Origin: Verrucomicrobium sp. BvORR106
GTDB lineage: Bacteria; Verrucomicrobiota; Verrucomicrobiia; Verrucomicrobiales; Verrucomicrobiaceae
Assembly (NCBI RefSeq): GCF_000739655.1
Contig: NZ_BATR01000093.1
Coordinates: 40,831-104,830, forward strand
DNA: 64,000 bases
Direction: 5' to 3'
Shown here: positions 1 to 64,000 of the stretch, in pieces
How positions within the stretch are numbered: the first letter of the stretch is position 1
Layout of the letters: each line of letters opens with the position of its first letter
Notes under the pieces: generated by a model
Database searches by the model: none
What the model was told of the DNA's origin: nothing
The model's input: the letters and a program-made list of their open reading frames with translations, nothing else
Made by a program: the position numbers and the translations under genes

Positions 1-271
1 CGCTGCCGAGGGTGATGGCGGTCTTGTAGCTCTGCACGAAGATGGTGGACTCGATCGCGCAGGACGTGGGGCCAAACTTCTTGATGACCTCGCTCAACTG
101 TTCCCGAATCGCGACAAGGCAGCCGGAGGTGAGGAGCTTGGCGTGATTCTGGATCACGCCATAGGCCAAAGCCGTGGTGGTGCGCCCTTCATGCTGGAGC
201 ACGGCCCAGCCGGTATTGCGAAGCGCAGGGTCGACCGCGAGAATGCGGACGGGGGCGGCTGGGGTGGACAT
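1..271 (-). CDS. ruvC: RuvC Holliday junction resolvase (5' part only)
   Basis: Crossover junction endodeoxyribonuclease, which cuts Holliday junctions together with RuvAB during recombinational repair. The visible 90 codons start at ATG 271 and run off the left edge. Residues 10-22 contain the RuvC signature ILAVDPALRNTGW, with the first catalytic aspartate at D14. CAIES at residues 71-75 supplies the second acidic residue, E74. The catalytic C-terminal half lies outside the window. The identification rests on these two RNase H-fold motifs in the right order and spacing. The gene is followed upstream by a short A/T-rich tandem repeat, not by another gene on the same strand. Confidence 0.93.
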   Translation of the reverse strand, partial: MSTPAAPVRILAVDPALRNTGWAVLQHEGRTTTALAYGVIQNHAKLLTSGCLVAIREQLSEVIKKFGPTSCAIESTIFVQSYKTAITLGS

Positions 272-302
272 GTGGAATGGAACTCGAAGAGGAGAACTTG
301 GA

Positions 303-341
303 CAGAATTAACGGAATTAACGGAATTAACAGAATTCCACT
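303..341. repeat. Tandem GAATTAACG/A repeat
   Basis: Three near-identical 9-bp units (GAATTAACG, GAATTAACG, GAATTAACA) followed by GAATTC lie just upstream of ruvC. A related stretch (ACAGAATTAACAGAATT) occurs at 20723-20750. This looks like a dispersed intergenic repeat family of the genome and not a gene. Confidence 0.6.
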
Positions 342-437
342 GATCTGAGAGGAGCTTATTCAGGTATGCAGCGGGCCGATGTGGGTTGGTCCACATCGGC
401 TGTCCAAGTTCTAGGAAAAGACAGAGACCGTTGCCAC

Positions 438-902
438 TCAGAGGTAGATCGCCTTGCGCTGTTTCTTCCCGCGGGAGAAGAGCGCGTCCACGGAGAGCCA
501 GCCGGGTCCCTTGATGATGAGCGTGATGGCGATGAGGAGGAAGAGGATGCAGGACTCGGCACCGAAGCTCTGCCCCACGCGATTGCACACCCAGAGTGCC
601 CCCAAGGTGACGGGGATGAAGGCGACCGAGGCAAAGCGGGTGAAGAAGCCGAGGATCCAGCACACGGCGGTGAAGATGGCGATGCCAGCTGCGAAGGCGG
701 CGAGAACTTTTGGCAGGGGGAGGCCGGACTGCTCCACCACGCCGATGACTTCCCAGGGCTCCTGGTGCCAGACGGCGCGCCACGCCAGGAAGGCGTGCTG
801 CCAGGCGTGCATGTAGAGGAGGGTGAGCCCTGCGCCGATGCGCAGAGGGATGACGTCGATCAATGGCTGCTCAGGGCTGCCGGGGGCGGTTTCGTAGGGC
901 AT
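438..902 (-). CDS. DoxX-like integral membrane protein
   Basis: A 154-aa membrane protein with the organisation of the DoxX/DoxD-like family: four hydrophobic segments (about residues 20-40, 70-90, 95-115 and 120-138) separated by short loops. A glycine and a tryptophan/histidine-rich first loop (AWQHAFLAWRAVWHQEPWEV) and a terminal GPGWLSVDALF stretch typical of DoxX proteins are visible. The family is linked to membrane redox or quinone functions, but its biochemical role is mostly unknown. It lies 37 bp downstream of the SLBB lipoprotein gene on the same strand and may be cotranscribed with it. Confidence 0.7.
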   Translation of the reverse strand: MPYETAPGSPEQPLIDVIPLRIGAGLTLLYMHAWQHAFLAWRAVWHQEPWEVIGVVEQSGLPLPKVLAAFAAGIAIFTAVCWILGFFTRFASVAFIPVTLGALWVCNRVGQSFGAESCILFLLIAITLIIKGPGWLSVDALFSRGKKQRKAIYL

Positions 903-939
903 GCCGAAAGGGGTGGTGGAGGTTGCGCAGAGATACGGA

Positions 940-1620
940 TCAGAGCGAGTCTGAGAACGTCACAATATCGCCTGGCTCCAGCGGGATCTCACTGTTCAAG
1001 TAGTTCACGTGAAAGGCGCGCTGGCCGTTGCGTGTGACATACACGGCCGTGGCCGTGGGATCGCCGGTGCGGCCGCCAGCGTGGCGGAGCACTGAGGCAG
1101 GGGTGGCTCCATCAAAGAACTGGATGATGCCGGGCTGCTTGACGGCGCCGCGGAGGCTGAGGAGAGGTGTGTCTTCCACCCGTATGATCTGGACGTTGAT
1201 CAGAGACTGACCGCGATGACGGCGGAAGGCGCTCTCCAGCGGCAGCACCGCCTCATGCAGGCGCAGGCCGCCTAGCTTGACCGTGCCGTATTTGCCCAGA
1301 TCCACGAGCCCCTTGTCATCCACCATCACCTTGCCCGCAAACATCTTGCTGGGGGAGATCTGGCCGGCATAGGCCGCAATCTCAAGGGTGTGTCCTGCGC
1401 TCAGCGGTTGATTGAGCTGGAAGGGCAGCGAGGGATCGTCAGAAGGAGCCGTGCTGTCGGTGCCCACGAAGGGCACTTTGACCTTCATGTCGGGCAGCTT
1501 GGGCATGGAGACCTTGGGAAGCTTTTCCAAGGTGCCACAAGCGGAGAGGGCGAGTGCCAGCGGCAGGCTGAGCAACGAGAGCGGAGAGAGGGGGCGAAGC
1601 TTCATGCGGTCCGTCATCAT
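940..1620 (-). CDS. SLBB-domain polysaccharide-export-type lipoprotein
   Basis: A secreted lipoprotein of about 226 aa. A hydrophobic leader ends in the lipobox LALSAC. The mature part contains a polysaccharide biosynthesis/export (Wza/BexD-like) N-domain (residues about 75-160: LSAGHTLEIAAYAG... GKVMVDDKGLVDLGKYGTVKLGGL) and an SLBB-type domain (about 160-226: LSLRGAVKQPGIIQFFDGATPASVLRHAGG). Such proteins form outer-membrane export channels for polysaccharide, but the protein is shorter than Wza and no Wzc/Wzx/Wzy genes are nearby. The start at 1620 is preferred over the longer frame because GGGGAA lies 8-10 nt upstream and the signal peptide then begins near the N-terminus. Confidence 0.75.
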   Translation of the reverse strand: MMTDRMKLRPLSPLSLLSLPLALALSACGTLEKLPKVSMPKLPDMKVKVPFVGTDSTAPSDDPSLPFQLNQPLSAGHTLEIAAYAGQISPSKMFAGKVMVDDKGLVDLGKYGTVKLGGLRLHEAVLPLESAFRRHRGQSLINVQIIRVEDTPLLSLRGAVKQPGIIQFFDGATPASVLRHAGGRTGDPTATAVYVTRNGQRAFHVNYLNSEIPLEPGDIVTFSDSL

Positions 1621-1704
1621 GGACAGACTTCCCCAGGTGACAAGCAGAACTGTGCACCCCGTTTCCGCTCGGGGAATCACAGACCAGACGGATCAAATGG
1701 AGGA

Positions 1705-1926
1705 TCAGGCGCGGGCGAGCTTTTCCATGCCGAGCTGCATCAACTGGGCAGCGAGCTCCGGCGTGTAGCGCAGGATGTCGTGGGCAAGGATCTCGAGGTC
1801 GAACATGCTCGGCTCGCTCTGGAGACGAGGCTCGAAGGTGAGGTCGGCAGCAGCCAGCATGCCTGACTCAACTTCCGGCGTAAACTGAAGCACCGGAGGA
1901 AAGGGGGAGCAGAGTTCCTTGTTCAT
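1705..1926 (-). CDS. Small conserved-looking hypothetical protein
   Basis: A 73-aa acidic soluble protein with predicted helices (MFDLEILAHDILRYTPELAAQLMQLGMEKLARA) and no recognisable family. The ATG at 1926 is chosen because the longer frame would overlap the upstream gene. It follows the ribbon-helix-helix-like gene 1952-2188 by 25 bp on the same strand, so the two probably form a small operon. A toxin/antitoxin arrangement is possible from size and spacing, but nothing in the sequence proves it. Confidence 0.55.
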   Translation of the reverse strand: MNKELCSPFPPVLQFTPEVESGMLAAADLTFEPRLQSEPSMFDLEILAHDILRYTPELAAQLMQLGMEKLARA

Positions 1927-1951
1927 GAGTGTGGTGGTGATAGGGGGGAAA

Positions 1952-2188
1952 TTAGACCGTCGCGATCTGCACCTTGCCTTCACCCGTGGAGACCCACTCT
2001 TTCGGTTTCAGGAGCCCTTTGAGGACCAGCTCCTGAATGGAGTTGTTCAGCAGGTGTTTTGCAACGTCCTGCGGACTTCCCCCACCGAAAATACCCTGCA
2101 CGGAAAGCACTTCGAGATAGTGCTTGAGCTGGGGCGTGACCGAGATGGTCATGCTTACCGTTTCAACCGTGTTTGCGGGCCGCGCCAT
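1952..2188 (-). CDS. Small ribbon-helix-helix-like protein
   Basis: A 78-aa protein. The segment VSMTISVTPQLKHYLEVLSVQGIFGG followed by a helix (SPQDVAKHLLNNSIQELVLKGLL) resembles the beta-strand/helix/helix layout of MetJ/Arc DNA-binding proteins, which often act as antitoxins or autoregulators. It is the first gene of a two-gene unit with the small gene at 1705-1926. The family assignment is a structural impression and not a motif-level match. Confidence 0.55.
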   Translation of the reverse strand: MARPANTVETVSMTISVTPQLKHYLEVLSVQGIFGGGSPQDVAKHLLNNSIQELVLKGLLKPKEWVSTGEGKVQIATV

Positions 2189-2310
2189 GAGTTAAGGCCG
2201 GTAAAAACCGGATATTAACCGTGTTTTTACCAGACCTGCGGAATTCCGCAAGTATTAATGGCGTTTAAATGGGGATAATACCGGTCCTTTGGGAGGTTTA
2301 AACGGGGTTC

Positions 2311-3207
2311 TTAACTGGGGGCTGTTTTTGAAAGTCGTTCAGGCTGAAAGATGGATCGCAGATGGCGAAGGTCAAACTGCATGTCCTGAACCACGCCATG
2401 GGGGATTTTAATCCCTTCGATATGCATCCAGCCGCGGTAGTTAATTTCGTCCAGGGCCTCTTTCACCCGGCCGAAATTCATGCTGCCTTTGCCATATAAA
2501 TCGTCGTAGTCCTTCGCATGGACCTCGCAGATCCGCTCCTGGCCGAGGCGGAGGATGGCGGCGTGGACGTCCTCGCTCTCCTTCTGCATGTTCCCCACAT
2601 CATAGTAGACCTTGATGGCGGGGGATTTCACGGCGTCGAGGATGCGTTCCAGATCGGCGACCTTGAGCCAGGACTCGATCCCGTACGTGATGCCAGCGGC
2701 CTCGGCCTTGGGGGCTAGGGTCTTGAGCCGTGCGACGGTGGCGGCAATGCCGACCTCATCCTGGCGGAGATCCCCTTTTCCGAAAAAGGCGAGCAGCACC
2801 ACCGGGGTCTTGAGCTTCACGGCCACGGGCACGCTATCCAGCACCCACTTCTCGGCGCTGGCTTCGCTCTTGTAGGCAATGGAGTTGAGCACGCCGAGGG
2901 CGAGAGAGGGGATGGCAATTCCAGTGGCTTGCGATTTGGCCAGAAATTCCTCCTGGAGCTTGGGATCGTGCAGCGGGAGAGAGCCATCTGCCGCAGGCGT
3001 ATGGCCGAAGTCCACCTGCACGCCATCGAGACCGATCTCCTTGGCGACGTCGAGCGAGGCGGGATTGGCCGTTTGGCGCAGGGTCCAGTCGCACGCACCA
3101 ATGCCGGTGAGCTGGCATTTGCCGCCTGAAGCGGCGACACCGTGGGCATTCCAAGCGCCCAAGACGGGCAGCGTGGCAAGGCTCTGGACAAAGTGACGGC
3201 GTCTCAT
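2311..3207 (-). CDS. Secreted sugar phosphate isomerase/epimerase-like protein
   Basis: A 298-aa protein with an N-terminal export signal (MRRRHFVQSLATLPVLGAW) and the xylose-isomerase-like TIM-barrel fold (AP_endonuc_2 family). Diagnostic parts are GLDGVQVDFGHTP near residue 60, YGIESWLKV near 175, KVYYDVGNMQKES near 200, EVHAKDYDD near 230 and WMHIEGIKIPHG near 265; the E/D/H residues in these positions bind the divalent metal in this fold. The substrate cannot be predicted. It lies 42 bp downstream of a secreted Gfo/Idh/MocA oxidoreductase on the same strand. This pairing is common in Verrucomicrobia and Planctomycetes and is usually linked to carbohydrate breakdown. Confidence 0.85.
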   Translation of the reverse strand: MRRRHFVQSLATLPVLGAWNAHGVAASGGKCQLTGIGACDWTLRQTANPASLDVAKEIGLDGVQVDFGHTPAADGSLPLHDPKLQEEFLAKSQATGIAIPSLALGVLNSIAYKSEASAEKWVLDSVPVAVKLKTPVVLLAFFGKGDLRQDEVGIAATVARLKTLAPKAEAAGITYGIESWLKVADLERILDAVKSPAIKVYYDVGNMQKESEDVHAAILRLGQERICEVHAKDYDDLYGKGSMNFGRVKEALDEINYRGWMHIEGIKIPHGVVQDMQFDLRHLRSIFQPERLSKTAPS

Positions 3208-3249
3208 CCTTGAGATGGTCTCTAGTTACACCACAACGGGGCGCGGTCG

Positions 3250-4458
3250 TCAATCCTTTAACAAACCTTTAAGATCTGGGGTGAGGACCTCCTTGTCCGC
3301 CAGCAGCTCCTGCCAGGTGACCGCGTGACCCTTGTACGCGGCGCTGCGCACCAGGAGGGAGGTGAGGTTGCTGGTGAGGCTGGGTTCCAGCGTGGAGTTG
3401 GTGAAGTCGCCTTCCGTGATGGCCTTGTGGAAGGTGGTCATGTTCTCGCTGATGCCGGTGCGGTAGAGTTCCCGATTCTCGCCACCCCGGTAGAAGGTGT
3501 CCGCCCCGCCGCGGATGATGACGTTGCCGCCATACTCGCTGAGGAGGGCTCCTTTGCTGCCGTAGAGGTCGAATCTGATCCCCTCTGGGGCGCCTTGCGC
3601 ATCGAACTGCCGGGAACTGAAGGTAACGCCGACCTGATTGGGGTACTCCAGCAGGCCGCTGAAAGTATCGTTGGCATCGCCCACATCCACCCGGACCCGG
3701 CGGGCGCAGGTGGCGGTGGCCTTGAGCGGACCGGTATTGCCGAAGGCCCAGGACATCATGTCCAGGGTGTGGATGTTCTGCTCCACGACGATGTCGCCAC
3801 TCAGGGCCTTGTTGAAGACCCAGTTATTAAGGCGATCTTCCGGTGTCGTCCCGGTGCCTTTGGGCTTGAGGCGGCCCGCATGGTAGCGGGCCTCGCCGAA
3901 GGCAAGATCGCCGAGCGCTCCGGCCTGCACCCGTTTCATCGCCTCCATGAAGAAGGAGTCGGTGCGGGACTGAAAGTCGATGAGGAAGACTCGCTTCTTG
4001 GCGCGGGCCTGCTCGCCGCTGGTGCGCACGCTCTGGATGCCGGGCACATCCACCGCCACCGGTTTGGCAAGATACACATGCAACCCGGCATCCACGGCGG
4101 CCTTGGCCTGGGCAGGGTGGAAATAGGGCGGGCTGATGATGGCGATGGCATCCAACCCGCCCTTGGCGATCATTTTCTCTGCGCACTCGAGGCCGGAGAA
4201 GGCGCGTTCGGCACCGAGTTGATAGGTGCTGCCCAGCTTCTGAGCCTTGTCCGCGAAGTAGTCTGCGGCACCGCCGATCTCAAAGTAGCCGTTCTCGACA
4301 AACATCTTGGCGATCAGTCCGCCGCGTCCGCCACAGCCCACCATGCCGACTTTGATGCGGCTGTTCGCCTGCGAGCCAAAGGCGGTGCGTGCGCTGATAG
4401 TGGCCGCCAGGGCGGTGGTGGAGGTTTTGAGGAAAGAGCGGCGGGTGGGCGAGTTCAT
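3250..4458 (-). CDS. Secreted Gfo/Idh/MocA family oxidoreductase
   Basis: A 402-aa NAD(P)-dependent sugar dehydrogenase-type protein. It starts with a Tat-like leader (NSPTRRSFLKTSTTALAATIS). A Rossmann motif follows (VGMVGCGGRGGLIAKMF, residues 37-53), then the conserved K-P motif YLAKPVAVD (about 131) and a C-terminal alpha/beta domain with NIHTLDMMSWAFG (about 230), where the histidine belongs to the usual catalytic region. Length is normal for the secreted members of the family. It is probably cotranscribed with the isomerase downstream. Confidence 0.88.
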   Translation of the reverse strand: MNSPTRRSFLKTSTTALAATISARTAFGSQANSRIKVGMVGCGGRGGLIAKMFVENGYFEIGGAADYFADKAQKLGSTYQLGAERAFSGLECAEKMIAKGGLDAIAIISPPYFHPAQAKAAVDAGLHVYLAKPVAVDVPGIQSVRTSGEQARAKKRVFLIDFQSRTDSFFMEAMKRVQAGALGDLAFGEARYHAGRLKPKGTGTTPEDRLNNWVFNKALSGDIVVEQNIHTLDMMSWAFGNTGPLKATATCARRVRVDVGDANDTFSGLLEYPNQVGVTFSSRQFDAQGAPEGIRFDLYGSKGALLSEYGGNVIIRGGADTFYRGGENRELYRTGISENMTTFHKAITEGDFTNSTLEPSLTSNLTSLLVRSAAYKGHAVTWQELLADKEVLTPDLKGLLKD

Positions 4459-4665
4459 GGGGGAAAGGGAAACGTCGGCGATTGATGTCGGACGACTACG
4501 AACGTGCGGAGGCGGTTCTTGTCATGGGGCGTGGTAGGGCAACCCCATGCGGGATCGGCTGAGCATATAGTGCATGCTCATGGAGGATTCAGTTTTTCCA
4601 TGAGAGGCAATTGGTCGCTGGACGGGTCGTTGTCGCAGGGCATAGTTTATGAGCCTATCCACATC

Positions 4666-4902
4666 ATGAAAGCGACAGGGAAATGTCCGAAATGCGCCAG
4701 TGAGTCGATCATCAAAGATGCTCAGGTCCATGCTCGCGGGTCTGGAAGCTGGAGACAGCCTCTAAAAGTCGAAACCATGGGGAATCCGGACGCGCTGATT
4801 TTTAAAGAGGATGTAGAAACTACGGTGTCCGCATGGATTTGTGCCGACTGTGGGTTCACGGAATTCTACACGCATCAGGCATGGCGGTTGCCTCGGTCGT
4901 AG
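4666..4902 (+). CDS. Small zinc-ribbon protein
   Basis: A 78-aa protein with two CxxC knuckles: CPKCASE near the N-terminus (residues 7-10) and CADCGF about 50 residues later. This is the pattern of a zinc ribbon. The ATG at 4666 is preferred over an upstream in-frame start because the protein then begins with MKATGKCPKC, as is usual for this kind of protein. Function unknown; possibly nucleic-acid or protein binding. Confidence 0.7.
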   Translation: MKATGKCPKCASESIIKDAQVHARGSGSWRQPLKVETMGNPDALIFKEDVETTVSAWICADCGFTEFYTHQAWRLPRS

Positions 4903-4953
4903 GAGAGGAGAGGGGATGCGTGCTGGTTTTCATTGCATCGCGTCACGCGCTGA

Positions 4954-5265
4954 ATGAGCATGATTGGAAAAATCTCCCTACCCATGCCTCTCTCATTGAC
5001 CAAAGAACAACGGGCGAAAGTCGTCGATTCCCTCCAGCGATTTGCCGATGGCCACCTGGACCAGGAAATGAGTGATCTGCAGGCAGGGGCTTTTCTTGAT
5101 TACATTCTCAAGGAGATCGCACCTTTTGCCTACAATCAAGGGGTGGAGGATGCGCAGAAGAGCTTGCTCCGGTTCTCCGAAGATCTCTCGGGTTCCTGCT
5201 TTGAGGAGCCCATGACCTATTGGGATGAGCGGGGAGCGACGCGGGTGGTGAGACGCAAGCCGTGA
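4954..5265 (+). CDS. DUF2164 family protein
   Basis: A protein of 103 aa (93 aa if started at the second Met run, 4984). The core LTKEQRAKVVDSLQRFADGHLDQEMSDLQAGAFLDYILKEIAPFAYNQGVEDAQ matches the pattern of the DUF2164 family, helical proteins of unknown function with the characteristic YNQ-DA motif. It follows the zinc-ribbon gene by 51 bp on the same strand. The precise start is uncertain because no strong ribosome binding site is visible. Confidence 0.75.
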   Translation: MSMIGKISLPMPLSLTKEQRAKVVDSLQRFADGHLDQEMSDLQAGAFLDYILKEIAPFAYNQGVEDAQKSLLRFSEDLSGSCFEEPMTYWDERGATRVVRRKP

Positions 5266-5342
5266 GAGGGGGATGGAAGATAGGGGCGGGCGATGCGATT
5301 CCTTCGCTCAACTGTGTCGTGAGGGTGCGTCGTACCCGGCTA

Positions 5343-5555
5343 CAAAGCGGTGTCAAGCCGCCGGCACTCCAAGACGCTGGCGCGAATGCGTAGGTGCATT
5401 GGGGGAGTGGTAGTGCCTAGAACCTTGTGGGCTAGGTGCTGGCAGATGGGAGTGCTGGGCGGGTTGGTTGACAATTGCCCTTGAGCGACATTGCTGGATG
5501 GCACGCCCTTGTTTCACGACAGTGTCTTGGAGTGCCGGTGGCTCGACACCGCTTT
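5343..5555. repeat. MITE-like element with 34-bp terminal inverted repeats
   Basis: The left end (5344-5378) reads AAGCGGTGTCAAGCCGCCGG followed by CACTCCAAGACGCT. The reverse complement of the right end (5521-5554) reads AAGCGGTGTCGAGCCACCGG followed by CACTCCAAGACACT, three mismatches in 34 bp. About 140 bp of non-coding DNA separates them. A related inverted-repeat pair lies at 57345-57525. The whole 5266-5724 gap holds no convincing gene. Confidence 0.65.
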
Positions 5556-5724
5556 CTCACCGTCATCGTGCATCTCCAAGCTGGACGTATGAGCGAAGCC
5601 CATTTCAACCGCTCGCGCTTCCCCCAGCCTTCATCAATCCTTCACGTGCAATTCATACTTTGTGCATTGCTGGCAAAACACTGCCGACGCATGTTCCTTT
5701 CGAAGTAAACCAACGGACCTGCCT

Positions 5725-6270
5725 ATGACTCCAGCCACTGCCACCCGCCGTTTTCGCATCGTTCTTGGCCTTTTCATCGCGGGGCTGATCGTGAGCGGCG
5801 TCACCGCTTTTCCACTGCTCGCGGAAATGAAGCTGCTGGCCAACTCGCTGGGGGTGGGGGATGCAGCTTCCCCGATGGGGCACGACGGCCTCACGTTTTG
5901 GATCCTCACGGTGAAGTGCGGACTTGAAGACATGTATGGCCAGTATCCCTGGATCGCCTATGGCACGGACTGGCTGGCGTTTGGGCACATTGTGATCGCC
6001 CTGTTCTTCGTCGGTCCCTTGATCAAGCCGAGGGAATCGCGGTTCGCAATCTGGACGGGCATCGCGGCGTGTTTTCTGGTGATCCCACTGGCTCTGATCT
6101 GCGGACCGGTGCGCGGTATTCCTTTGTATTGGCGGCTGATTGATTGCTCCTTCGGGGTGTTTGGTGCGGTGCCGTTGTTCTACTGTTTGAGTTTGTTGAA
6201 GCGCATCGATTCCACGCGTGAGGTCCAAGGGGCGATTAGATCGCAGACCGCCGTAACTCCTTCGGAGTAG
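5725..6270 (+). CDS. Four-helix membrane protein of unknown function
   Basis: A 181-aa protein with four clear hydrophobic segments (about residues 12-32, 75-97, 110-132 and 140-162). Charged or catalytic motifs typical of transporters are absent. The ATG at 5725 gives an N-terminus with positive residues (ATRRFR) just before the first membrane helix. I do not recognise the family. It stands alone, followed by a dispersed repeat. Confidence 0.6.
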   Translation: MTPATATRRFRIVLGLFIAGLIVSGVTAFPLLAEMKLLANSLGVGDAASPMGHDGLTFWILTVKCGLEDMYGQYPWIAYGTDWLAFGHIVIALFFVGPLIKPRESRFAIWTGIAACFLVIPLALICGPVRGIPLYWRLIDCSFGVFGAVPLFYCLSLLKRIDSTREVQGAIRSQTAVTPSE

Positions 6271-6370
6271 AGTTCGTCATGCATCAACCCGACGTAGACT
6301 CGCTCAAGGCTCGCCAACGTCGGGCTTGTAGCCCTATCCTCTTCGAGGAAGAGCTTCTCAGTTCTCAGCC
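6240..6370. repeat. Dispersed repeat, copy 1 (CGTAGACTCGC family)
   Basis: The sequence from TCCTTCGGAGTAGAG through CGTAGACTCGCTCAAGGCTC to CCTCTTCGAGGAAGAGCT recurs almost unchanged at 42135-42255. A shorter inverted copy lies at 27160-27220. The copies have internal hairpins (for example TCCTCTTCGAGGA) and lie only between genes. Confidence 0.65.
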
Positions 6371-6436
6371 TCCATAGGCTATGCAGGCCCGCCGTGCCGT
6401 ATGTCAGACCAATGTTAAATAGTCAGGGCGCGGCTT

Positions 6437-6748
6437 TCACTGACGGCTCACTGCCGCTCTGGCCGCATTCAATCGCCGAACCCTCCTGACCGCCAGAATC
6501 GCCAAAGAAACCAGGCAAAGGGCGATCAGGCTGCCTCGAACGAAGCTGGCGGTGGGCAGGGTGATGCCAATGCCGGTGGCGAGAGCCACATACCCCGCCA
6601 CACAGGCGGGGCACTTGGGAATGAGGGCCAGAGTGGCCGTAGGCAACAGCCAGCCGGCGATCTCGCCACCGCGTCCCCACTTGGAGGCAGAGCGCAGGGG
6701 CCCTTGAGCCGGGGCTTTTCCCCGGCTGCAACAGGGTGAGGCTTTCAC
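6437..6748 (-). CDS. Small membrane protein with CPAC motif
   Basis: A 103-aa protein with two hydrophobic helices. The first contains PKCPACVAGYVALATGIG, a CxxC pair inside or next to the membrane, reminiscent of MerC/MerT-type small membrane proteins though the match is weak. The GTG start (6748) overlaps the TGA stop of the DUF899 gene by 4 nt, so translation is probably coupled. The pairing suggests a thiol or metal-related role together with DUF899, which is inference only. Confidence 0.65.
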   Translation of the reverse strand: MKASPCCSRGKAPAQGPLRSASKWGRGGEIAGWLLPTATLALIPKCPACVAGYVALATGIGITLPTASFVRGSLIALCLVSLAILAVRRVRRLNAARAAVSRQ

Positions 6749-7596
6749 GCCTGGGATGGGGTTGCGCAGCCACAGCCAGTGGCGCGGGTGGAGCCGGTGG
6801 CGATCTCCGGCCAGTAGGGCTTGTCGGAGTCGGCAAACTCCTGCTGGCTTGCCTCATAGCGGTCATGGTAGCGAACCCAGTCCATCGCAAAGGGCAGGTC
6901 GTCTTCGTCGCGGCCCTTCGGAACCAGATCGAGGATGCGGTAGGTGCCGAGGAGCTGGTCAAGACCCCGACCGTAGGTGGAGTATGTGTGGAAGATGTCG
7001 CCGTTCGCGTCTTTGTAGAAGACGCTGAGACCCGGGGCCTCCTGGCTGGGGAACTCCTGCTCCGTGTAGTTGTAGTGCACCTTTCCTGCGGCCTCCTCAG
7101 CGGTGAAGGAGACGTGGAAGTCCTGGTTGAAGTCAGTGTTGTGGGCTGAAACCCAGTTGAAGTGCCAGCCCATGCGTTTCTTGAAGGCGTCGAGCTTGGC
7201 AAACGGAGCGTGAGACACGGTCACCAGGGTGACATCGCGTGCCGCCAGGTGGGGCAGGGCCGCATCGTTGTGATCTGAGACGTACGAGCAGCTCGGGCAT
7301 CCCTCCTGCCAGTCGGGGCCGAACATGAAGTGGTAGATGACGAGCTGGCTGTGGCCGGCAAAGAGGTCCGCCAGGGAGACCTGACCCTCGGGTCCGTCGA
7401 AGACGTAGTTCTTCGTCACCTTCACCCACGGGAGTTTGCGGCGTCGCTCGCCCAGTTCGTCGAGGAGCCGGGTCGATTCTTTTTCCTTCTTCAGCAGCTC
7501 TTTGCGGGCGGCGATCCATTCGTCTTGTGAGACGATGCGGTGCTGCGGTTGCTGGCTGCTGGATGCGGGTCTGTCCAATGTGGCGTTGGTGCTCAT
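6745..7596 (-). CDS. DUF899 thioredoxin-fold protein
   Basis: A 283-aa protein of the DUF899 family (thioredoxin-like fold). Family landmarks are the N-terminal WIAARKELLKKEKESTRLLDELGERRRKLPWV block, LFAGHSQLVIYHFMFGPDWQEGCPSCSYVSDH (about residue 75-110, with a CPSC pair in the active-site position), ARDVTLVTVSHAP, KKRMGWHFNWVSAH and the C-terminal YHDRYE segment. The function is unproven; the fold and the CPSC pair suggest thiol redox chemistry. It forms a translationally coupled pair with the membrane protein downstream. Confidence 0.9.
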   Translation of the reverse strand: MSTNATLDRPASSSQQPQHRIVSQDEWIAARKELLKKEKESTRLLDELGERRRKLPWVKVTKNYVFDGPEGQVSLADLFAGHSQLVIYHFMFGPDWQEGCPSCSYVSDHNDAALPHLAARDVTLVTVSHAPFAKLDAFKKRMGWHFNWVSAHNTDFNQDFHVSFTAEEAAGKVHYNYTEQEFPSQEAPGLSVFYKDANGDIFHTYSTYGRGLDQLLGTYRILDLVPKGRDEDDLPFAMDWVRYHDRYEASQQEFADSDKPYWPEIATGSTRATGCGCATPSQA

Positions 7597-7774
7597 GGTG
7601 CTTCTGTTTGTTTGTTTGCTTTGCTTGGCTTGTTTGTGGGCATGACGGTCCCTTTCCAGAGGGGCCTGCCCGTTTCTGGTGATGATGCGTGTCTCACAGG
7701 CACGACGAACGAGCGGTCAGCGCCCGGACAAGCGTGCCTGAAAAATCTTCAGAGAAGTGTGGCAGCAGGGGCTG

Positions 7775-8263
7775 CTACTGTTTCTCCAGATAGTCTGCGA
7801 GGGTATCGATGATGCGACCCCAACCACGTGCGTGGTTGTCGCGGCTCTCCGTGGTGGCGAAGCGGGTGTGCGTGAAGAACATTTCCGTCTGCGCGCCACG
7901 TGGGATGAACTCCACGGTGATCTCGGTGGTGTTGCCTTCCAGCTCGCCAAACTCGTCCCCACTGCCGTCTTTCTCCCAGTCCCAAGTGTAGACGAGTTTT
8001 CCCGGCGGCGTCACTTCCTGGAACACGCCGGCGGCGGTGAAGTACTCGCCATCTTCATCCTGCATCTGGATGCGGAAGCGGCCGCCCACGCGGAGATCCA
8101 ACTTGGCCGACCGGGTGGTCATCCCGGGCTCGGGCTTCATCCAGAACTGGATGTGCTCCGGTGAGGTCCAGACCTTAAACGCGAGCTCCTGCGGGGCATT
8201 CAAGACCCGGCGAAGGATCAAGGTTGCATTGTCCGGCTTCTGCAATTCATTGGTCTGCATCAT
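7775..8263 (-). CDS. SRPBCC (AHSA1-type) protein
   Basis: A 162-aa protein of the START-like AHSA1 family. Landmarks are LILRRVLNAPQELAFKVWTSPEHIQFWMKP near the N-terminus, DLRVGGRFRIQMQDEDG in the middle, TEITVEFIPRGAQTEMFFTHTRF and the C-terminal GWGRIIDTLADYLE helix. Members bind small hydrophobic ligands; the ligand here is unknown. The ATG at 8263 has AGGAGA about 9 nt upstream. The start overlaps the end of the ArsR-type regulator gene by 17 nt, the standard ArsR-SRPBCC operon arrangement. Confidence 0.88.
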   Translation of the reverse strand: MMQTNELQKPDNATLILRRVLNAPQELAFKVWTSPEHIQFWMKPEPGMTTRSAKLDLRVGGRFRIQMQDEDGEYFTAAGVFQEVTPPGKLVYTWDWEKDGSGDEFGELEGNTTEITVEFIPRGAQTEMFFTHTRFATTESRDNHARGWGRIIDTLADYLEKQ

Positions 8264-8609
8264 CTTGTTGGGTCTCCTTCTTTTGTAGTTTTTCCAGGTA
8301 AGTGGCGAAGCTGTCCAGGTTGGCATCCCAGAACTTCCGGTATTGATCCAGCCAGGCTTGAGCGTCTTGCATGGGCTTGGGTTCCAGTGTGAGGGAGTGC
8401 ACCCGCCCGTTGCGTTGCCGCTTCACGAGCCCGGCTTTTTCCAGGACGCCGAGGTGCTTGGAGACTGCCGCCAGCGACATGGCGTGAGGACGCGCCAGAT
8501 CGGTGACACAGGTCTCTCCAGCAGAAAGCTGGGCCAGCATCTGCCGACGGGTCGGGTCCGCAAGGGCACCGAAGGTCCGGTCAAGCAGTTCTGAGCTATA
8601 TTCAACCAT
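8247..8609 (-). CDS. ArsR-family transcriptional regulator
   Basis: A 120-aa winged-helix regulator: LLDRTFGALADPTRRQMLAQLSAG, then the recognition helix region AMSLAAVSKHLGVLEKAGLVKRQRNGRVHSLTLEPKPM, and a C-terminal LDQYRKFWDANLDSFATYLEKL helix typical of the subfamily that precedes SRPBCC genes. No cysteine metal site is visible, so a metal-sensing role is unlikely. It probably represses its own operon through palindromes just upstream (8604-8670). Confidence 0.9.
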   Translation of the reverse strand: MVEYSSELLDRTFGALADPTRRQMLAQLSAGETCVTDLARPHAMSLAAVSKHLGVLEKAGLVKRQRNGRVHSLTLEPKPMQDAQAWLDQYRKFWDANLDSFATYLEKLQKKETQQDDADQ

Positions 8610-8670
8610 ATGGTTATATATTGCTTGGTTGGGCGGAAACGGCAAGGATAATATTCAACTATTTGGTTGA
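8603..8670. promoter_or_regulatory. Paired palindromic operators upstream of arsR-type gene
   Basis: AACCATATGGTT (8604-8615) is a perfect 12-bp palindrome covering the start codon. TCAACTATTTGGTTGA (8655-8670) is an imperfect copy about 50 bp upstream. Both fit CAAC-YATWTG-GTTR. Their spacing and position suggest autorepression by the ArsR-type protein. Confidence 0.65.
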
Positions 8671-8739
8671 GGATTTGATTGCAGGGACTTTGGAGTATTC
8701 GAGCATTGACGTTTTTGGCGGCTTCGGGGAGCTTTTCCG

Positions 8740-9057
8740 ATGCGCAGGATGCTTTGGATACTGGCATTGATTGTGGTGGTGGGAGCGGGGCTGGGCGTCT
8801 CTGCCTACAGGCAATCCCGCGCCTTTCTGCTCACCGCGTCGGATGACCGGTATCAGCTCTGGATGGCTGCGATCAAGGGGTTCAGCGGAACACCGCGCTA
8901 CGTGGGGAGTATCGGAGACCAATCTTTCTTCCGGGTGGGGGACCTGTTCGTCGCCTGCTACAAGGCGCCCACGGCGAGAGTGAAGCTGCCGTACACGTTC
9001 CCGGTGGGCGGCGGTGAGCCTTATCAAGTCACTGCGGCGATGGTGCCTCCTGATTGA
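8740..9057 (+). CDS. Small exported hypothetical protein
   Basis: A 105-aa protein with an N-terminal hydrophobic segment (MLWILALIVVVGAGLGVSAY) that acts as signal or anchor, then a small soluble domain. I do not recognise a family. It is transcribed divergently from the ArsR operon, whose operator region is 70-130 bp upstream. Confidence 0.5.
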   Translation: MRRMLWILALIVVVGAGLGVSAYRQSRAFLLTASDDRYQLWMAAIKGFSGTPRYVGSIGDQSFFRVGDLFVACYKAPTARVKLPYTFPVGGGEPYQVTAAMVPPD

Positions 9058-9263
9058 GGTCGGGCTTGCAGCCCCAAGCAGGTTGTTGTTTCTGTAAACC
9101 TGGGGCGTCTCCCAAAGCTGGTATGAAGCAGGTCCCTTGGCCCTCAGTATCCAGTTGTCTGTTTTGCATTTCAATTCTGGTGTCGAAGGCGTCGCGGCAA
9201 TCTGACCTGATCTTGACGGATGTCGCGACGGCGTGAATGTGGTGCGCGCTCCTTTTTACGGCT

Positions 9264-9668
9264 ATGACTTCAACCGTTCGACAATCCCTAGGCCTGGTCT
9301 CGCTGGTGGTGCGCGACTATGATGAGGCCTTGGACTTCTTCGTCGGCAAGCTTGGCTTTGAGCTCATCGAAGACAAGCCGGTACCAGAGCAGAACAAGCG
9401 CTGGGTGGTGATCGCGCCTCCAGGGTCCAAAGGATGCGGCTTGCTGCTGGCCCGCGCTTCGGCCCCGGAGCAGGAATTGCACATAGGCAATCAAACGGGA
9501 GGGCGGGTGTTTCTGTTCCTCTACACGGATGACTTCTGGCGTGACTACGAGCGGTTCCAAACACAGGGCATCGAGTTTGTAAGGCCGCCCAAAGAAGAGG
9601 TGTACGGCACCGTGGCGGTGTTCAAGGATCTGTATGGCAATCTGTGGGATCTGCTGGAACCGAAATAG
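9264..9668 (+). CDS. VOC (glyoxalase/bleomycin resistance) family protein
   Basis: A 134-aa protein with the two beta-alpha-beta-beta-beta halves of the vicinal oxygen chelate fold. The first half begins SLGLVSLVVRDYDEALDFFVGKLGFELIEDKPV. The second contains GRVFLFLYTDDFWRDYERFQTQGIEFVRPPKEEVYGTVAVFKDLYGNLWDLLEPK, with the terminal D-Y-GN-WDLLE motif that provides a metal-ligand glutamate. Substrate unknown. The start at 9264 was chosen because the upstream extension is repeat-derived. Confidence 0.85.
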   Translation: MTSTVRQSLGLVSLVVRDYDEALDFFVGKLGFELIEDKPVPEQNKRWVVIAPPGSKGCGLLLARASAPEQELHIGNQTGGRVFLFLYTDDFWRDYERFQTQGIEFVRPPKEEVYGTVAVFKDLYGNLWDLLEPK

Positions 9669-9701
9669 AAATCTGCGCTGTAGCACGTTGAATCTTTCTC
9701 C

Positions 9702-10043
9702 ATGAAATCCGACTCCCTCACCTGGGCTCCGTTTCAATCTGCTGCTGTGCGTGAGATTTGCGCACACATGACGGAAGCTGAAAAGGCCGGGGCTGCGGCC
9801 CGGGCTGCCTTGTATGGCCTGTGGGTAGCTGTGAGCCTTTCGATTCCGTTGCCTTGGGTCTTCATGGCAAAAAGCCATTGGGTCATGGCCATTTGTGTAT
9901 TGCTGATCGTCACCCACCTGGCGTGCATTCCAGTCTGGCATAAGATGCAGCGGCGCTATCTCTGTGCAACGGCGTGGGCGCGAGCCCAGGGCCTCTTGCC
10001 GGACCGGCTGAATTTGTACTCCTTCCGATCTAAACCATGCTAA
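9702..10043 (+). CDS. Small two-helix membrane protein
   Basis: A 113-aa protein with two hydrophobic segments (about residues 38-56 and 60-80) and a basic C-terminus. No family recognised. It overlaps the next gene by 7 nt, so the two are probably translated from one message. Confidence 0.5.
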   Translation: MKSDSLTWAPFQSAAVREICAHMTEAEKAGAAARAALYGLWVAVSLSIPLPWVFMAKSHWVMAICVLLIVTHLACIPVWHKMQRRYLCATAWARAQGLLPDRLNLYSFRSKPC

Positions 10044-10570
10044 AACCTATGATCATCAGGCAGAGGGTGCGGCGCGTTTCGCTGTTGGTAGTTCCCCGGG
10101 GCACGAGCCTATTGGGACTGATGCTGATGTTGCTTTTCCAAGGGGCTGCTTTGTTTGCCGAACCTCTCGCGCCAGGGTTCTATCCGGTGATATCTGAAGA
10201 CGGGACCTCGGGCGCAGGCATGCGGGTCTTTGAGGCCGAGAGGAAGGCTGACCGGGTGCTGAATGTTGACTTTGCCAGGGATTTTGATCTCGGGCTGGGC
10301 AAGGTGGAAAATGGCATCCGATTCCCAGTGAGGTACAAGTTCGATGAAATTAAGGACTTCCTCAGCGCGGAACGGCACAAGGAATTCGTGGTGGTGAGGT
10401 TCGACAAGTCGATCATGTGGAATGAGAAAGTAGTTGTCCAGGACCGCTTGAGCGAGGTGGTCAGCCAGATGAAGGGGGTGGGATACAAGAGGGTGGTGGT
10501 GCTTGGTGCCCATGCATCCGGCGTACATGTCCTCATTGACACTGATTCCGAGCCGCGGGGAAAAAGGTGA
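10037..10570 (+). CDS. Exported hypothetical protein
   Basis: A 177-aa protein with a long N-terminal leader (hydrophobic core LLGLMLMLLFQGAALF about residues 25-40) and a soluble region ending in a strand-rich segment (KRVVVLGAHASGVHVLID). The residue pattern after the leader resembles small ExbD- or BON-like periplasmic folds, but not clearly enough for a family name. It is coupled to the membrane protein upstream. Confidence 0.5.
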   Translation: MLKPMIIRQRVRRVSLLVVPRGTSLLGLMLMLLFQGAALFAEPLAPGFYPVISEDGTSGAGMRVFEAERKADRVLNVDFARDFDLGLGKVENGIRFPVRYKFDEIKDFLSAERHKEFVVVRFDKSIMWNEKVVVQDRLSEVVSQMKGVGYKRVVVLGAHASGVHVLIDTDSEPRGKR

Positions 10571-10613
10571 TCCACCCGATCCTGGACTCTTTCCCGGAGG
10601 GGTGAATTGAAAT

Positions 10614-10649
10614 GGGCCGCAGCCTTCGGGCAAGGGATGCGTGCGGCCC
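10614..10649. terminator. Hairpin between convergent genes
   Basis: GGGCCGC (10614-10620) pairs with GCGGCCC (10643-10649). It lies between the ends of two convergent genes, a typical place for a bidirectional transcription stop. No U-run follows on either strand, so the call is tentative. Confidence 0.4.
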
Positions 10650-10662
10650 AACTGCCATCACC

Positions 10663-11460
10663 TCAGCGGCCTGGTGCCGTGCGGCTCAGCCAGTCGGCAA
10701 AGGAGGTGGTGCCCAGGTGAGGATTGGCACCCGGAGTCAGGCTCTGATCATTCACGGGCGTGCCGAAGTAACCGGCGGCATCGTCGGCAATGACGGTGCG
10801 GGCGTCCTGATGCGCCTGCAGGTAGGCTTGAACAATTTCGGTGATCGGTTTGGCTTCTGGTCCGGCAAGGTCAAAGGTGCCGTTGAGCGGCTCCGCCACG
10901 GCCGCCTCTGCCACGGCCTGGGCGACATCGCCGGAGAAGATGGGCTGCATCAGTGCCGTGGAAAGGCGCACGGTCTCGCCTGATGTGGCGGCCTGGGCGA
11001 TGCTGCCGACGAACTCAAAGAACTGGGTGGCGCGGACGATGGTGTAAGGAATCGGAGAGGCCTTGATCATGGTTTCCTGAACCATCTTCGCGCGGAAGTA
11101 ACCGCTGGCGAGCAGCCGCTCGGTGCCGACCACGGAAAGGGCCACATGATGCTTCACCCCGGCGGCCACTTCTGCGGCGGCGAGATTGCGGTTGGAGCTC
11201 TCGAAGAACTCCATGACCGCTTTGTCCTCAAAGGAGGGTGAGTTTGACACGTCCACCACGACCTGGGTGCCGACCAGGGCTTCCTGGAGCCCTTCACCCG
11301 TCACGGCGTTGATGCCGAGGGAAGGGGAGGCGGGGATGACTTCGTGGCCCAGGAGACGGAGGTTGCTCACCACCTTGGTGCCGATCAAGCCGGTGCCGCC
11401 GAGGACGACGATTCTGAGTTTCCCACTGGTGCCGTTGCTGCTGGATGTTTGGTTTTTCAT
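10663..11460 (-). CDS. NmrA-like NAD(P)-binding SDR protein
   Basis: A 265-aa atypical short-chain dehydrogenase. The dinucleotide motif IVVLGGTGLIGTKVV is at residues 18-32. VDVSNSPSFEDKAV and HHVALSVVGTERL follow, and then the substrate-side segment YFRAKMVQETMIKASPIPYTIVRATQFFEF, typical of NmrA/YwnB-type proteins that often lack the catalytic tyrosine of classical SDRs. It is divergent from a LysR gene with a 72-bp shared promoter region, the usual arrangement for LysR-controlled targets. The start at 11460 avoids the promoter overlap. Confidence 0.85.
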   Translation of the reverse strand: MKNQTSSSNGTSGKLRIVVLGGTGLIGTKVVSNLRLLGHEVIPASPSLGINAVTGEGLQEALVGTQVVVDVSNSPSFEDKAVMEFFESSNRNLAAAEVAAGVKHHVALSVVGTERLLASGYFRAKMVQETMIKASPIPYTIVRATQFFEFVGSIAQAATSGETVRLSTALMQPIFSGDVAQAVAEAAVAEPLNGTFDLAGPEAKPITEIVQAYLQAHQDARTVIADDAAGYFGTPVNDQSLTPGANPHLGTTSFADWLSRTAPGR

Positions 11461-11532
11461 ACGGCACCAGCATGCCACGACGACGGAAAATCGGTAGCCA
11501 CGGCGTGTCTCTATCAGCTATACACTTTTTGC

Positions 11533-12456
11533 ATGACCGCCTTCGAAGACCTCTCGCTGCTTCGCGCCTTCATCAGCATTGTGGAATGCGGGAGCATCTC
11601 TGCCGGGGCGCGACGACTTCGCATCACCCAGCCCTCCTTGAGCCGGCAGCTCAAGACCCTGGAAGAGCGCTGCGGCATGGCTCTGCTGAGGCGGGACACG
11701 CATCAGATGAGCCTGACGGAGGCGGGACATCGCGTGTTGGCTGATGCTCATGCCTTGCTGGCGCAGGTGGAGGCGGCTGATAAGCGATTGCGGGAAAGTC
11801 ACACGACGCTGTCCGGACACTTGAGGCTCTTTGCGACGATCGATTTCGGCCAGTTTGGGGCGACCCGGATGATCAGTCAGTTTCTCCTGGCTCATCCCAA
11901 GGTGAGTGTCTCCCTGGCGCTGACGAACCGTCCTCTGCACATGATCCAGGAGGGCGCGGATGTGGGCGTCTTGCCCGGCAAGGTGACGGATGAAAGCGTC
12001 ATCGCACGTCGAGTGGGGGCCTTCTCCTTGATCCTGGCTGCAGCACCCGCGCTGGTGAAACGGCAGCCGCCGGCCAAGAAGCCGGACGATCTGACGCCCT
12101 GGCCCTGGATTGCGCTGGCGGGAGCCCAGTTCTGGAACGCACGGGAGCTGGCCCTGCAAGGCCGATCGGGCAAGACACACACCTTGCCCATCAATCCGGT
12201 CTTCACCTCAGAAGGGGTGACAAGCTGTCGGGAGGCGGCTCTTTCTGGAGTGGGCGTGACGGTGCTGCCACGATGGATGATCGAGAGCGATCTCAGGGAG
12301 GGGAACCTCGTGCAAGTGCTTCCCGACTGGAAGCCTGAAGAGCTCTCTGTCCACGTGATCTATGCCGGGCATCGCCTGCTGCCCGTTCGGGTGAGCGCGT
12401 TCATTGATTTTGCGGTGAAGTATTTCTCCAAAGGGGGTGAAGGAGCCATTGGGTGA
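11533..12456 (+). CDS. LysR-family transcriptional regulator
   Basis: A 307-aa regulator. The N-terminal winged helix-turn-helix reads LLRAFISIVECGSISAGARRLRITQPSLSRQLKTLEERCGMALLRR, followed by the linker helix and a periplasmic-binding-type effector domain (from about residue 90, GHLRLFATIDFGQFG). The ATG at 11533 is the family-typical start; the frame is open further upstream but runs into the divergent gene. It probably controls the SDR gene on the other side of the 72-bp intergenic region. Confidence 0.92.
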   Translation: MTAFEDLSLLRAFISIVECGSISAGARRLRITQPSLSRQLKTLEERCGMALLRRDTHQMSLTEAGHRVLADAHALLAQVEAADKRLRESHTTLSGHLRLFATIDFGQFGATRMISQFLLAHPKVSVSLALTNRPLHMIQEGADVGVLPGKVTDESVIARRVGAFSLILAAAPALVKRQPPAKKPDDLTPWPWIALAGAQFWNARELALQGRSGKTHTLPINPVFTSEGVTSCREAALSGVGVTVLPRWMIESDLREGNLVQVLPDWKPEELSVHVIYAGHRLLPVRVSAFIDFAVKYFSKGGEGAIG

Positions 12457-12607
12457 GGAGTTCGAGGAAGCAAGATGTACAGGTTGATTGAGGTCCGCCC
12501 TTGCCGTCTGTGCAGACGGATGATTTCAATTGTTGGCAATGGGTAATTTGCTGTGGTGGCAATGCAGGCTTGCCAGACCCGTTTGACCTCGCTTCAATGG
12601 CGCACCT

Positions 12608-13042
12608 ATGAGTTCCGAAGTCGAATACATCACCGTAGCAACTCGTGTCGAAGCGCCTGTGGCGAAAGTCTGGGAGTGCTGGACCAACCCCGATCATATC
12701 GTGCAGTGGAATGCCGCATCGGACGACTGGTGCTGCCCCCGGGCCTCGAACGATGTTCGCGTGGGCGGGGAGTTGAACAGCCGCATGGAAGCCCGCGACG
12801 GCAGCATGGGGTTTGATTTCTCCGCTACCTATACCGAGGTGGAGCCCAATGCCCTCCTGGCCTTCCGTATGGGAGAGGGGGAAGAAGCGCGCGGCGTGCG
12901 GGTGGAGTTCAAGGAGGACGGCGACGGCACGGTGGTGACCGAGACCTTCAAACCCGAGAACACTTTCCCGATCGAGATGCAGCGCGCTGGATGGCAGAGC
13001 ATCCTGGACCGCTTCAAGGCGCACGCCGAGAGCAGCAAGTAA
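12608..13042 (+). CDS. SRPBCC (AHSA1-type) protein
   Basis: A 144-aa START-like protein: ITVATRVEAPVAKVWECWTNPDHIVQWNAAS, DVRVGGELNSRMEARDGSMGFDFSATYTEVEPNALLAF, and the C-terminal AGWQSILDRFKAHAES. A paralogue family member occurs at 7775-8263, but here there is no ArsR partner next to it. Ligand unknown. Confidence 0.88.
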   Translation: MSSEVEYITVATRVEAPVAKVWECWTNPDHIVQWNAASDDWCCPRASNDVRVGGELNSRMEARDGSMGFDFSATYTEVEPNALLAFRMGEGEEARGVRVEFKEDGDGTVVTETFKPENTFPIEMQRAGWQSILDRFKAHAESSK

Positions 13043-13078
13043 GTTCGTCGCTTCTGCTGTGCTCAGGACAAAAAGCTG

Positions 13079-13471
13079 ATGGAGCCGGAGAGCCAGGCCA
13101 TGAAACCATGTGACGTCGGCTCCATCACCACGTCGCTGCTGGGTGCATGGTGCTATCCCGATGGTGGGGATGATGCCAGGCTCTCTTACATGTGGTTCGG
13201 AGATCACGGGCAGGCTTTCGAGGCGATTTACAATGCCCACCGTCCTGCGCTGCCCCTCTTCGCCTTTCTACTTTTTGAAGTAGAGTCCCCAACTGAATTT
13301 CGCATCCGCACAAGAATAGGCTCTGAAGGCTTGGTGATCAGCTTTCGGTGGGAAGGGGATGAGTTGTGGTTTGCCAATCGTGGCAAGACGTTCCACTGTC
13401 GCCGGGTGGCAGATGACGAGGTGCCGGAGTGGTTTCCTCAGTTAGCCGAAAAGTGGAAGATGCGTGAATGA
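13079..13471 (+). CDS. Hypothetical protein
   Basis: A 130-aa soluble protein with alternating strands (YMWFGDHGQAFEAIYNAHRP, FEVESPTEFRIRTRIGSEGLVISFRWEGDELWFANRGKTFHCRR) that looks like a small beta-barrel or lipocalin-like fold. No family recognised. It ends 7 nt before the start of the DUF4279 gene, so the two are probably cotranscribed. Confidence 0.5.
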   Translation: MEPESQAMKPCDVGSITTSLLGAWCYPDGGDDARLSYMWFGDHGQAFEAIYNAHRPALPLFAFLLFEVESPTEFRIRTRIGSEGLVISFRWEGDELWFANRGKTFHCRRVADDEVPEWFPQLAEKWKMRE

Positions 13472-13478
13472 GGTTCCA

Positions 13479-13889
13479 ATGTCTGATCCGACGGCCTACG
13501 CCTATTTTGGATTTAAAGGGGACTTCGATCCGTTGGAAGCCTCACGAGCTATTCCAATTCAGCCTGATGAGTGCATCGCGAAGCACTCTCAAAATCCGGA
13601 GCACGAAGTGCCCCGGATTTCCATTTTGCGCTATGCTGAAGTCTCCACTTACGACCCTCTGATTGACGCCTACATGCTTGCCGAGAAAGTGGTGGAGAAG
13701 TTGGAGCCGCACCAGGAAGCGCTTCGAGGAATGATCGACGCCCACGGTGGCGACGCCGTGCTTGAGGTGGTACTGTACCTTCCTGAGGCAGAGGACGTTT
13801 CTCTTCCCATTGTGGGGTTTTCCCAGCGGGTGATTCGCTTTCTGGCTGCAACCGGAGCCTCTATCGATGTCGATTGCTATCGAGGGTGA
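13479..13889 (+). CDS. DUF4279 family protein
   Basis: A 136-aa protein. The pattern YAYFGFKGDFDPLEASRAIPIQPDEC at the N-terminus and VVEKLEPHQEALRGMIDAHGGDAVLEVVLYLPE ... FSQRVIRFLAATGASIDVDCY at the C-terminus fits DUF4279, a small alpha/beta family common as solitary genes. The ATG at 13479 is chosen over the upstream GTG because GAGG lies 6 nt before it. Function unknown. Confidence 0.7.
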   Translation: MSDPTAYAYFGFKGDFDPLEASRAIPIQPDECIAKHSQNPEHEVPRISILRYAEVSTYDPLIDAYMLAEKVVEKLEPHQEALRGMIDAHGGDAVLEVVLYLPEAEDVSLPIVGFSQRVIRFLAATGASIDVDCYRG

Positions 13890-13959
13890 GGTGCGTGCGT
13901 CAGTGCGTCATCTTTCTCGTGTTGACTCATGAACCTTGTTCGTGCGGGCGTAATGGGAA

Positions 13960-14070
13960 ATTGATGCTGAAGGCATCATAGATGGTAGCCAGGGGTCGAG
14001 GGAGCAGAGCGACCGAACACCCCTGGTAGTCCCGCCCCCGCCATGCATCCTGAAGGGATGCCAGAAGTTG
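13960..14070. repeat. Dispersed hairpin-rich intergenic repeat
   Basis: Contains CCAGGGGT (13989-13996) facing ACCCCTGG (14018-14025) and GCATCC-TGAAG-GGATGC (about 14045-14061). The style, including a GAGCAGAGCGACCG core, resembles the larger inverted repeat at 34571-34831. No gene is visible in 13890-14170. Confidence 0.5.
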
Positions 14071-14170
14071 GGAGGTTCAATGGCAGTATCCCCTCCCGTA
14101 CTTGGAAGGGTATTTTGTGATTCCCAATCCCGATCCTTTGGTGTGAGATTGGAAAAACCCATTTTGCATC

Positions 14171-14851
14171 ATGCCTTCCACCTTGAGCAAACTCAAAGCC
14201 CTTCAGAAAAAGTCCGCTGAGAAGGGCCATTGGCAAGTGGCGGCGGCCATTTCCATGTTGATGGCGGATGAGACCTCGTTGGATGCTCGCATCAACCTCG
14301 TCGGGGCGATGCACGAGGTGGGGCTGCTCTCCAATAGCCTGGAGCCGTGGTGGAAGGAATGGCGTACTGACGACCAGACCTCCGCAGAATGGGCCGGACG
14401 TTGTCTGGACCGTCTCAAGTCCGTGGACACAGACTACTGGGCGCTGACGGGGTTACTGGGCCTCCCGCTGGAAGCGGCAACTGGCGCCCTGGCTGCGAGG
14501 AACTATCATCTGCTCGGGATCCGGTTTGCCACCACATACAAGGACGGCCGGTGGTTGATTGCGACGTTCTGCTTACAGCGTCCCTCACCCATGTCCAAGG
14601 TGGCTGCCCCCATCGTCGAGGTCGGCTGGAGTGAGGGCGTGGTGACGGAGGCCTCGCGGTGGCGTGCAGTGATTCTCTCTGAGCAGCGCGAAGTGGCTGG
14701 AAACCTGTTTGGAGAGGGCAGTGGCACCTACTATCTGCGGGCCAAGTTGCCTTATGGCTGCTGGCGCATTGCCGAGGATGTCTTTGAGCTGCGTGAAGAC
14801 TGGATGGTGCCGAAGTCGGAAACGCCACTAGCGGACTATCCGGTTTTTTGA
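14171..14851 (+). CDS. Hypothetical protein
   Basis: A 226-aa protein without signal peptide or membrane segment. The N-terminal third is helical (LSKLKALQKKSAEKGHW QVAAAISMLMADETS); the C-terminal two thirds are strand-rich with many tryptophans. No family recognised. It stands between a repeat and the convergent apbE gene. Confidence 0.55.
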   Translation: MPSTLSKLKALQKKSAEKGHWQVAAAISMLMADETSLDARINLVGAMHEVGLLSNSLEPWWKEWRTDDQTSAEWAGRCLDRLKSVDTDYWALTGLLGLPLEAATGALAARNYHLLGIRFATTYKDGRWLIATFCLQRPSPMSKVAAPIVEVGWSEGVVTEASRWRAVILSEQREVAGNLFGEGSGTYYLRAKLPYGCWRIAEDVFELREDWMVPKSETPLADYPVF

Positions 14852-14855
14852 ACGA

Positions 14856-15821
14856 TCACTTTTCCTCAAGATAAAACGCATGCAGCCCAAGGCGCTTGGC
14901 CAGGGTTGTTCCCTCCTTGGGGCCTAGTGCAAGCAGGGCGGTGGACCAGGAGTCGGCCTGAAAACAGGTGTCTGCGACCACGGAGACGGATACGGCGCGA
15001 TGCGTGACCGGGCGACCGGTGCGGCCATCCAGTACATGCGCATAGCGGTGCCCGCCTGTTTCATAGTACTGGCGGTAGGTGCCGGAGGTGGACAGGGCTT
15101 GATTCACCAGCGGCATGCGGAGCATGGCCTCGCCTTTCACCGCGTCAGGTTGCTGTATGCCCACTTGCCACGGGGTGCCATCGGCCTTGTTCCCCCGGGC
15201 GACCAACTCGCCACCGACATCAAGAAGGAAGTCACGATATCCTGCAGCCTCCAGCTTGCGCACGATGTCGTCTGCGGCGTAGCCTTCAACCAGGGCGGAG
15301 ACGTTGATCTGAAGATCAGGGTGCGTTTTCCGGAGCTGGGGAGGATTGAGTTTTACCTCCAACCGTTGCCAGCCACACTGGCTCTGGGCCTGGATGATGG
15401 CGGCTTCATCCGGCGGCGTGTCACGACGGCCTTTGGCTCCAAAGCCCCAGAGATCAATGAGCGGGCTCAGAGTGATGTCGAAGGCTCCACCGGTCTCCTG
15501 ACTGAGTTTCTGGGCCTGCGTCACCACTTCGGCGAGTTCCTTTGGCACGGTCTGCCAGTCAGTGTTGCTTGACTGGTTGAACCTGGAGACTGGGGAGTCG
15601 GGCTTCCAGTTGGTGAAAAGGGATTCCAGTTCATCGAGTCTGCCTTGAATGAAATCGGCAGGCTGGCTGTCGAGCGTCTGGCCAGCGGGCAAGACCAGTT
15701 GGATGCTCCAGGTGGTGCCCATGGTGCGACCTTCTGCATGGACTACCTGCGGGCCGCGGTCGCGACAGGCAGTCAGTGACAACACAAAGGCCAGGAGGAT
15801 GAGGCAAGGCTTGGTGGTCAT
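14856..15821 (-). CDS. apbE: FAD:protein FMN transferase (ApbE), lipoprotein
   Basis: Attaches FMN from FAD covalently to Thr/Ser in the SGAT motif of periplasmic flavoproteins. 321 aa; lipobox LTAC at about residue 19. Family landmarks are EGRTMGTTWSIQL (31-43), FNQSS, ETGGAFDITLSPLIDLWGFG (about 112-130), LVEGYAADDIVRKLEAAGYRDFLLDVGGELVARG (about 170-203) and YAHVLDGRTGRPVTH (about 250). It lies downstream of a NosR-like protein with two SGAT sites on the same strand, its obvious substrate. Confidence 0.93.
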   Translation of the reverse strand: MTTKPCLILLAFVLSLTACRDRGPQVVHAEGRTMGTTWSIQLVLPAGQTLDSQPADFIQGRLDELESLFTNWKPDSPVSRFNQSSNTDWQTVPKELAEVVTQAQKLSQETGGAFDITLSPLIDLWGFGAKGRRDTPPDEAAIIQAQSQCGWQRLEVKLNPPQLRKTHPDLQINVSALVEGYAADDIVRKLEAAGYRDFLLDVGGELVARGNKADGTPWQVGIQQPDAVKGEAMLRMPLVNQALSTSGTYRQYYETGGHRYAHVLDGRTGRPVTHRAVSVSVVADTCFQADSWSTALLALGPKEGTTLAKRLGLHAFYLEEK

Positions 15822-15838
15822 GGGCAGATGGATTTATT

Positions 15839-15939
15839 CTCACACAAAGGCACGAAGGCACAAAGGTTTGAAATGCCTCACTGCTCCAGTCGGCAACGCT
15901 ACGGAGTCATTTCTTTGTGCCTTCGTGCCTTTGTGTGAG
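15839..15939. repeat. Perfect 27-bp inverted repeat between the NosR-like gene and apbE
   Basis: The 27-bp arm starting CTCACACAAAGGCACGAAGG (15839-15865) is exactly repeated in reverse complement at 15913-15939, with a 47-bp loop. It could form a large hairpin in the message between the two genes, limiting readthrough or stabilising the upstream transcript. The same CACAAAGGCACGAAGG word style recurs as an intergenic repeat in related genomes (recollection, not checked). Confidence 0.75.
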
Positions 15940-15941
15940 GA

Positions 15942-17657
15942 TTACTGAAGGAACGGCAGGATGTGCGCTCGTTGCCAGAGGAGCACTGCAGCGAGGGCTA
16001 CGAGAACCAAGGCAGCAATGTCGCGCTTGCCGAAGCCATCGCCATGACCGGCGTAGCGGAGGAACTTGAACAGGGCTCCGGTGGGGCACCCGTACTTGCA
16101 ATAGGCCATGGGAATGAAGAGGGAGGCGACGAGGCCAACAATGGCGACGGTGAGGGTGCCCCAGCCGGCCACGCGGATGAGCCAGGCATCGAAGGGCTCC
16201 AGGGCGTTTAAGTTCACATTCAGCCCCAGCATGGAGATGATGACCACGGCCACCAGAAGCGTCCAGGGGATGCGCTCCAGCCAGCGGCCTACATTGGGCG
16301 GGATGTGAAAGCGCACCTTGGTGCCGAGTCGATTGGCCAGCACCATCTGGAGCGTGCCATGAGGGCAGTAGTGGTGGCAGTAAAACTGACGACGGAAGAA
16401 GACGGGGATGGAGAGCGCCAGCGCGGCCAGCAGCACCAGCATGGGGGCCGTCTGCCAGGGTGCGCCGTGACGAGCCCAGCCCACGAGCAGTCCCTGCGAA
16501 AGCATGGCCCCGCTGAAGGCACCTGCATAGCCGATGAGCACGGCATGATGCAACCAGCGCAGCCATTTCTTCCCACGCCAGGGGGAGAAGGTGAGGATCG
16601 CGGAAAGCACCAACACCGCCAGCAGACCCCAGTCGGCCGCCTTCATGGAGATGCTGGAGAACGCATCGGTGGCCTGAGGGCGGGGGGCGCTCAGCACGGC
16701 GGCGCGTTTCTTCAAACCCTCCGCTACGGACCAGCTGGTCTCGGTGGCTCCAGATACCCCTTCGATGTGGGACTGGGCGAAGTCGATCTTGCCCAGTTCG
16801 TCCAGCGTCTTGCCATTGAAGAGATTCAGGAAATAGCTGTCGTCCGTGACATAGCCCACATAGTCCTTGGTATCGAAGCTCTTCCGCAGTCGGATGCCGG
16901 TGACCTTCTCCCCGGCGGCATCCAGCATGACGAGGGTGTCAGTGGGGCCCTTGTAGCCGATGATCGTATCCGCAGAAGGGGAGGTGCGCGTGACGTGGGC
17001 GATGCGGGTGCCTTTCTCATCCAGCACTTCCAGGATGCCAGCGCGCTCCGCCAAGGGGCGGAGGGATGCTGCACCCTCAATGAGCGGCTTCACCTCCTCC
17101 AAAGTAATTTCCTGGGGGAATCTCAGGGACTTGCCCTCCTGACCCAGACGGCGGCGCACGCCATCGGCTATCGCAGTGCTGGTGAGGGTGGCCCCGCTCA
17201 CGGCATCCACCTTGAGCTGCGCGTCGTGATCGCCCAGCTTCAGCCCTTTGAAGGCCTCGAAGAACGGCCGGTGACGGATGATCTCTGCCAGGTGGTCCGG
17301 GGTGTCATCGCTGTGCAGGATGCGGAGGCCGATGACCTTCTTCTGCGCATCACAGACGATGAGGCTGTTGGTAGGGCCGGCGTAGCCCAGAATCTTGTCT
17401 GAGAGCGGGGCGGTCTGGGTGACCATGCCGAGCACGCTGCCGGATTCACTGAGCACCTGCTGCACGCCCGTCTCCGGATCCCGCGGGCCCATGGAGACCG
17501 CGCCCGGGAAGAAGTCCTTCACCTTGGAGACCGGCACGGTGGCCTCCCGCTGCGCCTTCATCCACTGGTGCTGGTTGTGCAGCAGCCAGACGATGATGGC
17601 CAGCACCCCCACGCGGTAGAGCCGGATCAGCAGCGGAGTGAGGCGGGAGGAGGACAT
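15942..17657 (-). CDS. NosR-like membrane flavoprotein with two FMN-binding domains and Fe-S motifs
   Basis: A 571-aa protein. An N-terminal membrane helix (about 12-27) is followed by two FMN-binding domains, each with an SGAT flavinylation motif (VDAVSGATLTSTA about residue 152 and IEGVSGATETSW about 300). About five membrane helices follow, with two CX3CP motifs between them (HHYCPHGTLQ and CKYGCPTGAL), the pattern of NosR/RnfG-NapH-type electron-transfer proteins. It probably moves electrons across or along the membrane to a periplasmic acceptor. Doubling of the FMN domain is unusual compared with NosR. No nosZ is present in the window, so a role in N2O reduction is not supported. ApbE downstream would install the FMN. 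Confidence 0.8.
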   Translation of the reverse strand: MSSSRLTPLLIRLYRVGVLAIIVWLLHNQHQWMKAQREATVPVSKVKDFFPGAVSMGPRDPETGVQQVLSESGSVLGMVTQTAPLSDKILGYAGPTNSLIVCDAQKKVIGLRILHSDDTPDHLAEIIRHRPFFEAFKGLKLGDHDAQLKVDAVSGATLTSTAIADGVRRRLGQEGKSLRFPQEITLEEVKPLIEGAASLRPLAERAGILEVLDEKGTRIAHVTRTSPSADTIIGYKGPTDTLVMLDAAGEKVTGIRLRKSFDTKDYVGYVTDDSYFLNLFNGKTLDELGKIDFAQSHIEGVSGATETSWSVAEGLKKRAAVLSAPRPQATDAFSSISMKAADWGLLAVLVLSAILTFSPWRGKKWLRWLHHAVLIGYAGAFSGAMLSQGLLVGWARHGAPWQTAPMLVLLAALALSIPVFFRRQFYCHHYCPHGTLQMVLANRLGTKVRFHIPPNVGRWLERIPWTLLVAVVIISMLGLNVNLNALEPFDAWLIRVAGWGTLTVAIVGLVASLFIPMAYCKYGCPTGALFKFLRYAGHGDGFGKRDIAALVLVALAAVLLWQRAHILPFLQ

Positions 17658-17723
17658 GGCTCTGGTCTTGGTGGAAGACTAAAAACGCATGCCAGGGAGT
17701 GAATTGGACTGACAAATACGGAT

Positions 17724-17897
17724 TTAACCACCGAGACACAGAGTGCTCAGAGACTGATCTTAGACAGGATTAACAAGATTTTTAGAAGATTCACAGGAGA
17801 GGGCAAGGGAGGCTGATGGAGCCTCCCTTGAAGTTTGAAGGTTGAACCTTGAAGTTTTGATCCCCCTCTGTGTTCTCTGCGCCTCTGTGGTTTAACC
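17724..17897. repeat. Inverted pair of ACCACAGAGACACAGAG-type repeats around a hairpin
   Basis: TTAACCACCGAGACACAGAG (17725-17744) and, inverted, CTCTGTGTTCTCTGCGCCTC (about 17866-17885) flank a region with GACAGGATTAACAAGATTT (17763-17781, identical copy at 20659-20677). A similar repeat, TTAACCACAGAGACACAGAG, is at 41573-41592. These are dispersed non-coding repeats. Confidence 0.65.
17804..17830 (-). terminator. Strong hairpin downstream of glycyl-tRNA synthetase
   Basis: CAAGGGAGGCT (17804-17814), loop GATGG, AGCCTCCCTTG (17820-17830) form a perfect 11-bp stem about 72 bp beyond the synthetase stop codon. No U-tract follows, so it may act as a 3' stabiliser or a Rho-assisted stop instead of a classical terminator. 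Confidence 0.45.
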
Positions 17898-17901
17898 AGA
17901 A

Positions 17902-19665
17902 CTAGCTCAGGCGCTGAAGCAGCCAGCCGAGGAGATCGCTGATTTTCACGCGCTCCTGGGCGTTGCTGTCGCGCTCGCGCACGGTGACGGTGTCTTTGAA
18001 CTCGTCGCCTTTCTCGCCGAGGGTCTCGAAGTCGATCGTGACGCCGAAGGGGGTGCCGGCTTCGTCCTGGCGGGCGTAGCGGCGGCCGATGGCGGCAGTC
18101 TCGTCATAGAAGCAGTTCATGTGCTTCTTGAGCAGGTCGTACACTTCACGGGCCTTGCCCACGAGTTCCGGCTTATTCTTCAGCAGCGGGAACACGCCTA
18201 CCTTGATGGGGGCGATGCGCGGATGGAGACGCATGATGGTGCGCACTTCCGTCTTGCCGTTGACGTCGGCTTTCTCTTCTTCTGTGAAGGCCTGGGCCAG
18301 CACGGCGAGAGCAAGGCGGTCGAGACCAGCAGACGGCTCGATGACGTGTGGGACGTAGAAGCCCTTGAAGAGGCGGTCGAACCAGGCGCGGACTTCGGCC
18401 TCCGTGAGAGGGGTGCCCTTGGTCTTGGCGGCCTCGAAGGCGATGCGCTTCTGGATGAGGGCTTCCTTCTGCTCGTCGGTAAGCTTGGCGGCGGCCACCT
18501 TGAGTTCGTCGTCGAAGAACTCCTGGGGCTTGCCGCTGTGCTTCTGGTGCTGGCTGAGATCGAAGTCGCCACGGGCGGCGATGCCTTCCAGCTCCTCGGT
18601 GCCGAAGGGGAACTTGAAGAGGATGTCCACACACGCACGGGCGTAGTGGGCGAGGTCGTCCGGACCCTGCCAGTAGTAGTCCAGCACATCCGTGCCCAGG
18701 CCGATGGAGTTGTAGTACTCCACGCGCTGGCTCACCCAGTAGCGGTGCCACATGTCCCAGCCCCAGTTGGGCTGCGGTGCGGAGAGGTCGGCACCTTCTG
18801 ACCACGTGACCACGGAGCCAGCCAGGATTTCCACGGCCTCGTCCGGCTTGATGAAGAACTCGAGCTCCATTTGCTCGAACTCGCGGGAGCGGAAGGTGAA
18901 GTTCTTCGGCGTCACCTCGTTGCGGAAGGCCTTGCCGATCTGGCAGATGCCGAAGGGCACCTTCACGCGGGAGGAGTCCACCACGTTGCGGAACTGGGCA
19001 AAGATCGCCTGAGCGGTCTCCGGGCGCAGGTATGCCACGTCCTTCTCCGTGGCGGTCGGGCCCACGTAGGTCTTGAACATGAGGTTGAACGGGCGTGGCT
19101 CCGTGAGCTGGGCACCGTTCTCGGGATTGTAGGCACGGGTGTTTTCCACCTTCTCGCCCTGCTCGCCGCCGGTCGGCTCAGGCGTCTTCACACCGCGGGA
19201 TTCGTAGAAGAGCTTCGCCACTTTCAGGGCGGATTCACGGGGCTTGCCGAAGGGGGTGAGCACTGCGAAGGGTACGTCACTCTTGGTGCCTTCCTCACCG
19301 GTTGCGCCGGTGAAGTGGTACACCATGCCGCTCTGGAGATCCACGTGGTCGGCACGGAAGCGCTTCTTCGTGAGCAGGCAGTCCGCCATGGGGTCCGTGA
19401 AGGTGTCCACGTGACCACTGGCCTTCCAGATTTGCGGGTGCATGATGATGGTCGCGTCCAGGCCCACCACGTCTTCACGCTCGCGGGTCATGGCGCGCCA
19501 CCAGGTGTCGCGCAGGTTGCGCTTGAGCTCGGCTCCGAGCGGACCGTAGTCCCAGAAGCCGCCGATACCACCGTAGATCTCGCTCGACTGGTAGATGAAG
19601 CCTCTGCGCTTGCAGAGACTGACGAGCTTTTCCATGGAGGACGTGTCTTTCTTGTCGGTGGACAT
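17902..19665 (-). CDS. glyS: Glycyl-tRNA synthetase, dimeric (eukaryote-like) class II type
   Basis: Charges tRNA-Gly. 587 aa, the single-chain alpha2 type and not the alpha/beta tetramer. Landmarks are KLVSLCKRRGFIYQSSEIYGGIGGFWDYGPLGAELKRN near the N-terminus (motif 1 region), LRPETAQAIFAQFRNVV (about 218), QIGKAFRNEVTPKNFTFRSREFEQMELEFF (about 248-277, motif 2), HVIEPSAGLDRLALAVLAQAF (motif 3, about 440) and the C-terminal anticodon-binding domain (IAPIKVGVFPLL ... GRRYARQDEAGTPFGVTIDFET). An insertion around residues 80-180 is normal for this type. Confidence 0.96.
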   Translation of the reverse strand: MSTDKKDTSSMEKLVSLCKRRGFIYQSSEIYGGIGGFWDYGPLGAELKRNLRDTWWRAMTREREDVVGLDATIIMHPQIWKASGHVDTFTDPMADCLLTKKRFRADHVDLQSGMVYHFTGATGEEGTKSDVPFAVLTPFGKPRESALKVAKLFYESRGVKTPEPTGGEQGEKVENTRAYNPENGAQLTEPRPFNLMFKTYVGPTATEKDVAYLRPETAQAIFAQFRNVVDSSRVKVPFGICQIGKAFRNEVTPKNFTFRSREFEQMELEFFIKPDEAVEILAGSVVTWSEGADLSAPQPNWGWDMWHRYWVSQRVEYYNSIGLGTDVLDYYWQGPDDLAHYARACVDILFKFPFGTEELEGIAARGDFDLSQHQKHSGKPQEFFDDELKVAAAKLTDEQKEALIQKRIAFEAAKTKGTPLTEAEVRAWFDRLFKGFYVPHVIEPSAGLDRLALAVLAQAFTEEEKADVNGKTEVRTIMRLHPRIAPIKVGVFPLLKNKPELVGKAREVYDLLKKHMNCFYDETAAIGRRYARQDEAGTPFGVTIDFETLGEKGDEFKDTVTVRERDSNAQERVKISDLLGWLLQRLS

Positions 19666-19767
19666 GCTGGGGTCTGGGTTGAAAGGGACCGCGAAGAAGC
19701 CACCTTTCGGGGGAAAAGCAAACGGGCTTTTGTTTGCTTGCAGCGCCCGCCAAATCCGTACAGTTCA

Positions 19768-20643
19768 ATGACAATGAGCATCGTAAATCTCGGACTGATC
19801 CAAACCCACGCCACGGATGACAAGGCGGACAACCTGCGCCGCACCCTGCAACTGATCCGGGACGCGGCCGCGAAGGGCGCGAACATCGTGTGCCTGCAGG
19901 AGCTGTTTTTGACCCCCTATTTCTGCAAGCGCGAGGACACGGATCTCTTTGATCTGGCGGAAGATGTGCCGGGCGACACCACCGCGCAGTGCCAGGCCCT
20001 GGCCAAGGAGCTGGGGGTGGTGATCATCGCCTCCCTTTTCGAAAAACGCGCCCCCGGCCTGTACCACAACACGGCGGCGATCATCGACGCGGACGGCACC
20101 TACCTGGGCAAGTACCGGAAGATGCACATCCCCGAAGATCCGGGCTTCAACGAGAAATTCTACTTCACCCCTGGTGACCTCGGCTACCGGGTCTGGGACA
20201 CGAAATTCGGACGCATCGGCGTGCTCGTGTGCTGGGACCAGTGGTACCCGGAGGCAGCCCGACTCACGGCCATGGCCGGAGCGCAGATCCTCTTCTACCC
20301 CACCGCGATCGGCTGGCTGAAGTCCGAAAAAGACTCGCTGGGCACCTCCCAGCATTGCGCCTGGGAGACGGTCCAGCGTGGCCACGCCGTGGCCAATGGC
20401 TGCTACCTCGCCGCAGTGAACCGCGTGGGGACCGAGGAAGAGACGGAATTCTGGGGCCAGTCCTTCGTGGCCAGCCCGTACGGCGAGTTCGTCGGCAAGG
20501 CGTCCTCAGACAAGGAGGAAGTGCTCATCGTGCCCTGCGACCTGAAGGCTGTGGAGGACTTCCGCCGCATCTGGCCGTTCTTCCGCGATCGGCGCATTGA
20601 TAGCTACGAGGACGTGACCAAGCGGTGGCGCGATCGCGATTGA
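19768..20643 (+). CDS. aguB: N-carbamoylputrescine amidase
   Basis: Hydrolyses N-carbamoylputrescine to putrescine, CO2 and ammonia, the last step of the agmatine route. 291 aa, nitrilase superfamily. The catalytic triad is visible: E45 (CLQELF), K118 (KYRKMHIPE) and C155 (VLVCWDQWYPEAARL). The AguB-type segments WLKSEKDSLGTSQHCAWETVQRGHAVANGCYLAAVNRVG and the C-terminal DFRRIWPFFRDRRIDSYEDVTKR separate it from other nitrilases. The ATG at 19768 fits the family start; upstream frame extension is antisense to glyS. aguA lies 332 bp downstream. Confidence 0.95.
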   Translation: MTMSIVNLGLIQTHATDDKADNLRRTLQLIRDAAAKGANIVCLQELFLTPYFCKREDTDLFDLAEDVPGDTTAQCQALAKELGVVIIASLFEKRAPGLYHNTAAIIDADGTYLGKYRKMHIPEDPGFNEKFYFTPGDLGYRVWDTKFGRIGVLVCWDQWYPEAARLTAMAGAQILFYPTAIGWLKSEKDSLGTSQHCAWETVQRGHAVANGCYLAAVNRVGTEEETEFWGQSFVASPYGEFVGKASSDKEEVLIVPCDLKAVEDFRRIWPFFRDRRIDSYEDVTKRWRDRD

Positions 20644-20975
20644 GGCTGCTTTCTAGAGACAGGATTAACAAGATTTCGGGCAGATTAACAAGATGGGTCC
20701 GGAGTCTTGGGGGAAGGGTTTGGACAGAATTAACAGAATTTACGGAATTGGGGTTTCCTGATTCGGGCCACGTTGGGAGGGGGAGTATTTGGAACCATGC
20801 TTCCTCCAGCCTGCGAAGCGGGCGTCTTAACGGCCCGCTTGCGGGCCCCTCAACCAACGAAGTGTCTCAACCAGCGCAGCGTCTCAACTACCTTCCCCAG
20901 CGGGGATGGTATGTGGCGAGGTTGCCAACAGAAAGGGATTGAGTCGAGCCTGATTCTCGCTTTGGAAGGGGGACG
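20644..20975. repeat. Repeat-filled gap between aguB and aguA
   Basis: Holds GACAGGATTAACAAGATTT (20659-20677), an ACAGAATTAACAGAATT stretch (20723-20750) and an inverted copy of the GGTTGAG/GTTGAGAC repeats (about 20830-20890) that also occur at 25738-25830. No gene is visible. Confidence 0.55.
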
Positions 20976-22037
20976 ATGTCTGCCAGCAACGCTACCCTTG
21001 ATTCAAGCGAGAACTACTACATGCCTGCCGAGTGGGCACCGCAGGAGGCGGTGTGGCTTTCCTGGCCGGCGAATCGTGACAGTGCGCCGGAGACGCATGA
21101 GGTGCTGCAGGCGAAGTTCGGGGAGATTGCTGCGGCAATCACGAAGTTCGAGCCGGTGCGGATCAATGCGGCGGGAGACTGGCACAAGCGCATCTGGGCC
21201 GCGATTGAGGCGCAGAAGGGCGACATGTCCAAGGTGGAGCTCTATGAGCACCCGACCAATGACGTGTGGTGCCGGGACCACGGACCCATCTTTGTGAAGC
21301 ACAAGGAGACGGGCAAGCTGGCGCTGACGGACTGGCAGTTCAACGCCTGGGGCGGCAAGTTCCCGCCGTGGAATCTGGACAACGAGGTGCCGGAGCGGGT
21401 GGCCAAGGCGCTGGACCTGCCGCGTTTCTCCTCGCCCATGATCCTGGAAGGCGGCTCCATTGAGGTGAACGGTGAAGGCGTGCTCCTCACCACGGAGGCG
21501 GTCTTGCTGAACAAGAATCGCAACCATGAGTGGTCGCGCAAGGAGATCGAGGCAGAGATCAAGCGTCACCTCGGCATCAGCAGCATCTTCTGGCTGCGTG
21601 AAGGCATCGAAGGGGATGACACCGATGGGCACATCGATGACATCACCCGCTTCGTGCGTGAGGATGTGGTGCTGACCATGGTGGAGAAACGCCAGAGCGA
21701 TGCCAACTACCGGATTCTGGAAGAGAACCGCGAGAAGCTGGCGGATCTGCGCACGACCAAGGGCGGAAAGGTCGAGGTATTAACGCTGGAGATGCCCGAG
21801 CCTCTGGTGCCCAAGGTGGGCTGGCGGCTGGATCGCCTGCCCGGCAGCTATGCGAACTTCCTGATTGTGAACGGCGGCGTGCTCGTGCCGGTGTTTGATC
21901 AAGGCAAGCGCGATGATCACGCCCTGGGCTTCATCCGCGAGTGCTTCCCCGGTCGCGAGGTGATTGGCATCGAGTCCTCGGACATCGTGTTCGAAGGTGG
22001 GGCACTGCATTGCATTTCCCAACAGCAGCCGCGATAG
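20976..22037 (+). CDS. aguA: Agmatine deiminase
   Basis: Converts agmatine to N-carbamoylputrescine and ammonia. 353 aa, peptidyl-arginine-deiminase-like fold. Visible landmarks are YYMPAEWAPQEAVWLSWPANRD at the N-terminus, DVWCRDHGPIFV (about 90-101), GGSIEVNGEGVLLTTEAVLLNKNRN (about 152-176), DTDGHIDDITRFV with the catalytic histidine (about 212), and the nucleophile C346 in GGALHCISQQQPR at the extreme C-terminus. Together with aguB upstream it gives a complete agmatine-to-putrescine route; an arginine decarboxylase is not in the window. Confidence 0.95.
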   Translation: MSASNATLDSSENYYMPAEWAPQEAVWLSWPANRDSAPETHEVLQAKFGEIAAAITKFEPVRINAAGDWHKRIWAAIEAQKGDMSKVELYEHPTNDVWCRDHGPIFVKHKETGKLALTDWQFNAWGGKFPPWNLDNEVPERVAKALDLPRFSSPMILEGGSIEVNGEGVLLTTEAVLLNKNRNHEWSRKEIEAEIKRHLGISSIFWLREGIEGDDTDGHIDDITRFVREDVVLTMVEKRQSDANYRILEENREKLADLRTTKGGKVEVLTLEMPEPLVPKVGWRLDRLPGSYANFLIVNGGVLVPVFDQGKRDDHALGFIRECFPGREVIGIESSDIVFEGGALHCISQQQPR

Positions 22038-22148
22038 ATGGCCGCGCTAGCGGTCGTTTGGGCTGGGAAGCTTGCTCCTTGGTCCGGTTGCTGCGTGCTG
22101 GCAAATACTCCCGGGCAGCATGCTGGGCCTTCGTCCTGAGATTTTTTC

Positions 22149-23768
22149 TTGGGACGTGTATATAATCAGATGGGTGCTTTCCAATTGACCGTGTTTAACA
22201 AGATCTTCTTTGGCTTCGTTGCAGGAGCATTCGTGGTGACGGGCTTCTATGCGGGAATGCGGGTCCAGCGAAAGGCGGACGCCGCAGAGCGCCGGCTTTT
22301 TGAGGACGCGAAGCGGGATGATGAAAAGCAGACCAGCAAGTGGGTGAAGATGGCGCTGCGCCAATTGGGCCTGCAGAGGGAAAAATCCCAGCCGCCTCCT
22401 AGTGCACTGATGATCCAGGCGGTGGCCCAGCGGGCCGAAAGTCTGAGCAAGTATCCCTGTCAGGTGGCCAAAATCTCGGGGCTGCCAGACTTTACGACCC
22501 AGGTGTACCCGGACTGGCTTACAAAGGTGGAGTTCATTGGAACGCCTGAGGATCCTTCGGAGCGTTATCAGGTGGTGTTCGAGGCCTGTAATGGGAAGAA
22601 GAGGACGGAGGCCTCATGGATGCTGCCTGGCATGAGATTCCGGCTTCAGCTGGAGCCTTTTGATGAGCAACCGGAATCCTTGAGGCGCAGGCCGATGGTG
22701 GATGATCTGAAAGACGTCACGCTGCCCCTGTACTGGGCGAAATCGTATGAACACGATGATGCGTTGCTGAAGCTTCTGGCGACTCCGCGGGAGAACGTCT
22801 TCGCGGGTCAATTCGTCGAGTCGGTCGTCCGCTCACCTATTGAGGTGGAGATTGGCGGGCAGATGAAGTCCTTCTTTTTTTATGGGAATACGTGGGGTGT
22901 CTATCGCCCTGCACCGGACGCCCGGATCATGAGATTGGACCGCGGTTCACCCCGGCGCTCTGTCCGCGACGTCTCCCGTTTTTTGGCGGAGAAAGGGATC
23001 ACGGTGATTTTTGCCCCGGTGCCTCAGGCGGCGAGTTTGTTTGAAGACGTTGCCGCCGGAGTGGATCGAGGGCTGGAGAATCCGGCTCCGGCTCCCAATG
23101 GGGCGACGCTGGGATTGCTGAAGACCCTGCGTGAAGACGGAGTGGAAACCGTGGACCTCACCGCAGTGCTGCGCAAACAACGCTATGCCGAGTTTGAAAA
23201 CAAGCGGTACCCGGTCTCGCTGGTGAATGACTCGCATTGGTCGCCTACAGGAGCCAAGCTTGCAGGAGAGGCCGTCGCCTCCTACTTGCAGGAGTTTCAT
23301 CCAGAGGTGGCACCACGCGTGAAGGAGTCATTGGGCATTTCTGAGCGCTGTGATGTGTTCTCCAATGCTGGCGACATTTCTACTTTGCCAGCGGTCAAGT
23401 CGCTCCGGGTTGAGACAGGGCCGGTCTTGGCCTTGCGTCATGGACTCACGGCAGCGGATGAAAAGGCTGCGGCGTGTCTTGAGTTCGACGACGGAAATTG
23501 TCCGATTCATGTGATCGGAGACTCCAATCTCGACGTTGCCAAAGAGGTAAAAGGTGGATTTGCCGCCCATCTGGCCAAAGCACTTCAGCAGCCGGTGTGC
23601 CTGACCGCCGTTGCCGCTGGTGGCAACGGTGTCGCGCTGGATACCTGGTGGCGGAACCGGAGGTATGAGCGCGCGAAGATTCTGGTGTGGCTCGTGGCGG
23701 AGCGCTTCCTGGACGGCGATGGATGGATCGATCCAGAGGCGCTGACTCCTCTCAAGCCGGGAAGTTGA
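22149..23768 (+). CDS. AlgX/AlgJ-like SGNH hydrolase, membrane anchored
   Basis: A 539-aa protein with an N-terminal membrane anchor (about residues 16-36) and a large extracytoplasmic region. It carries an SGNH-type acetyltransferase/esterase domain of the AlgX/AlgJ kind: VSLVNDSHWSPTGAKLAGEAVASYL (Asp-His dyad, about residue 357-380) and IHVIGDSNLD with the candidate serine (about residue 457). Such proteins O-acetylate exopolysaccharides with an MBOAT partner, but no MBOAT gene is in the window, so the substrate is open. It lies 111 bp after aguA, probably an independent unit. Confidence 0.65.
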   Translation: MGRVYNQMGAFQLTVFNKIFFGFVAGAFVVTGFYAGMRVQRKADAAERRLFEDAKRDDEKQTSKWVKMALRQLGLQREKSQPPPSALMIQAVAQRAESLSKYPCQVAKISGLPDFTTQVYPDWLTKVEFIGTPEDPSERYQVVFEACNGKKRTEASWMLPGMRFRLQLEPFDEQPESLRRRPMVDDLKDVTLPLYWAKSYEHDDALLKLLATPRENVFAGQFVESVVRSPIEVEIGGQMKSFFFYGNTWGVYRPAPDARIMRLDRGSPRRSVRDVSRFLAEKGITVIFAPVPQAASLFEDVAAGVDRGLENPAPAPNGATLGLLKTLREDGVETVDLTAVLRKQRYAEFENKRYPVSLVNDSHWSPTGAKLAGEAVASYLQEFHPEVAPRVKESLGISERCDVFSNAGDISTLPAVKSLRVETGPVLALRHGLTAADEKAAACLEFDDGNCPIHVIGDSNLDVAKEVKGGFAAHLAKALQQPVCLTAVAAGGNGVALDTWWRNRRYERAKILVWLVAERFLDGDGWIDPEALTPLKPGS

Positions 23769-23805
23769 GAGGCTGCGTGAGGGTCGCTCTGAGGCAGCTC
23801 TGTCC

Positions 23806-25191
23806 TCAGCCTTTTCTCGACTCCTCGAACTGTTTCCGCCAGTACTCCAGTCTTTCTCGCACGCGGGCTTCCATGCCGTTGTCACTGGGCATGTAGTAGA
23901 TGCGGCCTTCGCCTTCGGGCAGGTAGGACTGGGGGACGTAGCCGCCTTCGTAATCGTGGCTGTACTTGTAACCTTCGCCGTGGCCGAACTGCTTGGCTCC
24001 TTTGTAGTGACCGTCACGCAGGTGCTTGGGGACGGGGAGGGTGCGGCCGTTTTTGACATCGTCCATAGCCTTGCCTATGGCGACGGTGGTGCGGTTGCTC
24101 TTGGGGGCGGTGGCGAGGTAGACGGTACAGTGGGCGAGGATGTGAGCCGCCTCGGGCATGCCAATGAACTCGGCGGCATGTTGGGCGGCTACAGCCACGC
24201 GTAGGCCGTTGGAGTCGGCCATGCCGATGTCCTCGCTGGCGGAGATGACGAGGCGGCGGCAAAGGAAACGGATGTCCTCGCCCGCATAGAGCATCTTGGC
24301 CAGCCAGTAGATGGCGGCGTCGGGATCGGAGCCGCGGATGGACTTGATGAAGGCGCTGATGGTGTCGTAGTGCGCATCGCCGTCGCCATCGTACACGACG
24401 GTCTTCTGCTGCACGGACTCCTCGGCCACAGCCAAGTGAATGTGCACCTTGCCCTCGGCCCCGGCTGGGGTGGTGAGGGCGGCGAGCTCTAGGGCATTCA
24501 GGCACTTGCGACCGTCGCCATCGCAGACCACGGCGAGGTGACGTTTCGCCTCGGGAGTGATCTCCACATGCAGCTTGCCGAGTCCGCGCTCCTCGTCGGC
24601 AATGGCCTGGTCGATGAGCCGCTCCAGGTGCTCGACCGTGAGAGGTTCGAGGGTAAACACCTGGGACCGGCTCACGAGCGGGCTGTTTATGTAGAAGAAG
24701 GGGTTGTGCGTGGTGGCCCCGATGAACCGCAGGGATCCGCGCTCCAGATGGGGGAGCAGCACGTCCTGCTGGGACTTGTTGAAGCGGTGGATCTCATCGA
24801 CGAAGAGCACGGTGCCGATGCCGTTGAGACGCTCTTCCTTCTCTGCCGCGTCTGCGACCATGCGGATCTCAGCCACGTTGCTCTCCACTCCACTCAAGGT
24901 GACGAAGCGGGAGTGCGTCTCGTTGGAGATGATGGTGGCCAGGGTGGTCTTGCCCACGCCAGGAGGCCCGTAGAAGATGAGGGAGGAGAAGCGGTCCGCC
25001 ATGATTGCTCGCCGGAGGAGCTTGCCCTCCCCCAGGATGTGCTCCTGCCCCACGTACTCATCCATGGACCGGGGCCGCATGCGGGCGGCCAGCGGCGCGT
25101 GACGGGAGAAGACGGGCTTGCCCTTCGTCGGCATCTGGCCGCGAACTTTGCGAGGGGGTTCGTCGTCTTCGGGGTTGAAAAAGTCGGCCAT
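23806..25191 (-). CDS. rarA: Replication-associated recombination protein RarA (MgsA)
   Basis: AAA+ ATPase of the clamp-loader class that acts at stalled replication forks. About 461 aa. RPRSMDEYVGQEHILGEGKLLRRAI precedes Walker A GPPGVGKTT; Walker B is LFVDEIHRFNKSQQD; sensor 1 is IGATTHNPFFYINSPLVSR. The C-terminal half contains the RarA tetramerisation segments (DTISAFIKSIRGSDPDAAIYWLAKMLYAGEDIRFLCRRLVI) and the terminal YLPEGEGRIYYMPSDNGMEARVRERLEYWR. The start at 25191 gives MADFF; a start at 25206 is equally possible because no clear ribosome binding site is seen. Confidence 0.94.
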   Translation of the reverse strand: MADFFNPEDDEPPRKVRGQMPTKGKPVFSRHAPLAARMRPRSMDEYVGQEHILGEGKLLRRAIMADRFSSLIFYGPPGVGKTTLATIISNETHSRFVTLSGVESNVAEIRMVADAAEKEERLNGIGTVLFVDEIHRFNKSQQDVLLPHLERGSLRFIGATTHNPFFYINSPLVSRSQVFTLEPLTVEHLERLIDQAIADEERGLGKLHVEITPEAKRHLAVVCDGDGRKCLNALELAALTTPAGAEGKVHIHLAVAEESVQQKTVVYDGDGDAHYDTISAFIKSIRGSDPDAAIYWLAKMLYAGEDIRFLCRRLVISASEDIGMADSNGLRVAVAAQHAAEFIGMPEAAHILAHCTVYLATAPKSNRTTVAIGKAMDDVKNGRTLPVPKHLRDGHYKGAKQFGHGEGYKYSHDYEGGYVPQSYLPEGEGRIYYMPSDNGMEARVRERLEYWRKQFEESRKG

Positions 25192-25321
25192 CGGAATCGA
25201 AAACATCGCCCACGGGGCAGGGGAGGGCAACGGCAAAGCAGGCCGTCTCGCCCGCGAGAAAATCCAGACAAAATTAATAGGGAATCTTGAAATGTGTCCT
25301 CGTCGGCGCTAACGACGGGAA

Positions 25322-25735
25322 GTGAAAATTTCGAAGAAAGCCGAATACGCCCTGCGAGCGGTGCTGGCCATGAGCCGCAGCGCCACGGGCACGATCTTCT
25401 CCATCCAGAGTCTGGCGGAAGAAGAGCGTATTCCCCTGAAGTTCCTTGAGCAGATTCTCCTCATTCTTCGCAAGGGGGGCATCATGCACAGTCGCCGCGG
25501 AGCCGGTGGGGGCTACCAGCTGGTGCGCCCCGCCACCCGGATCACCGTCGGAGAGATTCTTGAGCTCGTGGATGGGCCGATCGAGCTCCTGCCAGATGGC
25601 AACTCCCTTTCACCAGGTTTGACCTCCGCTTTCCAGGAGCTCCAGGGCGAAATGCAGGCCTGGCTCACGAAGATGACGCTCGCGGACGTGATGCAGCGGG
25701 AGCAACTGCGTGGAGCGGTGAGCTTCGATATTTAG
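25322..25735 (+). CDS. Rrf2-family transcriptional regulator
   Basis: A 137-aa winged-helix regulator starting at GTG (MKISKKAEYALRAVLAMSRS). The DNA-binding part is typical (SIQSLAEEERIPLKFLEQILLILRKGGIMHSRRGAGGGYQLVRPATRITVGEILELVDGPI). The C-terminal part has no cysteines, so unlike IscR or NsrR it cannot bind an Fe-S cluster by the usual three-Cys site. Its target is unknown; the divergent neighbour is rarA. Confidence 0.88.
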   Translation: MKISKKAEYALRAVLAMSRSATGTIFSIQSLAEEERIPLKFLEQILLILRKGGIMHSRRGAGGGYQLVRPATRITVGEILELVDGPIELLPDGNSLSPGLTSAFQELQGEMQAWLTKMTLADVMQREQLRGAVSFDI

Positions 25736-26290
25736 GGAGTTGAGACGCCCGTTCCGGGCTGGTTGAGGGGGCCGCAAGCGGCCTGTTGAGACACTTCGTT
25801 GGTTGAGACGGGCTACGCCCTGGAAGACGCGCAGTCAGGGAAGATGGGTGCCGCCGTTGTTGCAAGCGGGTGCTCTGACGCCAAGGGCGTCGTACAAATT
25901 AGCCCAGGGTAAGGCGAGGCACGAGCCGCCACCCTGGGTACATGGGCGGGGGACCGGAACTCCGAAGTGAGTTCTACAAACTGCGACCGCACCCCAAAGA
26001 TGTCTATCGCATGCAGGACAGTCGTCTCTGGGTGATCTGGGCGGTCTGTAGAACTCCCTTGGAGTTCCAATGCTCTCGCATAGATGCCCGGGGTGGCGAC
26101 CGCTTCGCGTTCTGATCCCGCGACTGCGGGACTGTTTTGTATCACGCCGTCGGCGTGGGGATTGCGCCATCAGAAATACCGGATCACCGTCACGAATCGG
26201 ATTTTGGCCCTCAATCTGACGCCCATGAGCAAAGCGGGCTGGTTGAGACGGGCTACGCCCTGGAGAGGAGCATTGAGATGGGGAAATGTG
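25736..26290. repeat. Repeat-rich intergenic region upstream of tmRNA
   Basis: The word GTTGAGACGGGCTACGCCCT occurs twice in direct orientation (about 25803-25822 and 26243-26262), and GGTTGAG units are spaced through 25738-25830. The middle (25880-26130) holds further hairpin words (for example GGAACTCCGAAGTGAGTTC and its inverted partner GAACTCCCTTGGAGTTCC). No convincing gene is present; the small open frames here are made of repeats. Confidence 0.6.
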
Positions 26291-26308
26291 TGAAGTTTCC
26301 GTATCCCC

Positions 26309-26336
26309 TTGCTTTTCTGTCACATGGCGTTATGAT
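26309..26336 (+). promoter_or_regulatory. Promoter of tmRNA
   Basis: TTGCTT (26309-26314) and TATGAT (26331-26336) are separated by 16 bp and end 19 bp before the mature tmRNA 5' end, a good sigma-70-type match. Confidence 0.65.
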
Positions 26337-26355
26337 CGGTCAGTGACTTTCACTT

Positions 26356-26711
26356 GGGGGCGTTCTGGTTTCGACGGATTGCTAGAAGTGGAGGCTGCAT
26401 GCCGCGGATGATTCGTTGGCCGCGTTACCAATTCGGATCAAACAAACTAAATGCGAACTCTAACGAGCTTGCCCTCGCCGCTTAATTGACGGTGACGTTC
26501 CTCCAGTGAAGTCTGTGAATTGGAGGGGCGACTACTTACAGGCTGGCCAAAAGGGCGGGCGACCGGCTCCGAGGCGAGATCTACAGGCCGCTGGGTGGAC
26601 GGTATCCTGGCAGTAGGAGACTGGACATCGAGATCAAATTATTGCCTGAGCATGGAGACGCTTTCATGGAAGGTGGTTCGGACAGGGGTTCAACTCCCCT
26701 CGCCTCCACCA
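26356..26711 (+). ncRNA. ssrA: tmRNA (one-piece)
   Basis: Rescues stalled ribosomes by trans-translation. The 5' end GGGGGCGTTCTGGTTTCGAC and the 3' end GGTTCAACTCCCCTCGCCTC-CACCA are the tRNA-like domain; GGGGGCG pairs with CGCCTCC, and the T-loop is canonical (TTCAACT). The resume codon is GCG at 26453, giving the 10-residue degradation tag ANSNELALAA ending at TAA 26483-26485. The tag end ALAA is the classical ClpXP signal. The molecule is 356 nt with CCA encoded and is not split or permuted. Downstream DNA shows no integrase. Confidence 0.97.
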
Positions 26712-27521
26712 AGTGAATATCAGCCACTCGCCTAAGTAGGGAGTGTGGCGGTGGTTCTGGGAAAGTTGCACGCGATCAGGATGCCTTCCAGAACACTCGA
26801 GCAATTCCGCCGAGTTCGTCCCTAACCGGGAGACAGAAGTGTTAATCGGCTGCGAACGTGCTCTTGGGGCCGGACATCCGGTACGGGCAGCAAAGGATCC
26901 TTGGCGGCGAGAGCATCTACACAACGCTTTCAGCGTTGAGGATACTGTCCATACATTGCCCAACGTTGACTTGCTGGAAGCTCGTCCAACGTTGGGCTGT
27001 GCTACAAATGCCCTTCGGGGATTGAGTCGGACTCGCGCATCAATTCTCACCTACTGGTATTTGATTTCGAACCGTCCAGTTCACCCGTAGTTGTGGACGT
27101 CCAGAGAACTGACAATCGCGCGCGTCTGGGGTAGCGCCAAGGAATCTGTTCAGTCTAAAGCTGTTCCTCGAAGAGGATGTGGCTACAAGTCCAACGTTGA
27201 CGAGCCTGAAGCGAGGTTGCCCTGACAGGCCTCAAGGTGAGTACTGTGACCTCACGCATCCGATCATGCTTGTTTAGAATTGCCGGCCATCCTTCAGCGG
27301 ATCTATTTTGTCTTGAAGGTCCCAACGTGCCTGATTGCAAAATTAAGTTCATCTACAATGAGGTGGAATTCAAAGGGCTGCAGATTGTGCCAGTTTGGCA
27401 GGGGAAGTAGAGGTCCTTCCTTGAACATTTGAATGCTGGGCAAGGGGGGGCAGCTGCGGAGGAAAAAGTGCAGCATGAATAGCTGGCCAAGAGACGCGAA
27501 TGCTCATATTCTGAGCACCAG
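26712..27521. repeat. Gene-poor repeat-bearing region downstream of tmRNA
   Basis: An 810-bp stretch without a convincing gene. It contains CAACGCTTTCAGCGTTG (hairpin, about 26922-26938), a CAACGTTG-rich element (26958-27010) and, inverted, the dispersed repeat seen at 6240 and 42135 (27160-27220: CCTCGAAGAGGATGTGGCTA ...). A 27-codon frame at 27329-27412 (VPDCKIKFIYNEVEFKGLQI...) could be a gene remnant. Confidence 0.5.
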
Positions 27522-27902
27522 ATGGAACACGTCCTGTTCGAGCAAAATGCGGTTACCGTGACCAATGCAAGATTCATTGTGGGAGGACAGACATACGCTG
27601 TGCGAAACGTCACTTCAGTAAGGCCTGTCAAGTATCCGCCTAAACGCACTACACCGGCGGTTTGCCTTTTTTTCTGTACTGCAGTGGCGACGCTTACCTT
27701 TGCATTGGGTGCTATTGAGCTTGTCATTTGTGCGGGGCTCGCGACTGCTGCATGTGTTTGCTGGTTGTTTAAGCAGAGGCCAGTTTTCGCGGTTATTCTA
27801 GTCACTTCCAGTGGGGAAGTGCAAGCCTTGGAGCACTATCACTGGCCCTTCATCGATCGTGTGATTGTTGCGCTTAATGAGGCTATTGTGTCGCAGCATT
27901 GA
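27522..27902 (+). CDS. DUF6232-like small membrane protein
   Basis: A 126-aa protein. The N-terminus (VLFEQNAVTVTNARFIVGGQTYAVRNVTSVR) is the PH-like strand pattern of DUF6232. Two membrane helices follow (about 48-90) and then a second strand pair with a terminal helix (VFAVILVTSSGEVQALEHYHWPFIDRVIVALNEAI). Function unknown. Local base composition is more A/T-rich than the flanking core genes, which is consistent with an accessory segment after tmRNA. Confidence 0.7.
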   Translation: MEHVLFEQNAVTVTNARFIVGGQTYAVRNVTSVRPVKYPPKRTTPAVCLFFCTAVATLTFALGAIELVICAGLATAACVCWLFKQRPVFAVILVTSSGEVQALEHYHWPFIDRVIVALNEAIVSQH

Positions 27903-28061
27903 CCCTGGTGGCTGCTGCCTGTGAGGCGCGTGGAGTTGTGTAGCATGCCCGGAATTTGCAACGCTGCAGACTGCAATCCTCAACATCGAGATCGATTACA
28001 GCGGTTCTTCGAGCTGAAGTTGTAGTTTGTGTTTTCAAGCCAAGTGAACTAATCGCATCTG

Positions 28062-28499
28062 ATGAACAAGCCTCCGGTGACAGGAACTCCTGCAGCATGG
28101 GAAAGCGTGGGAATGTGGGTCCACGCCGCAGATGGCACTCTTCCCGATGGAAATGAGTTCGAGGATTGCGTGGAGAAGATGGATCGCGCTCTCGAAAGGT
28201 GGCTTAAAAGGCAAGGGCACTGTGAGGGTGATTGCTACTTTCGATGGGACTTCTTTGGAGATCGGACCCAGTACTTGGAAGTGAACAAGCCGGAGCTGCT
28301 AGGCGAGCATCTTATAGAGTTCGTGCAAAGGGAGCTGAAGAAGAAATGGCCACATTGGCGTGTGGTCATTCCTACTCCGGAGGTGCCGAGAGATGCGGTG
28401 ATGATTTATCCAGACGTGATACGAGTCTGGAATGAGGGCACTGCTCCCTTGGCAGAATTGCTCTTGGCAATCAGGACCAAGATGAAGTGCGTTAAATGA
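28062..28499 (+). CDS. Hypothetical protein
   Basis: A 145-aa soluble protein rich in Trp and charged residues (CYFRWDFFGDRTQYLEVNKPELLGEHLIEFVQRELKKKWPHWRVVIPTPE). It ends shortly after PDVIRVW. The fold could be a small alpha/beta immunity-like domain, but no family is recognised. It lies in the same repeat-rich accessory patch as the DUF6232 gene. Confidence 0.5.
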   Translation: MNKPPVTGTPAAWESVGMWVHAADGTLPDGNEFEDCVEKMDRALERWLKRQGHCEGDCYFRWDFFGDRTQYLEVNKPELLGEHLIEFVQRELKKKWPHWRVVIPTPEVPRDAVMIYPDVIRVWNEGTAPLAELLLAIRTKMKCVK

Positions 28500-28551
28500 G
28501 GAAATGCGGTGGGCCAGAGACTCCTGCTGACCCACCGCACCCTTTGCTCTC

Positions 28552-31020
28552 TCACGGGTTCACCGCGGGCAGCAGTCCCGGGCCGCCATCCAGGCTGACG
28601 GGAGGGGTGCTCGCTCCGCCAGACACGGGCGCTGTGGGGGCAGGCGCGGGTTTGCGGACAGGTTCGCCGGAGGGATCAATCAGCTTGGCAGTCACGAAGA
28701 TCATGAGGTTGCGCTTGAAGTGATCTTCGGCCTTGCTCTGAAACAGGCGCCCCAGAAAGGGGAGGTCGCCGAGGATCGGCACCTTGTCCTCCACATCCTG
28801 GACATCCTCGCGAATGAGGCCTCCCATGGCCACGGTCTGGCCATCCCACACGGTAACGGCGGTAGTGACCTTGCGGGTGGAGAAGACGGGTTGCTCGATC
28901 TTGTTCTCCGTAAGCGTCACTGTGGTGGGGTTGCCCAGCGCATCGGTCGAAGCGGTGTTGATGGGGCTGCCATAGTTGATGAAGCCTTCAAACTCCGTTA
29001 CCTCCGGGGCGAGATTGAGATCGATGGTATAACCATCCGGGCCAATCACGGGATCCACCTCCAGGCGGACGCCGACGGGGCGCATCTCAAACGCGGTGGG
29101 CGTGGTGGGGGTGACGGGGAACGATGAGGTGGAGGAAGTGCCGGTGGTGGATGAGGTGCTGGTTGCGCCAAAGTTCTGGGGGATCTGCGGTGGATCGAAC
29201 TCCGTGGGATAGATGAATTCACGGATGACCTCCACGGTGGCGCGCTGACCAGAGCGGGTGGTCACGCTGGGGGCGCTCATGAGATCCACGCCCTTCTTCT
29301 GGCTGAGCGCCCGGATGGTGACCTGGAACTGGGGATCGGTGAACACACCGGCAAGGGTGAAGATGCCCGGAGCCACGCTGGAGGCCTGGCTCTGTCCGGA
29401 GATGAGGCCATCGATCGAATCGGCGGCGATGGCGGAGCTGCCAGAGCGGTTCCCGGAAGTAACGGAGTAGCCGCCGATCGCTGTGCCGTCCTGGGTGAAG
29501 GAGTAATTGCTGGAGGTAGCCGCGGTGCCGCCGGAAGCGAAGGTCCTGCCGCCAATGTCAAACTGCCCCAGCAGCCAGTCAAAGCCGAGTTCATCGGTAT
29601 TCTTCTGGCTCACTTCCACGAACTTGGTGGTGATGTAGATCTGCTGTGGCACGGCCTTGGTGAGTCCCTCTACAAAGGCTTCCACCTGGTCCAGATTGGG
29701 CTGGGTGTTGCGCACAATGAGCTGGGAAGTGGCGGCCACGAAGGTGGCGGAAGAGCCTTCGGGGAAGTTGATGCCGTTGTTGCGGAGGATCTCCAGAGCT
29801 GTCGCCTTGGGCTTGAGCGTGGCCGCCGCAGCGGAGGTGCCGCCGCTGGCAAAGGGATCCGCCGCAGCAGGAGCAGCCGCAGAACTGTCTTGTCCCAGGC
29901 TCAGGAAGGATGGCGGCACTTTGAAGGTGCGGGTGTATTGTTCAGTGCCTACATCTGACAAGGGCACCACCACCACGGCATAAGGCTCGATCTTGTACTT
30001 CATGCCCGCGAGTTCGGTGATGTACCGAAGCGCCTCGACCATGGGCACGTCTTTGAGATCCAGGCTGATTTGCGAGGTGGAGGGGGATGCACCTGCCTTG
30101 AGGATCAGGTTTACGCCTCTGCGGCTGGGGTCGCGCTCCACGGTGTCGTAGTCGCGGCTCTTGATGCGCATGAACTCGATGGCTTCATCAATGCTGGCGC
30201 CTTGGAATTGCACAGCGGGGAAGATGATGCGCTGCATCTTCTCCGTGTAGTAGCGGGAGGCATCGGGGCCGCCGGTGTAGGCATCGGTCACGGTGGAGGT
30301 CACCGCCGCAGGAACCTGGTCCTCCCAACCGGCATTCACCGCATTCAGCATCTTGGCGCGTTGATGATCGCGGGCAGTGTCATAGTACTCGGCCCGCTTC
30401 TGCTCGGCGCGCTCCATGCCACGCCGCGCTGCCGCGTTGTACTTGTCGATGCGGAGTGCCTCTTGGAAAGTGCGGATGGCGGCATCGTAGTCGCCAATGT
30501 TGTAGTAGCTGTATCCCATCTGTAGCGTCGTCTCCACCTGGGCCACGTTCTTGACGTGCTCTGGTGTGAGTGCAGGCTCGTAGCGGGCGGGATCATCGAG
30601 ATCGGCGAGGAGCTTTCGCGCGGACTCGGAAGGGGCGCTGAGTTTCAACACCCCTTCCAGCAGGGCTCGTGCCTCTGCGTAGCGTCCGTTCTTGGCGCGC
30701 TCCCGGGCGAGGCACACAGCGGCATCTCCGTAGCGGGCCATTGCTTCCTCCCTGAGCGCCTGGGTTCTAGGTGCATCAGGAAGAAGGTCGATGGCTGCCT
30801 GATACTCCCGGGCGGCGGCCTCGCAGTCCGCGTCTTTCATGAGCGCATCCCCCCTTGTCAGGCATTCCCGGGCCTCGGTCTCGCGCTGCATACGCCGGGC
30901 GAGTTCGCGTTCTGCGAGACTGGAGACTCCTCCAGCCGCATTGGGGGAGCCGGCCATGGCGGGTGCCAGGGCGCAGCAGCATAGCACGGAAGTGTGACAA
31001 AAGATGAGGGCGGGATTCAT
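28552..31020 (-). CDS. Amuc_1098-like secretin (type II/IV pilus outer-membrane channel)
   Basis: An 822-aa outer-membrane secretin. An N-terminal leader is followed by a TPR-like helical region (about residues 35-215, with YYNIGDYDAAIRTFQEALRIDKYNAAARRGMERAEQ), then secretin N-domains (SIDEAIEFMRIKSRDYDTVERDPSRRGVNL; DLKDVPMVEALRYITELAGMKYK; LRNNGINFPEGSSATFVAATSQLIVRNTQPNLDQVEAFV). The C-terminal secretin domain carries SAPSVTTRSGQRATVEVIREF and TVAMGGLIREDVQDVEDKVPILGDLPFLGRLFQS. The TPR/N-domain/secretin layout resembles the Akkermansia Amuc_1098 type IV pilus protein (from memory). The partner genes of that locus are not next to it here; its 3' neighbours are unrelated. Confidence 0.85.
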   Translation of the reverse strand: MNPALIFCHTSVLCCCALAPAMAGSPNAAGGVSSLAERELARRMQRETEARECLTRGDALMKDADCEAAAREYQAAIDLLPDAPRTQALREEAMARYGDAAVCLARERAKNGRYAEARALLEGVLKLSAPSESARKLLADLDDPARYEPALTPEHVKNVAQVETTLQMGYSYYNIGDYDAAIRTFQEALRIDKYNAAARRGMERAEQKRAEYYDTARDHQRAKMLNAVNAGWEDQVPAAVTSTVTDAYTGGPDASRYYTEKMQRIIFPAVQFQGASIDEAIEFMRIKSRDYDTVERDPSRRGVNLILKAGASPSTSQISLDLKDVPMVEALRYITELAGMKYKIEPYAVVVVPLSDVGTEQYTRTFKVPPSFLSLGQDSSAAAPAAADPFASGGTSAAAATLKPKATALEILRNNGINFPEGSSATFVAATSQLIVRNTQPNLDQVEAFVEGLTKAVPQQIYITTKFVEVSQKNTDELGFDWLLGQFDIGGRTFASGGTAATSSNYSFTQDGTAIGGYSVTSGNRSGSSAIAADSIDGLISGQSQASSVAPGIFTLAGVFTDPQFQVTIRALSQKKGVDLMSAPSVTTRSGQRATVEVIREFIYPTEFDPPQIPQNFGATSTSSTTGTSSTSSFPVTPTTPTAFEMRPVGVRLEVDPVIGPDGYTIDLNLAPEVTEFEGFINYGSPINTASTDALGNPTTVTLTENKIEQPVFSTRKVTTAVTVWDGQTVAMGGLIREDVQDVEDKVPILGDLPFLGRLFQSKAEDHFKRNLMIFVTAKLIDPSGEPVRKPAPAPTAPVSGGASTPPVSLDGGPGLLPAVNP

Positions 31021-31136
31021 GAGGGTAAGGGTAGCAGGCAGTCAGAAGCAGATGGGGAGGGGGCGCGTTTCATCGAACTCGCGACCGTGTGACGGTCGGG
31101 GTGAAATCGATGCGTGGGACTGGGACGGTAGAAGGG

Positions 31137-31961
31137 CTAGCGGGAGGACAAGAAGTAGCGCCGTGATCCTGTCACAGTCATCTTGACGGTTTCGGAGCTT
31201 TCAGAGATCTCGTCGATGGTCTTGGGGGTGATGGCGGCGAGGAAGTCGGGATCGCTCAAGAAGTCGAAGATGTCCCCTATCGCCACGGTGCCGTCTTCAC
31301 CGACGCTGATATCGGCCAGGCTTTCGGCGATCTGCTGGGCCAGGTCGGCAATGATGGACTGGGCGTCCGGATTGATCAGGGTCAACTGTCCGGTGCCGCT
31401 GAAGCGGAGTTGGGGATAAGTCTTGGTGATCTTGGCTACAAAGTTGCCATTGGCCACGAAGCCGCGTCCTCCGTTGTTCACCACGCTGCTGGATGCATTG
31501 ACCGATGAGTTTGAGGTGTTCTGCGAGCTGGTGCTGGATTGCTCGTCCAGAGTCACTTCCGATTGCGAGTTGAACACACACGTGACCTCCCTGGCCTCCA
31601 TGTCTGACATGCCTGTGGCATTGCCAAAGAACGCCACGCCCTTGTAATACAGCACGGCGCGATTGAGATAGCTGCCTACGGATGAGGTGGAGGTGGTGGT
31701 TGTGCTGCTGGATGAAGAGGAGCCGGAGGCAGCCGAGGGGCCGAGGTCGGCATTGTTGGCCCACTGCACGTAGCCGCTGCCATTCTTATACCGGATCGAG
31801 GCCTGATAAACGCCCTGATCGTCGAGCGTCGCACTGTAGTCTCCATTGTCGAAGGGCCCTCCCACCCAGGCATGAGCCGAGGTGTGGCTAATCAAGAAGA
31901 GTAGGCCCGCCAAGAGGCAGGTGAGGGGGGATTTACGATGGCGTTGATGTTGGGGGTTCAT
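31137..31961 (-). CDS. Secreted Ser/Thr-rich hypothetical protein
   Basis: About 274 aa with a signal peptide (LTCLLAGLLFLISHTSAHA). The mature part contains two Ser/Thr/Asn-rich linkers (SGSSSSSSTTTTSTSSVG and SSTSSQNTSNSSVNASSSV) around a beta-rich domain (LNRAVLYYKGVAFFGNATG) and a helical C-terminal segment. No family recognised. It lies 116 bp upstream of the secretin gene on the same strand, so coexpression is possible. The start at 31961 puts the signal peptide at the usual distance from the N-terminus. Confidence 0.6.
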   Translation of the reverse strand: MNPQHQRHRKSPLTCLLAGLLFLISHTSAHAWVGGPFDNGDYSATLDDQGVYQASIRYKNGSGYVQWANNADLGPSAASGSSSSSSTTTTSTSSVGSYLNRAVLYYKGVAFFGNATGMSDMEAREVTCVFNSQSEVTLDEQSSTSSQNTSNSSVNASSSVVNNGGRGFVANGNFVAKITKTYPQLRFSGTGQLTLINPDAQSIIADLAQQIAESLADISVGEDGTVAIGDIFDFLSDPDFLAAITPKTIDEISESSETVKMTVTGSRRYFLSSR

Positions 31962-32404
31962 AGATGGGGTGTTGGGGATTTCTGGCATGGTTGGGATGAG
32001 AGAATTCAGGGAGACGCGGTGCAACCGACCTGCCGGTCTGGTGTTGTGAATGGGTGTCAGTCAGTATTCCGGTCTGCCCGAGGGCTTCGCTCTGAGCGGA
32101 GAATGAAGGAGGGCATCAACGAGGTCGAACCTCTTGGTACCAAGCCGGGGAATGATGTCGCAGACGCCTCGAAAATGATGACGAACCAAACTCCCCTCCG
32201 CCGGCTGCAACGCCGTCCCTGGCCCATCCCAGGCGGGATGAGCGGTGCACGAATAATGAGAATCCTGTTGCAGTACGCCGGTGAAAACGGCTTGATATCC
32301 GGAGCCTGCACGCGAGTGCGCTGGACGGACCGGACAGAAAAGTGCAAATCGTATTCACTCAGGTTCGAGGGCGGTTCACGAGATAGCGTCGCTCAAATTG
32401 CCCT

Positions 32405-33664
32405 TTGTCTGTGACTGAAAGTAAAACTGAAACTCCGCCGATGAAGACCGGCGGAGGCTCCAATAAGTATTTCATGAACCCTGATGTTCCTGCCAGTGTT
32501 GCGATCGTGCAGGGTGGAGGTCCCGGCCGCCCGGCTCAAGAAACGGGACCATTGGATGACGACCTCAGGTTTGAGCGGACGACCAAGGTGGTGAACGTCC
32601 TGCTCTGGCCGGTGCTGGCGATCCTGTTTGCCACGCAGTTCAAGTTTTCAGCAGCGCAGTCCTGGACCTTTGCCCTGATTTTCGGCACCATGCTCTGGCT
32701 GCCGTGGATGCTGTTGACCCCGGTCATTGTCAGAGGAGTGAAACGCTGGTGCATGACGCCGCATCACCTGGCCATGGACATGCTCGCGTGGACGGTGGGG
32801 ATGGTGTTGTGTGTGGGCTTCTACGCCGTGGTGGCAGAAGCGGGCATGGATGAAGCGAGGGGCAAGGCGCGGGAACCGCAACGTCCGCCGCCATCCTCCT
32901 GGCGGGAGAACTCACCGCCTCCCAGGCCGCCGATGTTTCTCCCTCAGGTCCTGGTGGGGATGCCGGTGTATCTGGGGATCACTGCGTTTGCCGTGATGTC
33001 TGTGGCCAGGGTCAAGATGCGGGAGCGGGAGCGTCGTGTGCTGCAGGCTACTGCGGAGCTGCATCGTTCCCGGTTGGAAATGCTCTATGCGCAACTGCGG
33101 CCACACTTTCTGTTCAACACGCTGAACACGATTGCCTCACTGGTTCATCGTGAGCCGGAGGTGGTGGATCGTATCGTCACCTCCCTAGGGGTGCTGCTGC
33201 ATGAGACGCTGGAAAGCGACGTCAACCGTGAGGTGACTCTGGAGCACGAGATCGAACTGGTGGAAATGTACCTGAAGATCGAGCGCGCGAGATTTGGCGA
33301 TGGATTGAAACTCACGACGGACATCGAGGCGGACTGCCTCATGTGGATGGTGCCAGTGTTGATCCTGCAACCGGTGGTGGAGAATGCGGTGCGACATGGG
33401 CTGGGCCCTCGCAAAGGTGTGGGGACGATTGCCATCAAGGCGCGCATCGAGCCGGAGCGGCAGATGCTGCGCCTGGAGGTGCGGGATGACGGAGTGGGCA
33501 TCAAGGAGCCGCTCCGCGACGGGATTGGCCTGGAGAACACCCGCGCCCGACTGCGGGCGGCGTATGGTGATCTGGAAGGGCTCGACGAGCGAGTCACGGT
33601 GCTGCCCTGCGAAGAAGGGGGCTCCATCGCTGTGATCGAAATTCCACATGGAAGGCGCCTATGA
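32405..33664 (+). CDS. LytS-type sensor histidine kinase
   Basis: About 419 aa. Four membrane helices (about 60-80, 83-103, 120-142 and 180-200) are followed by a LytS-type kinase domain. The phospho-acceptor histidine is in LRPHFLFNTLNTIASLVHREPE (about residue 234), and the ATPase domain has PVLILQPVVENAVRHGLGP (N-box) and EVRDDGVGIKEPLRDGIGLENTRARLRAAYG (G-boxes). There is no separate sensor domain, so the signal is read in or near the membrane. The start is uncertain (TTG 32405, GTG 32411 or ATG 32441). The stop overlaps the start of the LytTR regulator as ATGA, showing translational coupling. Confidence 0.92.
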   Translation: MSVTESKTETPPMKTGGGSNKYFMNPDVPASVAIVQGGGPGRPAQETGPLDDDLRFERTTKVVNVLLWPVLAILFATQFKFSAAQSWTFALIFGTMLWLPWMLLTPVIVRGVKRWCMTPHHLAMDMLAWTVGMVLCVGFYAVVAEAGMDEARGKAREPQRPPPSSWRENSPPPRPPMFLPQVLVGMPVYLGITAFAVMSVARVKMRERERRVLQATAELHRSRLEMLYAQLRPHFLFNTLNTIASLVHREPEVVDRIVTSLGVLLHETLESDVNREVTLEHEIELVEMYLKIERARFGDGLKLTTDIEADCLMWMVPVLILQPVVENAVRHGLGPRKGVGTIAIKARIEPERQMLRLEVRDDGVGIKEPLRDGIGLENTRARLRAAYGDLEGLDERVTVLPCEEGGSIAVIEIPHGRRL

Positions 33665-34419
33665 AGAGCTGGAATCTGCTGGTGGTCGAAGATGAGACGC
33701 CTGCCCGGGACAGGATGCGACGACTCCTGGCGGCTCATGCTGACATGGAGGTGGCAGAGGTGGAGGACGGGGCGCAGGCTATGCGCTGGCTGGACAGTCA
33801 TGAGGTGCACATCATGCTGCTGGATGTGCAGCTCCCTGATGTGAGCGGGCTTGAGATCCTGCAAAGGATGAAAAACGTGCAGCCGCCGGTGACCATCCTG
33901 GTGACGGCATCCCGAGCGCATGCACTGGACGCCTTTGAGTTCAGCGCGATCGACTACCTGCTCAAGCCGGTCGAGAACCGGCGTCTGGATGTGGCACTGG
34001 ACAGGGCGAGGAAAATACTTTCTACTTTGCAGGATCAGCCGCCTGTGAAACCCGCGCTGGAGGCCGGGCCAGGGGCGATGCCTCCCTCCCTGGCGAGGAT
34101 CCTGGTGCGCTCTGGCATGCGCGAGCAGATCGTGAGGGTGGAGCACATCCTGTGGGTGGAGGCCGATGGCAATTATGTGAATCTGCACTGCGTGAAGGAG
34201 AAGCACTTCATCCGGGAAAACATCGGCAAGCTGGAGCAAATGTTGCCGGCGTCGCAGTTTGTGAGGGTGAACCGCTCTGCACTGGTGAACATCGAGAGCA
34301 TCGTGGAGATCCGCCATTCCGGAAAGGCTGCACGGGCGGTGCTGACGGACGGGAGTGAGCTGCCGCTGACTTGTGCGATGCGGGAGTTGAGGGACCGGAT
34401 GCAGTTTGGAGGCGGATGA
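33661..34419 (+). CDS. LytTR-family response regulator
   Basis: A 252-aa partner of the upstream kinase. Receiver domain 1-125 with the phosphorylation site D55 (IMLLDVQLPDVSG) and the conserved lysine in DYLLKPVENRR. The C-terminal LytTR DNA-binding domain (about 140-248) shows ILWVEADGNYVNLHC and LEQMLPASQFVRVNRSALVNIESIVEI. The pair probably controls surface or secreted functions, but no target motif could be identified. Confidence 0.93.
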   Translation: MKSWNLLVVEDETPARDRMRRLLAAHADMEVAEVEDGAQAMRWLDSHEVHIMLLDVQLPDVSGLEILQRMKNVQPPVTILVTASRAHALDAFEFSAIDYLLKPVENRRLDVALDRARKILSTLQDQPPVKPALEAGPGAMPPSLARILVRSGMREQIVRVEHILWVEADGNYVNLHCVKEKHFIRENIGKLEQMLPASQFVRVNRSALVNIESIVEIRHSGKAARAVLTDGSELPLTCAMRELRDRMQFGGG

Positions 34420-34432
34420 GGTCGGTGATTCG

Positions 34433-34548
34433 GTAAATCAGTAAATCAGTAAATCAGTCAAACGGTGTGTCGGCGTCGGGGCGTCGGGGCGTCGGGGCGT
34501 CGGGGCGTCGGGGCGTCGGGGCGTCGGGGCGTCGGGGCGTCGGGGCGT
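34433..34548. repeat. Tandem 8-bp repeats (GTAAATCA and GTCGGGGC)
   Basis: About three copies of GTAAATCA (34433-34458) are followed by about nine copies of GTCGGGGC (34474-34548). Copy number of such short perfect repeats is expected to vary between strains. They lie just after the LytTR stop codon. Confidence 0.85.
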
Positions 34549-34570
34549 CTTTCTTGCGCGTTATATCATG

Positions 34571-34831
34571 AACCCGGAGGGTTCGCCATGCGTAGCCATG
34601 GGTCGGCCGAGCGGAGCGAGGACTACCCATGGTATGTCGTGGGGCAGATGCTACCGCGGAGCGGTAGGCCGACGGGTCCAAATGACGTGTGGCGTGAGTT
34701 GTGGGATGATCGTCTGGGGCGGGCGATGCGATGGGCCTACCGCTCCGCGGTAGAGCAGAGGGCGGGCGTCCTGGGGTAGTCCTCGCTACGCTCGGTCGAC
34801 CCCAGGCTATTCATGGTGAACCCTCCGGGTT
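34571..34831. repeat. 261-bp near-palindromic element with 62-bp inverted ends
   Basis: The left arm 34571-34632 starts AACCCGGAGGGTTCGCCATG and the right arm 34770-34831, read in reverse complement, starts AACCCGGAGGGTTCACCATG. The arms agree at roughly 87 percent of positions over 62 bp. A second inner inverted pair (CTACCGCGGAGCGGTAGG facing CCTACCGCTCCGCGGTAG) lies inside. No coding content. It looks like a MITE or REP cluster. Confidence 0.75.
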
Positions 34832-34878
34832 CGGGGATCGCGAATTCGGAATGGCGGAGTGGGCAGATGCGTTCCCAC

Positions 34879-34914
34879 AAAAAAGCCCGGGACGGCGTGG
34901 CCGGTCCCGGGCTT
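34879..34914 (-). terminator. Rho-independent terminator of the TonB-dependent receptor gene
   Basis: On the minus strand AAGCCCGGGAC, a short loop and GTCCCGGGCTT form a perfect 11-bp stem, followed by TTTTTT. It lies 21 bp after the receptor stop codon. Confidence 0.85.
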
Positions 34915-34934
34915 GAGGAGGATGGACTGTTTTC

Positions 34935-37127
34935 CTAGAACTTCCAGGTCACGCTGGCAGAGACGTTGAAGGGCTCGCCGGGGAGGACGTAGAGTTCGTC
35001 ATAGGAGCCAACGAAGTGGCGCTTGTCGAACACGTTGTTGAAGTTCACCTGCACGCGGTAGTTGTCGCGCTCGTAGTAGAGGGCGGCGTCCACCAAGCCG
35101 TAGCTGGGAAGGTTGAAGGTGTTGTACGTGTCACCTGACTGGCTGCTGTAGTAGCGGCCGCCCAGACCCACGCCGAAGCCCTTGAGCGGGCCGTCCTGTA
35201 CGGTGTACTTCAGCCAGGCGCTGACGGTGTGGTCCGGCACGCCGAGGAGCGGAGTGCCCACTGGGATGTCATTGTCCTCCGTGACCTCGGCATCGAGGTA
35301 GGTGTAGGCGGCTGTCAGCTTGAGGCCGGGCAGAAGTTCGGCGGCGGTCTCGAACTCGAAGCCGCGGCTGCGCTGTTCTCCGCTGACGATGGCGTCGTAG
35401 GGGTTGGCGGTCGCCAGATTGCTGGTGGCCACGTTCTCACGGGTAAGGTGGAACACGGAAATAAGCCCGCTGAGACGGCCGTCCAGAAGGTCGTACTTCA
35501 GGCCGCCTTCCCAGTTCTCGCCTTCTTCGGGTGCCACGGGAAGATCGCTCTCATCACGGGAACCCCACTGGGGTCTGAAGGCGCGGCTGTAGTTGGCATA
35601 AGCGGCGAGTCCGGGGATGAACTCATACGTGATGCCGGCCTTGGGGGTGAAGGCATCATCCTTCACATCCGCAGGCACGCTGCCATAGGAGCCGGAGTCA
35701 TCCAGCCAGAGCCACTCATAGCGTCCACCCACCGTCAGCGTGAGCTTGTCAGTGAGCTTGGCGTGGTCCTGGATGTAAACGCCCAGATTGTCCTCGTTGG
35801 CCGTGAACGAGCCTTTGATCTTGGGCTGCGGGATGCGCTGGTGGTAGTTGGGGCGGAAGAGATCGATGGCGACGTATGAGCCGGGGAAGTCATCGAAGTT
35901 GATCTCATGATAGGTGGCCTTCTGCTCGGAGTGGTAGTAATCCGTGCCGATGGTCAGGGAGTGCTTGATGGAGCCGGTCTCGAAGGTGAAGTCCACCGCT
36001 GTGTCCACCAAGATGCGCTGGTACACTCCGCGATTGTAGTCGTACGGATTGGTGTAGAGGGTGCGCAGATCATCGCTGAGGGAGGAGGGGTACAGGATGT
36101 TATCCCAGTTCTGCTCCACGCGGTAGTAGCTCAGATTCTGACGCACCGTGGCGGCGTCATTGAAGCGATGCTTGAACTCGTACCCGAGGCGAAGCGTTTC
36201 GATGTCGATCTTGCCTGATTTACCGGGAATGCCGATGAATCGGCTCACAGGTATTTCGCCGTTGGGGTTAGGCAGGACGGTGCCGCGTGCAGGGAGCGGC
36301 ATGGCGAAGACGCCGTCGTCCTTCACATAGTGAGTGAGGAAGGTTAGGCTGGTGTCATCTCCCCACTCGAAGGTGAGAGACGGGGCGATGAAGAGGCGGT
36401 CGTAGTCGTAATGGTCAACGAAGGAGCCGCTCTCCTTGTAGAGGGCATTGAGACGCAGATAGATGCCCAGGCCATCGCTGGAGACGGGAGCCACCGGGGC
36501 GACGTTTTTGGCGTCCTTTCCTGAAACCGGTGCCAGCACGGGTGCTGGAGTGAGCAGGGGGATGTTGATATCCAACGTGCCTTGGTAGAAGTCCCACATG
36601 CCGCCCGTGAAGCCCACTTCGCCACCAAATTCGCGCTTGGGCTTCTTGCTCACGAGGTTCACGATGCCACCCAGCGGAGCCTGACCGTAGAGGGACGAAG
36701 CTGGGCCCTTGATGACCTCCACACGCTCCAGGCCGAAGGTTTCGGCACCAGTGCCATCATAGTCACCGCGCAGACCGTCCTGATAGGTGGTGAAGGCTGC
36801 GTCAAAGCCGCGGATGCGGTAGTAGTCCCACTCGGAGTAGTAGCCGCCCGGGGTGACGCCGGCGACGTTTTTGATCACGTCTTCCAGATTGCGGGCACCC
36901 TGATCCACGATCAGATCTTTGGTGACCACCGAAATGGCCTGGGGTGTCTCAAGCAGAGGCACCTCGGTTTTGAGGCCGCTGGAGATGACCGCAGGGGCCA
37001 CGTAGCCAGTGCCTTCTGAAGCTGCTGTCACCGTGACGGTGTCCAAGGTGGTGACTTGAGCCACGACCGCGCCGGGAGTAAGCGCGCCGAGCAAGAGTGC
37101 GGAGATCGCACGAGGTTTGAGTTTCAT
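34935..37127 (-). CDS. TonB-dependent siderophore receptor
   Basis: A 730-aa outer-membrane receptor. The signal peptide (MKLKPRAISALLLGALTPGAVVA) is followed by a TonB-box-like LDTVTVTA and a plug domain (VPLLETPQAISVVTKDLIVDQGARNLEDVIKNVAGV, YYRIRGFDAAFTTYQDGLRGD, LERVEVIKGPASSLYGQAPLGGIVNLVSKKP). The C-terminal barrel ends in the terminal aromatic strand NVSASVTWKF. The plug and barrel words are those of the ferrichrome/hydroxamate-type (FhuA/FpvA) siderophore receptors. The gene is solitary; no siderophore synthesis, TonB or Fur gene is adjacent. AAGCAATTG occurs twice in the upstream region (37163 and 37180) as a possible but unproven control site. Confidence 0.93.
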   Translation of the reverse strand: MKLKPRAISALLLGALTPGAVVAQVTTLDTVTVTAASEGTGYVAPAVISSGLKTEVPLLETPQAISVVTKDLIVDQGARNLEDVIKNVAGVTPGGYYSEWDYYRIRGFDAAFTTYQDGLRGDYDGTGAETFGLERVEVIKGPASSLYGQAPLGGIVNLVSKKPKREFGGEVGFTGGMWDFYQGTLDINIPLLTPAPVLAPVSGKDAKNVAPVAPVSSDGLGIYLRLNALYKESGSFVDHYDYDRLFIAPSLTFEWGDDTSLTFLTHYVKDDGVFAMPLPARGTVLPNPNGEIPVSRFIGIPGKSGKIDIETLRLGYEFKHRFNDAATVRQNLSYYRVEQNWDNILYPSSLSDDLRTLYTNPYDYNRGVYQRILVDTAVDFTFETGSIKHSLTIGTDYYHSEQKATYHEINFDDFPGSYVAIDLFRPNYHQRIPQPKIKGSFTANEDNLGVYIQDHAKLTDKLTLTVGGRYEWLWLDDSGSYGSVPADVKDDAFTPKAGITYEFIPGLAAYANYSRAFRPQWGSRDESDLPVAPEEGENWEGGLKYDLLDGRLSGLISVFHLTRENVATSNLATANPYDAIVSGEQRSRGFEFETAAELLPGLKLTAAYTYLDAEVTEDNDIPVGTPLLGVPDHTVSAWLKYTVQDGPLKGFGVGLGGRYYSSQSGDTYNTFNLPSYGLVDAALYYERDNYRVQVNFNNVFDKRHFVGSYDELYVLPGEPFNVSASVTWKF

Positions 37128-37255
37128 CAGAGTCGAGTGGTTGAATTCGACGTTTTCTTAAAGCAATTGAATCTGAGAAGCAATTGCAATTAGTGGGCTG
37201 GTTTTATCCTCAGGCTAGGGTCCTTGGCCGGAGATTGAGCAATCTGGAGCGTCGG

Positions 37256-38323
37256 TCAGCCTTGGGGGACCGGTGCCACTGCGATCTGGGTGGCTGCGTC
37301 CCACTCCAGTAAACCGACGACCGCCCAGGCGGTGCCCCAGTAGATAGAGGTGGGGATGGGCTTGTTTTTGTCCCGGCCCCGCGTGCTGGGCACGAGCCAA
37401 CTGCCGTCGGGCTTCTGCGTGTCGTTCAGATAGCGAATCGCCCGTTGTACTGCCTCTGAAGCAACGGGCTTGGGCTGACATTTCGCGAGGGCGTAGAGGG
37501 CCAGACCTGTGCCGTAGGCGTCGCCCGGTTCCGCGGCGAGCCAGCCCCAGCTCCCGTCGGGATGTTGGAGCTTGAGCAGAGCCTCCCGCAATGATTCATC
37601 CTGAGGATGAAGCAGGAGGCGGGTGGCATGCCATTCGGTACTCTGCCCCGAGGCGGCGGTGGCCAGAAAGGTGTGAGCCCGGTCCTGGGCGGTTGCCAGC
37701 CTTGGATCGGGCGGAATGTTGACCGCTTCTGGGGCGGATTTAGGCTTCAGGGCAAGGAGGACCCACATGGTGGCCACTTCATCGTTCTCGCGGGCAGGAC
37801 GCTTACTGAGGGGAAGTTGGCCACCGGCCTTCCAAGAGCCGTCCTTCTGCTGATGATCGAGAAGGAGGGCACGTAACGCCTCCACCCAAGGCTGGGAGCC
37901 GCTAGACGAGTCTGCCTGTGCGGAATACTCGGGAGGCAGGGCGAGCAGCAGAAACGCCATCGTTGCGGTATTGGCGGCGGCAACTTTCTGTAGGCCGTCC
38001 TTTGCACCCGACTGGTTCCAGTTCTTCCAGTCCACGGACCATTTCGAGGTTTCGTCCAGATACTTCACGTCCACCGGCAGTCCAGATTGGGCGGCCCGAT
38101 GGAGGCTCCAGAGCATCGAAGGGACCTGATGACAGCTCACGCAACTGCGGTCGTCGATCCAAGCCTGACCTTTCTCCTGGAGAAAAGAAAGGCTGCGTGC
38201 GGCGATGGCCTTGGGAACTGAAGACGCTGGAGCCTGCGGAGGGGTGGGATCCGCAGCTATGCCGTGGAGCTGAAAACTCCCGGCAATCATCGCCAGAACA
38301 GCGAGGCGGTACGCGGCATTCAT
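37256..38323 (-). CDS. Secreted prenyltransferase/squalene-cyclase-fold protein with CxxCH motif
   Basis: A 355-aa protein with signal peptide. After it comes AWIDDRSCVSCHQVPSMLWSLHRAAQSG, a CxxCH motif that could bind a c-type haem or be a leftover of one. The rest shows alpha/alpha-barrel repeats with QW-like motifs (QQKDGSWKAGGQLPLS, LQHPDGSWGWLAAEPGDAYGTGLALYAL, TQKPDGSWLVPSTRG). Such secreted proteins are common in Planctomycetes and Verrucomicrobia; a cyclase reaction is not implied because the DXDD motif is not seen. Confidence 0.75.
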   Translation of the reverse strand: MNAAYRLAVLAMIAGSFQLHGIAADPTPPQAPASSVPKAIAARSLSFLQEKGQAWIDDRSCVSCHQVPSMLWSLHRAAQSGLPVDVKYLDETSKWSVDWKNWNQSGAKDGLQKVAAANTATMAFLLLALPPEYSAQADSSSGSQPWVEALRALLLDHQQKDGSWKAGGQLPLSKRPARENDEVATMWVLLALKPKSAPEAVNIPPDPRLATAQDRAHTFLATAASGQSTEWHATRLLLHPQDESLREALLKLQHPDGSWGWLAAEPGDAYGTGLALYALAKCQPKPVASEAVQRAIRYLNDTQKPDGSWLVPSTRGRDKNKPIPTSIYWGTAWAVVGLLEWDAATQIAVAPVPQG

Positions 38324-38533
38324 GATGCAGTGGAGGTAACGAACGGGTAATGGCATGTCTTGCCTGATAGGCGGTGGGGAGAGGTTCTTAGGCGCGTCTG
38401 ATTGATACTGCCCGAACCTCCATTGGACCCCTGTCCGGTTTTAGGACGCGTCTCGCACGGCTGCCCCCACTTTGGATGTTGGGGTTGCTGCCGAAACCGA
38501 CGGGCAACACTGCTATCCTTAACCCCCACTATT

Positions 38534-39649
38534 ATGAAAAACCGCCTCTACCAGGGTCGCAATGCGATTGCCATCGGCTGCTTGCTGACACCCATGTTTG
38601 CTCTTTCGGCTCTTGCCCAGAGTCCAACGTCGCCCACGGCCTCTCCTGCCGAACCAGATGCGCTTCGCCTGGAGGTGCAAACGCCAGCGGAAGGCTTTAC
38701 CCTCTTCAACGGCAAGATGTACCGGATCGCGAATGGTCAAGCCATGCCAGTGACGGAGGAAAAAACGCTGCGCATCACCAGCAGTGGGGCGACGGACTTC
38801 TCCGGCCAACCCCTGAAGATTCCGGCTGGCTCCATGCTTACTGCGGACGGTCGGGTGGTGCCCATGCCCGGCGGCATTCGGTTTACGGACGGGTCAGCGG
38901 CGACCACGGATCCCAACCCGGCCCCGGCGACGCCGGCCAACGCTGGCGCTGCGGCAGACCGTGCCTCGCTGCCGCCGCTGGGAGGCAATCCCGGATACCC
39001 TGACCGGGGTGTCACGGGTGAGAACCTCTCCGGGCTTGCTCCGGTGACGGGCAACCCGGCTACCTCATCTAGCAGTACACAGCAAAGCGGGCAGAACATG
39101 ACTACGCCAGGAGCTGCGGGTAGCGGAGGCAGTGACCGAAGCAGCCGCAATTCATCGGATCGTGATCCGAATGGCGGTGTGGCCAATCCTGGCCTCCCGG
39201 TGATTATTGGGCCGGGAACTGGAGTGAGTGGCGGCATCCCAGGAGAGAATGCAGTAAACGCTGGAAATGCTGCGGGCAGCCCGGTGACAAACCCGGTTGC
39301 CAACCCTGCTGCTACCAACACCGGCGCTACCGGCACGGTGCCAGGAGCGCGGAGCACGGACTTCAACAGCAATACCACGAACCCCAACGCAGTGCCGGCC
39401 AAAGGATCCAATGCGACGCAGCCCACTGGGGGTGGCGCTAACCTGACGCCCGGCAGCCCTGCCTCCAATGAGATCAACAATCGACGTACGCCAGCCGCAG
39501 GGCAGGGGCAGGGGACAAACGCTCCTGGAACACGCTCATCCACCGGATCTTCTGGCACGAGCACGGGCTCGGGCACTCGTTCCAGTTCAGGGTCTAACAC
39601 GGGGGCTGGCTCGAATTCGGGCACAGGCACCGGCAATGCTGGGCGGTAG
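38534..39649 (+). CDS. Secreted DUF6799-type protein with long Gly/Asn/Thr-rich tail
   Basis: A 371-aa protein. Signal peptide to about residue 30 (ALSALAQ), then a DUF6799-like domain (GFTLFNGKMYRIANGQAMPVTEEKTLRITSSGATDFSGQPLKIPAGSMLTADGRVVPMPGG). From about residue 130 to the end the sequence is low-complexity, rich in G, N, T, S and A. The tail suggests an extracellular or cell-surface location. No catalytic motif. Confidence 0.7.
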   Translation: MKNRLYQGRNAIAIGCLLTPMFALSALAQSPTSPTASPAEPDALRLEVQTPAEGFTLFNGKMYRIANGQAMPVTEEKTLRITSSGATDFSGQPLKIPAGSMLTADGRVVPMPGGIRFTDGSAATTDPNPAPATPANAGAAADRASLPPLGGNPGYPDRGVTGENLSGLAPVTGNPATSSSSTQQSGQNMTTPGAAGSGGSDRSSRNSSDRDPNGGVANPGLPVIIGPGTGVSGGIPGENAVNAGNAAGSPVTNPVANPAATNTGATGTVPGARSTDFNSNTTNPNAVPAKGSNATQPTGGGANLTPGSPASNEINNRRTPAAGQGQGTNAPGTRSSTGSSGTSTGSGTRSSSGSNTGAGSNSGTGTGNAGR

Positions 39650-39759
39650 GCGCGACGTTTAGAGACAATTGAGACATGGCTCCCCATCGCTGCAACAGCG
39701 GTCGATCCGAGAACACTGGTTTTTTCAGTCAAACTAAGAACAACTCACCTGTGAACTCC

Positions 39760-40086
39760 ATGAACTTGAGAACTTCTCTTCTGTTTGCCGGCGTGGGAGC
39801 CGGTGCGAGTCTGGTTGCTGCTTTGGCGGCCGGATTGATTTCGATCGGCGGGCTGACTCCCTCGTCAGCCCGTGCGCAGAGCGTGGTGGTGGAAGCTCCG
39901 CCCGGTGCAATGGTGCCGACTGCCCCGCGCATCGAGCAGTACAAGGTGGTGGACATCTCCACCGTCTCTGTGGCCAGGGCGTCGGGCGGGCCCGTGGGGA
40001 CGCTGGAGGCCGTGCTCAACGGACTGGCGGCAGAGGGGTGGAGACTCCGCGAGGCTACGGGAAACTACCTGATCTTTGCCCGCTGA
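39760..40086 (+). CDS. Small exported DUF4177-like protein
   Basis: A 108-aa protein with an N-terminal signal or anchor (LLFAGVGAGASLVAALAAGLISIGGL). The end, YKVVDISTVSVARASGGPVGTLEAVLNGLAAEGWRLREATGNYLIFAR, has the strand-helix-strand pattern of DUF4177, including the LN-LAAEGWRL core. It follows the DUF6799 gene by 110 bp on the same strand. Confidence 0.65.
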   Translation: MNLRTSLLFAGVGAGASLVAALAAGLISIGGLTPSSARAQSVVVEAPPGAMVPTAPRIEQYKVVDISTVSVARASGGPVGTLEAVLNGLAAEGWRLREATGNYLIFAR

Positions 40087-40467
40087 GCGGGGCGGGGATT
40101 GGTGTTGAGCGGGAGGGATTCGGCGCGAAAGGTGTCGATGCAGCACAGTCCAGAAGATGGAGTGGCTATGGAGGGGTGAATTTCAAGGAAGCGTGATTTG
40201 TTCTTTGTTGTGCGGTATTTGCCTTGGAAAACTCTGTCGGGATCGATCTTTTTTGAAGAGAAGTGTCGTCCGCTTTTGCTGGAACTTCCAACCTCTATGA
40301 TACGCCATTGAGCCTGGCAGGCTGATCGGACAGCGAAGTGCCTGACGGAGCCGAGTGTCGGTTCATGGAGAAAACCCCGGGGCGAAAGGTGATGCCGCCG
40401 CATAGGGATCCACGGAGGGGATTGAATGGGGTGTTGCAGACGCGCTTTCTGGCGTATCGTTGTTGAG
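40087..40467. other. Intergenic region without visible gene
   Basis: A 381-bp stretch between the DUF4177-like gene and the desaturase. I see no gene, strong hairpin or recognisable repeat in it. Confidence 0.5.
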
Positions 40468-41544
40468 ATGAAGAATCAGAACGCGCTCAAGGCTGGGCTG
40501 TTTGGCGACCTCCCCGTATCCCACCCAGAACCGGAATCGGAGAGCTGGAAGGAGATTGTGCGCAAGTACCAGGTGCCGTCTTCCTGGCGCGCAACCTGGC
40601 AGGTGGTGAACACGCTGGTGCCCTACCTCGCCCTGTGGGGGCTCATGTACTGGGCGATGTCGGTGTCTTACTGGCTGGTGATCCCGCTCGCCATCCTGGC
40701 GGGCGGATTTGTGGTGCGCACTTTCATCATCTTTCATGACTGCACGCACGGTTCCTTCTATGGATCGCGGCGGGCAAATGACATCCTCGGTTTCATCACC
40801 GGTGTTCTGACCTTCACACCGTACCATCATTGGAAGTGGGAGCACACGGTGCATCACGCCAGCGCGGGGAACCTGGACCGGCGCGGCATGGGGGATGTGT
40901 GGACCCTTACCGTCCAGGAGTACCTAGATGCTTCCCGCTGGAAGCGCTTCTCGTACCGTCTTTCCCGGAACCCGGTGGTCTTGTTTGCTCTGGCTCCCCT
41001 GGGCCTTTTCCTCGTCCTGAACCGGTTTGCGGTGAAAGGGGCCAAGGAGAAGGAGCGGCGTTCGGTTTACATCACCAACGTGATGCTGCTCGTGATCGCA
41101 GGTCTGCTGACCTGGGCCTTTGGTTGGAAAGCGTATCTCGTCATCCAACTCACCATCCTGGTGGTGGCGGGTACAGCTGGCGTGTGGCTATTCTATGTGC
41201 AGCATCAATTTGAGGACGTGTATTGGGAGCGGCATGAGGAGTGGGACTTTGCGCAAGCCGCGTTGCAAGGCAGCTCCTTCTACAAGTTGCCCAAGATCCT
41301 CCAGTGGTTCTCCGGGAACATTGGCTACCACCACATCCATCACCTCAGCCCGCGCATTCCGAACTACCGCCTGGAGCGGGCTCACAAATCGGAACCGCTT
41401 TTTCAAAGCGTGCCACCGCTGACGTTGCGCAAGAGTTTGAAGTCGCTGACTTTCCGGCTGTGGGATGAAGGCAAGCGCAAACTGGTGGGATACAAGGCCG
41501 CCCGGCAGGCACGTGCGGAGAGGGCGAAGAAAGCGGCGGAGTGA
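40468..41544 (+). CDS. Fatty acid desaturase (acyl-lipid, DesA-type)
   Basis: A 358-aa integral membrane di-iron enzyme that introduces a double bond into acyl chains. The three histidine boxes are present and correctly spaced: HDCTH (about residue 91), HHWKWEHTVHH (about 127-137) and HHIHH (about 292). Four to six membrane helices surround them. The pattern fits omega-6/Delta-12-type acyl-lipid desaturases; the exact regioselectivity cannot be read from sequence. Confidence 0.92.
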   Translation: MKNQNALKAGLFGDLPVSHPEPESESWKEIVRKYQVPSSWRATWQVVNTLVPYLALWGLMYWAMSVSYWLVIPLAILAGGFVVRTFIIFHDCTHGSFYGSRRANDILGFITGVLTFTPYHHWKWEHTVHHASAGNLDRRGMGDVWTLTVQEYLDASRWKRFSYRLSRNPVVLFALAPLGLFLVLNRFAVKGAKEKERRSVYITNVMLLVIAGLLTWAFGWKAYLVIQLTILVVAGTAGVWLFYVQHQFEDVYWERHEEWDFAQAALQGSSFYKLPKILQWFSGNIGYHHIHHLSPRIPNYRLERAHKSEPLFQSVPPLTLRKSLKSLTFRLWDEGKRKLVGYKAARQARAERAKKAAE

Positions 41545-41572
41545 GGGGGGTAGAGATGAAGATACTGAGGTT

Positions 41573-41605
41573 TTAACCACAGAGACACAGAGGGCACAGA
41601 GCTGT
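41573..41605. repeat. ACCACAGAGACACAGAG-type dispersed repeat
   Basis: TTAACCACAGAGACACAGAG followed by GGCACAGAG. Related to the copies at 17725 and 17866 (inverted). It lies immediately after the desaturase gene. Confidence 0.65.
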
Positions 41606-41646
41606 GATCTTTTTTAGATGACGGAGGTTTTGAGGGGAGCTAGTGG

Positions 41647-42102
41647 GTGGTGATGCCCCAGCCTCTTTGGATCTGGATTCAAAACCTCCTTTGTGTGGTG
41701 GTGCTGATTCTCGGGCCCGCGACGGCGGGCTTTGGGGATACCCTTGAAGGCGTGTCCCGCTGGGCAGTGCAGGTGCTGGGAGGCGCTTTGATTCTGCGTG
41801 GGGCGTGGCTCGGCATCGCCGGGGTGCGGGATCTTGGAAGCAGTCGCTCACCGCACCCGCAGCCGCTGGAGAGGGGGCAACTGGTGACACGTGGCGTGTA
41901 TGCACGCGTGAGGCATCCGCTGTACAGCAGCCTCATGCATGTGGCATTTGGTTGGGCGGTTGTCTGGGGTAGTCCTGCTGCAATGGTGGCCTTTGTGGGA
42001 TTGACCGTGTGGTTGATCGCGAAGGCCCGGCTGGAGGAGCGGTTGATGAGGGGGAAGTTTCCTGAATACGTGGCGTATCAGAAGCGGGTAAGGGGATTTT
42101 GA
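41647..42102 (+). CDS. Isoprenylcysteine carboxyl methyltransferase-like membrane protein
   Basis: A 151-aa protein (149 aa from ATG 41653) with four membrane helices. The C-terminal half has the family pattern GQLVTRGVYARVRHPLYSSLMHVAFGWAVVWGS ... LEERLMRGKFPEYVAYQKRVRGF, where RHP-Y and E-L---FP-Y bind the S-adenosylmethionine and the substrate head group in ICMT/PEMT-like enzymes. The methylated substrate in bacteria is generally unknown. Confidence 0.82.
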   Translation: MVMPQPLWIWIQNLLCVVVLILGPATAGFGDTLEGVSRWAVQVLGGALILRGAWLGIAGVRDLGSSRSPHPQPLERGQLVTRGVYARVRHPLYSSLMHVAFGWAVVWGSPAAMVAFVGLTVWLIAKARLEERLMRGKFPEYVAYQKRVRGF

Positions 42103-42117
42103 CTGGAGGAGGGAGTT

Positions 42118-42260
42118 AGGCGCTAGAGGCACCCGCAAGATCGCCGCAACTCGTTCGGAGTAGAGGATGTTCTTGCTTGCCCCCAACGTAGACTCGCTTG
42201 AGGCTCGTCAACGTTGGGCTTATGGCCGAATCCTCTTCGAGGAAGAGCTGCCCGGTTGAG
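42118..42260. repeat. Dispersed repeat, copy 2 (CGTAGACTCGC family)
   Basis: ACTCGTTCGGAGTAGAG, CCAACGTAGACTCGCTTGAG and TCCTCTTCGAGGAAGAGCT match the copy at 6240-6370 in the same order and spacing. Confidence 0.65.
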
Positions 42261-42329
42261 CCGCGGGCATGGTCTTTTTGGCCTTCAAGGGGTGCCCAGT
42301 TTAGCTTGCGGGGGACGAGATTCACCAGT

Positions 42330-42494
42330 CCAAGGAGCGGCGGTTTGTGCTTGCACAACCGCCGATGGGCAGCGGAGCGTTCGATCAACAAATGCCCAAC
42401 GCTCTATGGTGCCCCAAGGCTGCTGGTTGTTTTGTAAGTGTGTCTCCTCCGGCCAAGTCCGGCGGTTGTGCAAGCACAAACCGCCGCTCCCTGG
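42330..42494. repeat. 165-bp element with 35-bp inverted ends
   Basis: The left end 42330-42364 (CCAAGGAGCGGCGGTTTGTG ...) and the reverse complement of the right end 42460-42494 differ at one position in 35. Each end is itself an imperfect palindrome (CGGCGGTT-TGTGCTTGCACA-ACCGCCG). MITE- or REP-like, non-coding. Confidence 0.75.
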
Positions 42495-42556
42495 ATGTTC
42501 GAGCCTTTGGTGTCGTGGCCCCTGATGATTGGAGGTCAGGCAGTCGGCGCCCAGGC

Positions 42557-44413
42557 CTACTTCTTCTGCGCGGTCTTTGCATCCTTCCCGCTGGCCAGCT
42601 TGGCTTTGTTCTTCTGGGCTTCTGCCAGGGCCTTGTGAAGATCCGGGCCGGCCCACACTTCTGTGCACACGGCTGGGTCGTTGGCAAAGTCACCGGTAAG
42701 GTTGATGATCAGGGCATCGCCCACGGCGAGGTCTTTAACCGTGCTGGGGTGATCAAGGGTTCCTTTCCACACCTTGGTGTCCTTGTTGATGCGAATGAGG
42801 CTGCGGCCGATGTCGGGCGGGCGCTCCATGTCGCCGTTGTAGTTCTTCACCTCGGGGATCTGCCAGCTCACATTCACGGTGACGCTGGTGGGATCGGAGG
42901 AATTCAGCGTGGGCTGGATGGACTCCACCCGGTAGGTCATGGCGTTGGTCGCCAGGCGGGTGAATTCATCGGAGATGAGGCTGGCCTTGGTGAACTTGCC
43001 CTGCTCATCCTGGAAGAGGTGAAAGCGGCAGCGGGTGCCCACCGGCAGGTCGCCGAGAGTGGCATCGGTGTTGAGATACTTTATGCTGCCGAGGTTTTGC
43101 GGGAGGAGGCTGAAGTTCACGACTTCGCCCGTGCGGTCCGTCTTGAACTGGCCGGTGCGGGACGCGGCATCCACTTTGACAATCTCTCCTAGAACCACGT
43201 GCTGGGCGAAAGGCGGAGGGGCGATTCCTGGCTGGAGCTGGTACCAGGGCAGATGCTCGTTGCCGAAGTCGGTGCGGAAGGGGAATTGATCCGGGTACTC
43301 CTTCGCGGGGTTTTCCTCGAGTTCAGGAGTCTGAAGACGGCCGAAACCATAGCCCATCAGGCTCTCGCCATAGAACTGGTCCTTGGTGGGCCAGCCGGAG
43401 CCAAAGAAGCGGACGACGCGTCCCTTGCGGAAACCCTCAAGCATGTTGGAGACCTTGAGAGTCACCCGAATGCCGCTGTTGCCATAGCCGTCGGTGGGGA
43501 TCCGCTCGGAGGAGATGATGCTGCAACCGTCCTTGTCCACTCCGGGGTTCCAGGTGCGCAGATCCTGGTTGGCGACGCAGAGATTGCCACCCTTGCCCTG
43601 GGCGAGCACCTCGCCGTAGAGAGTCTGGTACAGCTTGGCATCGCCGCTGAAGAAGGTGACGGTCACCGTGTTGCCTTCCGTTTTGTCCACCCAGCCTGGC
43701 AGGCCGCGGTGTTTGGTGAAGGTGTCGAACTTCTCGCGTATCTGTTTGGTTGCCAGCGCATGGGTCTCTGTGCCGATCCAGATGTCTGTGCACGTCCCAG
43801 GGTTCGAGGAAGTGCGACCGGTGAGGGTGAAAAGAAGCTCGTCACCCGGTTTGAGGTCTTTCGGCTTGATGGCGTCCGCTCCACGCCAGTAGCGGGTGCC
43901 GGGCGTGACCAGGAGCTCTTTCTTGCCAAGATCATCCTGCTTCTTGCTGACGCTGTGTTTGGTGGTGAGCAGTTTGCCTTCCGCCAGTTTCACCTCATCC
44001 AGCCGGTAGGTGAAGCTGTGGCTGGCGTCCATCGTGTACTGGTCCTGCATGGTGGCCAGCCGGGTCCAACCTCCCTGGGTGTCCTGGTTCAGGAAAAACA
44101 GGAAGAATGTGCCCAGCGGGAGATCGCGGAGCGAGGCCTCTGAATTCAGATACTGGGCGGTCCCATAAGGAGGCATGGTGAACTCCACCAGTTCCCCGGT
44201 TTTGGTGGCGCGAAACTGGCCAATGCGGCGGATGAAATCGATGCTGACGAGTTCTCCGCTGATCCGCTGGTCCGAGTGATGAGCAGGGAATGCCGGTGAG
44301 GATGAGGGGCTGGTGGTAGCTGCTGGGGCCTCGGCGGCGGTTGAAAGGGAGGTCGGCAAGAGGGGGCTGCAGGGCAGGAGGACGCAGAGGGCGTGGAGGA
44401 GGCGGCGTTGCAT
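42557..44413 (-). CDS. Secreted protein with two copies of an unnamed domain
   Basis: A 618-aa protein with a signal peptide (LLHALCVLLPCSPLLPTSLSTAAEA). Two regions clearly resemble each other: about residues 45-140 (RISGELVSIDFIRRIGQFRA, TKTGELVEFTMPPYGTAQYL, LRDLPLGTFFLFFLNQDTQG) and about 395-495 (VLGEIVKVDAASRTGQFKTD, RTGEVVNFSLLPQNLGSIKY, LGDLPVGTRCRFHLFQDEQG). Each is followed by an R-(L/V)-(D/E) strand and a segment with GD-LL or GDALIINLTG and a cysteine-containing C-T-(D/E)-(I/V)-W motif (GTCTDIW, AVCTEVW). I do not recognise the family. It follows the DUF1552 gene by 123 bp on the same strand and is probably the last gene of that operon. Confidence 0.75.
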   Translation of the reverse strand: MQRRLLHALCVLLPCSPLLPTSLSTAAEAPAATTSPSSSPAFPAHHSDQRISGELVSIDFIRRIGQFRATKTGELVEFTMPPYGTAQYLNSEASLRDLPLGTFFLFFLNQDTQGGWTRLATMQDQYTMDASHSFTYRLDEVKLAEGKLLTTKHSVSKKQDDLGKKELLVTPGTRYWRGADAIKPKDLKPGDELLFTLTGRTSSNPGTCTDIWIGTETHALATKQIREKFDTFTKHRGLPGWVDKTEGNTVTVTFFSGDAKLYQTLYGEVLAQGKGGNLCVANQDLRTWNPGVDKDGCSIISSERIPTDGYGNSGIRVTLKVSNMLEGFRKGRVVRFFGSGWPTKDQFYGESLMGYGFGRLQTPELEENPAKEYPDQFPFRTDFGNEHLPWYQLQPGIAPPPFAQHVVLGEIVKVDAASRTGQFKTDRTGEVVNFSLLPQNLGSIKYLNTDATLGDLPVGTRCRFHLFQDEQGKFTKASLISDEFTRLATNAMTYRVESIQPTLNSSDPTSVTVNVSWQIPEVKNYNGDMERPPDIGRSLIRINKDTKVWKGTLDHPSTVKDLAVGDALIINLTGDFANDPAVCTEVWAGPDLHKALAEAQKNKAKLASGKDAKTAQKK

Positions 44414-44536
44414 CGGCGGAGTTGTCAGTGGGCAGTGCGTCAGTGCGTCAGAATTGGACGGGGATGGAATGGTGCGTGAGGTGGATTTGGGACTGGGAGG
44501 AACAATCCCCAATCACAATTCCCTAATCCATCTCTC

Positions 44537-45949
44537 TTACACGATCTCTGATATGGGGCCGAGGCTGTCCACGAAGGCCTCGGCGTTCACGTCCATCTTT
44601 TGCAGCATGGTGAGCAGCACGTTGTTGAGGCGGGCCTTGGAGTCCTTGGGTTTGCCGCAGAGGCTGCGCCATTCGTCGTAGCTGAGGTTGTACTCCTGCT
44701 TCAGGTGAGGGCGGTTGTAGTCGATGTGCTGACCGTGCTTCAGGCCCAGATCCTTGCCGCCGGCAAGGAGGATGGGCAGGTTGCTGTTGCAGTGGCTGTG
44801 GCCGTAGCTCATGCCGCTGCCAAAGAGCACCATGGTGCGATCTAGCAGGGGAACATCTCCTTCTTTGATCGCGCTCAGCTCATTGAGGAAGTGGGAAAAC
44901 TGCTCCATGAGGAAGGCGTCGCTCTTTGCCAGGCGTTCCAGCACCACGGGGTCGCCATTGTGGTGGGAAAGATTGTGACGGGCCTGGGTGATCCCGATCT
45001 CTGGAATGGCAAGGCCGTTGCCCTCGCTGCCGTTCATGTAGGTGACCACACGGGTCATGTCTGTGCGCAGGGCCAGCACGATCAGGTCGAACATGGTGCG
45101 CCAGTACTCACCGGCCTGGGCCTTGGGCACATCCTTCTGGAAGGGGGCTGAGCTCTTGTTGTCCACGGTGGGCTTGGGGACGTCCAGCCAGGAGTCCAAC
45201 CGCTCGGTGCGCTGCTCAACATCACGAACGGCATGGAGGTATTCGTCCAGCTTGGTGCGATCTTCCGTGCCCAGTGCCAGGCGCAGGGACTTGGCGTCAT
45301 CCATGACCGCATCGAGGACACTGCGCCGCTTGGTCAAGCGGGCGCGCTGGGCGGCGATGCCGCCGGTTTCCTCACCAAAGAGCCGGTTGAAGATAACACG
45401 AGGATTGTCATCCGCTGGCAGCGGCACCCCATCACGCGAGAAGGCGAGGGTGTTGCTGTTGAAGGGCTGACCCGTGCCTGAGGAGATGGAGAGTTCCAGG
45501 GATGGGAAACGTGTCTGTTGTCCTGTGACCTCAGCCATGACCTGGTCACAAGACACGCTGTTCTCATACTTGCGTCCTCCCTGGGCATCGATCTTGGCCC
45601 CCGTGAGCCAGGTGTCTGCACAGACATGAGCTTGACCGAGACCGTTGGGATGATGCAGACCGCTGAAGACGGTGAAGTCCGACTTGTACTTGGCCAGCGG
45701 CTTCAGTGACTCAGAGAGTTCATAGTCCCGGCCAGCCTGCTTCACCTGCCAGGTCATACCGTTCACACCATTGGGCACGTACACGAACACACTGCGGCGC
45801 GGCTTGGCCGCGGCGGCCACACTGGCGGCAGTAGCGCGCACTTTCATGGGCATCATGGCATCCAGTAGAGGCAGCGCCATGGTGGTGCCCAGGCCGCGCA
45901 GAAAGCGGCGGCGGTCGAGGAGCCAGTTCTGGGAGAGGATGTTGCTCAT
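44537..45949 (-). CDS. DUF1552 protein (copy A)
   Basis: A 470-aa exported protein with a Tat-like leader (DRRRFLRGLGTTMALPLLDAMMP). DUF1552 landmarks are KPRRSVFVYVPNGVNGMTWQ, FSGLHHPNGLGQAH, NSVSCDQVMAEV, PSLELSISSGTG, RRSVLDAVMDDAKSLRLALGTEDRTKLDEYLHAVRDVEQR and MVLFGSGMSYGHSHCNSNLPILLAGG. The family has an alkaline-phosphatase/sulfatase-like fold (DUF1501-related) of unknown activity and is always paired with DUF1592 cytochrome-type proteins. It lies 50 bp after the DUF1592 copy A gene. Confidence 0.92.
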   Translation of the reverse strand: MSNILSQNWLLDRRRFLRGLGTTMALPLLDAMMPMKVRATAASVAAAAKPRRSVFVYVPNGVNGMTWQVKQAGRDYELSESLKPLAKYKSDFTVFSGLHHPNGLGQAHVCADTWLTGAKIDAQGGRKYENSVSCDQVMAEVTGQQTRFPSLELSISSGTGQPFNSNTLAFSRDGVPLPADDNPRVIFNRLFGEETGGIAAQRARLTKRRSVLDAVMDDAKSLRLALGTEDRTKLDEYLHAVRDVEQRTERLDSWLDVPKPTVDNKSSAPFQKDVPKAQAGEYWRTMFDLIVLALRTDMTRVVTYMNGSEGNGLAIPEIGITQARHNLSHHNGDPVVLERLAKSDAFLMEQFSHFLNELSAIKEGDVPLLDRTMVLFGSGMSYGHSHCNSNLPILLAGGKDLGLKHGQHIDYNRPHLKQEYNLSYDEWRSLCGKPKDSKARLNNVLLTMLQKMDVNAEAFVDSLGPISEIV

Positions 45950-45999
45950 GGAGTTGGTGAAGTGAAAAGTGATAAGTGAAGTCAGTCGCCTGCGACGGG

Positions 46000-48516
46000 T
46001 TAGCGCTTCTGGAAGAGAGGGCTGGTGACGAAGGCTTCGATGAGGGACTGGATCTTGTAGTCGGTGGACTGAGCCTGATCGGAGATCTGCTTCAGTTCCT
46101 CTCTGTCGCTGAAGGTCATGCCACGCCGCAGGGCGTAGGTGGCAAGCTTTTCCGTGAAGGCGAGGGCGAACTTGTCGGAGTCGGAGACGAGCAGTTGCTT
46201 GAGTTCGGCTCCGTTCTTGAAGGCGCGGCCGTCGGGCAGGGCTCCACTGGGATCGAGCTGGGGATCCGCGCCGGTGCCGTCTCGTACCGTCTCCACGGTG
46301 CGCCAGCGTCCAATCGCGTCGTAGTTGTCAAAGGCGACGCCCAGAGGATCGATCTTGTTGTGGCAGGCGGTGCAGTTCGGGTCCGCGCGGTGTTGCTCCA
46401 ACTTCTCCCGCACGGTCACCTTTTTCTCGCCAGCAGCCGGCGTGGTGAGTGCGGGCACATTCGCAGGAGGCGGTGGCGGGGGCTTGCCGATGATGGACTC
46501 CAGTACCCACACGCCGCGGTGCACCGGGCGATGACGGGTGCCGTCTGAGCTGAGGCTGAGAATGGCCCCCTGGGTGAGCAGGCCTCCGCGGTGATCCTCG
46601 GGCTTCAGAGAGACGCGCTGGACCTTGTCCCCCCGGATGCCCGGGATGCCGTAGTGCGTGGCCAGTCGCTCATTGAGCATGGTCCAGTCGGAATCGAGGA
46701 AAGTACGCAAGCTGTCGTTGTTCTCCAGCACCTCGCCAAAGAAGCCGACCGTCTCTGCCACCATGCTTTGCTCCAGGTTTTCGTCGTATTCCGGGTAGAG
46801 GACCTTGTCCGGCGGGAACATGCCCACCTTGCGCAGTTGCAGCCACTGGCGTGGGAAACTGTCGGCGAACTCCGCCGCCTTGGGATCGGCCAGCATGCGG
46901 CGCACCTCGGCACGCAGCACGTCGGGTTCATGGAGTTTGCCGGAGCGTGCCTGGTTGAGCAGGCGGTCGTCCGGCATGCTGCTCCAGAGGAAGTAGGAGA
47001 GGCGGGAGGCCAGCTCCCAGTCGGTGAGTCTTGCGGAGGGCAGGGTGGCGCTGCCTTCCTCCAGGTAGAGGAAGCTCTTCGAGCACAAGATGGCCAGCAG
47101 TCCGCCACGGACGGCGGACTCGAAGCCCTCACCCAGTTGCTGGGCTTTCTCCACGGGTTTCAGGAAACGGTCCATCTCCCCTGGTTGCACCGGGCGGCGC
47201 CAGGCCCGCTCGGCGAAGCGGCTGAGGATCTCCCGGGCGTACGCGGCATCCTTGGCCTGAGTGGGCACATCTGCCCCGCGGAAGAAGGCGCGCTGGTGGG
47301 CTGCGGTGGGCCAGGACTCCACGACGGGGCCGTCCCACTCCACGGAGTCGATGATCAATGTGGGCTGGATGGGCTTGTAGTCATCATCCGTCAGCTTCAT
47401 CTGCCAGGGCACGCGGCTCTTCGTGGTGGTGAAGGCATTCGGCGTGCCGGAATGTCGGGAGCGCCGGGCCTCCGGATTGGGGCCGGGCACGGAATTGATG
47501 AGTCGGATCGGGTACTTGCCAGCGATCAGGTGCACGCGGGCTTCCACTGTGATGGGTGCGTTCTCCGGAGCATCCACGTCTTGCTCCAGCAGGGTCTTGT
47601 CCACACTGGACATGTACACCTTCAGGCGCGGGGCACGTCCGCCCTCCGGGCGCAGACCGCTGAGCTTGACGCGCAGGATGTAGTCTCCCGTGGTCTTGAT
47701 CTCCAGCGGCCAGGTGTCCGTGGTGTAGTTGTTGGGCACGATCTCGATGCGGACCTGATTAGCGATGTCCCGCGCCTCATATTCCTTGGCAAAGCCTTTC
47801 CACCGCATGTCGAACGGCATCCAGCGGATGACATCCCGCTTGGGTTCCGGGCGCAGGGAGAGGGCTTCGTCCAGGACTGCCTCTGCGGCGGCGAGGTGCT
47901 TCTCCACATGGGCGGGAGACAACGTCAGCACCGGTCCGATGCGCTCGAAACCATGCCAGTCTGGGTCCTCCGGCAGACCGGAAGGGCCTTTGACATCAAA
48001 GTTCACCCCCAGCAGATCGCGGACGCTGTTTGCATACTCGCGCCGGGAGAGCTTACGGAAGGAGACACGCTCCGCGCCAGAGACTTGATTCTGGGCCTCT
48101 GCTTCACGGAGCTGCCCCACGATCCACTCGGCGACCTTGGCCACTTCGGCTGGAGCAGGGCGGGGCTCATCATCCGGAGGCATGTCGCCGGAGTTAATCC
48201 GGTTCATGATCTCCTCCCAATGCCCCATGGTCTTGGGGGAGCGGGCATTGATCAGCAGCGTGTCGGTACGCAGATCTGCTTTTTGTTTCTTCTCCCCGTG
48301 GCAGGAGTTGCAGTGTTGCTGGAAAAAGGGCCGCACGACGTCATCGAGTCCCACAGGAGTGGAGCCTGCGGGCGCGGATGAGGCGGAGGCGGCCACTCCG
48401 GCGGCCGCGGTGGACTCCGCCGACCAGACCGAGGTAGACCCCGATACGAGGAAGCCCGCCGCACTCATGGCGGCTAGGGGAAATGAAAGGAGAGTGCGGG
48501 ACACGGGTGAAGTCAT
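46000..48516 (-). CDS. DUF1592-type multidomain cytochrome-like protein (copy A)
   Basis: An 838-aa exported protein. After the signal peptide comes a Planctomycete cytochrome-C domain with a CNSCHG haem motif (about residue 70). Then DUF1587, DUF1595, DUF1592, DUF1588 and DUF1585 blocks appear in order: RKLSRREYANSVRDLLGVNF; AERAWRRPVQPGEMDRFLKP; LTDWELASRLSYFLWSSMPDDRLLNQARSGKLHEP; GVWVLESIIGKPPPPPPANVPAL with PNCTACHNKIDPLGVAFDNYDAIGRWR; and TEKLATYALRRGMTFSDREELKQI. A second CxxCH is in DUF1588 (CTACHNKID). The family's substrate is unknown; polysaccharide-linked oxidation is often suspected. It is the first gene of the A unit and has the palindrome at 48572-48587 upstream. Confidence 0.93.
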   Translation of the reverse strand: MTSPVSRTLLSFPLAAMSAAGFLVSGSTSVWSAESTAAAGVAASASSAPAGSTPVGLDDVVRPFFQQHCNSCHGEKKQKADLRTDTLLINARSPKTMGHWEEIMNRINSGDMPPDDEPRPAPAEVAKVAEWIVGQLREAEAQNQVSGAERVSFRKLSRREYANSVRDLLGVNFDVKGPSGLPEDPDWHGFERIGPVLTLSPAHVEKHLAAAEAVLDEALSLRPEPKRDVIRWMPFDMRWKGFAKEYEARDIANQVRIEIVPNNYTTDTWPLEIKTTGDYILRVKLSGLRPEGGRAPRLKVYMSSVDKTLLEQDVDAPENAPITVEARVHLIAGKYPIRLINSVPGPNPEARRSRHSGTPNAFTTTKSRVPWQMKLTDDDYKPIQPTLIIDSVEWDGPVVESWPTAAHQRAFFRGADVPTQAKDAAYAREILSRFAERAWRRPVQPGEMDRFLKPVEKAQQLGEGFESAVRGGLLAILCSKSFLYLEEGSATLPSARLTDWELASRLSYFLWSSMPDDRLLNQARSGKLHEPDVLRAEVRRMLADPKAAEFADSFPRQWLQLRKVGMFPPDKVLYPEYDENLEQSMVAETVGFFGEVLENNDSLRTFLDSDWTMLNERLATHYGIPGIRGDKVQRVSLKPEDHRGGLLTQGAILSLSSDGTRHRPVHRGVWVLESIIGKPPPPPPANVPALTTPAAGEKKVTVREKLEQHRADPNCTACHNKIDPLGVAFDNYDAIGRWRTVETVRDGTGADPQLDPSGALPDGRAFKNGAELKQLLVSDSDKFALAFTEKLATYALRRGMTFSDREELKQISDQAQSTDYKIQSLIEAFVTSPLFQKR

Positions 48517-48571
48517 GGATCAGGACTGAGCAAATAAAGGGCAGAGGGCTGCCACCCTTTCGGGGAGTGCC

Positions 48572-48587
48572 CCCCGAGTTTTCGGGG
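48572..48587. promoter_or_regulatory. Palindrome CCCCGA-GTTT-TCGGGG, 56 bp upstream of unit A
   Basis: Same 6-bp arms as the site at 52550-52565 and almost the same distance (56 versus 57 bp) to the start codon of the first gene of its unit. It lies between the end of DUF1592-B (9 bp away) and the start of DUF1592-A, so a transcript hairpin is an alternative reading. Confidence 0.6.
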
Positions 48588-48595
48588 TGGGGGCG

Positions 48596-51217
48596 TCACT
48601 TCTGGCGGAAGATCTCACTCTCCACGCAGCGGACGATGATCTCCCGGAGCGGGAAATCGGCCGCCGCCGTGCTCTCCACAATGTGGCGGATGGCGGGTCG
48701 GTCTGATACCTCCAGATCACGACCCAGCGCGTGGGTGAACAGCTTCTCCACCAGGCAGCGGGCGAACTGGTCGCGGCGGTTCAGCAACTCGGACTTGAAT
48801 CCGGTGACGTCATCAAAATGAGTGCTGCCAAATTGCCCGCTCGCATCCACGGGCAGCGCGGTCTTGTTGTTGAGATAATGGCCGCGCCAGCGTCCGATGG
48901 CGTCGAAGTTCTCCAGCGCAAATCCCGGCGGATCAATTTGGCGGTGGCAGCTCCGGCAACTGCCGCTGGCCTGGTGTTTCATGAGCTGGTCACGGATCGT
49001 TTTGGCACCGCGGATGTCGGGCTCGATGGCGGGAACATTGGGCGGGGGAGGAGACGGCGTGGCCCCGAGGATGTTCTCCAGGAGCCAGACCCCGCGGATG
49101 ACCGGGGAGGTATCCACCCCGTTGGCGGTGAGCGTGAGCACACTGGCATGGCCCAGCACCCCGCCGCGGCGTCGGTCGGTGAGATTCACCTGCGTGAAGC
49201 CGAGGGAAGGCGCATGACCGGCCCCGTCAGGAACCAACTCCTCGGGCGTCAGTCCCGGCACTGCGGTAGCAAGGTTCTTGGAGACAATCTCGGGGGCCAT
49301 CCCGTAGAGGCGGGCCAGGTCCTGGTTCACCAGCGTGTAGTCAGAGTCCAGCAGACGGGTGGCGGGGCCGTTGGTATGGAGGAGCTGGCGAAAGAAGAGA
49401 CGGGTCTCCATGCGCATCGCGGGTTCGAGGTCATTGTCATAGTAGGTGGCGAACTTGTGCACGTCAGGGGCCATGGTGCCGAGCTTACGCAGGTCCAGCC
49501 AGCCATTGAGAAACTCCTCCACAAAGGCCTCAGAGCGCGGATCGGCGAGCATTCGCAGTGCCTCCCGGCGCAGAACCTCCGGCCGGCTCAGTTCACCGCT
49601 CTCCGCAAGCTTCATCAGGGCGTCATCCGGCATGGAGGACCACAAGAAGTAGGAGAGGCGGGAGGCGAGCTCATAGCCAGTGAGCCTGGACGTCCTCTCC
49701 TCGCGATAGAGGAACTCCGGCGAGCACAGGATGGCCTTGATGCCCTCCTGAATGGCGACCTCCGCCTTCATCCCGGCTTGTTCTGACTGTCGGACCAAAG
49801 CCAGCAGGGGAGACATTTCTTCATCGGCCACAGGGCGACGCCAGGCTTTGACGGCAAACTCTTTCAGCACTGCCTTGGCGAGCTCGCTCTGATAAGGCGC
49901 GCTCCCAAAAATGGCCCGGTGACTCTCCGGTGGCCAGGTGTCGTGCAGAGGGCCGGTGACATCGATGTTGGAGACTTCGATGCGCGGCGACTGGAACCAC
50001 ATGAAGAGATTCCAGTCATTGGACTTGTCTTGCTCGTACTTGGCCCGCTGCTCAGCATTCAGCAGACGCTCGAAGTTGGCTTTGAAATAATTGCGCAGAC
50101 GGTTGTTGCTGTCGCTGGGGCCATTGGGGAATCCCAGGCGGGGAAACTGCCCGCGATCCAGCCACACGCGACACTCCAGCCACGTGGGCTGATCATCGGG
50201 CAGGTCCCAGACGGCGAGCTGCCGCTGGCCTGACTGGTATCCGGTCGCGGCGGTGTCCAGGGCCTCCTTGTTCTCGGGATCGATGCCCTCCAGCGTGCCA
50301 GTGTAGAGTCCCAGACGGATGGGCTCAGTAGGATCCCAGAGGGAGGGGAACTTTTGTTTCCTCAAATCCAGAGCAGGATCTTTAGGATCAAGGTCGGCGT
50401 AGCGATGTCTGGCCTCTGCGCGAATACGGATTTGGTACCAGCCGCTTTCCGGCACGCCCGCTCGCAGTTCATCCACCGGAGCGTAACCGACCTGCGGCAG
50501 GCCCCGCATGCGCTCGGTAAGCGACTGGTGAGGCGGGCGCTGGCGCAGCGTCTTCCGATAGTACGCGTTCTCTGCGTAGGCGAAGCCCCGGGTGGTGCGG
50601 TCAAAGGGCGGTGACAGGTGCCACTGCTGAACGGGGGGCTGAGGGCGGAAGTGAACGGACCGGGTCACGATCTGCTCGGCAGACTCCAGGTACTGGCGCA
50701 GCAGGAAGCTGGAGGTGACGAGCTTCTCCCCGTTGCTGGCGAAACCATGCACCCGGGTGTCCTCTGGGAATTCGCGACTGGGGTCGAAGCTGCTCACATC
50801 CAGATGCAGCAGATCCCGGATGGTGAGCCGGTATTCGGTACGGTTTAGCCGGCGCAGGGTGGCGGGGCGGTGGGCGGCGCTTCCTTCCGCAGTGATCTGG
50901 GCCCGGGCATGAGCCACGAGCCGATCCTCCAGGGCCTGGACGATGGCGTGGCGTTCCTCACGGTTCGGCTGATCCTTGTCGGCTGGCGGCATGTTCTGCC
51001 GCTCGATCTGCTGCAGGGCTTTCAGCCAGTCTTTGGCATTGGCCGGGGTGATGATGGCGTCCAGATGCTCCATGCTGAACCCGCCTTTCTTCGTGGAGTC
51101 ATCATGGCAGTCCAGACAGCGTTCAGAGATGAAGGCTCCCAACTCAGGTCCCGCTGCCAAGAGGGGACTGGAGACTAATGGAAATAACAGCGATGAGACA
51201 GCGACGACCAGCTTCAT
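48596..51217 (-). CDS. DUF1592-type multidomain cytochrome-like protein (copy B)
   Basis: An 873-aa paralogue of copy A with the same domain order. Cytochrome-type motif CLDCHDDSTKKGGFSMEHLD near residue 34; RRLNRTEYRLTIRDLLHLDV (DUF1587); VKAWRRPVADEEMSPLLALV (DUF1595); LTGYELASRLSYFLWSSMPDDALMKLAESGELSRP (DUF1592); GVWLLENILGATPSPPPPNVPAI and SCRSCHRQIDPPGFALENFDAIGRWR (DUF1588); VEKLFTHALGRDLEVSDRPAI (DUF1585). It carries an extra region of about 100 residues (about 230-400, with DLDPKDPALDLRKQKFPSLW) not matched in copy A. It follows DUF1552-B by 13 bp. Confidence 0.93.
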   Translation of the reverse strand: MKLVVAVSSLLFPLVSSPLLAAGPELGAFISERCLDCHDDSTKKGGFSMEHLDAIITPANAKDWLKALQQIERQNMPPADKDQPNREERHAIVQALEDRLVAHARAQITAEGSAAHRPATLRRLNRTEYRLTIRDLLHLDVSSFDPSREFPEDTRVHGFASNGEKLVTSSFLLRQYLESAEQIVTRSVHFRPQPPVQQWHLSPPFDRTTRGFAYAENAYYRKTLRQRPPHQSLTERMRGLPQVGYAPVDELRAGVPESGWYQIRIRAEARHRYADLDPKDPALDLRKQKFPSLWDPTEPIRLGLYTGTLEGIDPENKEALDTAATGYQSGQRQLAVWDLPDDQPTWLECRVWLDRGQFPRLGFPNGPSDSNNRLRNYFKANFERLLNAEQRAKYEQDKSNDWNLFMWFQSPRIEVSNIDVTGPLHDTWPPESHRAIFGSAPYQSELAKAVLKEFAVKAWRRPVADEEMSPLLALVRQSEQAGMKAEVAIQEGIKAILCSPEFLYREERTSRLTGYELASRLSYFLWSSMPDDALMKLAESGELSRPEVLRREALRMLADPRSEAFVEEFLNGWLDLRKLGTMAPDVHKFATYYDNDLEPAMRMETRLFFRQLLHTNGPATRLLDSDYTLVNQDLARLYGMAPEIVSKNLATAVPGLTPEELVPDGAGHAPSLGFTQVNLTDRRRGGVLGHASVLTLTANGVDTSPVIRGVWLLENILGATPSPPPPNVPAIEPDIRGAKTIRDQLMKHQASGSCRSCHRQIDPPGFALENFDAIGRWRGHYLNNKTALPVDASGQFGSTHFDDVTGFKSELLNRRDQFARCLVEKLFTHALGRDLEVSDRPAIRHIVESTAAADFPLREIIVRCVESEIFRQK

Positions 51218-51230
51218 GTGAGGAGGGAAA

Positions 51231-52493
51231 TCAGATCACACCGTTCATCGTGCCCGTGCTGTAGCCGAAGCACTCTGCGTCCCGGCCAAAGCGTTGCGCC
51301 ATAGTGAGGTAAAGGTTGCTCAGCGGCACCTTCCTGCCCTCCTGCTCCGGCATTCTCACATGTGTCTGGTGGCGGTAGCCTCCCCCGGCCACCAGCACGG
51401 GCAGATGGCGGTTGGTGTGCGCGCTGCCGTCCCCCATGCCACTGCCAAAGAGCACCTGCGTGCTGTCCAGCAGGCCGAGGTCAGAGAGCTTGCTGATGAA
51501 GCGAGCGAGCTGCGCCATCTGGTAGCGTTCCACCTTGCGCATGCCTGTCATGAGGGTGGGGTCCTTGCCATGATGGGAGTAGGCATGGTAGCCCTTGGCC
51601 TCGATGCCCACTGCGCCAGTGTCAAAAGCACCGGGAATCTCGATGGTGGCCACGCGGGTGGAATCGGTCTGCAAGGCTAGGGCGATGAGGTCAAAGAGGA
51701 TCGGAAGCTGTTGTGTCACCGTGCCGTTCTTGGGCTCCTTCATCTCCACCTTGGGCCGGGGGCGGGAGACCCAGTCCCGCTCCTGCTGGAGGGTCTTTTC
51801 CACTTCACGGATCGAGGTGAAATATTGGTCGAGCTTCTCCTTGTCGCCGTGACTCAGCCGGCTGTTCATCACCCGGGCCTGTTCCTGGATGGTATCGAGG
51901 ATGGACCCTTGGTGCTGATACCGGGCGGTGCGCAGCGCGGCCTTGTCCGCGGGGTCATCCACGAAGAGCATTTGAAACACCTGGCTCACTTTTTGGATGG
52001 AGGGCACCATCACCCCAGAGCGTGTCCAGGAGAGCTCCACGCCGCCACCGTTGTTGCTGCCGGCAGAGGTGTTCAGCACGGGGAAGCGGCTGGCTCCGGC
52101 CACGTGCTCGGCACAGTACTGGTCCAGCGTGATGTTGCCGTCCGGCATGCCTGCGGCCTCGGAGGATCGCACCCCAGAGAGAAACGCATGGGTGCCGGAG
52201 TGGCCTCCGTTCAAGCCGTGGTCCAGATGGGAAAAGACCGTGAACTTCCCCCGCACCTCCTCCAGAGGCTGCAGGCTCTCCGGCAGGGCGGCGGTCAATC
52301 CCGTGTCTGCAGGGAAGAACGCGTCCGCAATCATGCCGAACGGATTGGCCACGCAGACAAAGCGCTGCACGCTGGTCTGCCCGGGGCTGCCCTGGCCCAT
52401 TGCCTCCAGAAACGGCAGGGCGAGGCAGGCCCCTGCTCCGCGGAGCAGATGGCGGCGGGAGAGACGTCGGCGGTGAGTGAGGATGTGGCTCAT
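51231..52493 (-). CDS. DUF1552 protein (copy B)
   Basis: A 420-aa exported protein with a twin-arginine-like leader (LSRRHLLRGAGACLALPFLEAM). Landmarks as in copy A: FVCVANPFGMIADAFFPAD, FSHLDHGLNGGHSGTHAFLSG, NITLDQYCAEHV, GSILDTIQEQARVMNSRLSHGDKEKLDQYFTSIREVEKTL, YHAYSHHGKDPTLMTGMRKVERYQMAQLARFISKL, and TQVLFGSGMGDGSAHTNRHLPVLVAGG. It is clearly more distant from copy A than a recent tandem copy would be. It is the first gene of unit B; the ATG at 52493 places the leader at the N-terminus. Confidence 0.92.
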   Translation of the reverse strand: MSHILTHRRRLSRRHLLRGAGACLALPFLEAMGQGSPGQTSVQRFVCVANPFGMIADAFFPADTGLTAALPESLQPLEEVRGKFTVFSHLDHGLNGGHSGTHAFLSGVRSSEAAGMPDGNITLDQYCAEHVAGASRFPVLNTSAGSNNGGGVELSWTRSGVMVPSIQKVSQVFQMLFVDDPADKAALRTARYQHQGSILDTIQEQARVMNSRLSHGDKEKLDQYFTSIREVEKTLQQERDWVSRPRPKVEMKEPKNGTVTQQLPILFDLIALALQTDSTRVATIEIPGAFDTGAVGIEAKGYHAYSHHGKDPTLMTGMRKVERYQMAQLARFISKLSDLGLLDSTQVLFGSGMGDGSAHTNRHLPVLVAGGGYRHQTHVRMPEQEGRKVPLSNLYLTMAQRFGRDAECFGYSTGTMNGVI

Positions 52494-52549
52494 GGGTGGA
52501 GGCAACGGCAGGCGTTCGGAGAGTAACGGACTGGCGCCAGAATTACCTC

Positions 52550-52565
52550 CCCCGAGTTCTCGGGG
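52550..52565. promoter_or_regulatory. Palindrome CCCCGA-GTTC-TCGGGG in the divergent DUF1552-B / histidine kinase promoter region
   Basis: 57 bp upstream of the DUF1552-B start and 65 bp upstream of the kinase start on the other strand. A copy with one central base change is at 48572-48587. A good candidate for the binding site of the response regulator at 54730-55467. Confidence 0.6.
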
Positions 52566-52629
52566 TGAACAGGTGAAAATGGCGGATGGCAAACGCAGGG
52601 CGCGAAGCTAAGCTGGTCGGGTCCCACTG

Positions 52630-54723
52630 ATGAACGCTGCTCTACGCGAACGAGATTCCTTGCCTCTGCCAGCCCGGCGGAGGAACGGGTTATCGCGCAG
52701 GACGGCGACCTTGATCTTGGCGGGGGTTGCATGGGGGCTGGCTCTGTTCTCCCTCCCGTGCCACGCCGGTATTTTGGAGTGGTTGAGCCCGGAACTCGCC
52801 CGCATGGAGCGGGAACGCGTGGACCTGGAGCAGCAGCTTCCCGGCCTTCCGACTGCGCCGGCTGTGCACCCATCCGAGCGGATCGGCTGGCACAGCCTTT
52901 ACCTGGGCGCGCCCGAGGCGGAGCAGTGGGTGGATCTCCGGCTGGGCCGGCCACAGGCTGTCGATGCTGTGGTGCTGATTGCTCCCCCACCTGGCGGGGC
53001 GACGACGAAAGCTGGCTACGGCTTTCCCAAGCGCTTCCGTGTGGAGGCGACCTTGGCAGACGATGAGCAAGACGGAGCCGATAACGACGGTCTTGTGGTG
53101 CTGGCGGACTACACGCAGCAAGATTTCCCCAATCCTGGGAATCTGCCGGTATGGATCCCGGTGGGGGGAAGGGTGGTCAAGGAACTCCGCATCACGGCGA
53201 CGCGTCTCTACACCGAGGGCGGGCGCAGCTTTGTCGCACTGGGGGAAGTGATGGTGATGCAGGGGAAGAGAAATCTCGGGCCGGAACTGGAGGCCGTGGG
53301 GCCAGACCGGGTAAAGGCCCGCAGCAGCCAGGGCACGCGGCCCGACTGGGGGAGGATTAATCTGGTGGATGGGCACACGGTGCTGGGGCCACCGCTGGGG
53401 CACCGCGCCAGTCCAGCGTTGGGATTCCGCAGCAAGCCGGCCAGTGAGAGTCTCGGGCTCACGCGACCTTGGGTCATGGTGGACCTGGGTGAGGTGGTGC
53501 CTGTGGATGAGGTGAGGTTGTTTCCTGCGCATCCGCCAGCCTTTGCCCACAGCCCGGGGTATGGTTTCCCGGTGCGTTATCACCTTGAACTCCGGCTGGA
53601 TCAGACGGAACTGCCGGAGTACCTGGCGCCTCCGCAGTCCGGCAGCTACACGGCTCCTCCCGGGGATAACGTGGTGACCCTCGTGGGGGACGGTCGGCGG
53701 GCCCGGTTCGTCCGGTTGAATGTGGATGAGCCTCACGTCAGCAATGGCAGTGCCGTCTTTGCCCTTGCCGAACTGCAAGTGTGGTCAGGCGGGCAGAATG
53801 TGGCGCTGGGCAGGCCGGTCACTTCCTCCGATTCCACGGAGGCAGAGGGCTGGGAAAAAGGGGCGCTGGTGGATGGCTATGCCAGCGTGGCAGACATTGT
53901 GGACTGGCCCGACTGGCTGGAAGGCCTTTCGAAGCGTCGGGAACTGGAGCAGCAACTGGCGGCACTGGCCGTGCTGCGCGGTAGCATCGTCCAGCGCTGG
54001 CAGCGGGCGGGCTTGCTGATCCTGGGTGGATTGGCTGCGGCGGCGGTGATGGCCATGGTGGGTTGGAATTTGCGACAACGGCAGCTGCGGCGGTCGGAAA
54101 TGGAGGCCCTGAGGGAAAGAATTTCCCAGGACCTTCATGACGAGATCGGCAGCAGCCTCGGCAGCATTGCCCTGATCAGCCAGGACGCTCTGGCCATGGC
54201 ACCGGATGATGACCTCAGGCGGGAGTTGCAGGAAATACGGGATACTGCCCAGCAGACGCTGGACTCCATGCGGGACATTGTGCGGCTGGCCCAGAGCGGG
54301 GTCTATGGGCAGGGAGACCTGACCGCGCATCTGCGGGAGATCGCCGACCGCATGCTGCGTGGCATCCCGCACGAGTGGACCTCCGACCCAACGGTGGACC
54401 GGGCATTCAACGCGTTGCCGATGAACCAGCGGCGGGATCTGGTGCTGATGTTCAAGGAGACCCTGCACAACATCATGCGTCACGCCCGGGCGACGAGAGT
54501 CCAGATTCACCTGACCCGCGAGAGCGCCATGGTCGAGGTCTCGGTTCAGGACAACGGGTGCGGGTTCGCCTTCACGGCTCAAAAGCCGGGATCATCGGCC
54601 AATGGCAGCGGCATGGGCCTGTCCAATCTACAACGCCGCGCTGCCAAGCACGGCGGGCGTACCCTCATCGATTCCACTCCCGGACAGGGCACCCACATCC
54701 GCCTTCGTCTCCCACTTTCCTAG
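52630..54723 (+). CDS. NarL-type sensor histidine kinase with discoidin-like sensor region
   Basis: A 697-aa kinase. Signal or first membrane helix about 25-45, then a 400-residue extracytoplasmic region with two halves resembling F5/8-type-C or discoidin modules: about 80-210 with EQWVDLRLGRPQAVDAVVLIAP, YGFPKRFRVEATL, VKELRITATRLY, FVALGEVMVMQGKRNL; and about 270-405 with PWVMVDLGEVVPVDEVRLFPAH, YGFPVRYHLELRL, ARFVRLNVDEPH, FALAELQVWSGGQNVALG. A second helix is at about 457-477. HisKA_3 with H503 (SQDLHDEIGSSLGSIAL) and the HATPase domain (NIMRHARATRVQIHL, DNGCGFAF, GSGMGLSNLQRRAAKHGG) follow. It may sense a carbohydrate. It is 6 bp from the regulator gene and divergent from the DUF1552/1592 units. 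Confidence 0.9.
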   Translation: MNAALRERDSLPLPARRRNGLSRRTATLILAGVAWGLALFSLPCHAGILEWLSPELARMERERVDLEQQLPGLPTAPAVHPSERIGWHSLYLGAPEAEQWVDLRLGRPQAVDAVVLIAPPPGGATTKAGYGFPKRFRVEATLADDEQDGADNDGLVVLADYTQQDFPNPGNLPVWIPVGGRVVKELRITATRLYTEGGRSFVALGEVMVMQGKRNLGPELEAVGPDRVKARSSQGTRPDWGRINLVDGHTVLGPPLGHRASPALGFRSKPASESLGLTRPWVMVDLGEVVPVDEVRLFPAHPPAFAHSPGYGFPVRYHLELRLDQTELPEYLAPPQSGSYTAPPGDNVVTLVGDGRRARFVRLNVDEPHVSNGSAVFALAELQVWSGGQNVALGRPVTSSDSTEAEGWEKGALVDGYASVADIVDWPDWLEGLSKRRELEQQLAALAVLRGSIVQRWQRAGLLILGGLAAAAVMAMVGWNLRQRQLRRSEMEALRERISQDLHDEIGSSLGSIALISQDALAMAPDDDLRRELQEIRDTAQQTLDSMRDIVRLAQSGVYGQGDLTAHLREIADRMLRGIPHEWTSDPTVDRAFNALPMNQRRDLVLMFKETLHNIMRHARATRVQIHLTRESAMVEVSVQDNGCGFAFTAQKPGSSANGSGMGLSNLQRRAAKHGGRTLIDSTPGQGTHIRLRLPLS

Positions 54724-54729
54724 ACCCTC

Positions 54730-55467
54730 ATGGCTGACGCATCTGCCCCTTCTCACTCCCCTGTGCCAGTCCCCGTGCCTGTCTGGTTGGTGGAGGATCA
54801 CAAAACCTATGGCGAGCGGCTCATGCGAGCCCTCAACCGGCTGGACGGCATCACTTGTGGTCAGCGATTCACCGCGGTGGAGGATGCGGTGGCCAGATTG
54901 CAAGCCGTGGGTGACGAGCTCCCGTCCGTGCTTTTGCTGGATGTGGAGCTCCCGGGTATGAGCGGCATTGAGGGAATCGCAGCGCTGAAGTCGCATGCCC
55001 CGAACTTGGCCATCGTGATCCTCACCGTGTTTGAAGATGACGACAAGATCTTCCGGGCCATTTGCGCGGGGGCCGCAGGCTACCTGCTGAAGACCGCTGG
55101 AGTCGATGACATCGCTGCAGCCATCCGCACTGCTGCCGCGGGCGGCTCACCGATCAATCCCGCCATCGCCCGGCGGGTCCTGGAGATGTTCTCCAAAGTA
55201 AATGCGGGACGGGCAGGGGATCAAGGAAACAGCAGTCCTGCTCGAGAGGCCGCGGGCAAGGGTGGCCAGGCCACGTACGGCCTGACCCCCCGGGAACTGC
55301 AAATTCTGGAGCTGCTGGTGCAAGGTCACACCATCAAGCAGGCAGCGGGGGAGATGGGCATCGGCTACTACACAGCGGATGAGTACATCCGCAGCGTGTA
55401 CGAGAAGCTACAAGTACGCAGTCGTGGTGGAGCGATCGCCAAGGCGGTGAAAGAGCGGCTGGTGTAG
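54730..55467 (+). CDS. NarL/FixJ-type response regulator
   Basis: A 245-aa partner of the upstream kinase. Receiver domain about 15-135 with D71 (LLLDVELPGMSGIEGI) and the switch lysine in GYLLKTAGVDDIAAAI. A Ser/Ala/Gly-rich linker of about 40 residues leads to a LuxR-type HTH (LTPRELQILELLVQGHTIKQAAGEMGIGYYTADEYIRSVYEKLQVRSRGGAIAKA). The HTH has YTADEYIRSVYEKL where the family usually has TVK-HI-NIY-KL. Confidence 0.93.
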   Translation: MADASAPSHSPVPVPVPVWLVEDHKTYGERLMRALNRLDGITCGQRFTAVEDAVARLQAVGDELPSVLLLDVELPGMSGIEGIAALKSHAPNLAIVILTVFEDDDKIFRAICAGAAGYLLKTAGVDDIAAAIRTAAAGGSPINPAIARRVLEMFSKVNAGRAGDQGNSSPAREAAGKGGQATYGLTPRELQILELLVQGHTIKQAAGEMGIGYYTADEYIRSVYEKLQVRSRGGAIAKAVKERLV

Positions 55468-55534
55468 CCAATGAGTGGAAGGCGGAGGATCCGAAACTGG
55501 CACGGGGGCTGCGGCTGTTGGGCGGAAGGTGATT

Positions 55535-56890
55535 TCAGATGCTGGTCTTGTTTTCTGATTGGACGATAGTGGGCTTGTGCCTCCATGAGGGCTTGGTCCA
55601 CGGCATCAGTTTCCATCCCAGACGGGTCCATCCGTTGAGGAGTTGCAGAATTCTCCCCTGCAACTGTTTGACGGCTGAAGTCGACTCATGAAGCTCTTTT
55701 TTCACCCGGGCCAGTTCCTTTCGCGCTTCTTTCAGCGCCTGAAGGCTGGAGTTCGCATTGCCGGCAATAGCGTCTTGGTCGGCTATTTGCCGCCGCTTAA
55801 GAGACTCAAGCTCTGAGACAACATCGGCACGAGCATTCTCGGTGATCTCGAGAAGCTGCTGCAACTCCAGGATGTGGGACTGTAGGATGAGTGGCGATAG
55901 CGGGCGGGGAGCAGACGGCATCGTGGCCAAGAACGACCTCCCGATGGAGGGGCCGCGGAGAGGGGGTGCGCACCAGAGCGGCGGAATCACATGTGCTATC
56001 TGGCTGGCGTCTGAGAAGCAGACGGCCGATTTGCTGACATTGGACAGTCCGCAGAGCAGATGCCCGCAGCGTGATAGAAGCAGAGCATCGAGGAGCACCT
56101 CAAGACCGAGGAGATACCGGTGATGATGACGCTGATGATCGAACAACCAGTGGTAGTCCGAGGGGTAGCTGCCCGACGCTGAAGTGCGATGGCCCGGATT
56201 GACGAGAAGTCGAGAGCCAAAGTGTCCGCGGAAAATCTCCACGGTTTCGTGTTCATCGCACGCCAGAAACACCGTTCTGAAATGAAACTCACGATCCAAG
56301 GCGGCTGCTTGGTCGAGAAAGGTCGACGCCGTGGGAGGTATGGGGTGCTCAGGGAGGAGTCCCGTGCGCATGTCCGTGCCGCGAACATGGACTCCCAAGA
56401 CATCTGACTGCACAACCGGAGGTAGAATGGCATTCGCCTTTGCCAAAATTTCAGGCTGAACTTGGATGTACTTGTTAATCAAGTCTCGCGCCCGTGATAG
56501 CAGCGGGGCCGGAAAGACCGCATCGGGGTCAGTGGTGAACGGTCCATCCACCGAGCCCTGGTTGTCGAGTGGGTCGAGGGCAAGGGCTTCTGAAAGTGAA
56601 AGGCCGGCCGGCTGTTCGAAGTAGTATTCCCAGGCGTTCCGGGTGCCCAATTCATCGCTGTCTTCATTGTAGCGGGTGGGATGGTTCTCCATATCCACCA
56701 CTGGGAGCATGCCCTGCCGGTCCGCCTCATCGAGCCCTTGCAGTATCACCGTGAAATTGGACCAAAATCCCCAGCCCGGCGGAGGCCGGTAGATAATATA
56801 GGGGCGCCCTTTAGGTGACAGCACGTGCGTAAATCGCAGGCCAGACAGGGGATGGCAAGCACAAAAGAAAAGTGTTTGGCTTCCAGGCAC
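55535..56890 (-). CDS. Fucosyltransferase-like glycosyltransferase with C-terminal coiled coil
   Basis: A 451-aa cytoplasmic protein. The N-terminal half contains GWGFWSNFTVILQGLDEADRQGMLPVVDMENHPTRYNE and AWEYYFEQPAGL, and the centre has LGVHVRGTDMRTGLLPEHPIPP (HxRGTD, a GDP-sugar phosphate-binding motif of GT23 / O-fucosyltransferase-like families) with RTVFLACDEHETVEIFRGHFG downstream. The C-terminal about 100 residues are a long coiled coil (LESLKRRQIADQDAIAGNAN ... ALKEARKELARVKKELHESTSAVKQLQ) ending in a basic/Trp-rich tail. The sugar is inferred to be fucose only from the family. It is convergent with the two-component genes and is the last protein gene before the tRNA array. Confidence 0.75.
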   Translation of the reverse strand: MPGSQTLFFCACHPLSGLRFTHVLSPKGRPYIIYRPPPGWGFWSNFTVILQGLDEADRQGMLPVVDMENHPTRYNEDSDELGTRNAWEYYFEQPAGLSLSEALALDPLDNQGSVDGPFTTDPDAVFPAPLLSRARDLINKYIQVQPEILAKANAILPPVVQSDVLGVHVRGTDMRTGLLPEHPIPPTASTFLDQAAALDREFHFRTVFLACDEHETVEIFRGHFGSRLLVNPGHRTSASGSYPSDYHWLFDHQRHHHRYLLGLEVLLDALLLSRCGHLLCGLSNVSKSAVCFSDASQIAHVIPPLWCAPPLRGPSIGRSFLATMPSAPRPLSPLILQSHILELQQLLEITENARADVVSELESLKRRQIADQDAIAGNANSSLQALKEARKELARVKKELHESTSAVKQLQGRILQLLNGWTRLGWKLMPWTKPSWRHKPTIVQSENKTSI

Positions 56891-56931
56891 GGCCTAGGGG
56901 CGGAATGGAGTGGGGGACGAGACAAAGTGGG

Positions 56932-57004
56932 TGCTCGCGACAGGAGTCGCACCTGTACTGGCGGCGCTCTCAACGCCGTGCCTCTGCTGTTGGGCTACGC
57001 GAGC
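56932..57004 (-). tRNA. tRNA-Leu(GAG)-like, class I body, G55
   Basis: 7-bp acceptor GCTCGCG/CGCGAGC, discriminator A, CCA not encoded (CCC follows). Anticodon loop TTGAGAG on CGGCG/CGCCG. D-loop AACAGCAGA, T-loop TGCGACT (G at 55). The variable region is 5 nt, although bacterial Leu tRNAs normally have a long arm. Confidence 0.75.
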
Positions 57005-57019
57005 GGGGAATGGGAAAGT

Positions 57020-57095
57020 TGGCAACCCCAGCCGGATTCGCACCGGCATTCTTCGATAGAAAGTCGAAGGTCTTGGCTGATTAGACGATGGGGTC
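57020..57095 (-). tRNA. tRNA-Glu(TTC)-like, G55
   Basis: Acceptor GACCCCA/TGGGGTT, discriminator G, CCA encoded. D-stem GTCT/AGAC with loop AATCAGCCA. Anticodon loop CTTTCTA. T-arm GCCGG-TGCGAAT-CCGGC. The body resembles ordinary tRNA-Glu (CATCGTCTA) apart from the D- and T-loop changes. Confidence 0.85.
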
Positions 57096-57138
57096 GAGTG
57101 AGGGGGAAAGGGAAGGGGGATAAACCTGGCTCTAGAAA

Positions 57139-57233
57139 TGGCGGAACGCGGAGGACATGCTCCCCATCGCACCGTGAAGGTACGACGATCTCGTTAGCAC
57201 CGAGTCCCAGCGCGCTTGTCTGGTTCACGTTCC
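57139..57233 (-). tRNA. tRNA-Ser(GCT)-like, 8+4 form
   Basis: 8-bp acceptor GGAACGTG/CGCGTTCC, discriminator G, CCA encoded. D-arm CCAG-ACAAGCGCG-CTGG. Anticodon loop GTGCTAA. Long variable arm. T-arm of only 4 bp, GGGG-AGCATGT-CCTC. Confidence 0.78.
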
Positions 57234-57344
57234 GTGGAGAGAAGTCAGGGTTAAGACTGAGTATGAAGGGGGACGTAGCACCAAGAAAGGTGGGAAGCCC
57301 GAGATGGGTGTTTCTTGGCGATTGAGGTCCGACATCTGGCGACG

Positions 57345-57525
57345 AAGTCGCTGTGGAGTGCGGCGAGAATCGCCGCTCTAGCCCTTGCTTGTGACGTAGT
57401 AAAAGGTATGCGCGGCCTTGGACGGAGGAATGGCCTGCTTGAGGCAGGCCTCCGATACCGGTCTTTGGTTCGAGGCTATCACAAGGACTCCCGAAAGCGG
57501 CGGTTCCCGCGCGCACTCCAAAAGC
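57345..57525. repeat. MITE-like inverted repeat pair inside the tRNA array gap
   Basis: The left end (about 57350-57383, read in reverse complement AGAGCGGCGATTCTCGCCGC then ACTCCAC) matches the right end (about 57493-57523, AAAGCGGCGGTTCCCGCGCG then CACTCCAA) imperfectly. It is related to the element at 5343-5555. A perfect hairpin GGAGGAATGGCCTGCTTGAGG / GGCCTCC-like pair lies between. The gap 57234-57615 holds no tRNA or protein gene. Confidence 0.5.
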
Positions 57526-57615
57526 GCTTCGCGCTCAGGTGGCGGAGTTGAAGAGTAGTTTGAGGGTGTGTCGGCCTTGCTGGATCACGAGAAGTTCGAA
57601 CATAGGGCAATGAGA

Positions 57616-57691
57616 TGGTCCCGATGGCAGGAGTTGCACCTGCACTGACTCCGGTTTGAGCGGAGCGCCTCTGCTGTTGGGCTACACCGGG
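57616..57691 (-). tRNA. tRNA-Leu(CAA)-like, class I body, G55
   Basis: Acceptor CCCGGTG/CATCGGG, discriminator A, CCA encoded. D-loop AACAGCAGA, anticodon loop CTCAAAC on CTCCG/CGGAG, variable region TCAGT, T-arm GCAGG-TGCAACT-CCTGC. First pair C1-G72. Confidence 0.82.
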
Positions 57692-57701
57692 GGAGAGAAA
57701 A

Positions 57702-57780
57702 TGGTGCTCGTGGCAGGACTTGCACCCGCATGGGTCTATTACGGTTTCAAGGAGTTAGAAGCTCCAGCCGATACACGAGC
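57702..57780 (-). tRNA. tRNA-Arg(TCT)-like without D-arm
   Basis: Acceptor GCTCGTG/CACGAGC, discriminator A, CCA encoded. Only TATCGGC separates the acceptor from the anticodon stem (TGGAG-CTTCTAA-CTCCT). A 20-nt variable region follows, in which CCGTA can pair with TA(T)CGG. T-arm GCGGG-TGCAAGT-CCTGC. Confidence 0.75.
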
Positions 57781-57796
57781 ATGGTTGAGAGGAAAT

Positions 57797-57872
57797 TGGT
57801 CCCGGCGGCAGGAATCGCACCCGCACTGGCTCCGTTCTAAGCGGAGTGCCTCTGCTGTTGGGCTACGCCGGG
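57797..57872 (-). tRNA. tRNA-Leu(TAG)-like, class I body, G55
   Basis: Acceptor CCCGGCG/CGCCGGG, discriminator A, CCA encoded. Anticodon loop CTTAGAA on CTCCG/CGGAG. D-loop AACAGCAGA; variable region CCAGT; T-arm GCGGG-TGCGATT-CCTGC. Nearly the same body as the Leu(CAA) gene. Confidence 0.82.
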
Positions 57873-57876
57873 AAAA

Positions 57877-57955
57877 TGGTGCTCGCGGCAGGATTTGCAC
57901 CCGCATGAGTCTGTTACGGTTTCAATGGGTTCGAAGCCCAAGCCGATACGCGAGC
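57877..57955 (-). tRNA. tRNA-Arg(TCG)-like without D-arm
   Basis: Acceptor GCTCGCG/CGCGAGC, discriminator A, CCA encoded. Same unusual layout as the Arg(TCT) gene: TATCGGC linker, anticodon stem-loop TTGGG-CTTCGAA-CCCAT, 20-nt variable region (TTGAAACCGTAACAGACTCA), T-arm GCGGG-TGCAAAT-CCTGC. Confidence 0.75.
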
Positions 57956-58007
57956 ATGAACAATAAAGTGGACCTGTGAGTTGCTTGCTGCCCCGCAATT
58001 CACCAAG

Positions 58008-58081
58008 CGGCTCCGGATGGATTTGCACCATCAACCACCCGGTCCAAAGCCGGGTGCTCTGTCTGATTGAGCTACGGAGCT
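58008..58081 (-). tRNA. tRNA-Gln(TTG)-like, G55
   Basis: Acceptor AGCTCCG/CGGAGCC with A1/C72 unpaired, discriminator G (as expected for Gln), CCA not encoded. D-stem GCTC/GAGC with loop AATCAGACA. Anticodon loop CTTTGGA. T-arm GATGG-TGCAAAT-CCATC. Confidence 0.82.
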
Positions 58082-58118
58082 CCTCGTGGTGATTCAAAAA
58101 CATGGCGGCAAGGGGGAT

Positions 58119-58192
58119 TGGTCGGGCGCGTCCGAGTTGCACGGCTCAACTCCACACCGAATGGAGCATGCTGCTGTCACATCCCGCGCCCG
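58119..58192 (-). tRNA. tRNA-Pro(CGG)-like with short T-stem
   Basis: 8-bp acceptor CGGGCGCG/CGCGCCCG, discriminator A, CCA encoded, C1-G72 as in Pro tRNAs. Anticodon loop TTCGGTG on CTCCA/TGGAG. D region contains CAGC. T-stem only CCG/CGG plus a G/A mismatch around loop TGCAACT. Confidence 0.72.
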
Positions 58193-58212
58193 GGATCTTT
58201 GAGGACTGAAAA

Positions 58213-58289
58213 TGGTCACGCAGGCAGGACTTGCACCTGCTTCCACTTGTCTCCCGGACAAGTGCCTCGTCTGCTTTGGCCTCTGCGTG
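58213..58289 (-). tRNA. tRNA-Pro(GGG)-like with C33
   Basis: Acceptor CACGCAG/CTGCGTG, discriminator A, CCA encoded. D-arm GCC-AAAGCAGACGA-GGC. Anticodon stem CTTGT/ACAAG with loop CCGGGAG, so position 33 is C in place of the invariant U. T-arm GCAGG-TGCAAGT-CCTGC. Confidence 0.78.
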
Positions 58290-58320
58290 AACTGAGGTTC
58301 ATGAAACACTGAAGGAAAGT

Positions 58321-58396
58321 TGGACGCACGCCCCGGACTTTCACCGGGTAATCCGGTTTTGCAGACCGGTGGCGCGAGGGCTTTGCCTTGCGTGCG
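58321..58396 (-). tRNA. tRNA-Cys(GCA)-like, G55 A56
   Basis: Acceptor CGCACGC/GCGTGCG, discriminator T (the Cys identity base), CCA encoded. D-arm GGC-AAAGCCCTCGC-GCC. Anticodon loop CTGCAAA on CCGGT/ACCGG. T-arm CCCGG-TGAAAGT-CCGGG, the only member with A at position 56. Confidence 0.83.
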
Positions 58397-58411
58397 ATTG
58401 GCGGGAGAAAT

Positions 58412-58487
58412 TGGGGTGATCAACGGGACTTGCACCCGCACGTCAGCCTTCACAGGGCTGGATGCTAACTTTTACATCATGATCACC
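58412..58487 (-). tRNA. tRNA-His(GTG)-like, G55
   Basis: 8-bp acceptor GGTGATCA/TGATCACC that includes the extra G(-1)-C73 pair diagnostic of His, CCA encoded. D-arm ATG-TAAAAGTTAG-CAT. Anticodon loop CTGTGAA on CAGCC/GGCTG. T-arm GCGGG-TGCAAGT-CCCGT. Confidence 0.85.
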
Positions 58488-58510
58488 ATTTGGGTTTGAG
58501 CCGGAGATGT

Positions 58511-58605
58511 TGGCGGAAGCCGGAGGGCATGCTCCCCATTCCACCGCTAGAGTGGAACGATCCGTCTTCGAGGCGGTCCCGGCGCGCTGGTCCGGTTCAG
58601 CTTCC
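58511..58605 (-). tRNA. tRNA-Ser(CGA)-like, 8+4 form
   Basis: 8-bp acceptor GGAAGCTG/CGGCTTCC, discriminator G, CCA encoded. D-arm CCGG-ACCAGCGCG-CCGG. Anticodon loop CTCGAAG with mismatches at both stem ends. Long variable arm (TTCCAC/GTGGAA). T-arm GGGG-AGCATGC-CCTC. Confidence 0.78.
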
Positions 58606-58629
58606 ATTTAAAAGGGGGTGGATAAAAAG

Positions 58630-58719
58630 CGGAAGTCAGTGGACATGCTCCACAGCCCAGGAAATCCAGGCCCGGCCGGTTTCCAGCCGGCGGCGGCTCG
58701 CTTGTCCGCTTTGACTTCC
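58630..58719 (-). tRNA. tRNA-Ser(GGA)-like, 8+4 form
   Basis: 8-bp acceptor GGAAGTCA/TGACTTCC, discriminator G, CCA not encoded. D-arm GCGG-ACAAGCGAG-CCGC. Anticodon loop CTGGAAA on GCCGG/CCGGC. Long variable arm. T-arm GTGG-AGCATGT-CCAC. Confidence 0.82.
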
Positions 58720-58740
58720 AAAATTGTTGAGGTTGGGAAA

Positions 58741-58814
58741 TGGTGCGCCATGCCGGATCTGCCCCGGCGCCCGCGGTTTGGAAGACCGACATGCTTCTGT
58801 TACACCAATGACGC
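58741..58814 (-). tRNA. tRNA-Gly(TCC)-like, G55
   Basis: Acceptor GCGTCAT/ATGGCGC, discriminator A (bacterial Gly tRNAs normally have U73), CCA encoded. D region TGT-AACAGAA-GCA. Anticodon loop CTTCCAA. T-arm GCCGG-GGCAGAT-CCGGC, with both 54 and 55 changed to G. Confidence 0.72.
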
Positions 58815-58828
58815 GTAAATGAATGAAG

Positions 58829-58903
58829 TGGTGGCTGTGTCCGGTATCGCGCCGGACTCTCTTCGTCTTCAGCGAAGCGCTAATCTGTCTCAGCTACACA
58901 GCC
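58829..58903 (-). tRNA. tRNA-Phe(GAA)-like, G55
   Basis: Acceptor GGCTGTG/CACAGCC, discriminator A, CCA encoded. D-arm GCT-GAGACAGATT-AGC. Anticodon loop CTGAAGA on CTTCG/CGAAG. T-arm TCCGG-CGCGATA-CCGGA. Confidence 0.82.
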
Positions 58904-58912
58904 TTTGAAAAA

Positions 58913-58988
58913 TGGTCCTTCCGGCAGGGTTCGCACCTGCGACCTGCGGCTTATCGGGCCGCTGCTCTACTGACTGAGCTACGAAAGG
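58913..58988 (-). tRNA. tRNA-Ile(GAT)-like with C33, G55
   Basis: Acceptor CCTTTCG/CGGAAGG, discriminator A, CCA encoded. D-stem GCTC/GAGC with loop AGTCAGTA, identical to the common AGTTGGTA except at 17-18, which makes this the clearest alignment of A18-G19. Anticodon loop CCGATAA (C33) on GCGGC/GCCGC. T-arm GCAGG-TGCGAAC-CCTGC. Confidence 0.83.
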
Positions 58989-59021
58989 TGGTGAAAATAA
59001 ATGAGGTTGGATGAAATAGAG

Positions 59022-59109
59022 CGGAACACCAGGGACTCGCACCCTGAACGCCTGGAATGCAGGCGCGGCTGGGTTCAAAGCAGCGTCCTCGTCTGGCCGG
59101 TCGTGTTCC
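59022..59109 (-). tRNA. tRNA-Ser(TGA)-like, 7+5 form
   Basis: Acceptor GGAACAC/GTGTTCC, discriminator G, CCA not encoded. Anticodon loop TTTGAAC with a C/C mismatch at the top of the stem. Long variable arm CGCCTG/CAGGCG. T-arm CAGGG-TGCGAGT-CCCTG. Unlike the other three Ser tRNAs it keeps the 7+5 layout. Confidence 0.75.
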
Positions 59110-59123
59110 CTGCTGATGGGGAT

Positions 59124-59199
59124 TGGTCGCGCACCCCGGTGCTGCCCCGGGCGACGCCTTGTCCCAAACGAGTCGGGTTCGCTGGCTCCCTCATGCGCG
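59124..59199 (-). tRNA. tRNA-Pro(TGG)-like, G55
   Basis: Acceptor CGCGCAT/GTGCGCG with C1-G72, discriminator A, CCA encoded. D-arm GGG-AGCCAGCGAA-CCC. Anticodon loop TTTGGGA as in normal tRNA-Pro, with one C/A mismatch in the stem. T-arm CCCGG-GGCAGCA-CCGGG. Confidence 0.77.
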
Positions 59200-59214
59200 A
59201 TGACTTGAAAAAAT

Positions 59215-59291
59215 TGGCGGCCTGTGCGGGCTTTGCTCCCGCGACCTTCCGCTCGACAGGCGGGTGCTCTTCGTGGCTGAGCTAACAGGCC
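59215..59291 (-). tRNA. tRNA-Asp(GTC)-like, G55
   Basis: Acceptor GGCCTGT/ACAGGCC, discriminator G (expected for Asp), CCA encoded. D-stem GCTC/GAGC with loop AGCCACGAA (AC instead of AG at 18-19). Anticodon loop CTGTCGA. T-arm GCGGG-AGCAAAG-CCCGC. Confidence 0.82.
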
Positions 59292-59311
59292 GTTGTGGTG
59301 GATGAAAAAAG

Positions 59312-59396
59312 TGCCGCGTCCAGGTAATGCTCCTGGTCGATCCCGAAGGATTTTGGTTTTACGGACCAATTCGTGTCTTTAACGAGCTACCACGGC
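59312..59396 (-). tRNA. tRNA-Tyr(GTA)-like with C33, G55
   Basis: Acceptor GCCGTG/CGCGGC plus a G/A mismatch, discriminator A, CCA not encoded. D-arm TCGT-TAAAGAC-ACGA. Anticodon loop CCGTAAA (C33) on TTGGT/ACCAA. Variable arm ATCC-TTCG-GGAT, as expected for Tyr. T-arm CCAGG-AGCATTA-CCTGG. Confidence 0.77.
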
Positions 59397-59407
59397 ATAG
59401 GGAAAAT

Positions 59408-59479
59408 TGGTTGCGGGACGTGGAGTCGCACCACGATGGGAAAGCTTATGAGACTTTCCAGGTTCTCAACCTTCCCGCG
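59408..59479 (-). tRNA. Initiator-like tRNA-Met(CAT) with miniature D-arm, G55
   Basis: Acceptor CGCGGGA/TCCCGCA with C1/A72 unpaired, the initiator hallmark. Discriminator A, CCA encoded. The D-arm is AGGTT-GAG-AACCT with a 3-nt loop. Anticodon loop CTCATAA on a long stem GGAAAGT/GCTTTCC lacking the three G-C pairs of initiators. T-arm CGTGG-TGCGACT-CCACG. Confidence 0.75.
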
Positions 59480-59547
59480 GTTGAAATGAATGGATCGATG
59501 GCCTGGGCTCGGAACCGCATAAATGGATCAGAGCCAGGAGGGGAAAT

Positions 59548-59624
59548 TGGTAGCGGGGGCAGGAATCGAACCTGCTCAATCTCCGGTTTATGAGACCGGT
59601 GCCTTCCCATTTGGCGACCCCGCC
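59548..59624 (-). tRNA. tRNA-Met(CAT), canonical elbow
   Basis: Acceptor GGCGGGG/CCCCGCT, discriminator A, CCA encoded. D-arm GCC-AAATGGGAA-GGC with G18-G19 present. Anticodon loop CTCATAA on CCGGT/ACCGG. T-arm GCAGG-TTCGATT-CCTGC. The only member of the array with normal D- and T-loops; an elongator Met or, if modified at C34, an Ile(AUA) tRNA. Confidence 0.95.
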
Positions 59625-59642
59625 GTTGTGATGATTGTCGAA

Positions 59643-59715
59643 TGGCACGGCGCCCCGGTGCTGCCCCGGGCGGGCTGAGTTTTGGAGGCTCTGCTGCGCG
59701 GCTGGCGCACGCCGT
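59643..59715 (-). tRNA. tRNA-Trp(CCA)-like, G55
   Basis: Acceptor ACGGCGT/GCGCCGT with A1-U72 and discriminator G, both Trp identity features; CCA encoded. D-arm GCGC-CAGCC-GCGC. Anticodon loop CTCCAAA as in normal Trp tRNA, on a weak stem. T-arm CCCGG-GGCAGCA-CCGGG. First tRNA of the array in the direction of transcription. Confidence 0.75.
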
Positions 59716-59785
59716 ATTCGACCTTTTAAAAGTGCATTGTTTCCTGAAGCGGAAACAGCGTTGCTGATGTTTGAATAAAAAAGAT

Positions 59786-59960
59786 CGCTCACCGCTGCCA
59801 GCTCTCTCTTGAGCTCGCACCCGCAGGTGATTTCACGGCGGATGTTTCGGTGTTTTGAGGCACACCTCCCGTTGGGGGCAGCATTCCACCTTCTCGGTGG
59901 GTTTCTTGCTGCGGGCCCAGGGCCTGCTTGGACTGTTGTTGTAGGAGTAGGGCTCCTGAG
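59786..59960 (-). ncRNA. ssrS: 6S RNA (probable)
   Basis: On the minus strand the blocks CAAGCAGGCCCTGGGCC, CCCACC-GAGAA-GGTGG, GCCTCAAAAC and ACCTGCGGGTGCGAGCTC occur in the same order as the conserved blocks I remember from E. coli 6S RNA (CAAGCGGGCC, CCACAAGAATGTGG, GCCTTAAAAC, GCCTGCGGCGGCATCTC). CCCGCAG can pair with CTGCGGG to close the central bubble. A T6 run after a final hairpin (GAGCTC..GAGCT) fits a 3' end near 59786-59776. It would regulate RNA polymerase in stationary phase. The ends are estimates. Confidence 0.65.
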
Positions 59961-60000
59961 GTGAGGGGGGCGGTGCGATGGCATAAGTGTGCCCGAGTTA

Positions 60001-60137
60001 ATCCATCAGTTTCGACTTAGTTGATAAGTCGGATGGATAACTTGACAGTGGGAGGGCGTGCTGCCACTGTTATGGTGGAAGCCAGACCATGGAACCCAGT
60101 CTCTGCTCGGGACGGTTTATGTATCGGTGACCAATCC
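60001..60137 (+). ncRNA. Possible structured RNA of unknown type
   Basis: Hairpins ATCCATC..CGACTTA-GTTGA-TAAGTCG..GATGGAT (60001-60038) and ACAGTGG...CCACTGT (60045-60070) precede a strong terminator (60138-60176) with no open reading frame between. The first hairpin could also be an operator. No known RNA family recognised. Confidence 0.4.
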
Positions 60138-60176
60138 GGCTCCGTCGTCAGTTGCCGCTGACGGCGGGGCCTTTTT
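60138..60176 (+). terminator. Rho-independent terminator
   Basis: GGCTCCGTCGTCAG pairs with CTGACGGCGGGGCC (with G-U pairs) and is followed by TTTTT. On the plus strand no protein gene ends nearby, so it should terminate a non-coding transcript. Confidence 0.75.
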
Positions 60177-60271
60177 CACCTTTGGGGGCGGATGTTAGTG
60201 GGTGGAGCACGCTCCTTTCCGGGAGTGGACCGATAAAGGTCCGTGTGTAAGTGGTTGAAAATGAAGAACCC

Positions 60272-60302
60272 TGCGAGCCTTTTGAGGGCGGGCAGGGTTC
60301 TC
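60272..60302 (-). terminator. Hairpin downstream of small ORF
   Basis: AGAACCCTGC facing GCAGGGTTCT, with a T-containing tail (TCATTTTC) on the minus strand. It would terminate a transcript covering the 48-codon ORF at 60337-60483. Confidence 0.5.
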
Positions 60303-60336
60303 GGGAAAAGGGATCCTCTGATGGAGATCTTGAGAA

Positions 60337-60483
60337 CTAGCTGCCGGCGTGTGCGCACAGAATGCCCATAAACTCGGATTGCTCGTGATACGGCAATCCT
60401 CTGAGGGCTTCTTTGGCGCGACTGCGATCCCGCCAGGATGAGCCTGGAAGTATCGAGAGGTCGCTGTGCCGGAGTGAGTTCAT
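60337..60483 (-). CDS. Possible 48-aa small protein
   Basis: ATG at 60483 to TAG at 60337, reading MNSLRHSDLSILPGSSW then RDRSRAKEALRGLPYHEQSEFMG and a C-terminal ILCAHAGS. No family recognised. Support comes from a terminator-like hairpin downstream and from reasonable amino-acid composition; no clear ribosome binding site is seen. Confidence 0.35.
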   Translation of the reverse strand: MNSLRHSDLSILPGSSWRDRSRAKEALRGLPYHEQSEFMGILCAHAGS

Positions 60484-60506
60484 TGTTGAAGGTGATACAT
60501 GTTTAA

Positions 60507-60559
60507 ATCAAAGTTACTCAGGCGTCAATGTTATTTGAATAACTTTGTGCAGATTTTTT
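60507..60559. other. Inverted repeat CAAAGTTA...TAACTTTG
   Basis: CAAAGTTA-C-TCA and TTGA-A-TAACTTTG form a stem of about 11 bp followed on the plus strand by GTGCAGATTTTTTCC. It may be an operator or a weak terminator. Confidence 0.4.
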
Positions 60560-60745
60560 CCGTGGAGTCTGATACATGTGGCCGTGAGGCGGTGGGCGCT
60601 ATGTTGATGCATCGAACCATTTCGCTGGTCGTTCGTGGTATCTCCATAAACGAAAGCGCCCCGGCAATCAGGCGGAACGTGGAGACCACGCTCAGGCTCG
60701 ATTGCCAGGGCATCTCTATGGACAAGCGCCATGGGCGCAGGCGTG

Positions 60746-60874
60746 CTAGGTGCACCCGCGCATGAGGAAGAGAATCAGGAGGATGGGAATGGGGACGCCC
60801 AGAAGCCAGAGGAAGATCCAGCCGGCCTTTCCTTCTTGTTGACGTTGCCAAAGGGATTGGAGTTTTGTTTTCAT
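60746..60874 (-). CDS. 42-aa single-helix membrane protein
   Basis: MKTKLQSLWQRQQEGKAG is followed by one membrane helix (WIFLWLLGVPIPILLILFLM) and the end RGCT. The GVPIPILLILFLMRGCT ending is a recurrent pattern of very small bacterial membrane proteins I have seen annotated as hypothetical. Start chosen at the internal ATG 60874; the longer frame has no membrane or family support. Confidence 0.6.
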   Translation of the reverse strand: MKTKLQSLWQRQQEGKAGWIFLWLLGVPIPILLILFLMRGCT

Positions 60875-61053
60875 ATCCCTGAATCGGGGGCTGCCGCCAA
60901 AGGGATGGATTAAAGATGAGGGGAGGGGGCATCTTCCGGGGGGCGGGAACGGCCTGTCTTTTCTGAGGCCCGTATTTGAGCTTTTCTTCCTTCTCTCAAT
61001 ACAAAAGTGCTCTCTACGCAACACCGGCACAGGGGCTGCGTTCTGTCCCCCTC

Positions 61054-61707
61054 ATGTCTGATGCCGATCTCCTTGCCCAACTTGCCCCTCTGTACGCCGC
61101 TGTTGTTGCCGATGTGCTGGACGGACTGGGTTTCCCCAACCAAACGCTGCCCGCGAATCTGCGTCCGCTCACCCCGGTCCACAAAATTTATGGAAGAGTG
61201 TTTCCTGCCCAGGCCACGACGGTGACAGAAGTGCCTGCTGAACCGTACAAGCTGGAAATTGCCGCAGTGGACGCCATGACCCGCGGCGATGTCCTGGTGG
61301 TAGACGTGGGCAATGATGAGACCTGCGGTTTTTGGGGTGAACTCCTGACCACCGCCTGCCTTTACAAAGGGGTGCATGGCGTGGTGATGAGCGCCTGCAC
61401 GCGCGACATGTGGAAGATCCGGGAACTCGGCTTCCCGGTCTTCGGGATTGGATATCACCCCGCAGACAGCAAGGGCCGGGCAGACATTGTTGAGATCTCG
61501 GAGCCGATCCGGCTGGGTAATGTGGTGGTGAAGAAGGGCGACTACATCCTGGGTGATGAGGATGGTCTCGTGGTGATCCCGCAAGAAGTGGCGCCAGAGG
61601 CAGTGCGCCTGGCAAACGAAAAGGTTCAAGGTGAAAACATCGCCCGCGAGGACCTGGCCCGCGGGGTGCCCATGGGCGAGGTCTTCCGCAAGTACGGCAT
61701 TCTCTGA
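61054..61707 (+). CDS. RraA-family protein (4-hydroxy-4-methyl-2-oxoglutarate aldolase-like)
   Basis: A 217-aa RraA/dimethylmenaquinone-methyltransferase-like protein. Landmarks are AAVVADVLDGLGFPNQTLPANLRPL, GRVFPAQATTV, GDVLVVDVGNDETCGFWGELLTTACLYKGVHGVVMSACTRDMWKIRELGFPVFGIGYHPADSKGRADI (with the G-x(5)-RD substrate site degenerate as ACTRD) and GDYILGDEDGLVVIP. True activity could be an aldolase or decarboxylase; regulation of RNase E is not implied. First gene of an operon with the M81 peptidase (9 bp gap). Confidence 0.85.
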   Translation: MSDADLLAQLAPLYAAVVADVLDGLGFPNQTLPANLRPLTPVHKIYGRVFPAQATTVTEVPAEPYKLEIAAVDAMTRGDVLVVDVGNDETCGFWGELLTTACLYKGVHGVVMSACTRDMWKIRELGFPVFGIGYHPADSKGRADIVEISEPIRLGNVVVKKGDYILGDEDGLVVIPQEVAPEAVRLANEKVQGENIAREDLARGVPMGEVFRKYGIL

Positions 61708-61716
61708 ATTCGAGAC

Positions 61717-63213
61717 ATGAGCCCCCGAATCCTCATTGCTGGTTTGTTTCATGAAACCCACACCTTCGTGGAGGGGGAGACGGGTCTTGCCGACTTCGCC
61801 ACGCTGCGGGGGTATGAGATGCTCGGCTGCTGTGGGGATGCCTCTCCTCTGGGGGGCGTGCTGGAAGCTGCCGGGCGCTTTGGCTGGGAGGTGATTCCGG
61901 CCATCGACATGCGGGCGTCCCCGGGTGGCATGGTTCCAGATGAGGTGGTGGAGACCTGGTGGCGAGAGTTTATGGCGGTGGCAGATCCTGCCCTGAGGTC
62001 TGGCGTGGATGCCGTATATCTGGTGTTGCACGGGGCGATGGTTTCTCCGGGGTATGAGGATGTGGAGGGAGAGTTGTTGAGCAGGATCAGAGAGCTTCCG
62101 GGGGCGGGTGCGTTGCCGGTGTTCGGTGTCTTTGACCTGCATGCCAACTACACTTCTCGAATGGCGGCAGGGGCCAACTGCCTGGTGGCGTATCGCGAGA
62201 ATCCTCACACGGACGGACGCGCGATGGCCGTGCATGCTGCGGAATTGCTGCAACGCTGCCTGAGCGCGGGAAAAACTCCCCACCAATACTGGCGGCATGC
62301 TCGTGTGGTCTGGCCTCCCACCGGGACGGGCACGGCGGTGGTTCCCATGCGGGATCTGGAGACCATGGCGCGTGCTCTGGAGGCGCGATTTCAGGAATTC
62401 TATGCCGTGAACGTGGTGGCTGGCTTCTCCTTTGCCGACACGGAGGAAACCGGGGTGAGCTTCTGCATCTCCTCCAGCGGGGAGGCAGTCGAGGCGGAGT
62501 CAGCGCTGAAGGATCTCTGCAATCTGGCGTGGGAATGGCGTGAGGCTGGAAACGTTCGCGATGCCTCACTGGCTGGGGTGATGGACCAGGTGATCCAGGC
62601 GGCGCAAGCGCCCTTTCGTGGTCCGGTGGTGATTGCGGAGCCGGCAGACAATATCGGAGGCGGCGCACCAGGAGACGGAACGGGGCTCCTGCGGGCCTTC
62701 GTGAAACACGACCTTCAGGATGCGGCTATTTGCATCAACGACCCGGCCGCAGTGCGGCAACTGCACGGTGCCGCTGCAGGCAGCCGGATGACGCTGCCCA
62801 TTGGGGGGCGGGGTAGCTCGCTGGATGAAGGGCCGCTTTCGCTGGAGGTGCAACTGGTGGCGCTCCAGCCGGGTCTGTTTCGGCTGGAGGACCGCCGCAG
62901 CCACCTCGCCAGCATGTGTGGCGACGCCTTCGACATGGGACCCTGCGCGGTGGTTCGTCACCGTGGGGTGACGATCCTGCTCACTTCCAACAAGACACCA
63001 CCCTTTGACCTGGGGCAGTGGAACTCGCAGGGAATTGCTCCGGAAAAGCTCCGGGTTATAGGAGTCAAGGCCGCGGTGGCGCACCGTCGGGCCTATGACG
63101 GGATCGCCTCCCTCTTGCTCTGGGCGGACACCCCAGGCCCCTGTCGCAGTGATGTGACGAAGATGCCCTACCGCAGGCTGCGTGCTGACGTTTATCCCTT
63201 TGTGAACAGCTGA
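61717..63213 (+). CDS. M81 family metallopeptidase (MlrC-like)
   Basis: A 498-aa zinc-dependent enzyme of the MlrC family, first known from microcystin breakdown. Landmarks are ILIAGLFHETHTF (residues 5-17, with the metal-binding His-Glu-x-His), DAVYLVLHGAMVSPGYEDVEGELLSRIRE (about 90-118), VFDLHANYTSRMAAGANCLVAYRENPHTDGRAMA (about 136-169), and VIAEPADNIGGGAPGDGTGLLRAFV (about 307-331). Natural substrates in most bacteria are unknown. It sits between a RraA-like and a RidA gene. Confidence 0.9.
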   Translation: MSPRILIAGLFHETHTFVEGETGLADFATLRGYEMLGCCGDASPLGGVLEAAGRFGWEVIPAIDMRASPGGMVPDEVVETWWREFMAVADPALRSGVDAVYLVLHGAMVSPGYEDVEGELLSRIRELPGAGALPVFGVFDLHANYTSRMAAGANCLVAYRENPHTDGRAMAVHAAELLQRCLSAGKTPHQYWRHARVVWPPTGTGTAVVPMRDLETMARALEARFQEFYAVNVVAGFSFADTEETGVSFCISSSGEAVEAESALKDLCNLAWEWREAGNVRDASLAGVMDQVIQAAQAPFRGPVVIAEPADNIGGGAPGDGTGLLRAFVKHDLQDAAICINDPAAVRQLHGAAAGSRMTLPIGGRGSSLDEGPLSLEVQLVALQPGLFRLEDRRSHLASMCGDAFDMGPCAVVRHRGVTILLTSNKTPPFDLGQWNSQGIAPEKLRVIGVKAAVAHRRAYDGIASLLLWADTPGPCRSDVTKMPYRRLRADVYPFVNS

Positions 63214-63266
63214 AACTTCGCCTGAAATCAGGCATCCTTGTTAGACAACGAACTCTTAAGAAACTC

Positions 63267-63656
63267 ATGACCGTATCCTATCCTCGCGATCCTGGCACTC
63301 CCGTCTCTCATCTGCCCTTCAGCCCTGTGGTGGTGGCAGGAGATTTTGTTTTCATTTCCGGGCAGGCCTCGGTGGATGAGGCCGGGCAGATCGTCAGCGA
63401 CACCTTTGAAGGGGAATTTCGACGTTCGATTGAAAATGTCCGCAAGGTGCTGGCCGCAGCGGGGTGCACCCTGGCGGATGTCATCCAGACCCGCAACTAC
63501 GTGCGGGAGCCGGCTGATGTGCCGCTCTACAACCAGCTCTACCGAGAGTATTTTTCTGAACCATTTCCGACCCGGACGACCATCACCAACTGTCTGCCTC
63601 CGGCATTGAAGTATGAGATCGAGGCGGTGGCAGTGAAGCCAAAGGGCCAAGATTGA
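63267..63656 (+). CDS. RidA-family protein
   Basis: A 129-aa member of the RidA/YjgF family (trimeric enamine/imine deaminase or related). Landmarks are VSHLPFSPVVVAGDFVFISGQASVDEAGQIV, FEGEFRRSIENVRKVLAAAGCTLADVIQTRNYV and PFPTRTTITNCLPPALKYEIEAVAVKP. The conserved catalytic-site arginine near the C-terminus is present (PTRTT). It ends the RraA-MlrC-RidA cluster. Confidence 0.9.
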   Translation: MTVSYPRDPGTPVSHLPFSPVVVAGDFVFISGQASVDEAGQIVSDTFEGEFRRSIENVRKVLAAAGCTLADVIQTRNYVREPADVPLYNQLYREYFSEPFPTRTTITNCLPPALKYEIEAVAVKPKGQD

Positions 63657-64000
63657 AGATTGGGACACTGAAAAGCGGAGTGGATGATGTGACTCTGGCC
63701 TTGCCCACTTCCGCGGCAGGGTTGGAGTTCCGCGTTTGCGCCAATGCCATCAGGGATAAGGATAGTTTTGCTGTTTTGCCTAGGCAAGCCCGGGATAGCG
63801 ACAGCGCATTTGCCATGCCGGTGGCAGGAATGCCGCTTCAGAAGGGCCGAAGGTCCGGCTTGATAGCAGCCTTGGGCAACGCCCAAGGAATAGATGACCA
63901 AACAACCCATGAGGGCTGAAGGCCCGGCCTCATCAAGCCTGCCCACGACGAGCATCCCTGAATGACCCCGGGCCTACAGCCCTCAACATCTAAACCAACG
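63657..64000. repeat. Dispersed repeat at the right edge
   Basis: From about 63830 the sequence has inverted words typical of intergenic repeats (TTGGGCAACGCCCAA; GAGGGCTGAAGGCCC; CGGGCCTACAGCCC). The frame 63653-63919 is mostly made of this repeat and is not considered a gene. The preceding 63657-63830 has no visible feature. Confidence 0.5.

Follow-up and report, generated by a model that had tools for sequence, protein, structure and literature searches.

A tRNA gene array with A18 and G55 at the elbow in Verrucomicrobium and its counterparts in related genomes and viral contigs

The contact between G18 and Psi55 is among the most conserved in all tRNA. The window analysed here, 64,000 nt of Verrucomicrobium sp. 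BvORR106 (NZ_BATR01000093.1, positions 40,831 to 104,830, forward strand), holds on its minus strand, at 56.93-59.72 kb (bodies 56,933-59,715), 24 tRNA-like genes of which 23 have G at position 55, in agreement with the original prediction of a G55 tRNA array, and this state is not due to chance. It belongs to a large natural set, found in bacteria and on viral contigs, in which G18/U55 has been exchanged for A18/G55 in step, with C56 mostly kept. What might such a set be for? Our best explanation, to which we give about an even chance, is that the array constitutes a reserve tRNA set with an A18/G55 elbow, made under stress together with RtcB/Ro60-type repair and supplying the ribosome after tRNA cleavage; its expression, charging and ribosomal use, and the purpose of its elbow, are what we infer. 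If this backup reading is true, tRNA would have a second working design.

Gene content and elbow of the array

ARAGORN called nine of the array tRNAs. The Infernal-type check that the original prediction had proposed, run with Rfam RF00005, gave nine matches in the whole window at the gathering score, 12 when the array region was searched alone and 12 on the array's contig. A geometry script that demanded a 7-bp acceptor, a 5-bp T stem and a 7-nt loop returned 24 stretches, one of them (57,504-57,593) spurious; it missed one real gene, Pro-CGG, which has two T-stem mismatches, and this gene was read by hand from the sequence, its coordinates in the coupling analysis being off by a few bases.

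59643..59715, minus, tRNA-Trp(CCA); T-loop GGCAGCA; C31.A39 anticodon-stem mismatch by hand reading
59549..59624, minus, tRNA-Met(CAU), elongator-like; sole T55 member, TTCGATT; normal GG D-loop
59408..59479, minus, tRNA-Met(CAU), initiator-like; C1.A72 mismatch; T-loop TGCGACT; 3-nt D-loop (GAG)
59312..59396, minus, tRNA-Tyr(GUA); T-loop AGCATTA; long variable arm; CCA not encoded
59215..59291, minus, tRNA-Asp(GUC); T-loop AGCAAAG
59124..59199, minus, tRNA-Pro(UGG); T-loop GGCAGCA; identity by comparison with loci L070/L071
59022..59109, minus, tRNA-Ser(UGA); T-loop TGCGAGT; CCA not encoded
58913..58988, minus, tRNA-Ile(GAU); T-loop TGCGAAC; D-loop AGTCAGTA
58829..58903, minus, tRNA-Phe(GAA); T-loop CGCGATA
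58741..58814, minus, tRNA-Gly(UCC); T-loop GGCAGAT
58630..58719, minus, tRNA-Ser(GGA); T-loop AGCATGT; CCA not encoded
58511..58605, minus, tRNA-Ser(CGA); T-loop AGCATGC; anticodon by hand reading
58412..58486, minus, tRNA-His(GUG); C73; T-loop TGCAAGT
58321..58396, minus, tRNA-Cys(GCA); T-loop TGAAAGT (A56)
58213..58289, minus, tRNA-Pro(GGG); C33; T-loop TGCAAGT
58119..58192, minus, tRNA-Pro(CGG); T-loop TGCAACT; T stem with two mismatches
58008..58081, minus, tRNA-Gln(UUG); T-loop TGCAAAT; CCA not encoded
57877..57955, minus, tRNA-Arg(UCG); normal D-arm lacking; motif AACAG on the 3' side of the anticodon arm
57797..57872, minus, tRNA-Leu(UAG); T-loop TGCGATT; short variable loop
57702..57780, minus, tRNA-Arg(UCU); D-armless layout as in Arg(UCG)
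57616..57691, minus, tRNA-Leu(CAA); T-loop TGCAACT; short variable loop
57139..57233, minus, tRNA-Ser(GCU); T-loop AGCATGT; anticodon by hand reading
57020..57095, minus, tRNA-Glu(UUC); T-loop TGCGAAT; D-loop AATCAGCC
56932..57004, minus, tRNA-Leu(GAG); T-loop TGCGACT; short variable loop; CCC, not CCA, after the gene
52630..55467, plus, histidine kinase and LuxR-type response regulator; adjoin the array in the three Verrucomicrobium genomes compared

Fifteen amino acids are represented (one gene each for Trp, Tyr, Asp, Ile, Phe, Gly, His, Cys, Gln and Glu, two each for Met and Arg, three each for Pro and Leu, four for Ser), and Ala, Asn, Thr, Lys and Val are absent from these 24 genes, which are redundant with 46 other tRNAs of the same genome. 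The Trp gene is the first of the array in many relatives as well. Trp, Pro-UGG (two anticodon-stem mismatches by hand reading), Pro-CGG and the D-armless Arg genes look poorly paired, and some of the window's array genes are decayed. No promoter-like signal for the array rose above chance.

Of the 24 genes, 23 carry G55, the exception being the elongator-like Met-CAU (TTCGATT, with GG in its D-loop), and 22 of these 23 keep C56, with Cys (TGAAAGT) differing; on both counts gene-by-gene reading bore out the original prediction. That prediction had also placed AG at G18-G19 in 19 of the 23; most members do have it, the count falling to about 18 on re-reading by hand; the others are the two Arg genes, which have no normal D-arm, the initiator-like Met with its 3-nt GAG D-loop, and Asp and Cys, which gave no clear call. 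The genome's other tRNAs, with which a comparison had been proposed, carry T54-T55-C56 in 46/46 cases, so that G55 is not genome-wide and the main tRNAs lack it. The presence of 24 such genes beside 46 normal tRNAs supports the earlier notion of a parallel tRNA set.

Coupled change at positions 18 and 55

The coupling was followed in array tRNAs from the family, from other genomes and from viral contigs, sorted into strict T55 and G55 classes. AG at 18-19 occurs in 0/194 T55 tRNAs of the three sets together, as against 1165/1244 with G55. The family contributes 39 GG and no AG with T55, and 21 GG and 420 AG with G55; the viral contigs 86 and none, and 28 and 365; the other genomes 69 and none, and 30 and 380 (under a looser D-loop rule, one T55 tRNA per set scored AG). 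Position 57, the negative control, showed no coupling (p 0.27-0.57). The joint A18/G55 change claimed for the window is thus seen in more than 1000 array tRNAs from three collections, and the claim that it is not random decay stands, since 18 and 55 change together in all three sets. Decayed tRNA pseudogenes, of which uncoordinated substitutions would be expected, were rejected as a candidate because 18/55 are coordinated in the three sets, and 19/56 in one family gene. GT in the D-loop, placing U19 opposite A56, occurs in 12/19 family tRNAs with A56, compared with 2/14 in other genomes and 0/3 on viral contigs; the U19-A56 change belongs to the family, and there chiefly to one gene, Arg-UCG.

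Both elbow states can share one array, as in locus L137 with 13 T55/GG and 7 G55/AG members, and orthologues have moved between them, with at least four state changes in elongator Met (counted on a 25-row RtcB tree) and five in Glu, the latter partly through gene replacement. Among family tRNAs with C56, 534/577 are G55. Viral G55 tRNAs share a mean identity of 0.65 with G55 tRNAs of bacterial arrays (a sample of at most 12 for each tRNA), 0.64 with the normal tRNAs of the window's genome and 0.63 with array T55 tRNAs; being hardly closer to the first, they suggest that the G55 state may be old or may have arisen many times.

Distribution, gene neighbours and comparable arrays

Array DNA matches 60/68 family genomes, its own included, a count that takes in single weak matches, possibly to ordinary tRNAs. 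At least four G55 tRNAs are present in 38/40 family stretches fetched, which yields the similar arrays in relatives that the original prediction had proposed looking for. Content and order are similar, as compared by eye, in loci of seven genera, and across the family the array's content and, to a large extent, its order are conserved; a relative's locus, L078, has array tRNAs for 20/20 amino acids, compared with 15 in the window. Across the phylum a strict three-arm pattern was found in 7/387 genomes (reversed, in 2/387), a lower bound because the pattern misses known arrays. Viral contigs provided 31 loci with at least four G55 tRNAs; terminase matches occur in 6/20 viral-contig records, and a repair gene within the stretch examined in only 7/31 loci. 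Might the array, then, be the decaying remnant of a tRNA cluster that came from a phage or plasmid? Its viral counterparts, the terminase matches, the five missing amino acids and some broken stems would fit, but the likeness across seven genera, the coordinated elbow changes and the identity elements kept (see below) make this highly improbable.

In relatives, RtcB, Ro60/TROVE, RlaP or Band-7 lies within a few kilobases of the G55 array. RtcB, RlaP, TROVE or Band-7 occurs near it in 33/38 family stretches (rtcB in 27/38; an HNH gene in 31/38) and in 19/38 G55 arrays of a genome-wide scan (16/33 without five contigs also in the family set), as against 1/42 array-less pattern matches. Thirty-five family genomes have both array and RlaP, seven the array only, five RlaP only and 20 neither (p=4e-7). 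The window's genome carries RlaP and HNH on contig 159 and Ro60 vWA and RtcB on contig 174, away from the array, so its RtcB is not in the array cluster as in an RtcB-type repair operon; next to the array in the window, a scan of ten ORFs showed no HNH gene.

Whole spare tRNA sets are thus tied to RtcB/Ro60/RlaP repair through gene neighbourhood, and in Anabaena, the best studied case, regulation was found to be shared. The Anabaena trn operon (26 spare tRNA genes) resembles the window's array in being large and redundant with the housekeeping tRNAs; it is described as being under a repressor, TrcR, that also acts on rtcB, a slipin and an HNH gene, and as activated by antibiotics hitting translation, and its removal from a trcR mutant as leaving kasugamycin and BMAA resistance unchanged (PMC10272220). 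It differs in being plasmid-borne, with repair genes co-regulated, not adjacent. An HNH gene adjoins the two Nostoc arrays fetched, L287 and L288, but 15/18 and 16/18 of their candidates, respectively, are T55, and G55 members number just three and one. Array units on mycobacterial plasmids and phages (26-27 tRNA genes, 19-20 amino acids, embedded HNH) are suspected of antidefence (PMC12803027, PMC5966550), their HNH having been interpreted as a homing endonuclease (PMC5966550); the one tested here, Mycolicibacterium L289, differs by having T55 in 27/28 candidates. Jumbo phages are reported to provide tRNAs against host tRNA cleavage, some with RtcB and TROVE (PMC7824862), and viral contigs likewise carry G55 arrays. 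T55 also prevails in other arrays accompanied by HNH, RNA-ligase or TROVE genes, namely Variovorax (21/26 candidates) and phage Mx1 (23/23), the latter differing in this from G55 arrays. Set beside HNH-linked spare arrays in general, which have at least about 20 redundant clustered genes, 19-20 amino acids and the normal G18-U55 elbow, the window has the clustered redundancy (24 genes, 46 others), only 15 amino acids and a different elbow.

Because the mostly T55 arrays of Nostoc, Mycolicibacterium, Variovorax and Mx1 keep similar gene company, the elbow is the mark of a variant and dispensable for such systems. It is therefore conceivable, if on balance unlikely, that A18-G55 is a tolerated stand-in for G18-U55 in seldom-used spare tRNAs, without purpose and flipping under relaxed selection. 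The repeated state changes in Met and Glu, the mixed array and the nearly equal viral identities, compatible with an old or repeatedly arisen state, agree with this; a neutral state should, however, turn up in ordinary tRNAs too, where the window's genome has 0/46, and the predominance of G55 in the family is far from an even mix.

Possible use of the array and purpose of its elbow

Array tRNAs retain the AlaRS signal and most signatures of the anticodon loop and T arm. G3:U70 is present in 19/22 family, 29/30 viral and 18/20 other-genome Ala array tRNAs (T55 and G55 pooled), as against 4/555, 0/495 and 3/543 non-Ala ones, and the 1:72 pair is non-Watson-Crick in 23/24 initiator-like Met versus 125/688 other array tRNAs. 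C73 is found in 10/25 family, 12/26 other-genome and 11/14 viral His tRNAs; U33 is absent from 67/534 family G55 tRNAs, partly through finder error. In E. coli, leucine identity is described as requiring G18:U55, G19-C56 and U54:A58 (PMC9976931), so the array's Leu members may charge poorly. The original prediction had the set kept apart from normal translation or from an elbow-recognising enzyme or toxin. Isotype breadth (20/20 in L078), G3:U70, initiator-like Met and RNA-repair neighbours instead favour a backup for translation over a separate pool.

A pool charged yet held off EF-Tu and feeding an aminoacyl-tRNA-using enzyme does have a precedent in S. aureus, where three tRNA-Gly are described as altered to escape EF-Tu (PMC9976931, PMC4052509). 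Our pattern scan recovered Staphylococcus G55 Gly tRNAs (L162, L209), and the parallel drawn in the original prediction holds for G55 and the loss of the D-loop GG, but not for AG, their D-loops being CTTT, CTCT or CTTTC. The staphylococcal type is, moreover, a single isotype with a cell-wall use, whereas the window covers 15 amino acids and relatives up to 20. In favour of such a pool, seven family arrays have a GNAT acetyltransferase inside or close by; no Fem, MprF or cyclodipeptide-synthase domain was among the array neighbours annotated, a part of all neighbours. On these grounds such a pool seems decidedly improbable.

RtcB/Ro60-type repair genes, as near relatives' G55 arrays, also form the Salmonella rsr-yrlBA-rtcBA operon, in which we know of no tRNA set. 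Its Y RNAs have a tRNA-like domain, and YrlA, one of them, has been suggested perhaps to inhibit the anticodon nuclease competitively (PMC7790460). Could the array RNAs similarly be sponges or competitive inhibitors of a tRNA-cleaving nuclease, or sensors of the repair system, outside translation? RtcB and TROVE as neighbours would suit such a role, but decoys need neither G3:U70 identity, nor an initiator-like Met, nor up to 20 isotypes, and we think it quite doubtful.

Under the preferred reading, the array would be a reserve like the stress-induced trn operon of Anabaena, probably induced when translation is attacked, as that operon and the gene neighbours suggest, and its tRNAs would keep the ribosome supplied once housekeeping tRNAs are cleaved. 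To judge from the letters at 18 and 55, neither Psi55 nor Gm18 could be made on these tRNAs, and A18 may contact G55. Least certain are the final steps, in which the new elbow might put the reserve set out of reach of an enzyme or toxin reading G18-Psi55, and the retained outer pair 19-56 might let them still be processed and used. The existence of so large a set with A18 and G55 makes the purpose of the elbow directly testable: which enzymes, toxins or modifications need G18-Psi55, and what does a tRNA gain on leaving it?

A bolder proposal, which we put forward tentatively and as unlikely, is that A18-G55 is a second natural elbow marking tRNAs as off-target, by which bacteria with RtcB/Ro60 and large phages survive an elbow-reading ribonuclease or defence system. 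Such a system would destroy G18-Psi55 tRNAs, repair-equipped bacteria would keep an A18-G55 set for the genetic code, and large phages would bring sets of their own and pass through the same gap. The exchange might also release the pair 54-58, which is fixed otherwise: T55 array tRNAs have T-A there in 42/43, 88/95 and 85/86 cases, but G55 array tRNAs also have G-G, A-T, C-A, T-T or C-C.

Two kinds of tRNA in one genome

The window is part of contig 117 in a genome of 8.69 Mb in 209 contigs. Its array, read on the minus strand, begins at 59,715, ends at 56,932 and comprises 24 tRNA-like genes. A geometry script gave this number together with one gene that was read by hand; standard finders recover fewer, ARAGORN 9 of the genes and Rfam 9 to 12. 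The observation behind the original prediction is confirmed: 23 of the 24 genes carry G55 and 22 of these 23 carry C56, exactly as had been claimed. Its extent goes beyond what a first reading of the sequence alone could show. CCA follows directly 3' of 19 of the 24 (counted from the printed sequences), and several genes have mismatched stems. Fifteen amino acids are represented, with Ser four times, Leu three times (short variable loops), Pro three times and Arg twice. Three members stand out:

59,552-59,624, minus strand: tRNA-Met, the sole T55 member, with GG retained in the D-loop
57702-57780, minus strand: tRNA-Arg without a normal D-arm
57877-57955, minus strand: tRNA-Arg without a normal D-arm

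In both Arg tRNAs only 7 nt lead from the acceptor to the anticodon arm, and a 20-nt stretch between the anticodon and T arms holds an AACAG/AATAG motif; this weakly folding, D-armless layout is kept in three Verrucomicrobium genomes. The motif resembles the D-loop of other array tRNAs, as if the D-loop had been relocated. A repeat at 57332-57548, between Leu-CAA and Ser-GCU, has copies on contigs 159, 88 and 83; the tRNA finder detected no tRNA in the repeats common to the array and these contigs, which look like an interspersed element.

Is the altered elbow a property of the genome as a whole? All 46 tRNAs outside the array have TTC at 54-56, the 45 distinct ordinary tRNAs all have GG in the D-loop (in the count made with a looser D-loop rule, one of the 46 rows for this genome's own tRNAs is a false candidate), and TruB is encoded, so that only the array has the changed elbow. 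Genome-wide absence of TruB can therefore be rejected as its cause. The proposal holds in so far as this is a parallel set whose elbow letters change in a coordinated way; its further part, separation of the set from translation, is conjectural.

Related genomes had been named as the place to look for further arrays with G55, and such arrays are found in the family. Array DNA matches 60 of 68 family genomes, the window's own included, where an isolated weak match may come from an ordinary tRNA, and 40 fetched family stretches contain up to 31 G55 tRNAs each according to the tRNA finder. All 20 amino acids are covered in one fetched stretch (L078) and 19 in six others, the set being reduced in the window's genus. 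In one large genus, comparison by eye shows a common gene order among the fuller arrays, W-Y-M-D-A-N-R-S-I-F-G-R-G-T-H-C-P-M-Q-L-L-L-R-S-E-L-K-V. An assembly artefact is rejected, as the relative G067, assembled as a single 8.2-Mb contig, has a similar array.

Coupling of the elbow letters

Of the 712 array candidates from the family and the window, 665 have G at position 55, 44 have T, 2 have A and 1 has C. The D-loop letters follow position 55 in each of three collections (see table; Fisher p < 1e-41 in each, merely a guide because the sequences are related).

Array tRNAs by position 55 and D-loop letters 18-19, strict D-loop rule (each distinct sequence counted once; only loci with at least four G55 tRNAs)
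Set: T55 with GG, AG, unclassed; G55 with AG, GG, unclassed
Family: 39, 0, 4; 420, 21, 93
Viral contigs: 86, 0, 9; 365, 28, 37
Other genomes: 69, 0, 17; 380, 30, 67

The strict rule leaves unclassed 30 of 224 T55 and 197 of 1441 G55 tRNAs; under a looser rule, which scores some doubtful loops as AG (for instance AATGCAG of Leu-CAG), one T55 tRNA per set becomes AG. The sets overlap slightly, in that five contigs (L158, L191, L200, L207 and L213), judged by their length, come from genomes that the family set already includes. In several cases two viral loci are stretches of the same contig. The finder ignores the letters of both loops and demands paired stems, and stem pairing was for this latter reason not used as evidence. 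Position 57, taken as a negative control, showed no link with D-loop class. Positions 54-58 are nearly always T-A when 55 is T, other combinations occurring with G55. Among family A56 tRNAs, 12 of 19, mostly Arg-UCG, have GT in the D-loop, placing U19 opposite A56 (2 of 14 in other genomes, 0 of 3 viral). Plain decay is rejected, given that D-loop and T-loop letters co-vary in three collections and that Ala identity is retained.

Orthologues also change both letters together, as in Glu, with AATCAGCC...TGCGAAT in Verrucomicrobium versus AACTGGCC...TTCGAAT in relatives. Part of the switching in Glu and Leu-CAG comes from replacement by a different gene, and only elongator Met was therefore taken as a clean switch count; it shows at least four state changes on a 25-row RtcB tree, the deepest forks of which are weak. 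In 15 mixed arrays Pro, Gly, Cys, Ile and Val lean towards G55 and Ser and Leu towards T55, with no clear rule.

Distribution and gene neighbourhood

A scan for three tandem G55 T-arms matched 38 stretches of viral contigs, 31 of them with at least four G55 tRNAs. Twenty of these viral records gave a terminase match in 6 (four strong) and RtcB in 6; the fetched stretches of the 31 loci contain TROVE in 5, RtcB in 2 and HNH in 7, with Pfam confirming two TROVE proteins, and ten PHROG scans of the viral contigs added little beyond these. A bacterial origin is possible for some of the smaller viral contigs. At least 116 stretches came from the genome scan; among the 80 listed, 38 hold at least four G55 tRNAs, by title 29 from Verrucomicrobiota, 3 from Planctomycetota and 6 deltaproteobacterial or myxobacterial. 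Among 387 genomes sampled from the phylum, 7 carry the strict pattern and 2 its reversed form, the former a lower bound since the pattern misses known family arrays. Sequence identity lent no support to recent sharing between phages and bacteria. BLAST of array DNA gave only short matches, covering at most 4% of the query among those listed (20 of the 92 phage records and both plasmid records). Two Gly clusters, L162 of Staphylococcus petrasii and L209 of S. nepalensis, matched as well and were excluded from the other-genomes set; their Gly-UCC tRNAs have G55 and D-loops without AG, and are probably of the known cell-wall type.

ORF clustering and Pfam place RtcB, RlaP, TROVE/Ro60, Band-7/SPFH and HNH beside the arrays of relatives, with ZnuA upstream. 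Among 38 family stretches with at least four G55 tRNAs, 33 contain RtcB (27), RlaP (16), TROVE (16) or Band-7 (2), and 31 contain HNH, counts that are descriptive because the probes derive from these very stretches. Among the stretches listed in the genome-wide scan, a repair gene accompanies 19 of 38 arrays (16 of 33 without the five family-shared contigs) and 1 of 42 pattern matches without an array. Across 67 family genomes, with array presence defined as an array-DNA match at E ≤ 1e-10, 35 have both RlaP and array, 7 the array only, 5 RlaP only and 20 neither (25, 5, 3 and 14 within one genus). A survey of RNA repair reportedly mentions a 'novel tRNA-like molecule' with SPFH proteins. A tRNA-synthetase-like protein with an HGTP anticodon domain and a class II core (L078, 16469-18520) lies roughly 4 kb downstream of the L078 array.

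The window's own genome has these genes on separate contigs, RlaP and HNH on contig 159 and a Ro60 vWA protein and RtcB on contig 174; a very long PATR-repeat protein adjoins RlaP (L270, a stretch of this genome, 12750-18131). The array itself is adjoined, in the three Verrucomicrobium genomes compared, by an MlrC protein and by the following pair:

52630-55467: histidine kinase and LuxR-type response regulator

The kinase has a sub-threshold F5/8-type C match. This pair could regulate the array, or its position could reflect mere synteny.

A possible reserve tRNA set

Judged by sequence features, the array tRNAs look like working tRNAs, with gaps. Family G55 tRNAs have G53-C61 in 530 of 534, U33 in 467 (absent in 67) and an encoded CCA in 455. 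G3:U70, the AlaRS signal, is found in 19 of 22 Ala tRNAs of the family, 29 of 30 viral and 18 of 20 from other genomes, versus 4 of 555, 0 of 495 and 3 of 543 non-Ala tRNAs. Met genes with an unusual D-arm lack a Watson-Crick pair at 1:72 in 23 of 24 cases, versus 125 of 688 other array tRNAs, a trait shared with initiators, whereas the GGG/CCC anticodon stem usual in initiators is missing. Against working tRNAs speak the missing U33, the mismatched stems in the window, the loss of C73 from His tRNAs (retained in 10 of 25 family, 12 of 26 other-genome and 11 of 14 viral genes) and the dependence of leucine identity on a normal elbow reported for E. coli (PMC9976931).

What, then, might the changed elbow mean? 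The outer pair 19-56 is mostly retained in array tRNAs. RNase P and T-box RNAs stack on this pair, and the modifications Psi55 and Gm18 sit on the inner pair. The elbow is described as the docking site of RNase P and T-box RNAs (PMC4919913). With the outer pair kept, array tRNAs would still be processed and used, and the changed inner pair might leave them unseen by something that reads it. The main rival to such evasion is a neutral flip of the elbow letters. A literature search returned no description of A18/G55 tRNA arrays; one may nonetheless have been published.

The array belongs with known spare tRNA arrays, to which the coordinated elbow change adds a molecular feature. The nearest studied case is the Anabaena trn operon, with 26 spare tRNAs; as reported, TrcR represses trn together with rtcB, slipin and an HNH gene, antibiotics that hit translation activate the operon, and survival under them is reportedly favoured, deletion of trn in a trcR mutant leaving two resistances unaltered (PMC10272220). 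Mycobacterial array units (PMC5966550, PMC12803027) and jumbo-phage tRNA sets (PMC7824862) have been discussed as antidefence. By analogy with these systems and from its gene neighbourhood, we regard it as an evenly balanced question whether the array is a reserve set, standing in under stress when normal tRNAs are damaged.

For comparison, seven stretches from plasmids and phages were searched, and five contain arrays; none was found in the Paracoccus and uncultured-phage stretches. Two Nostoc plasmid arrays retrieved via their HNH gene (L287 and L288) are of the Anabaena trn type, HNH-linked and mostly T55, with three G55 members in L287 and one in L288 (Glu, Met, Ile), the D-loops of which are scored AG by the loose rule. 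The stretch from Myxococcus phage Mx1 (L292) holds 23 T55 candidates and is annotated with TROVE, HNH, RNA ligase and peptidyl-tRNA hydrolase.
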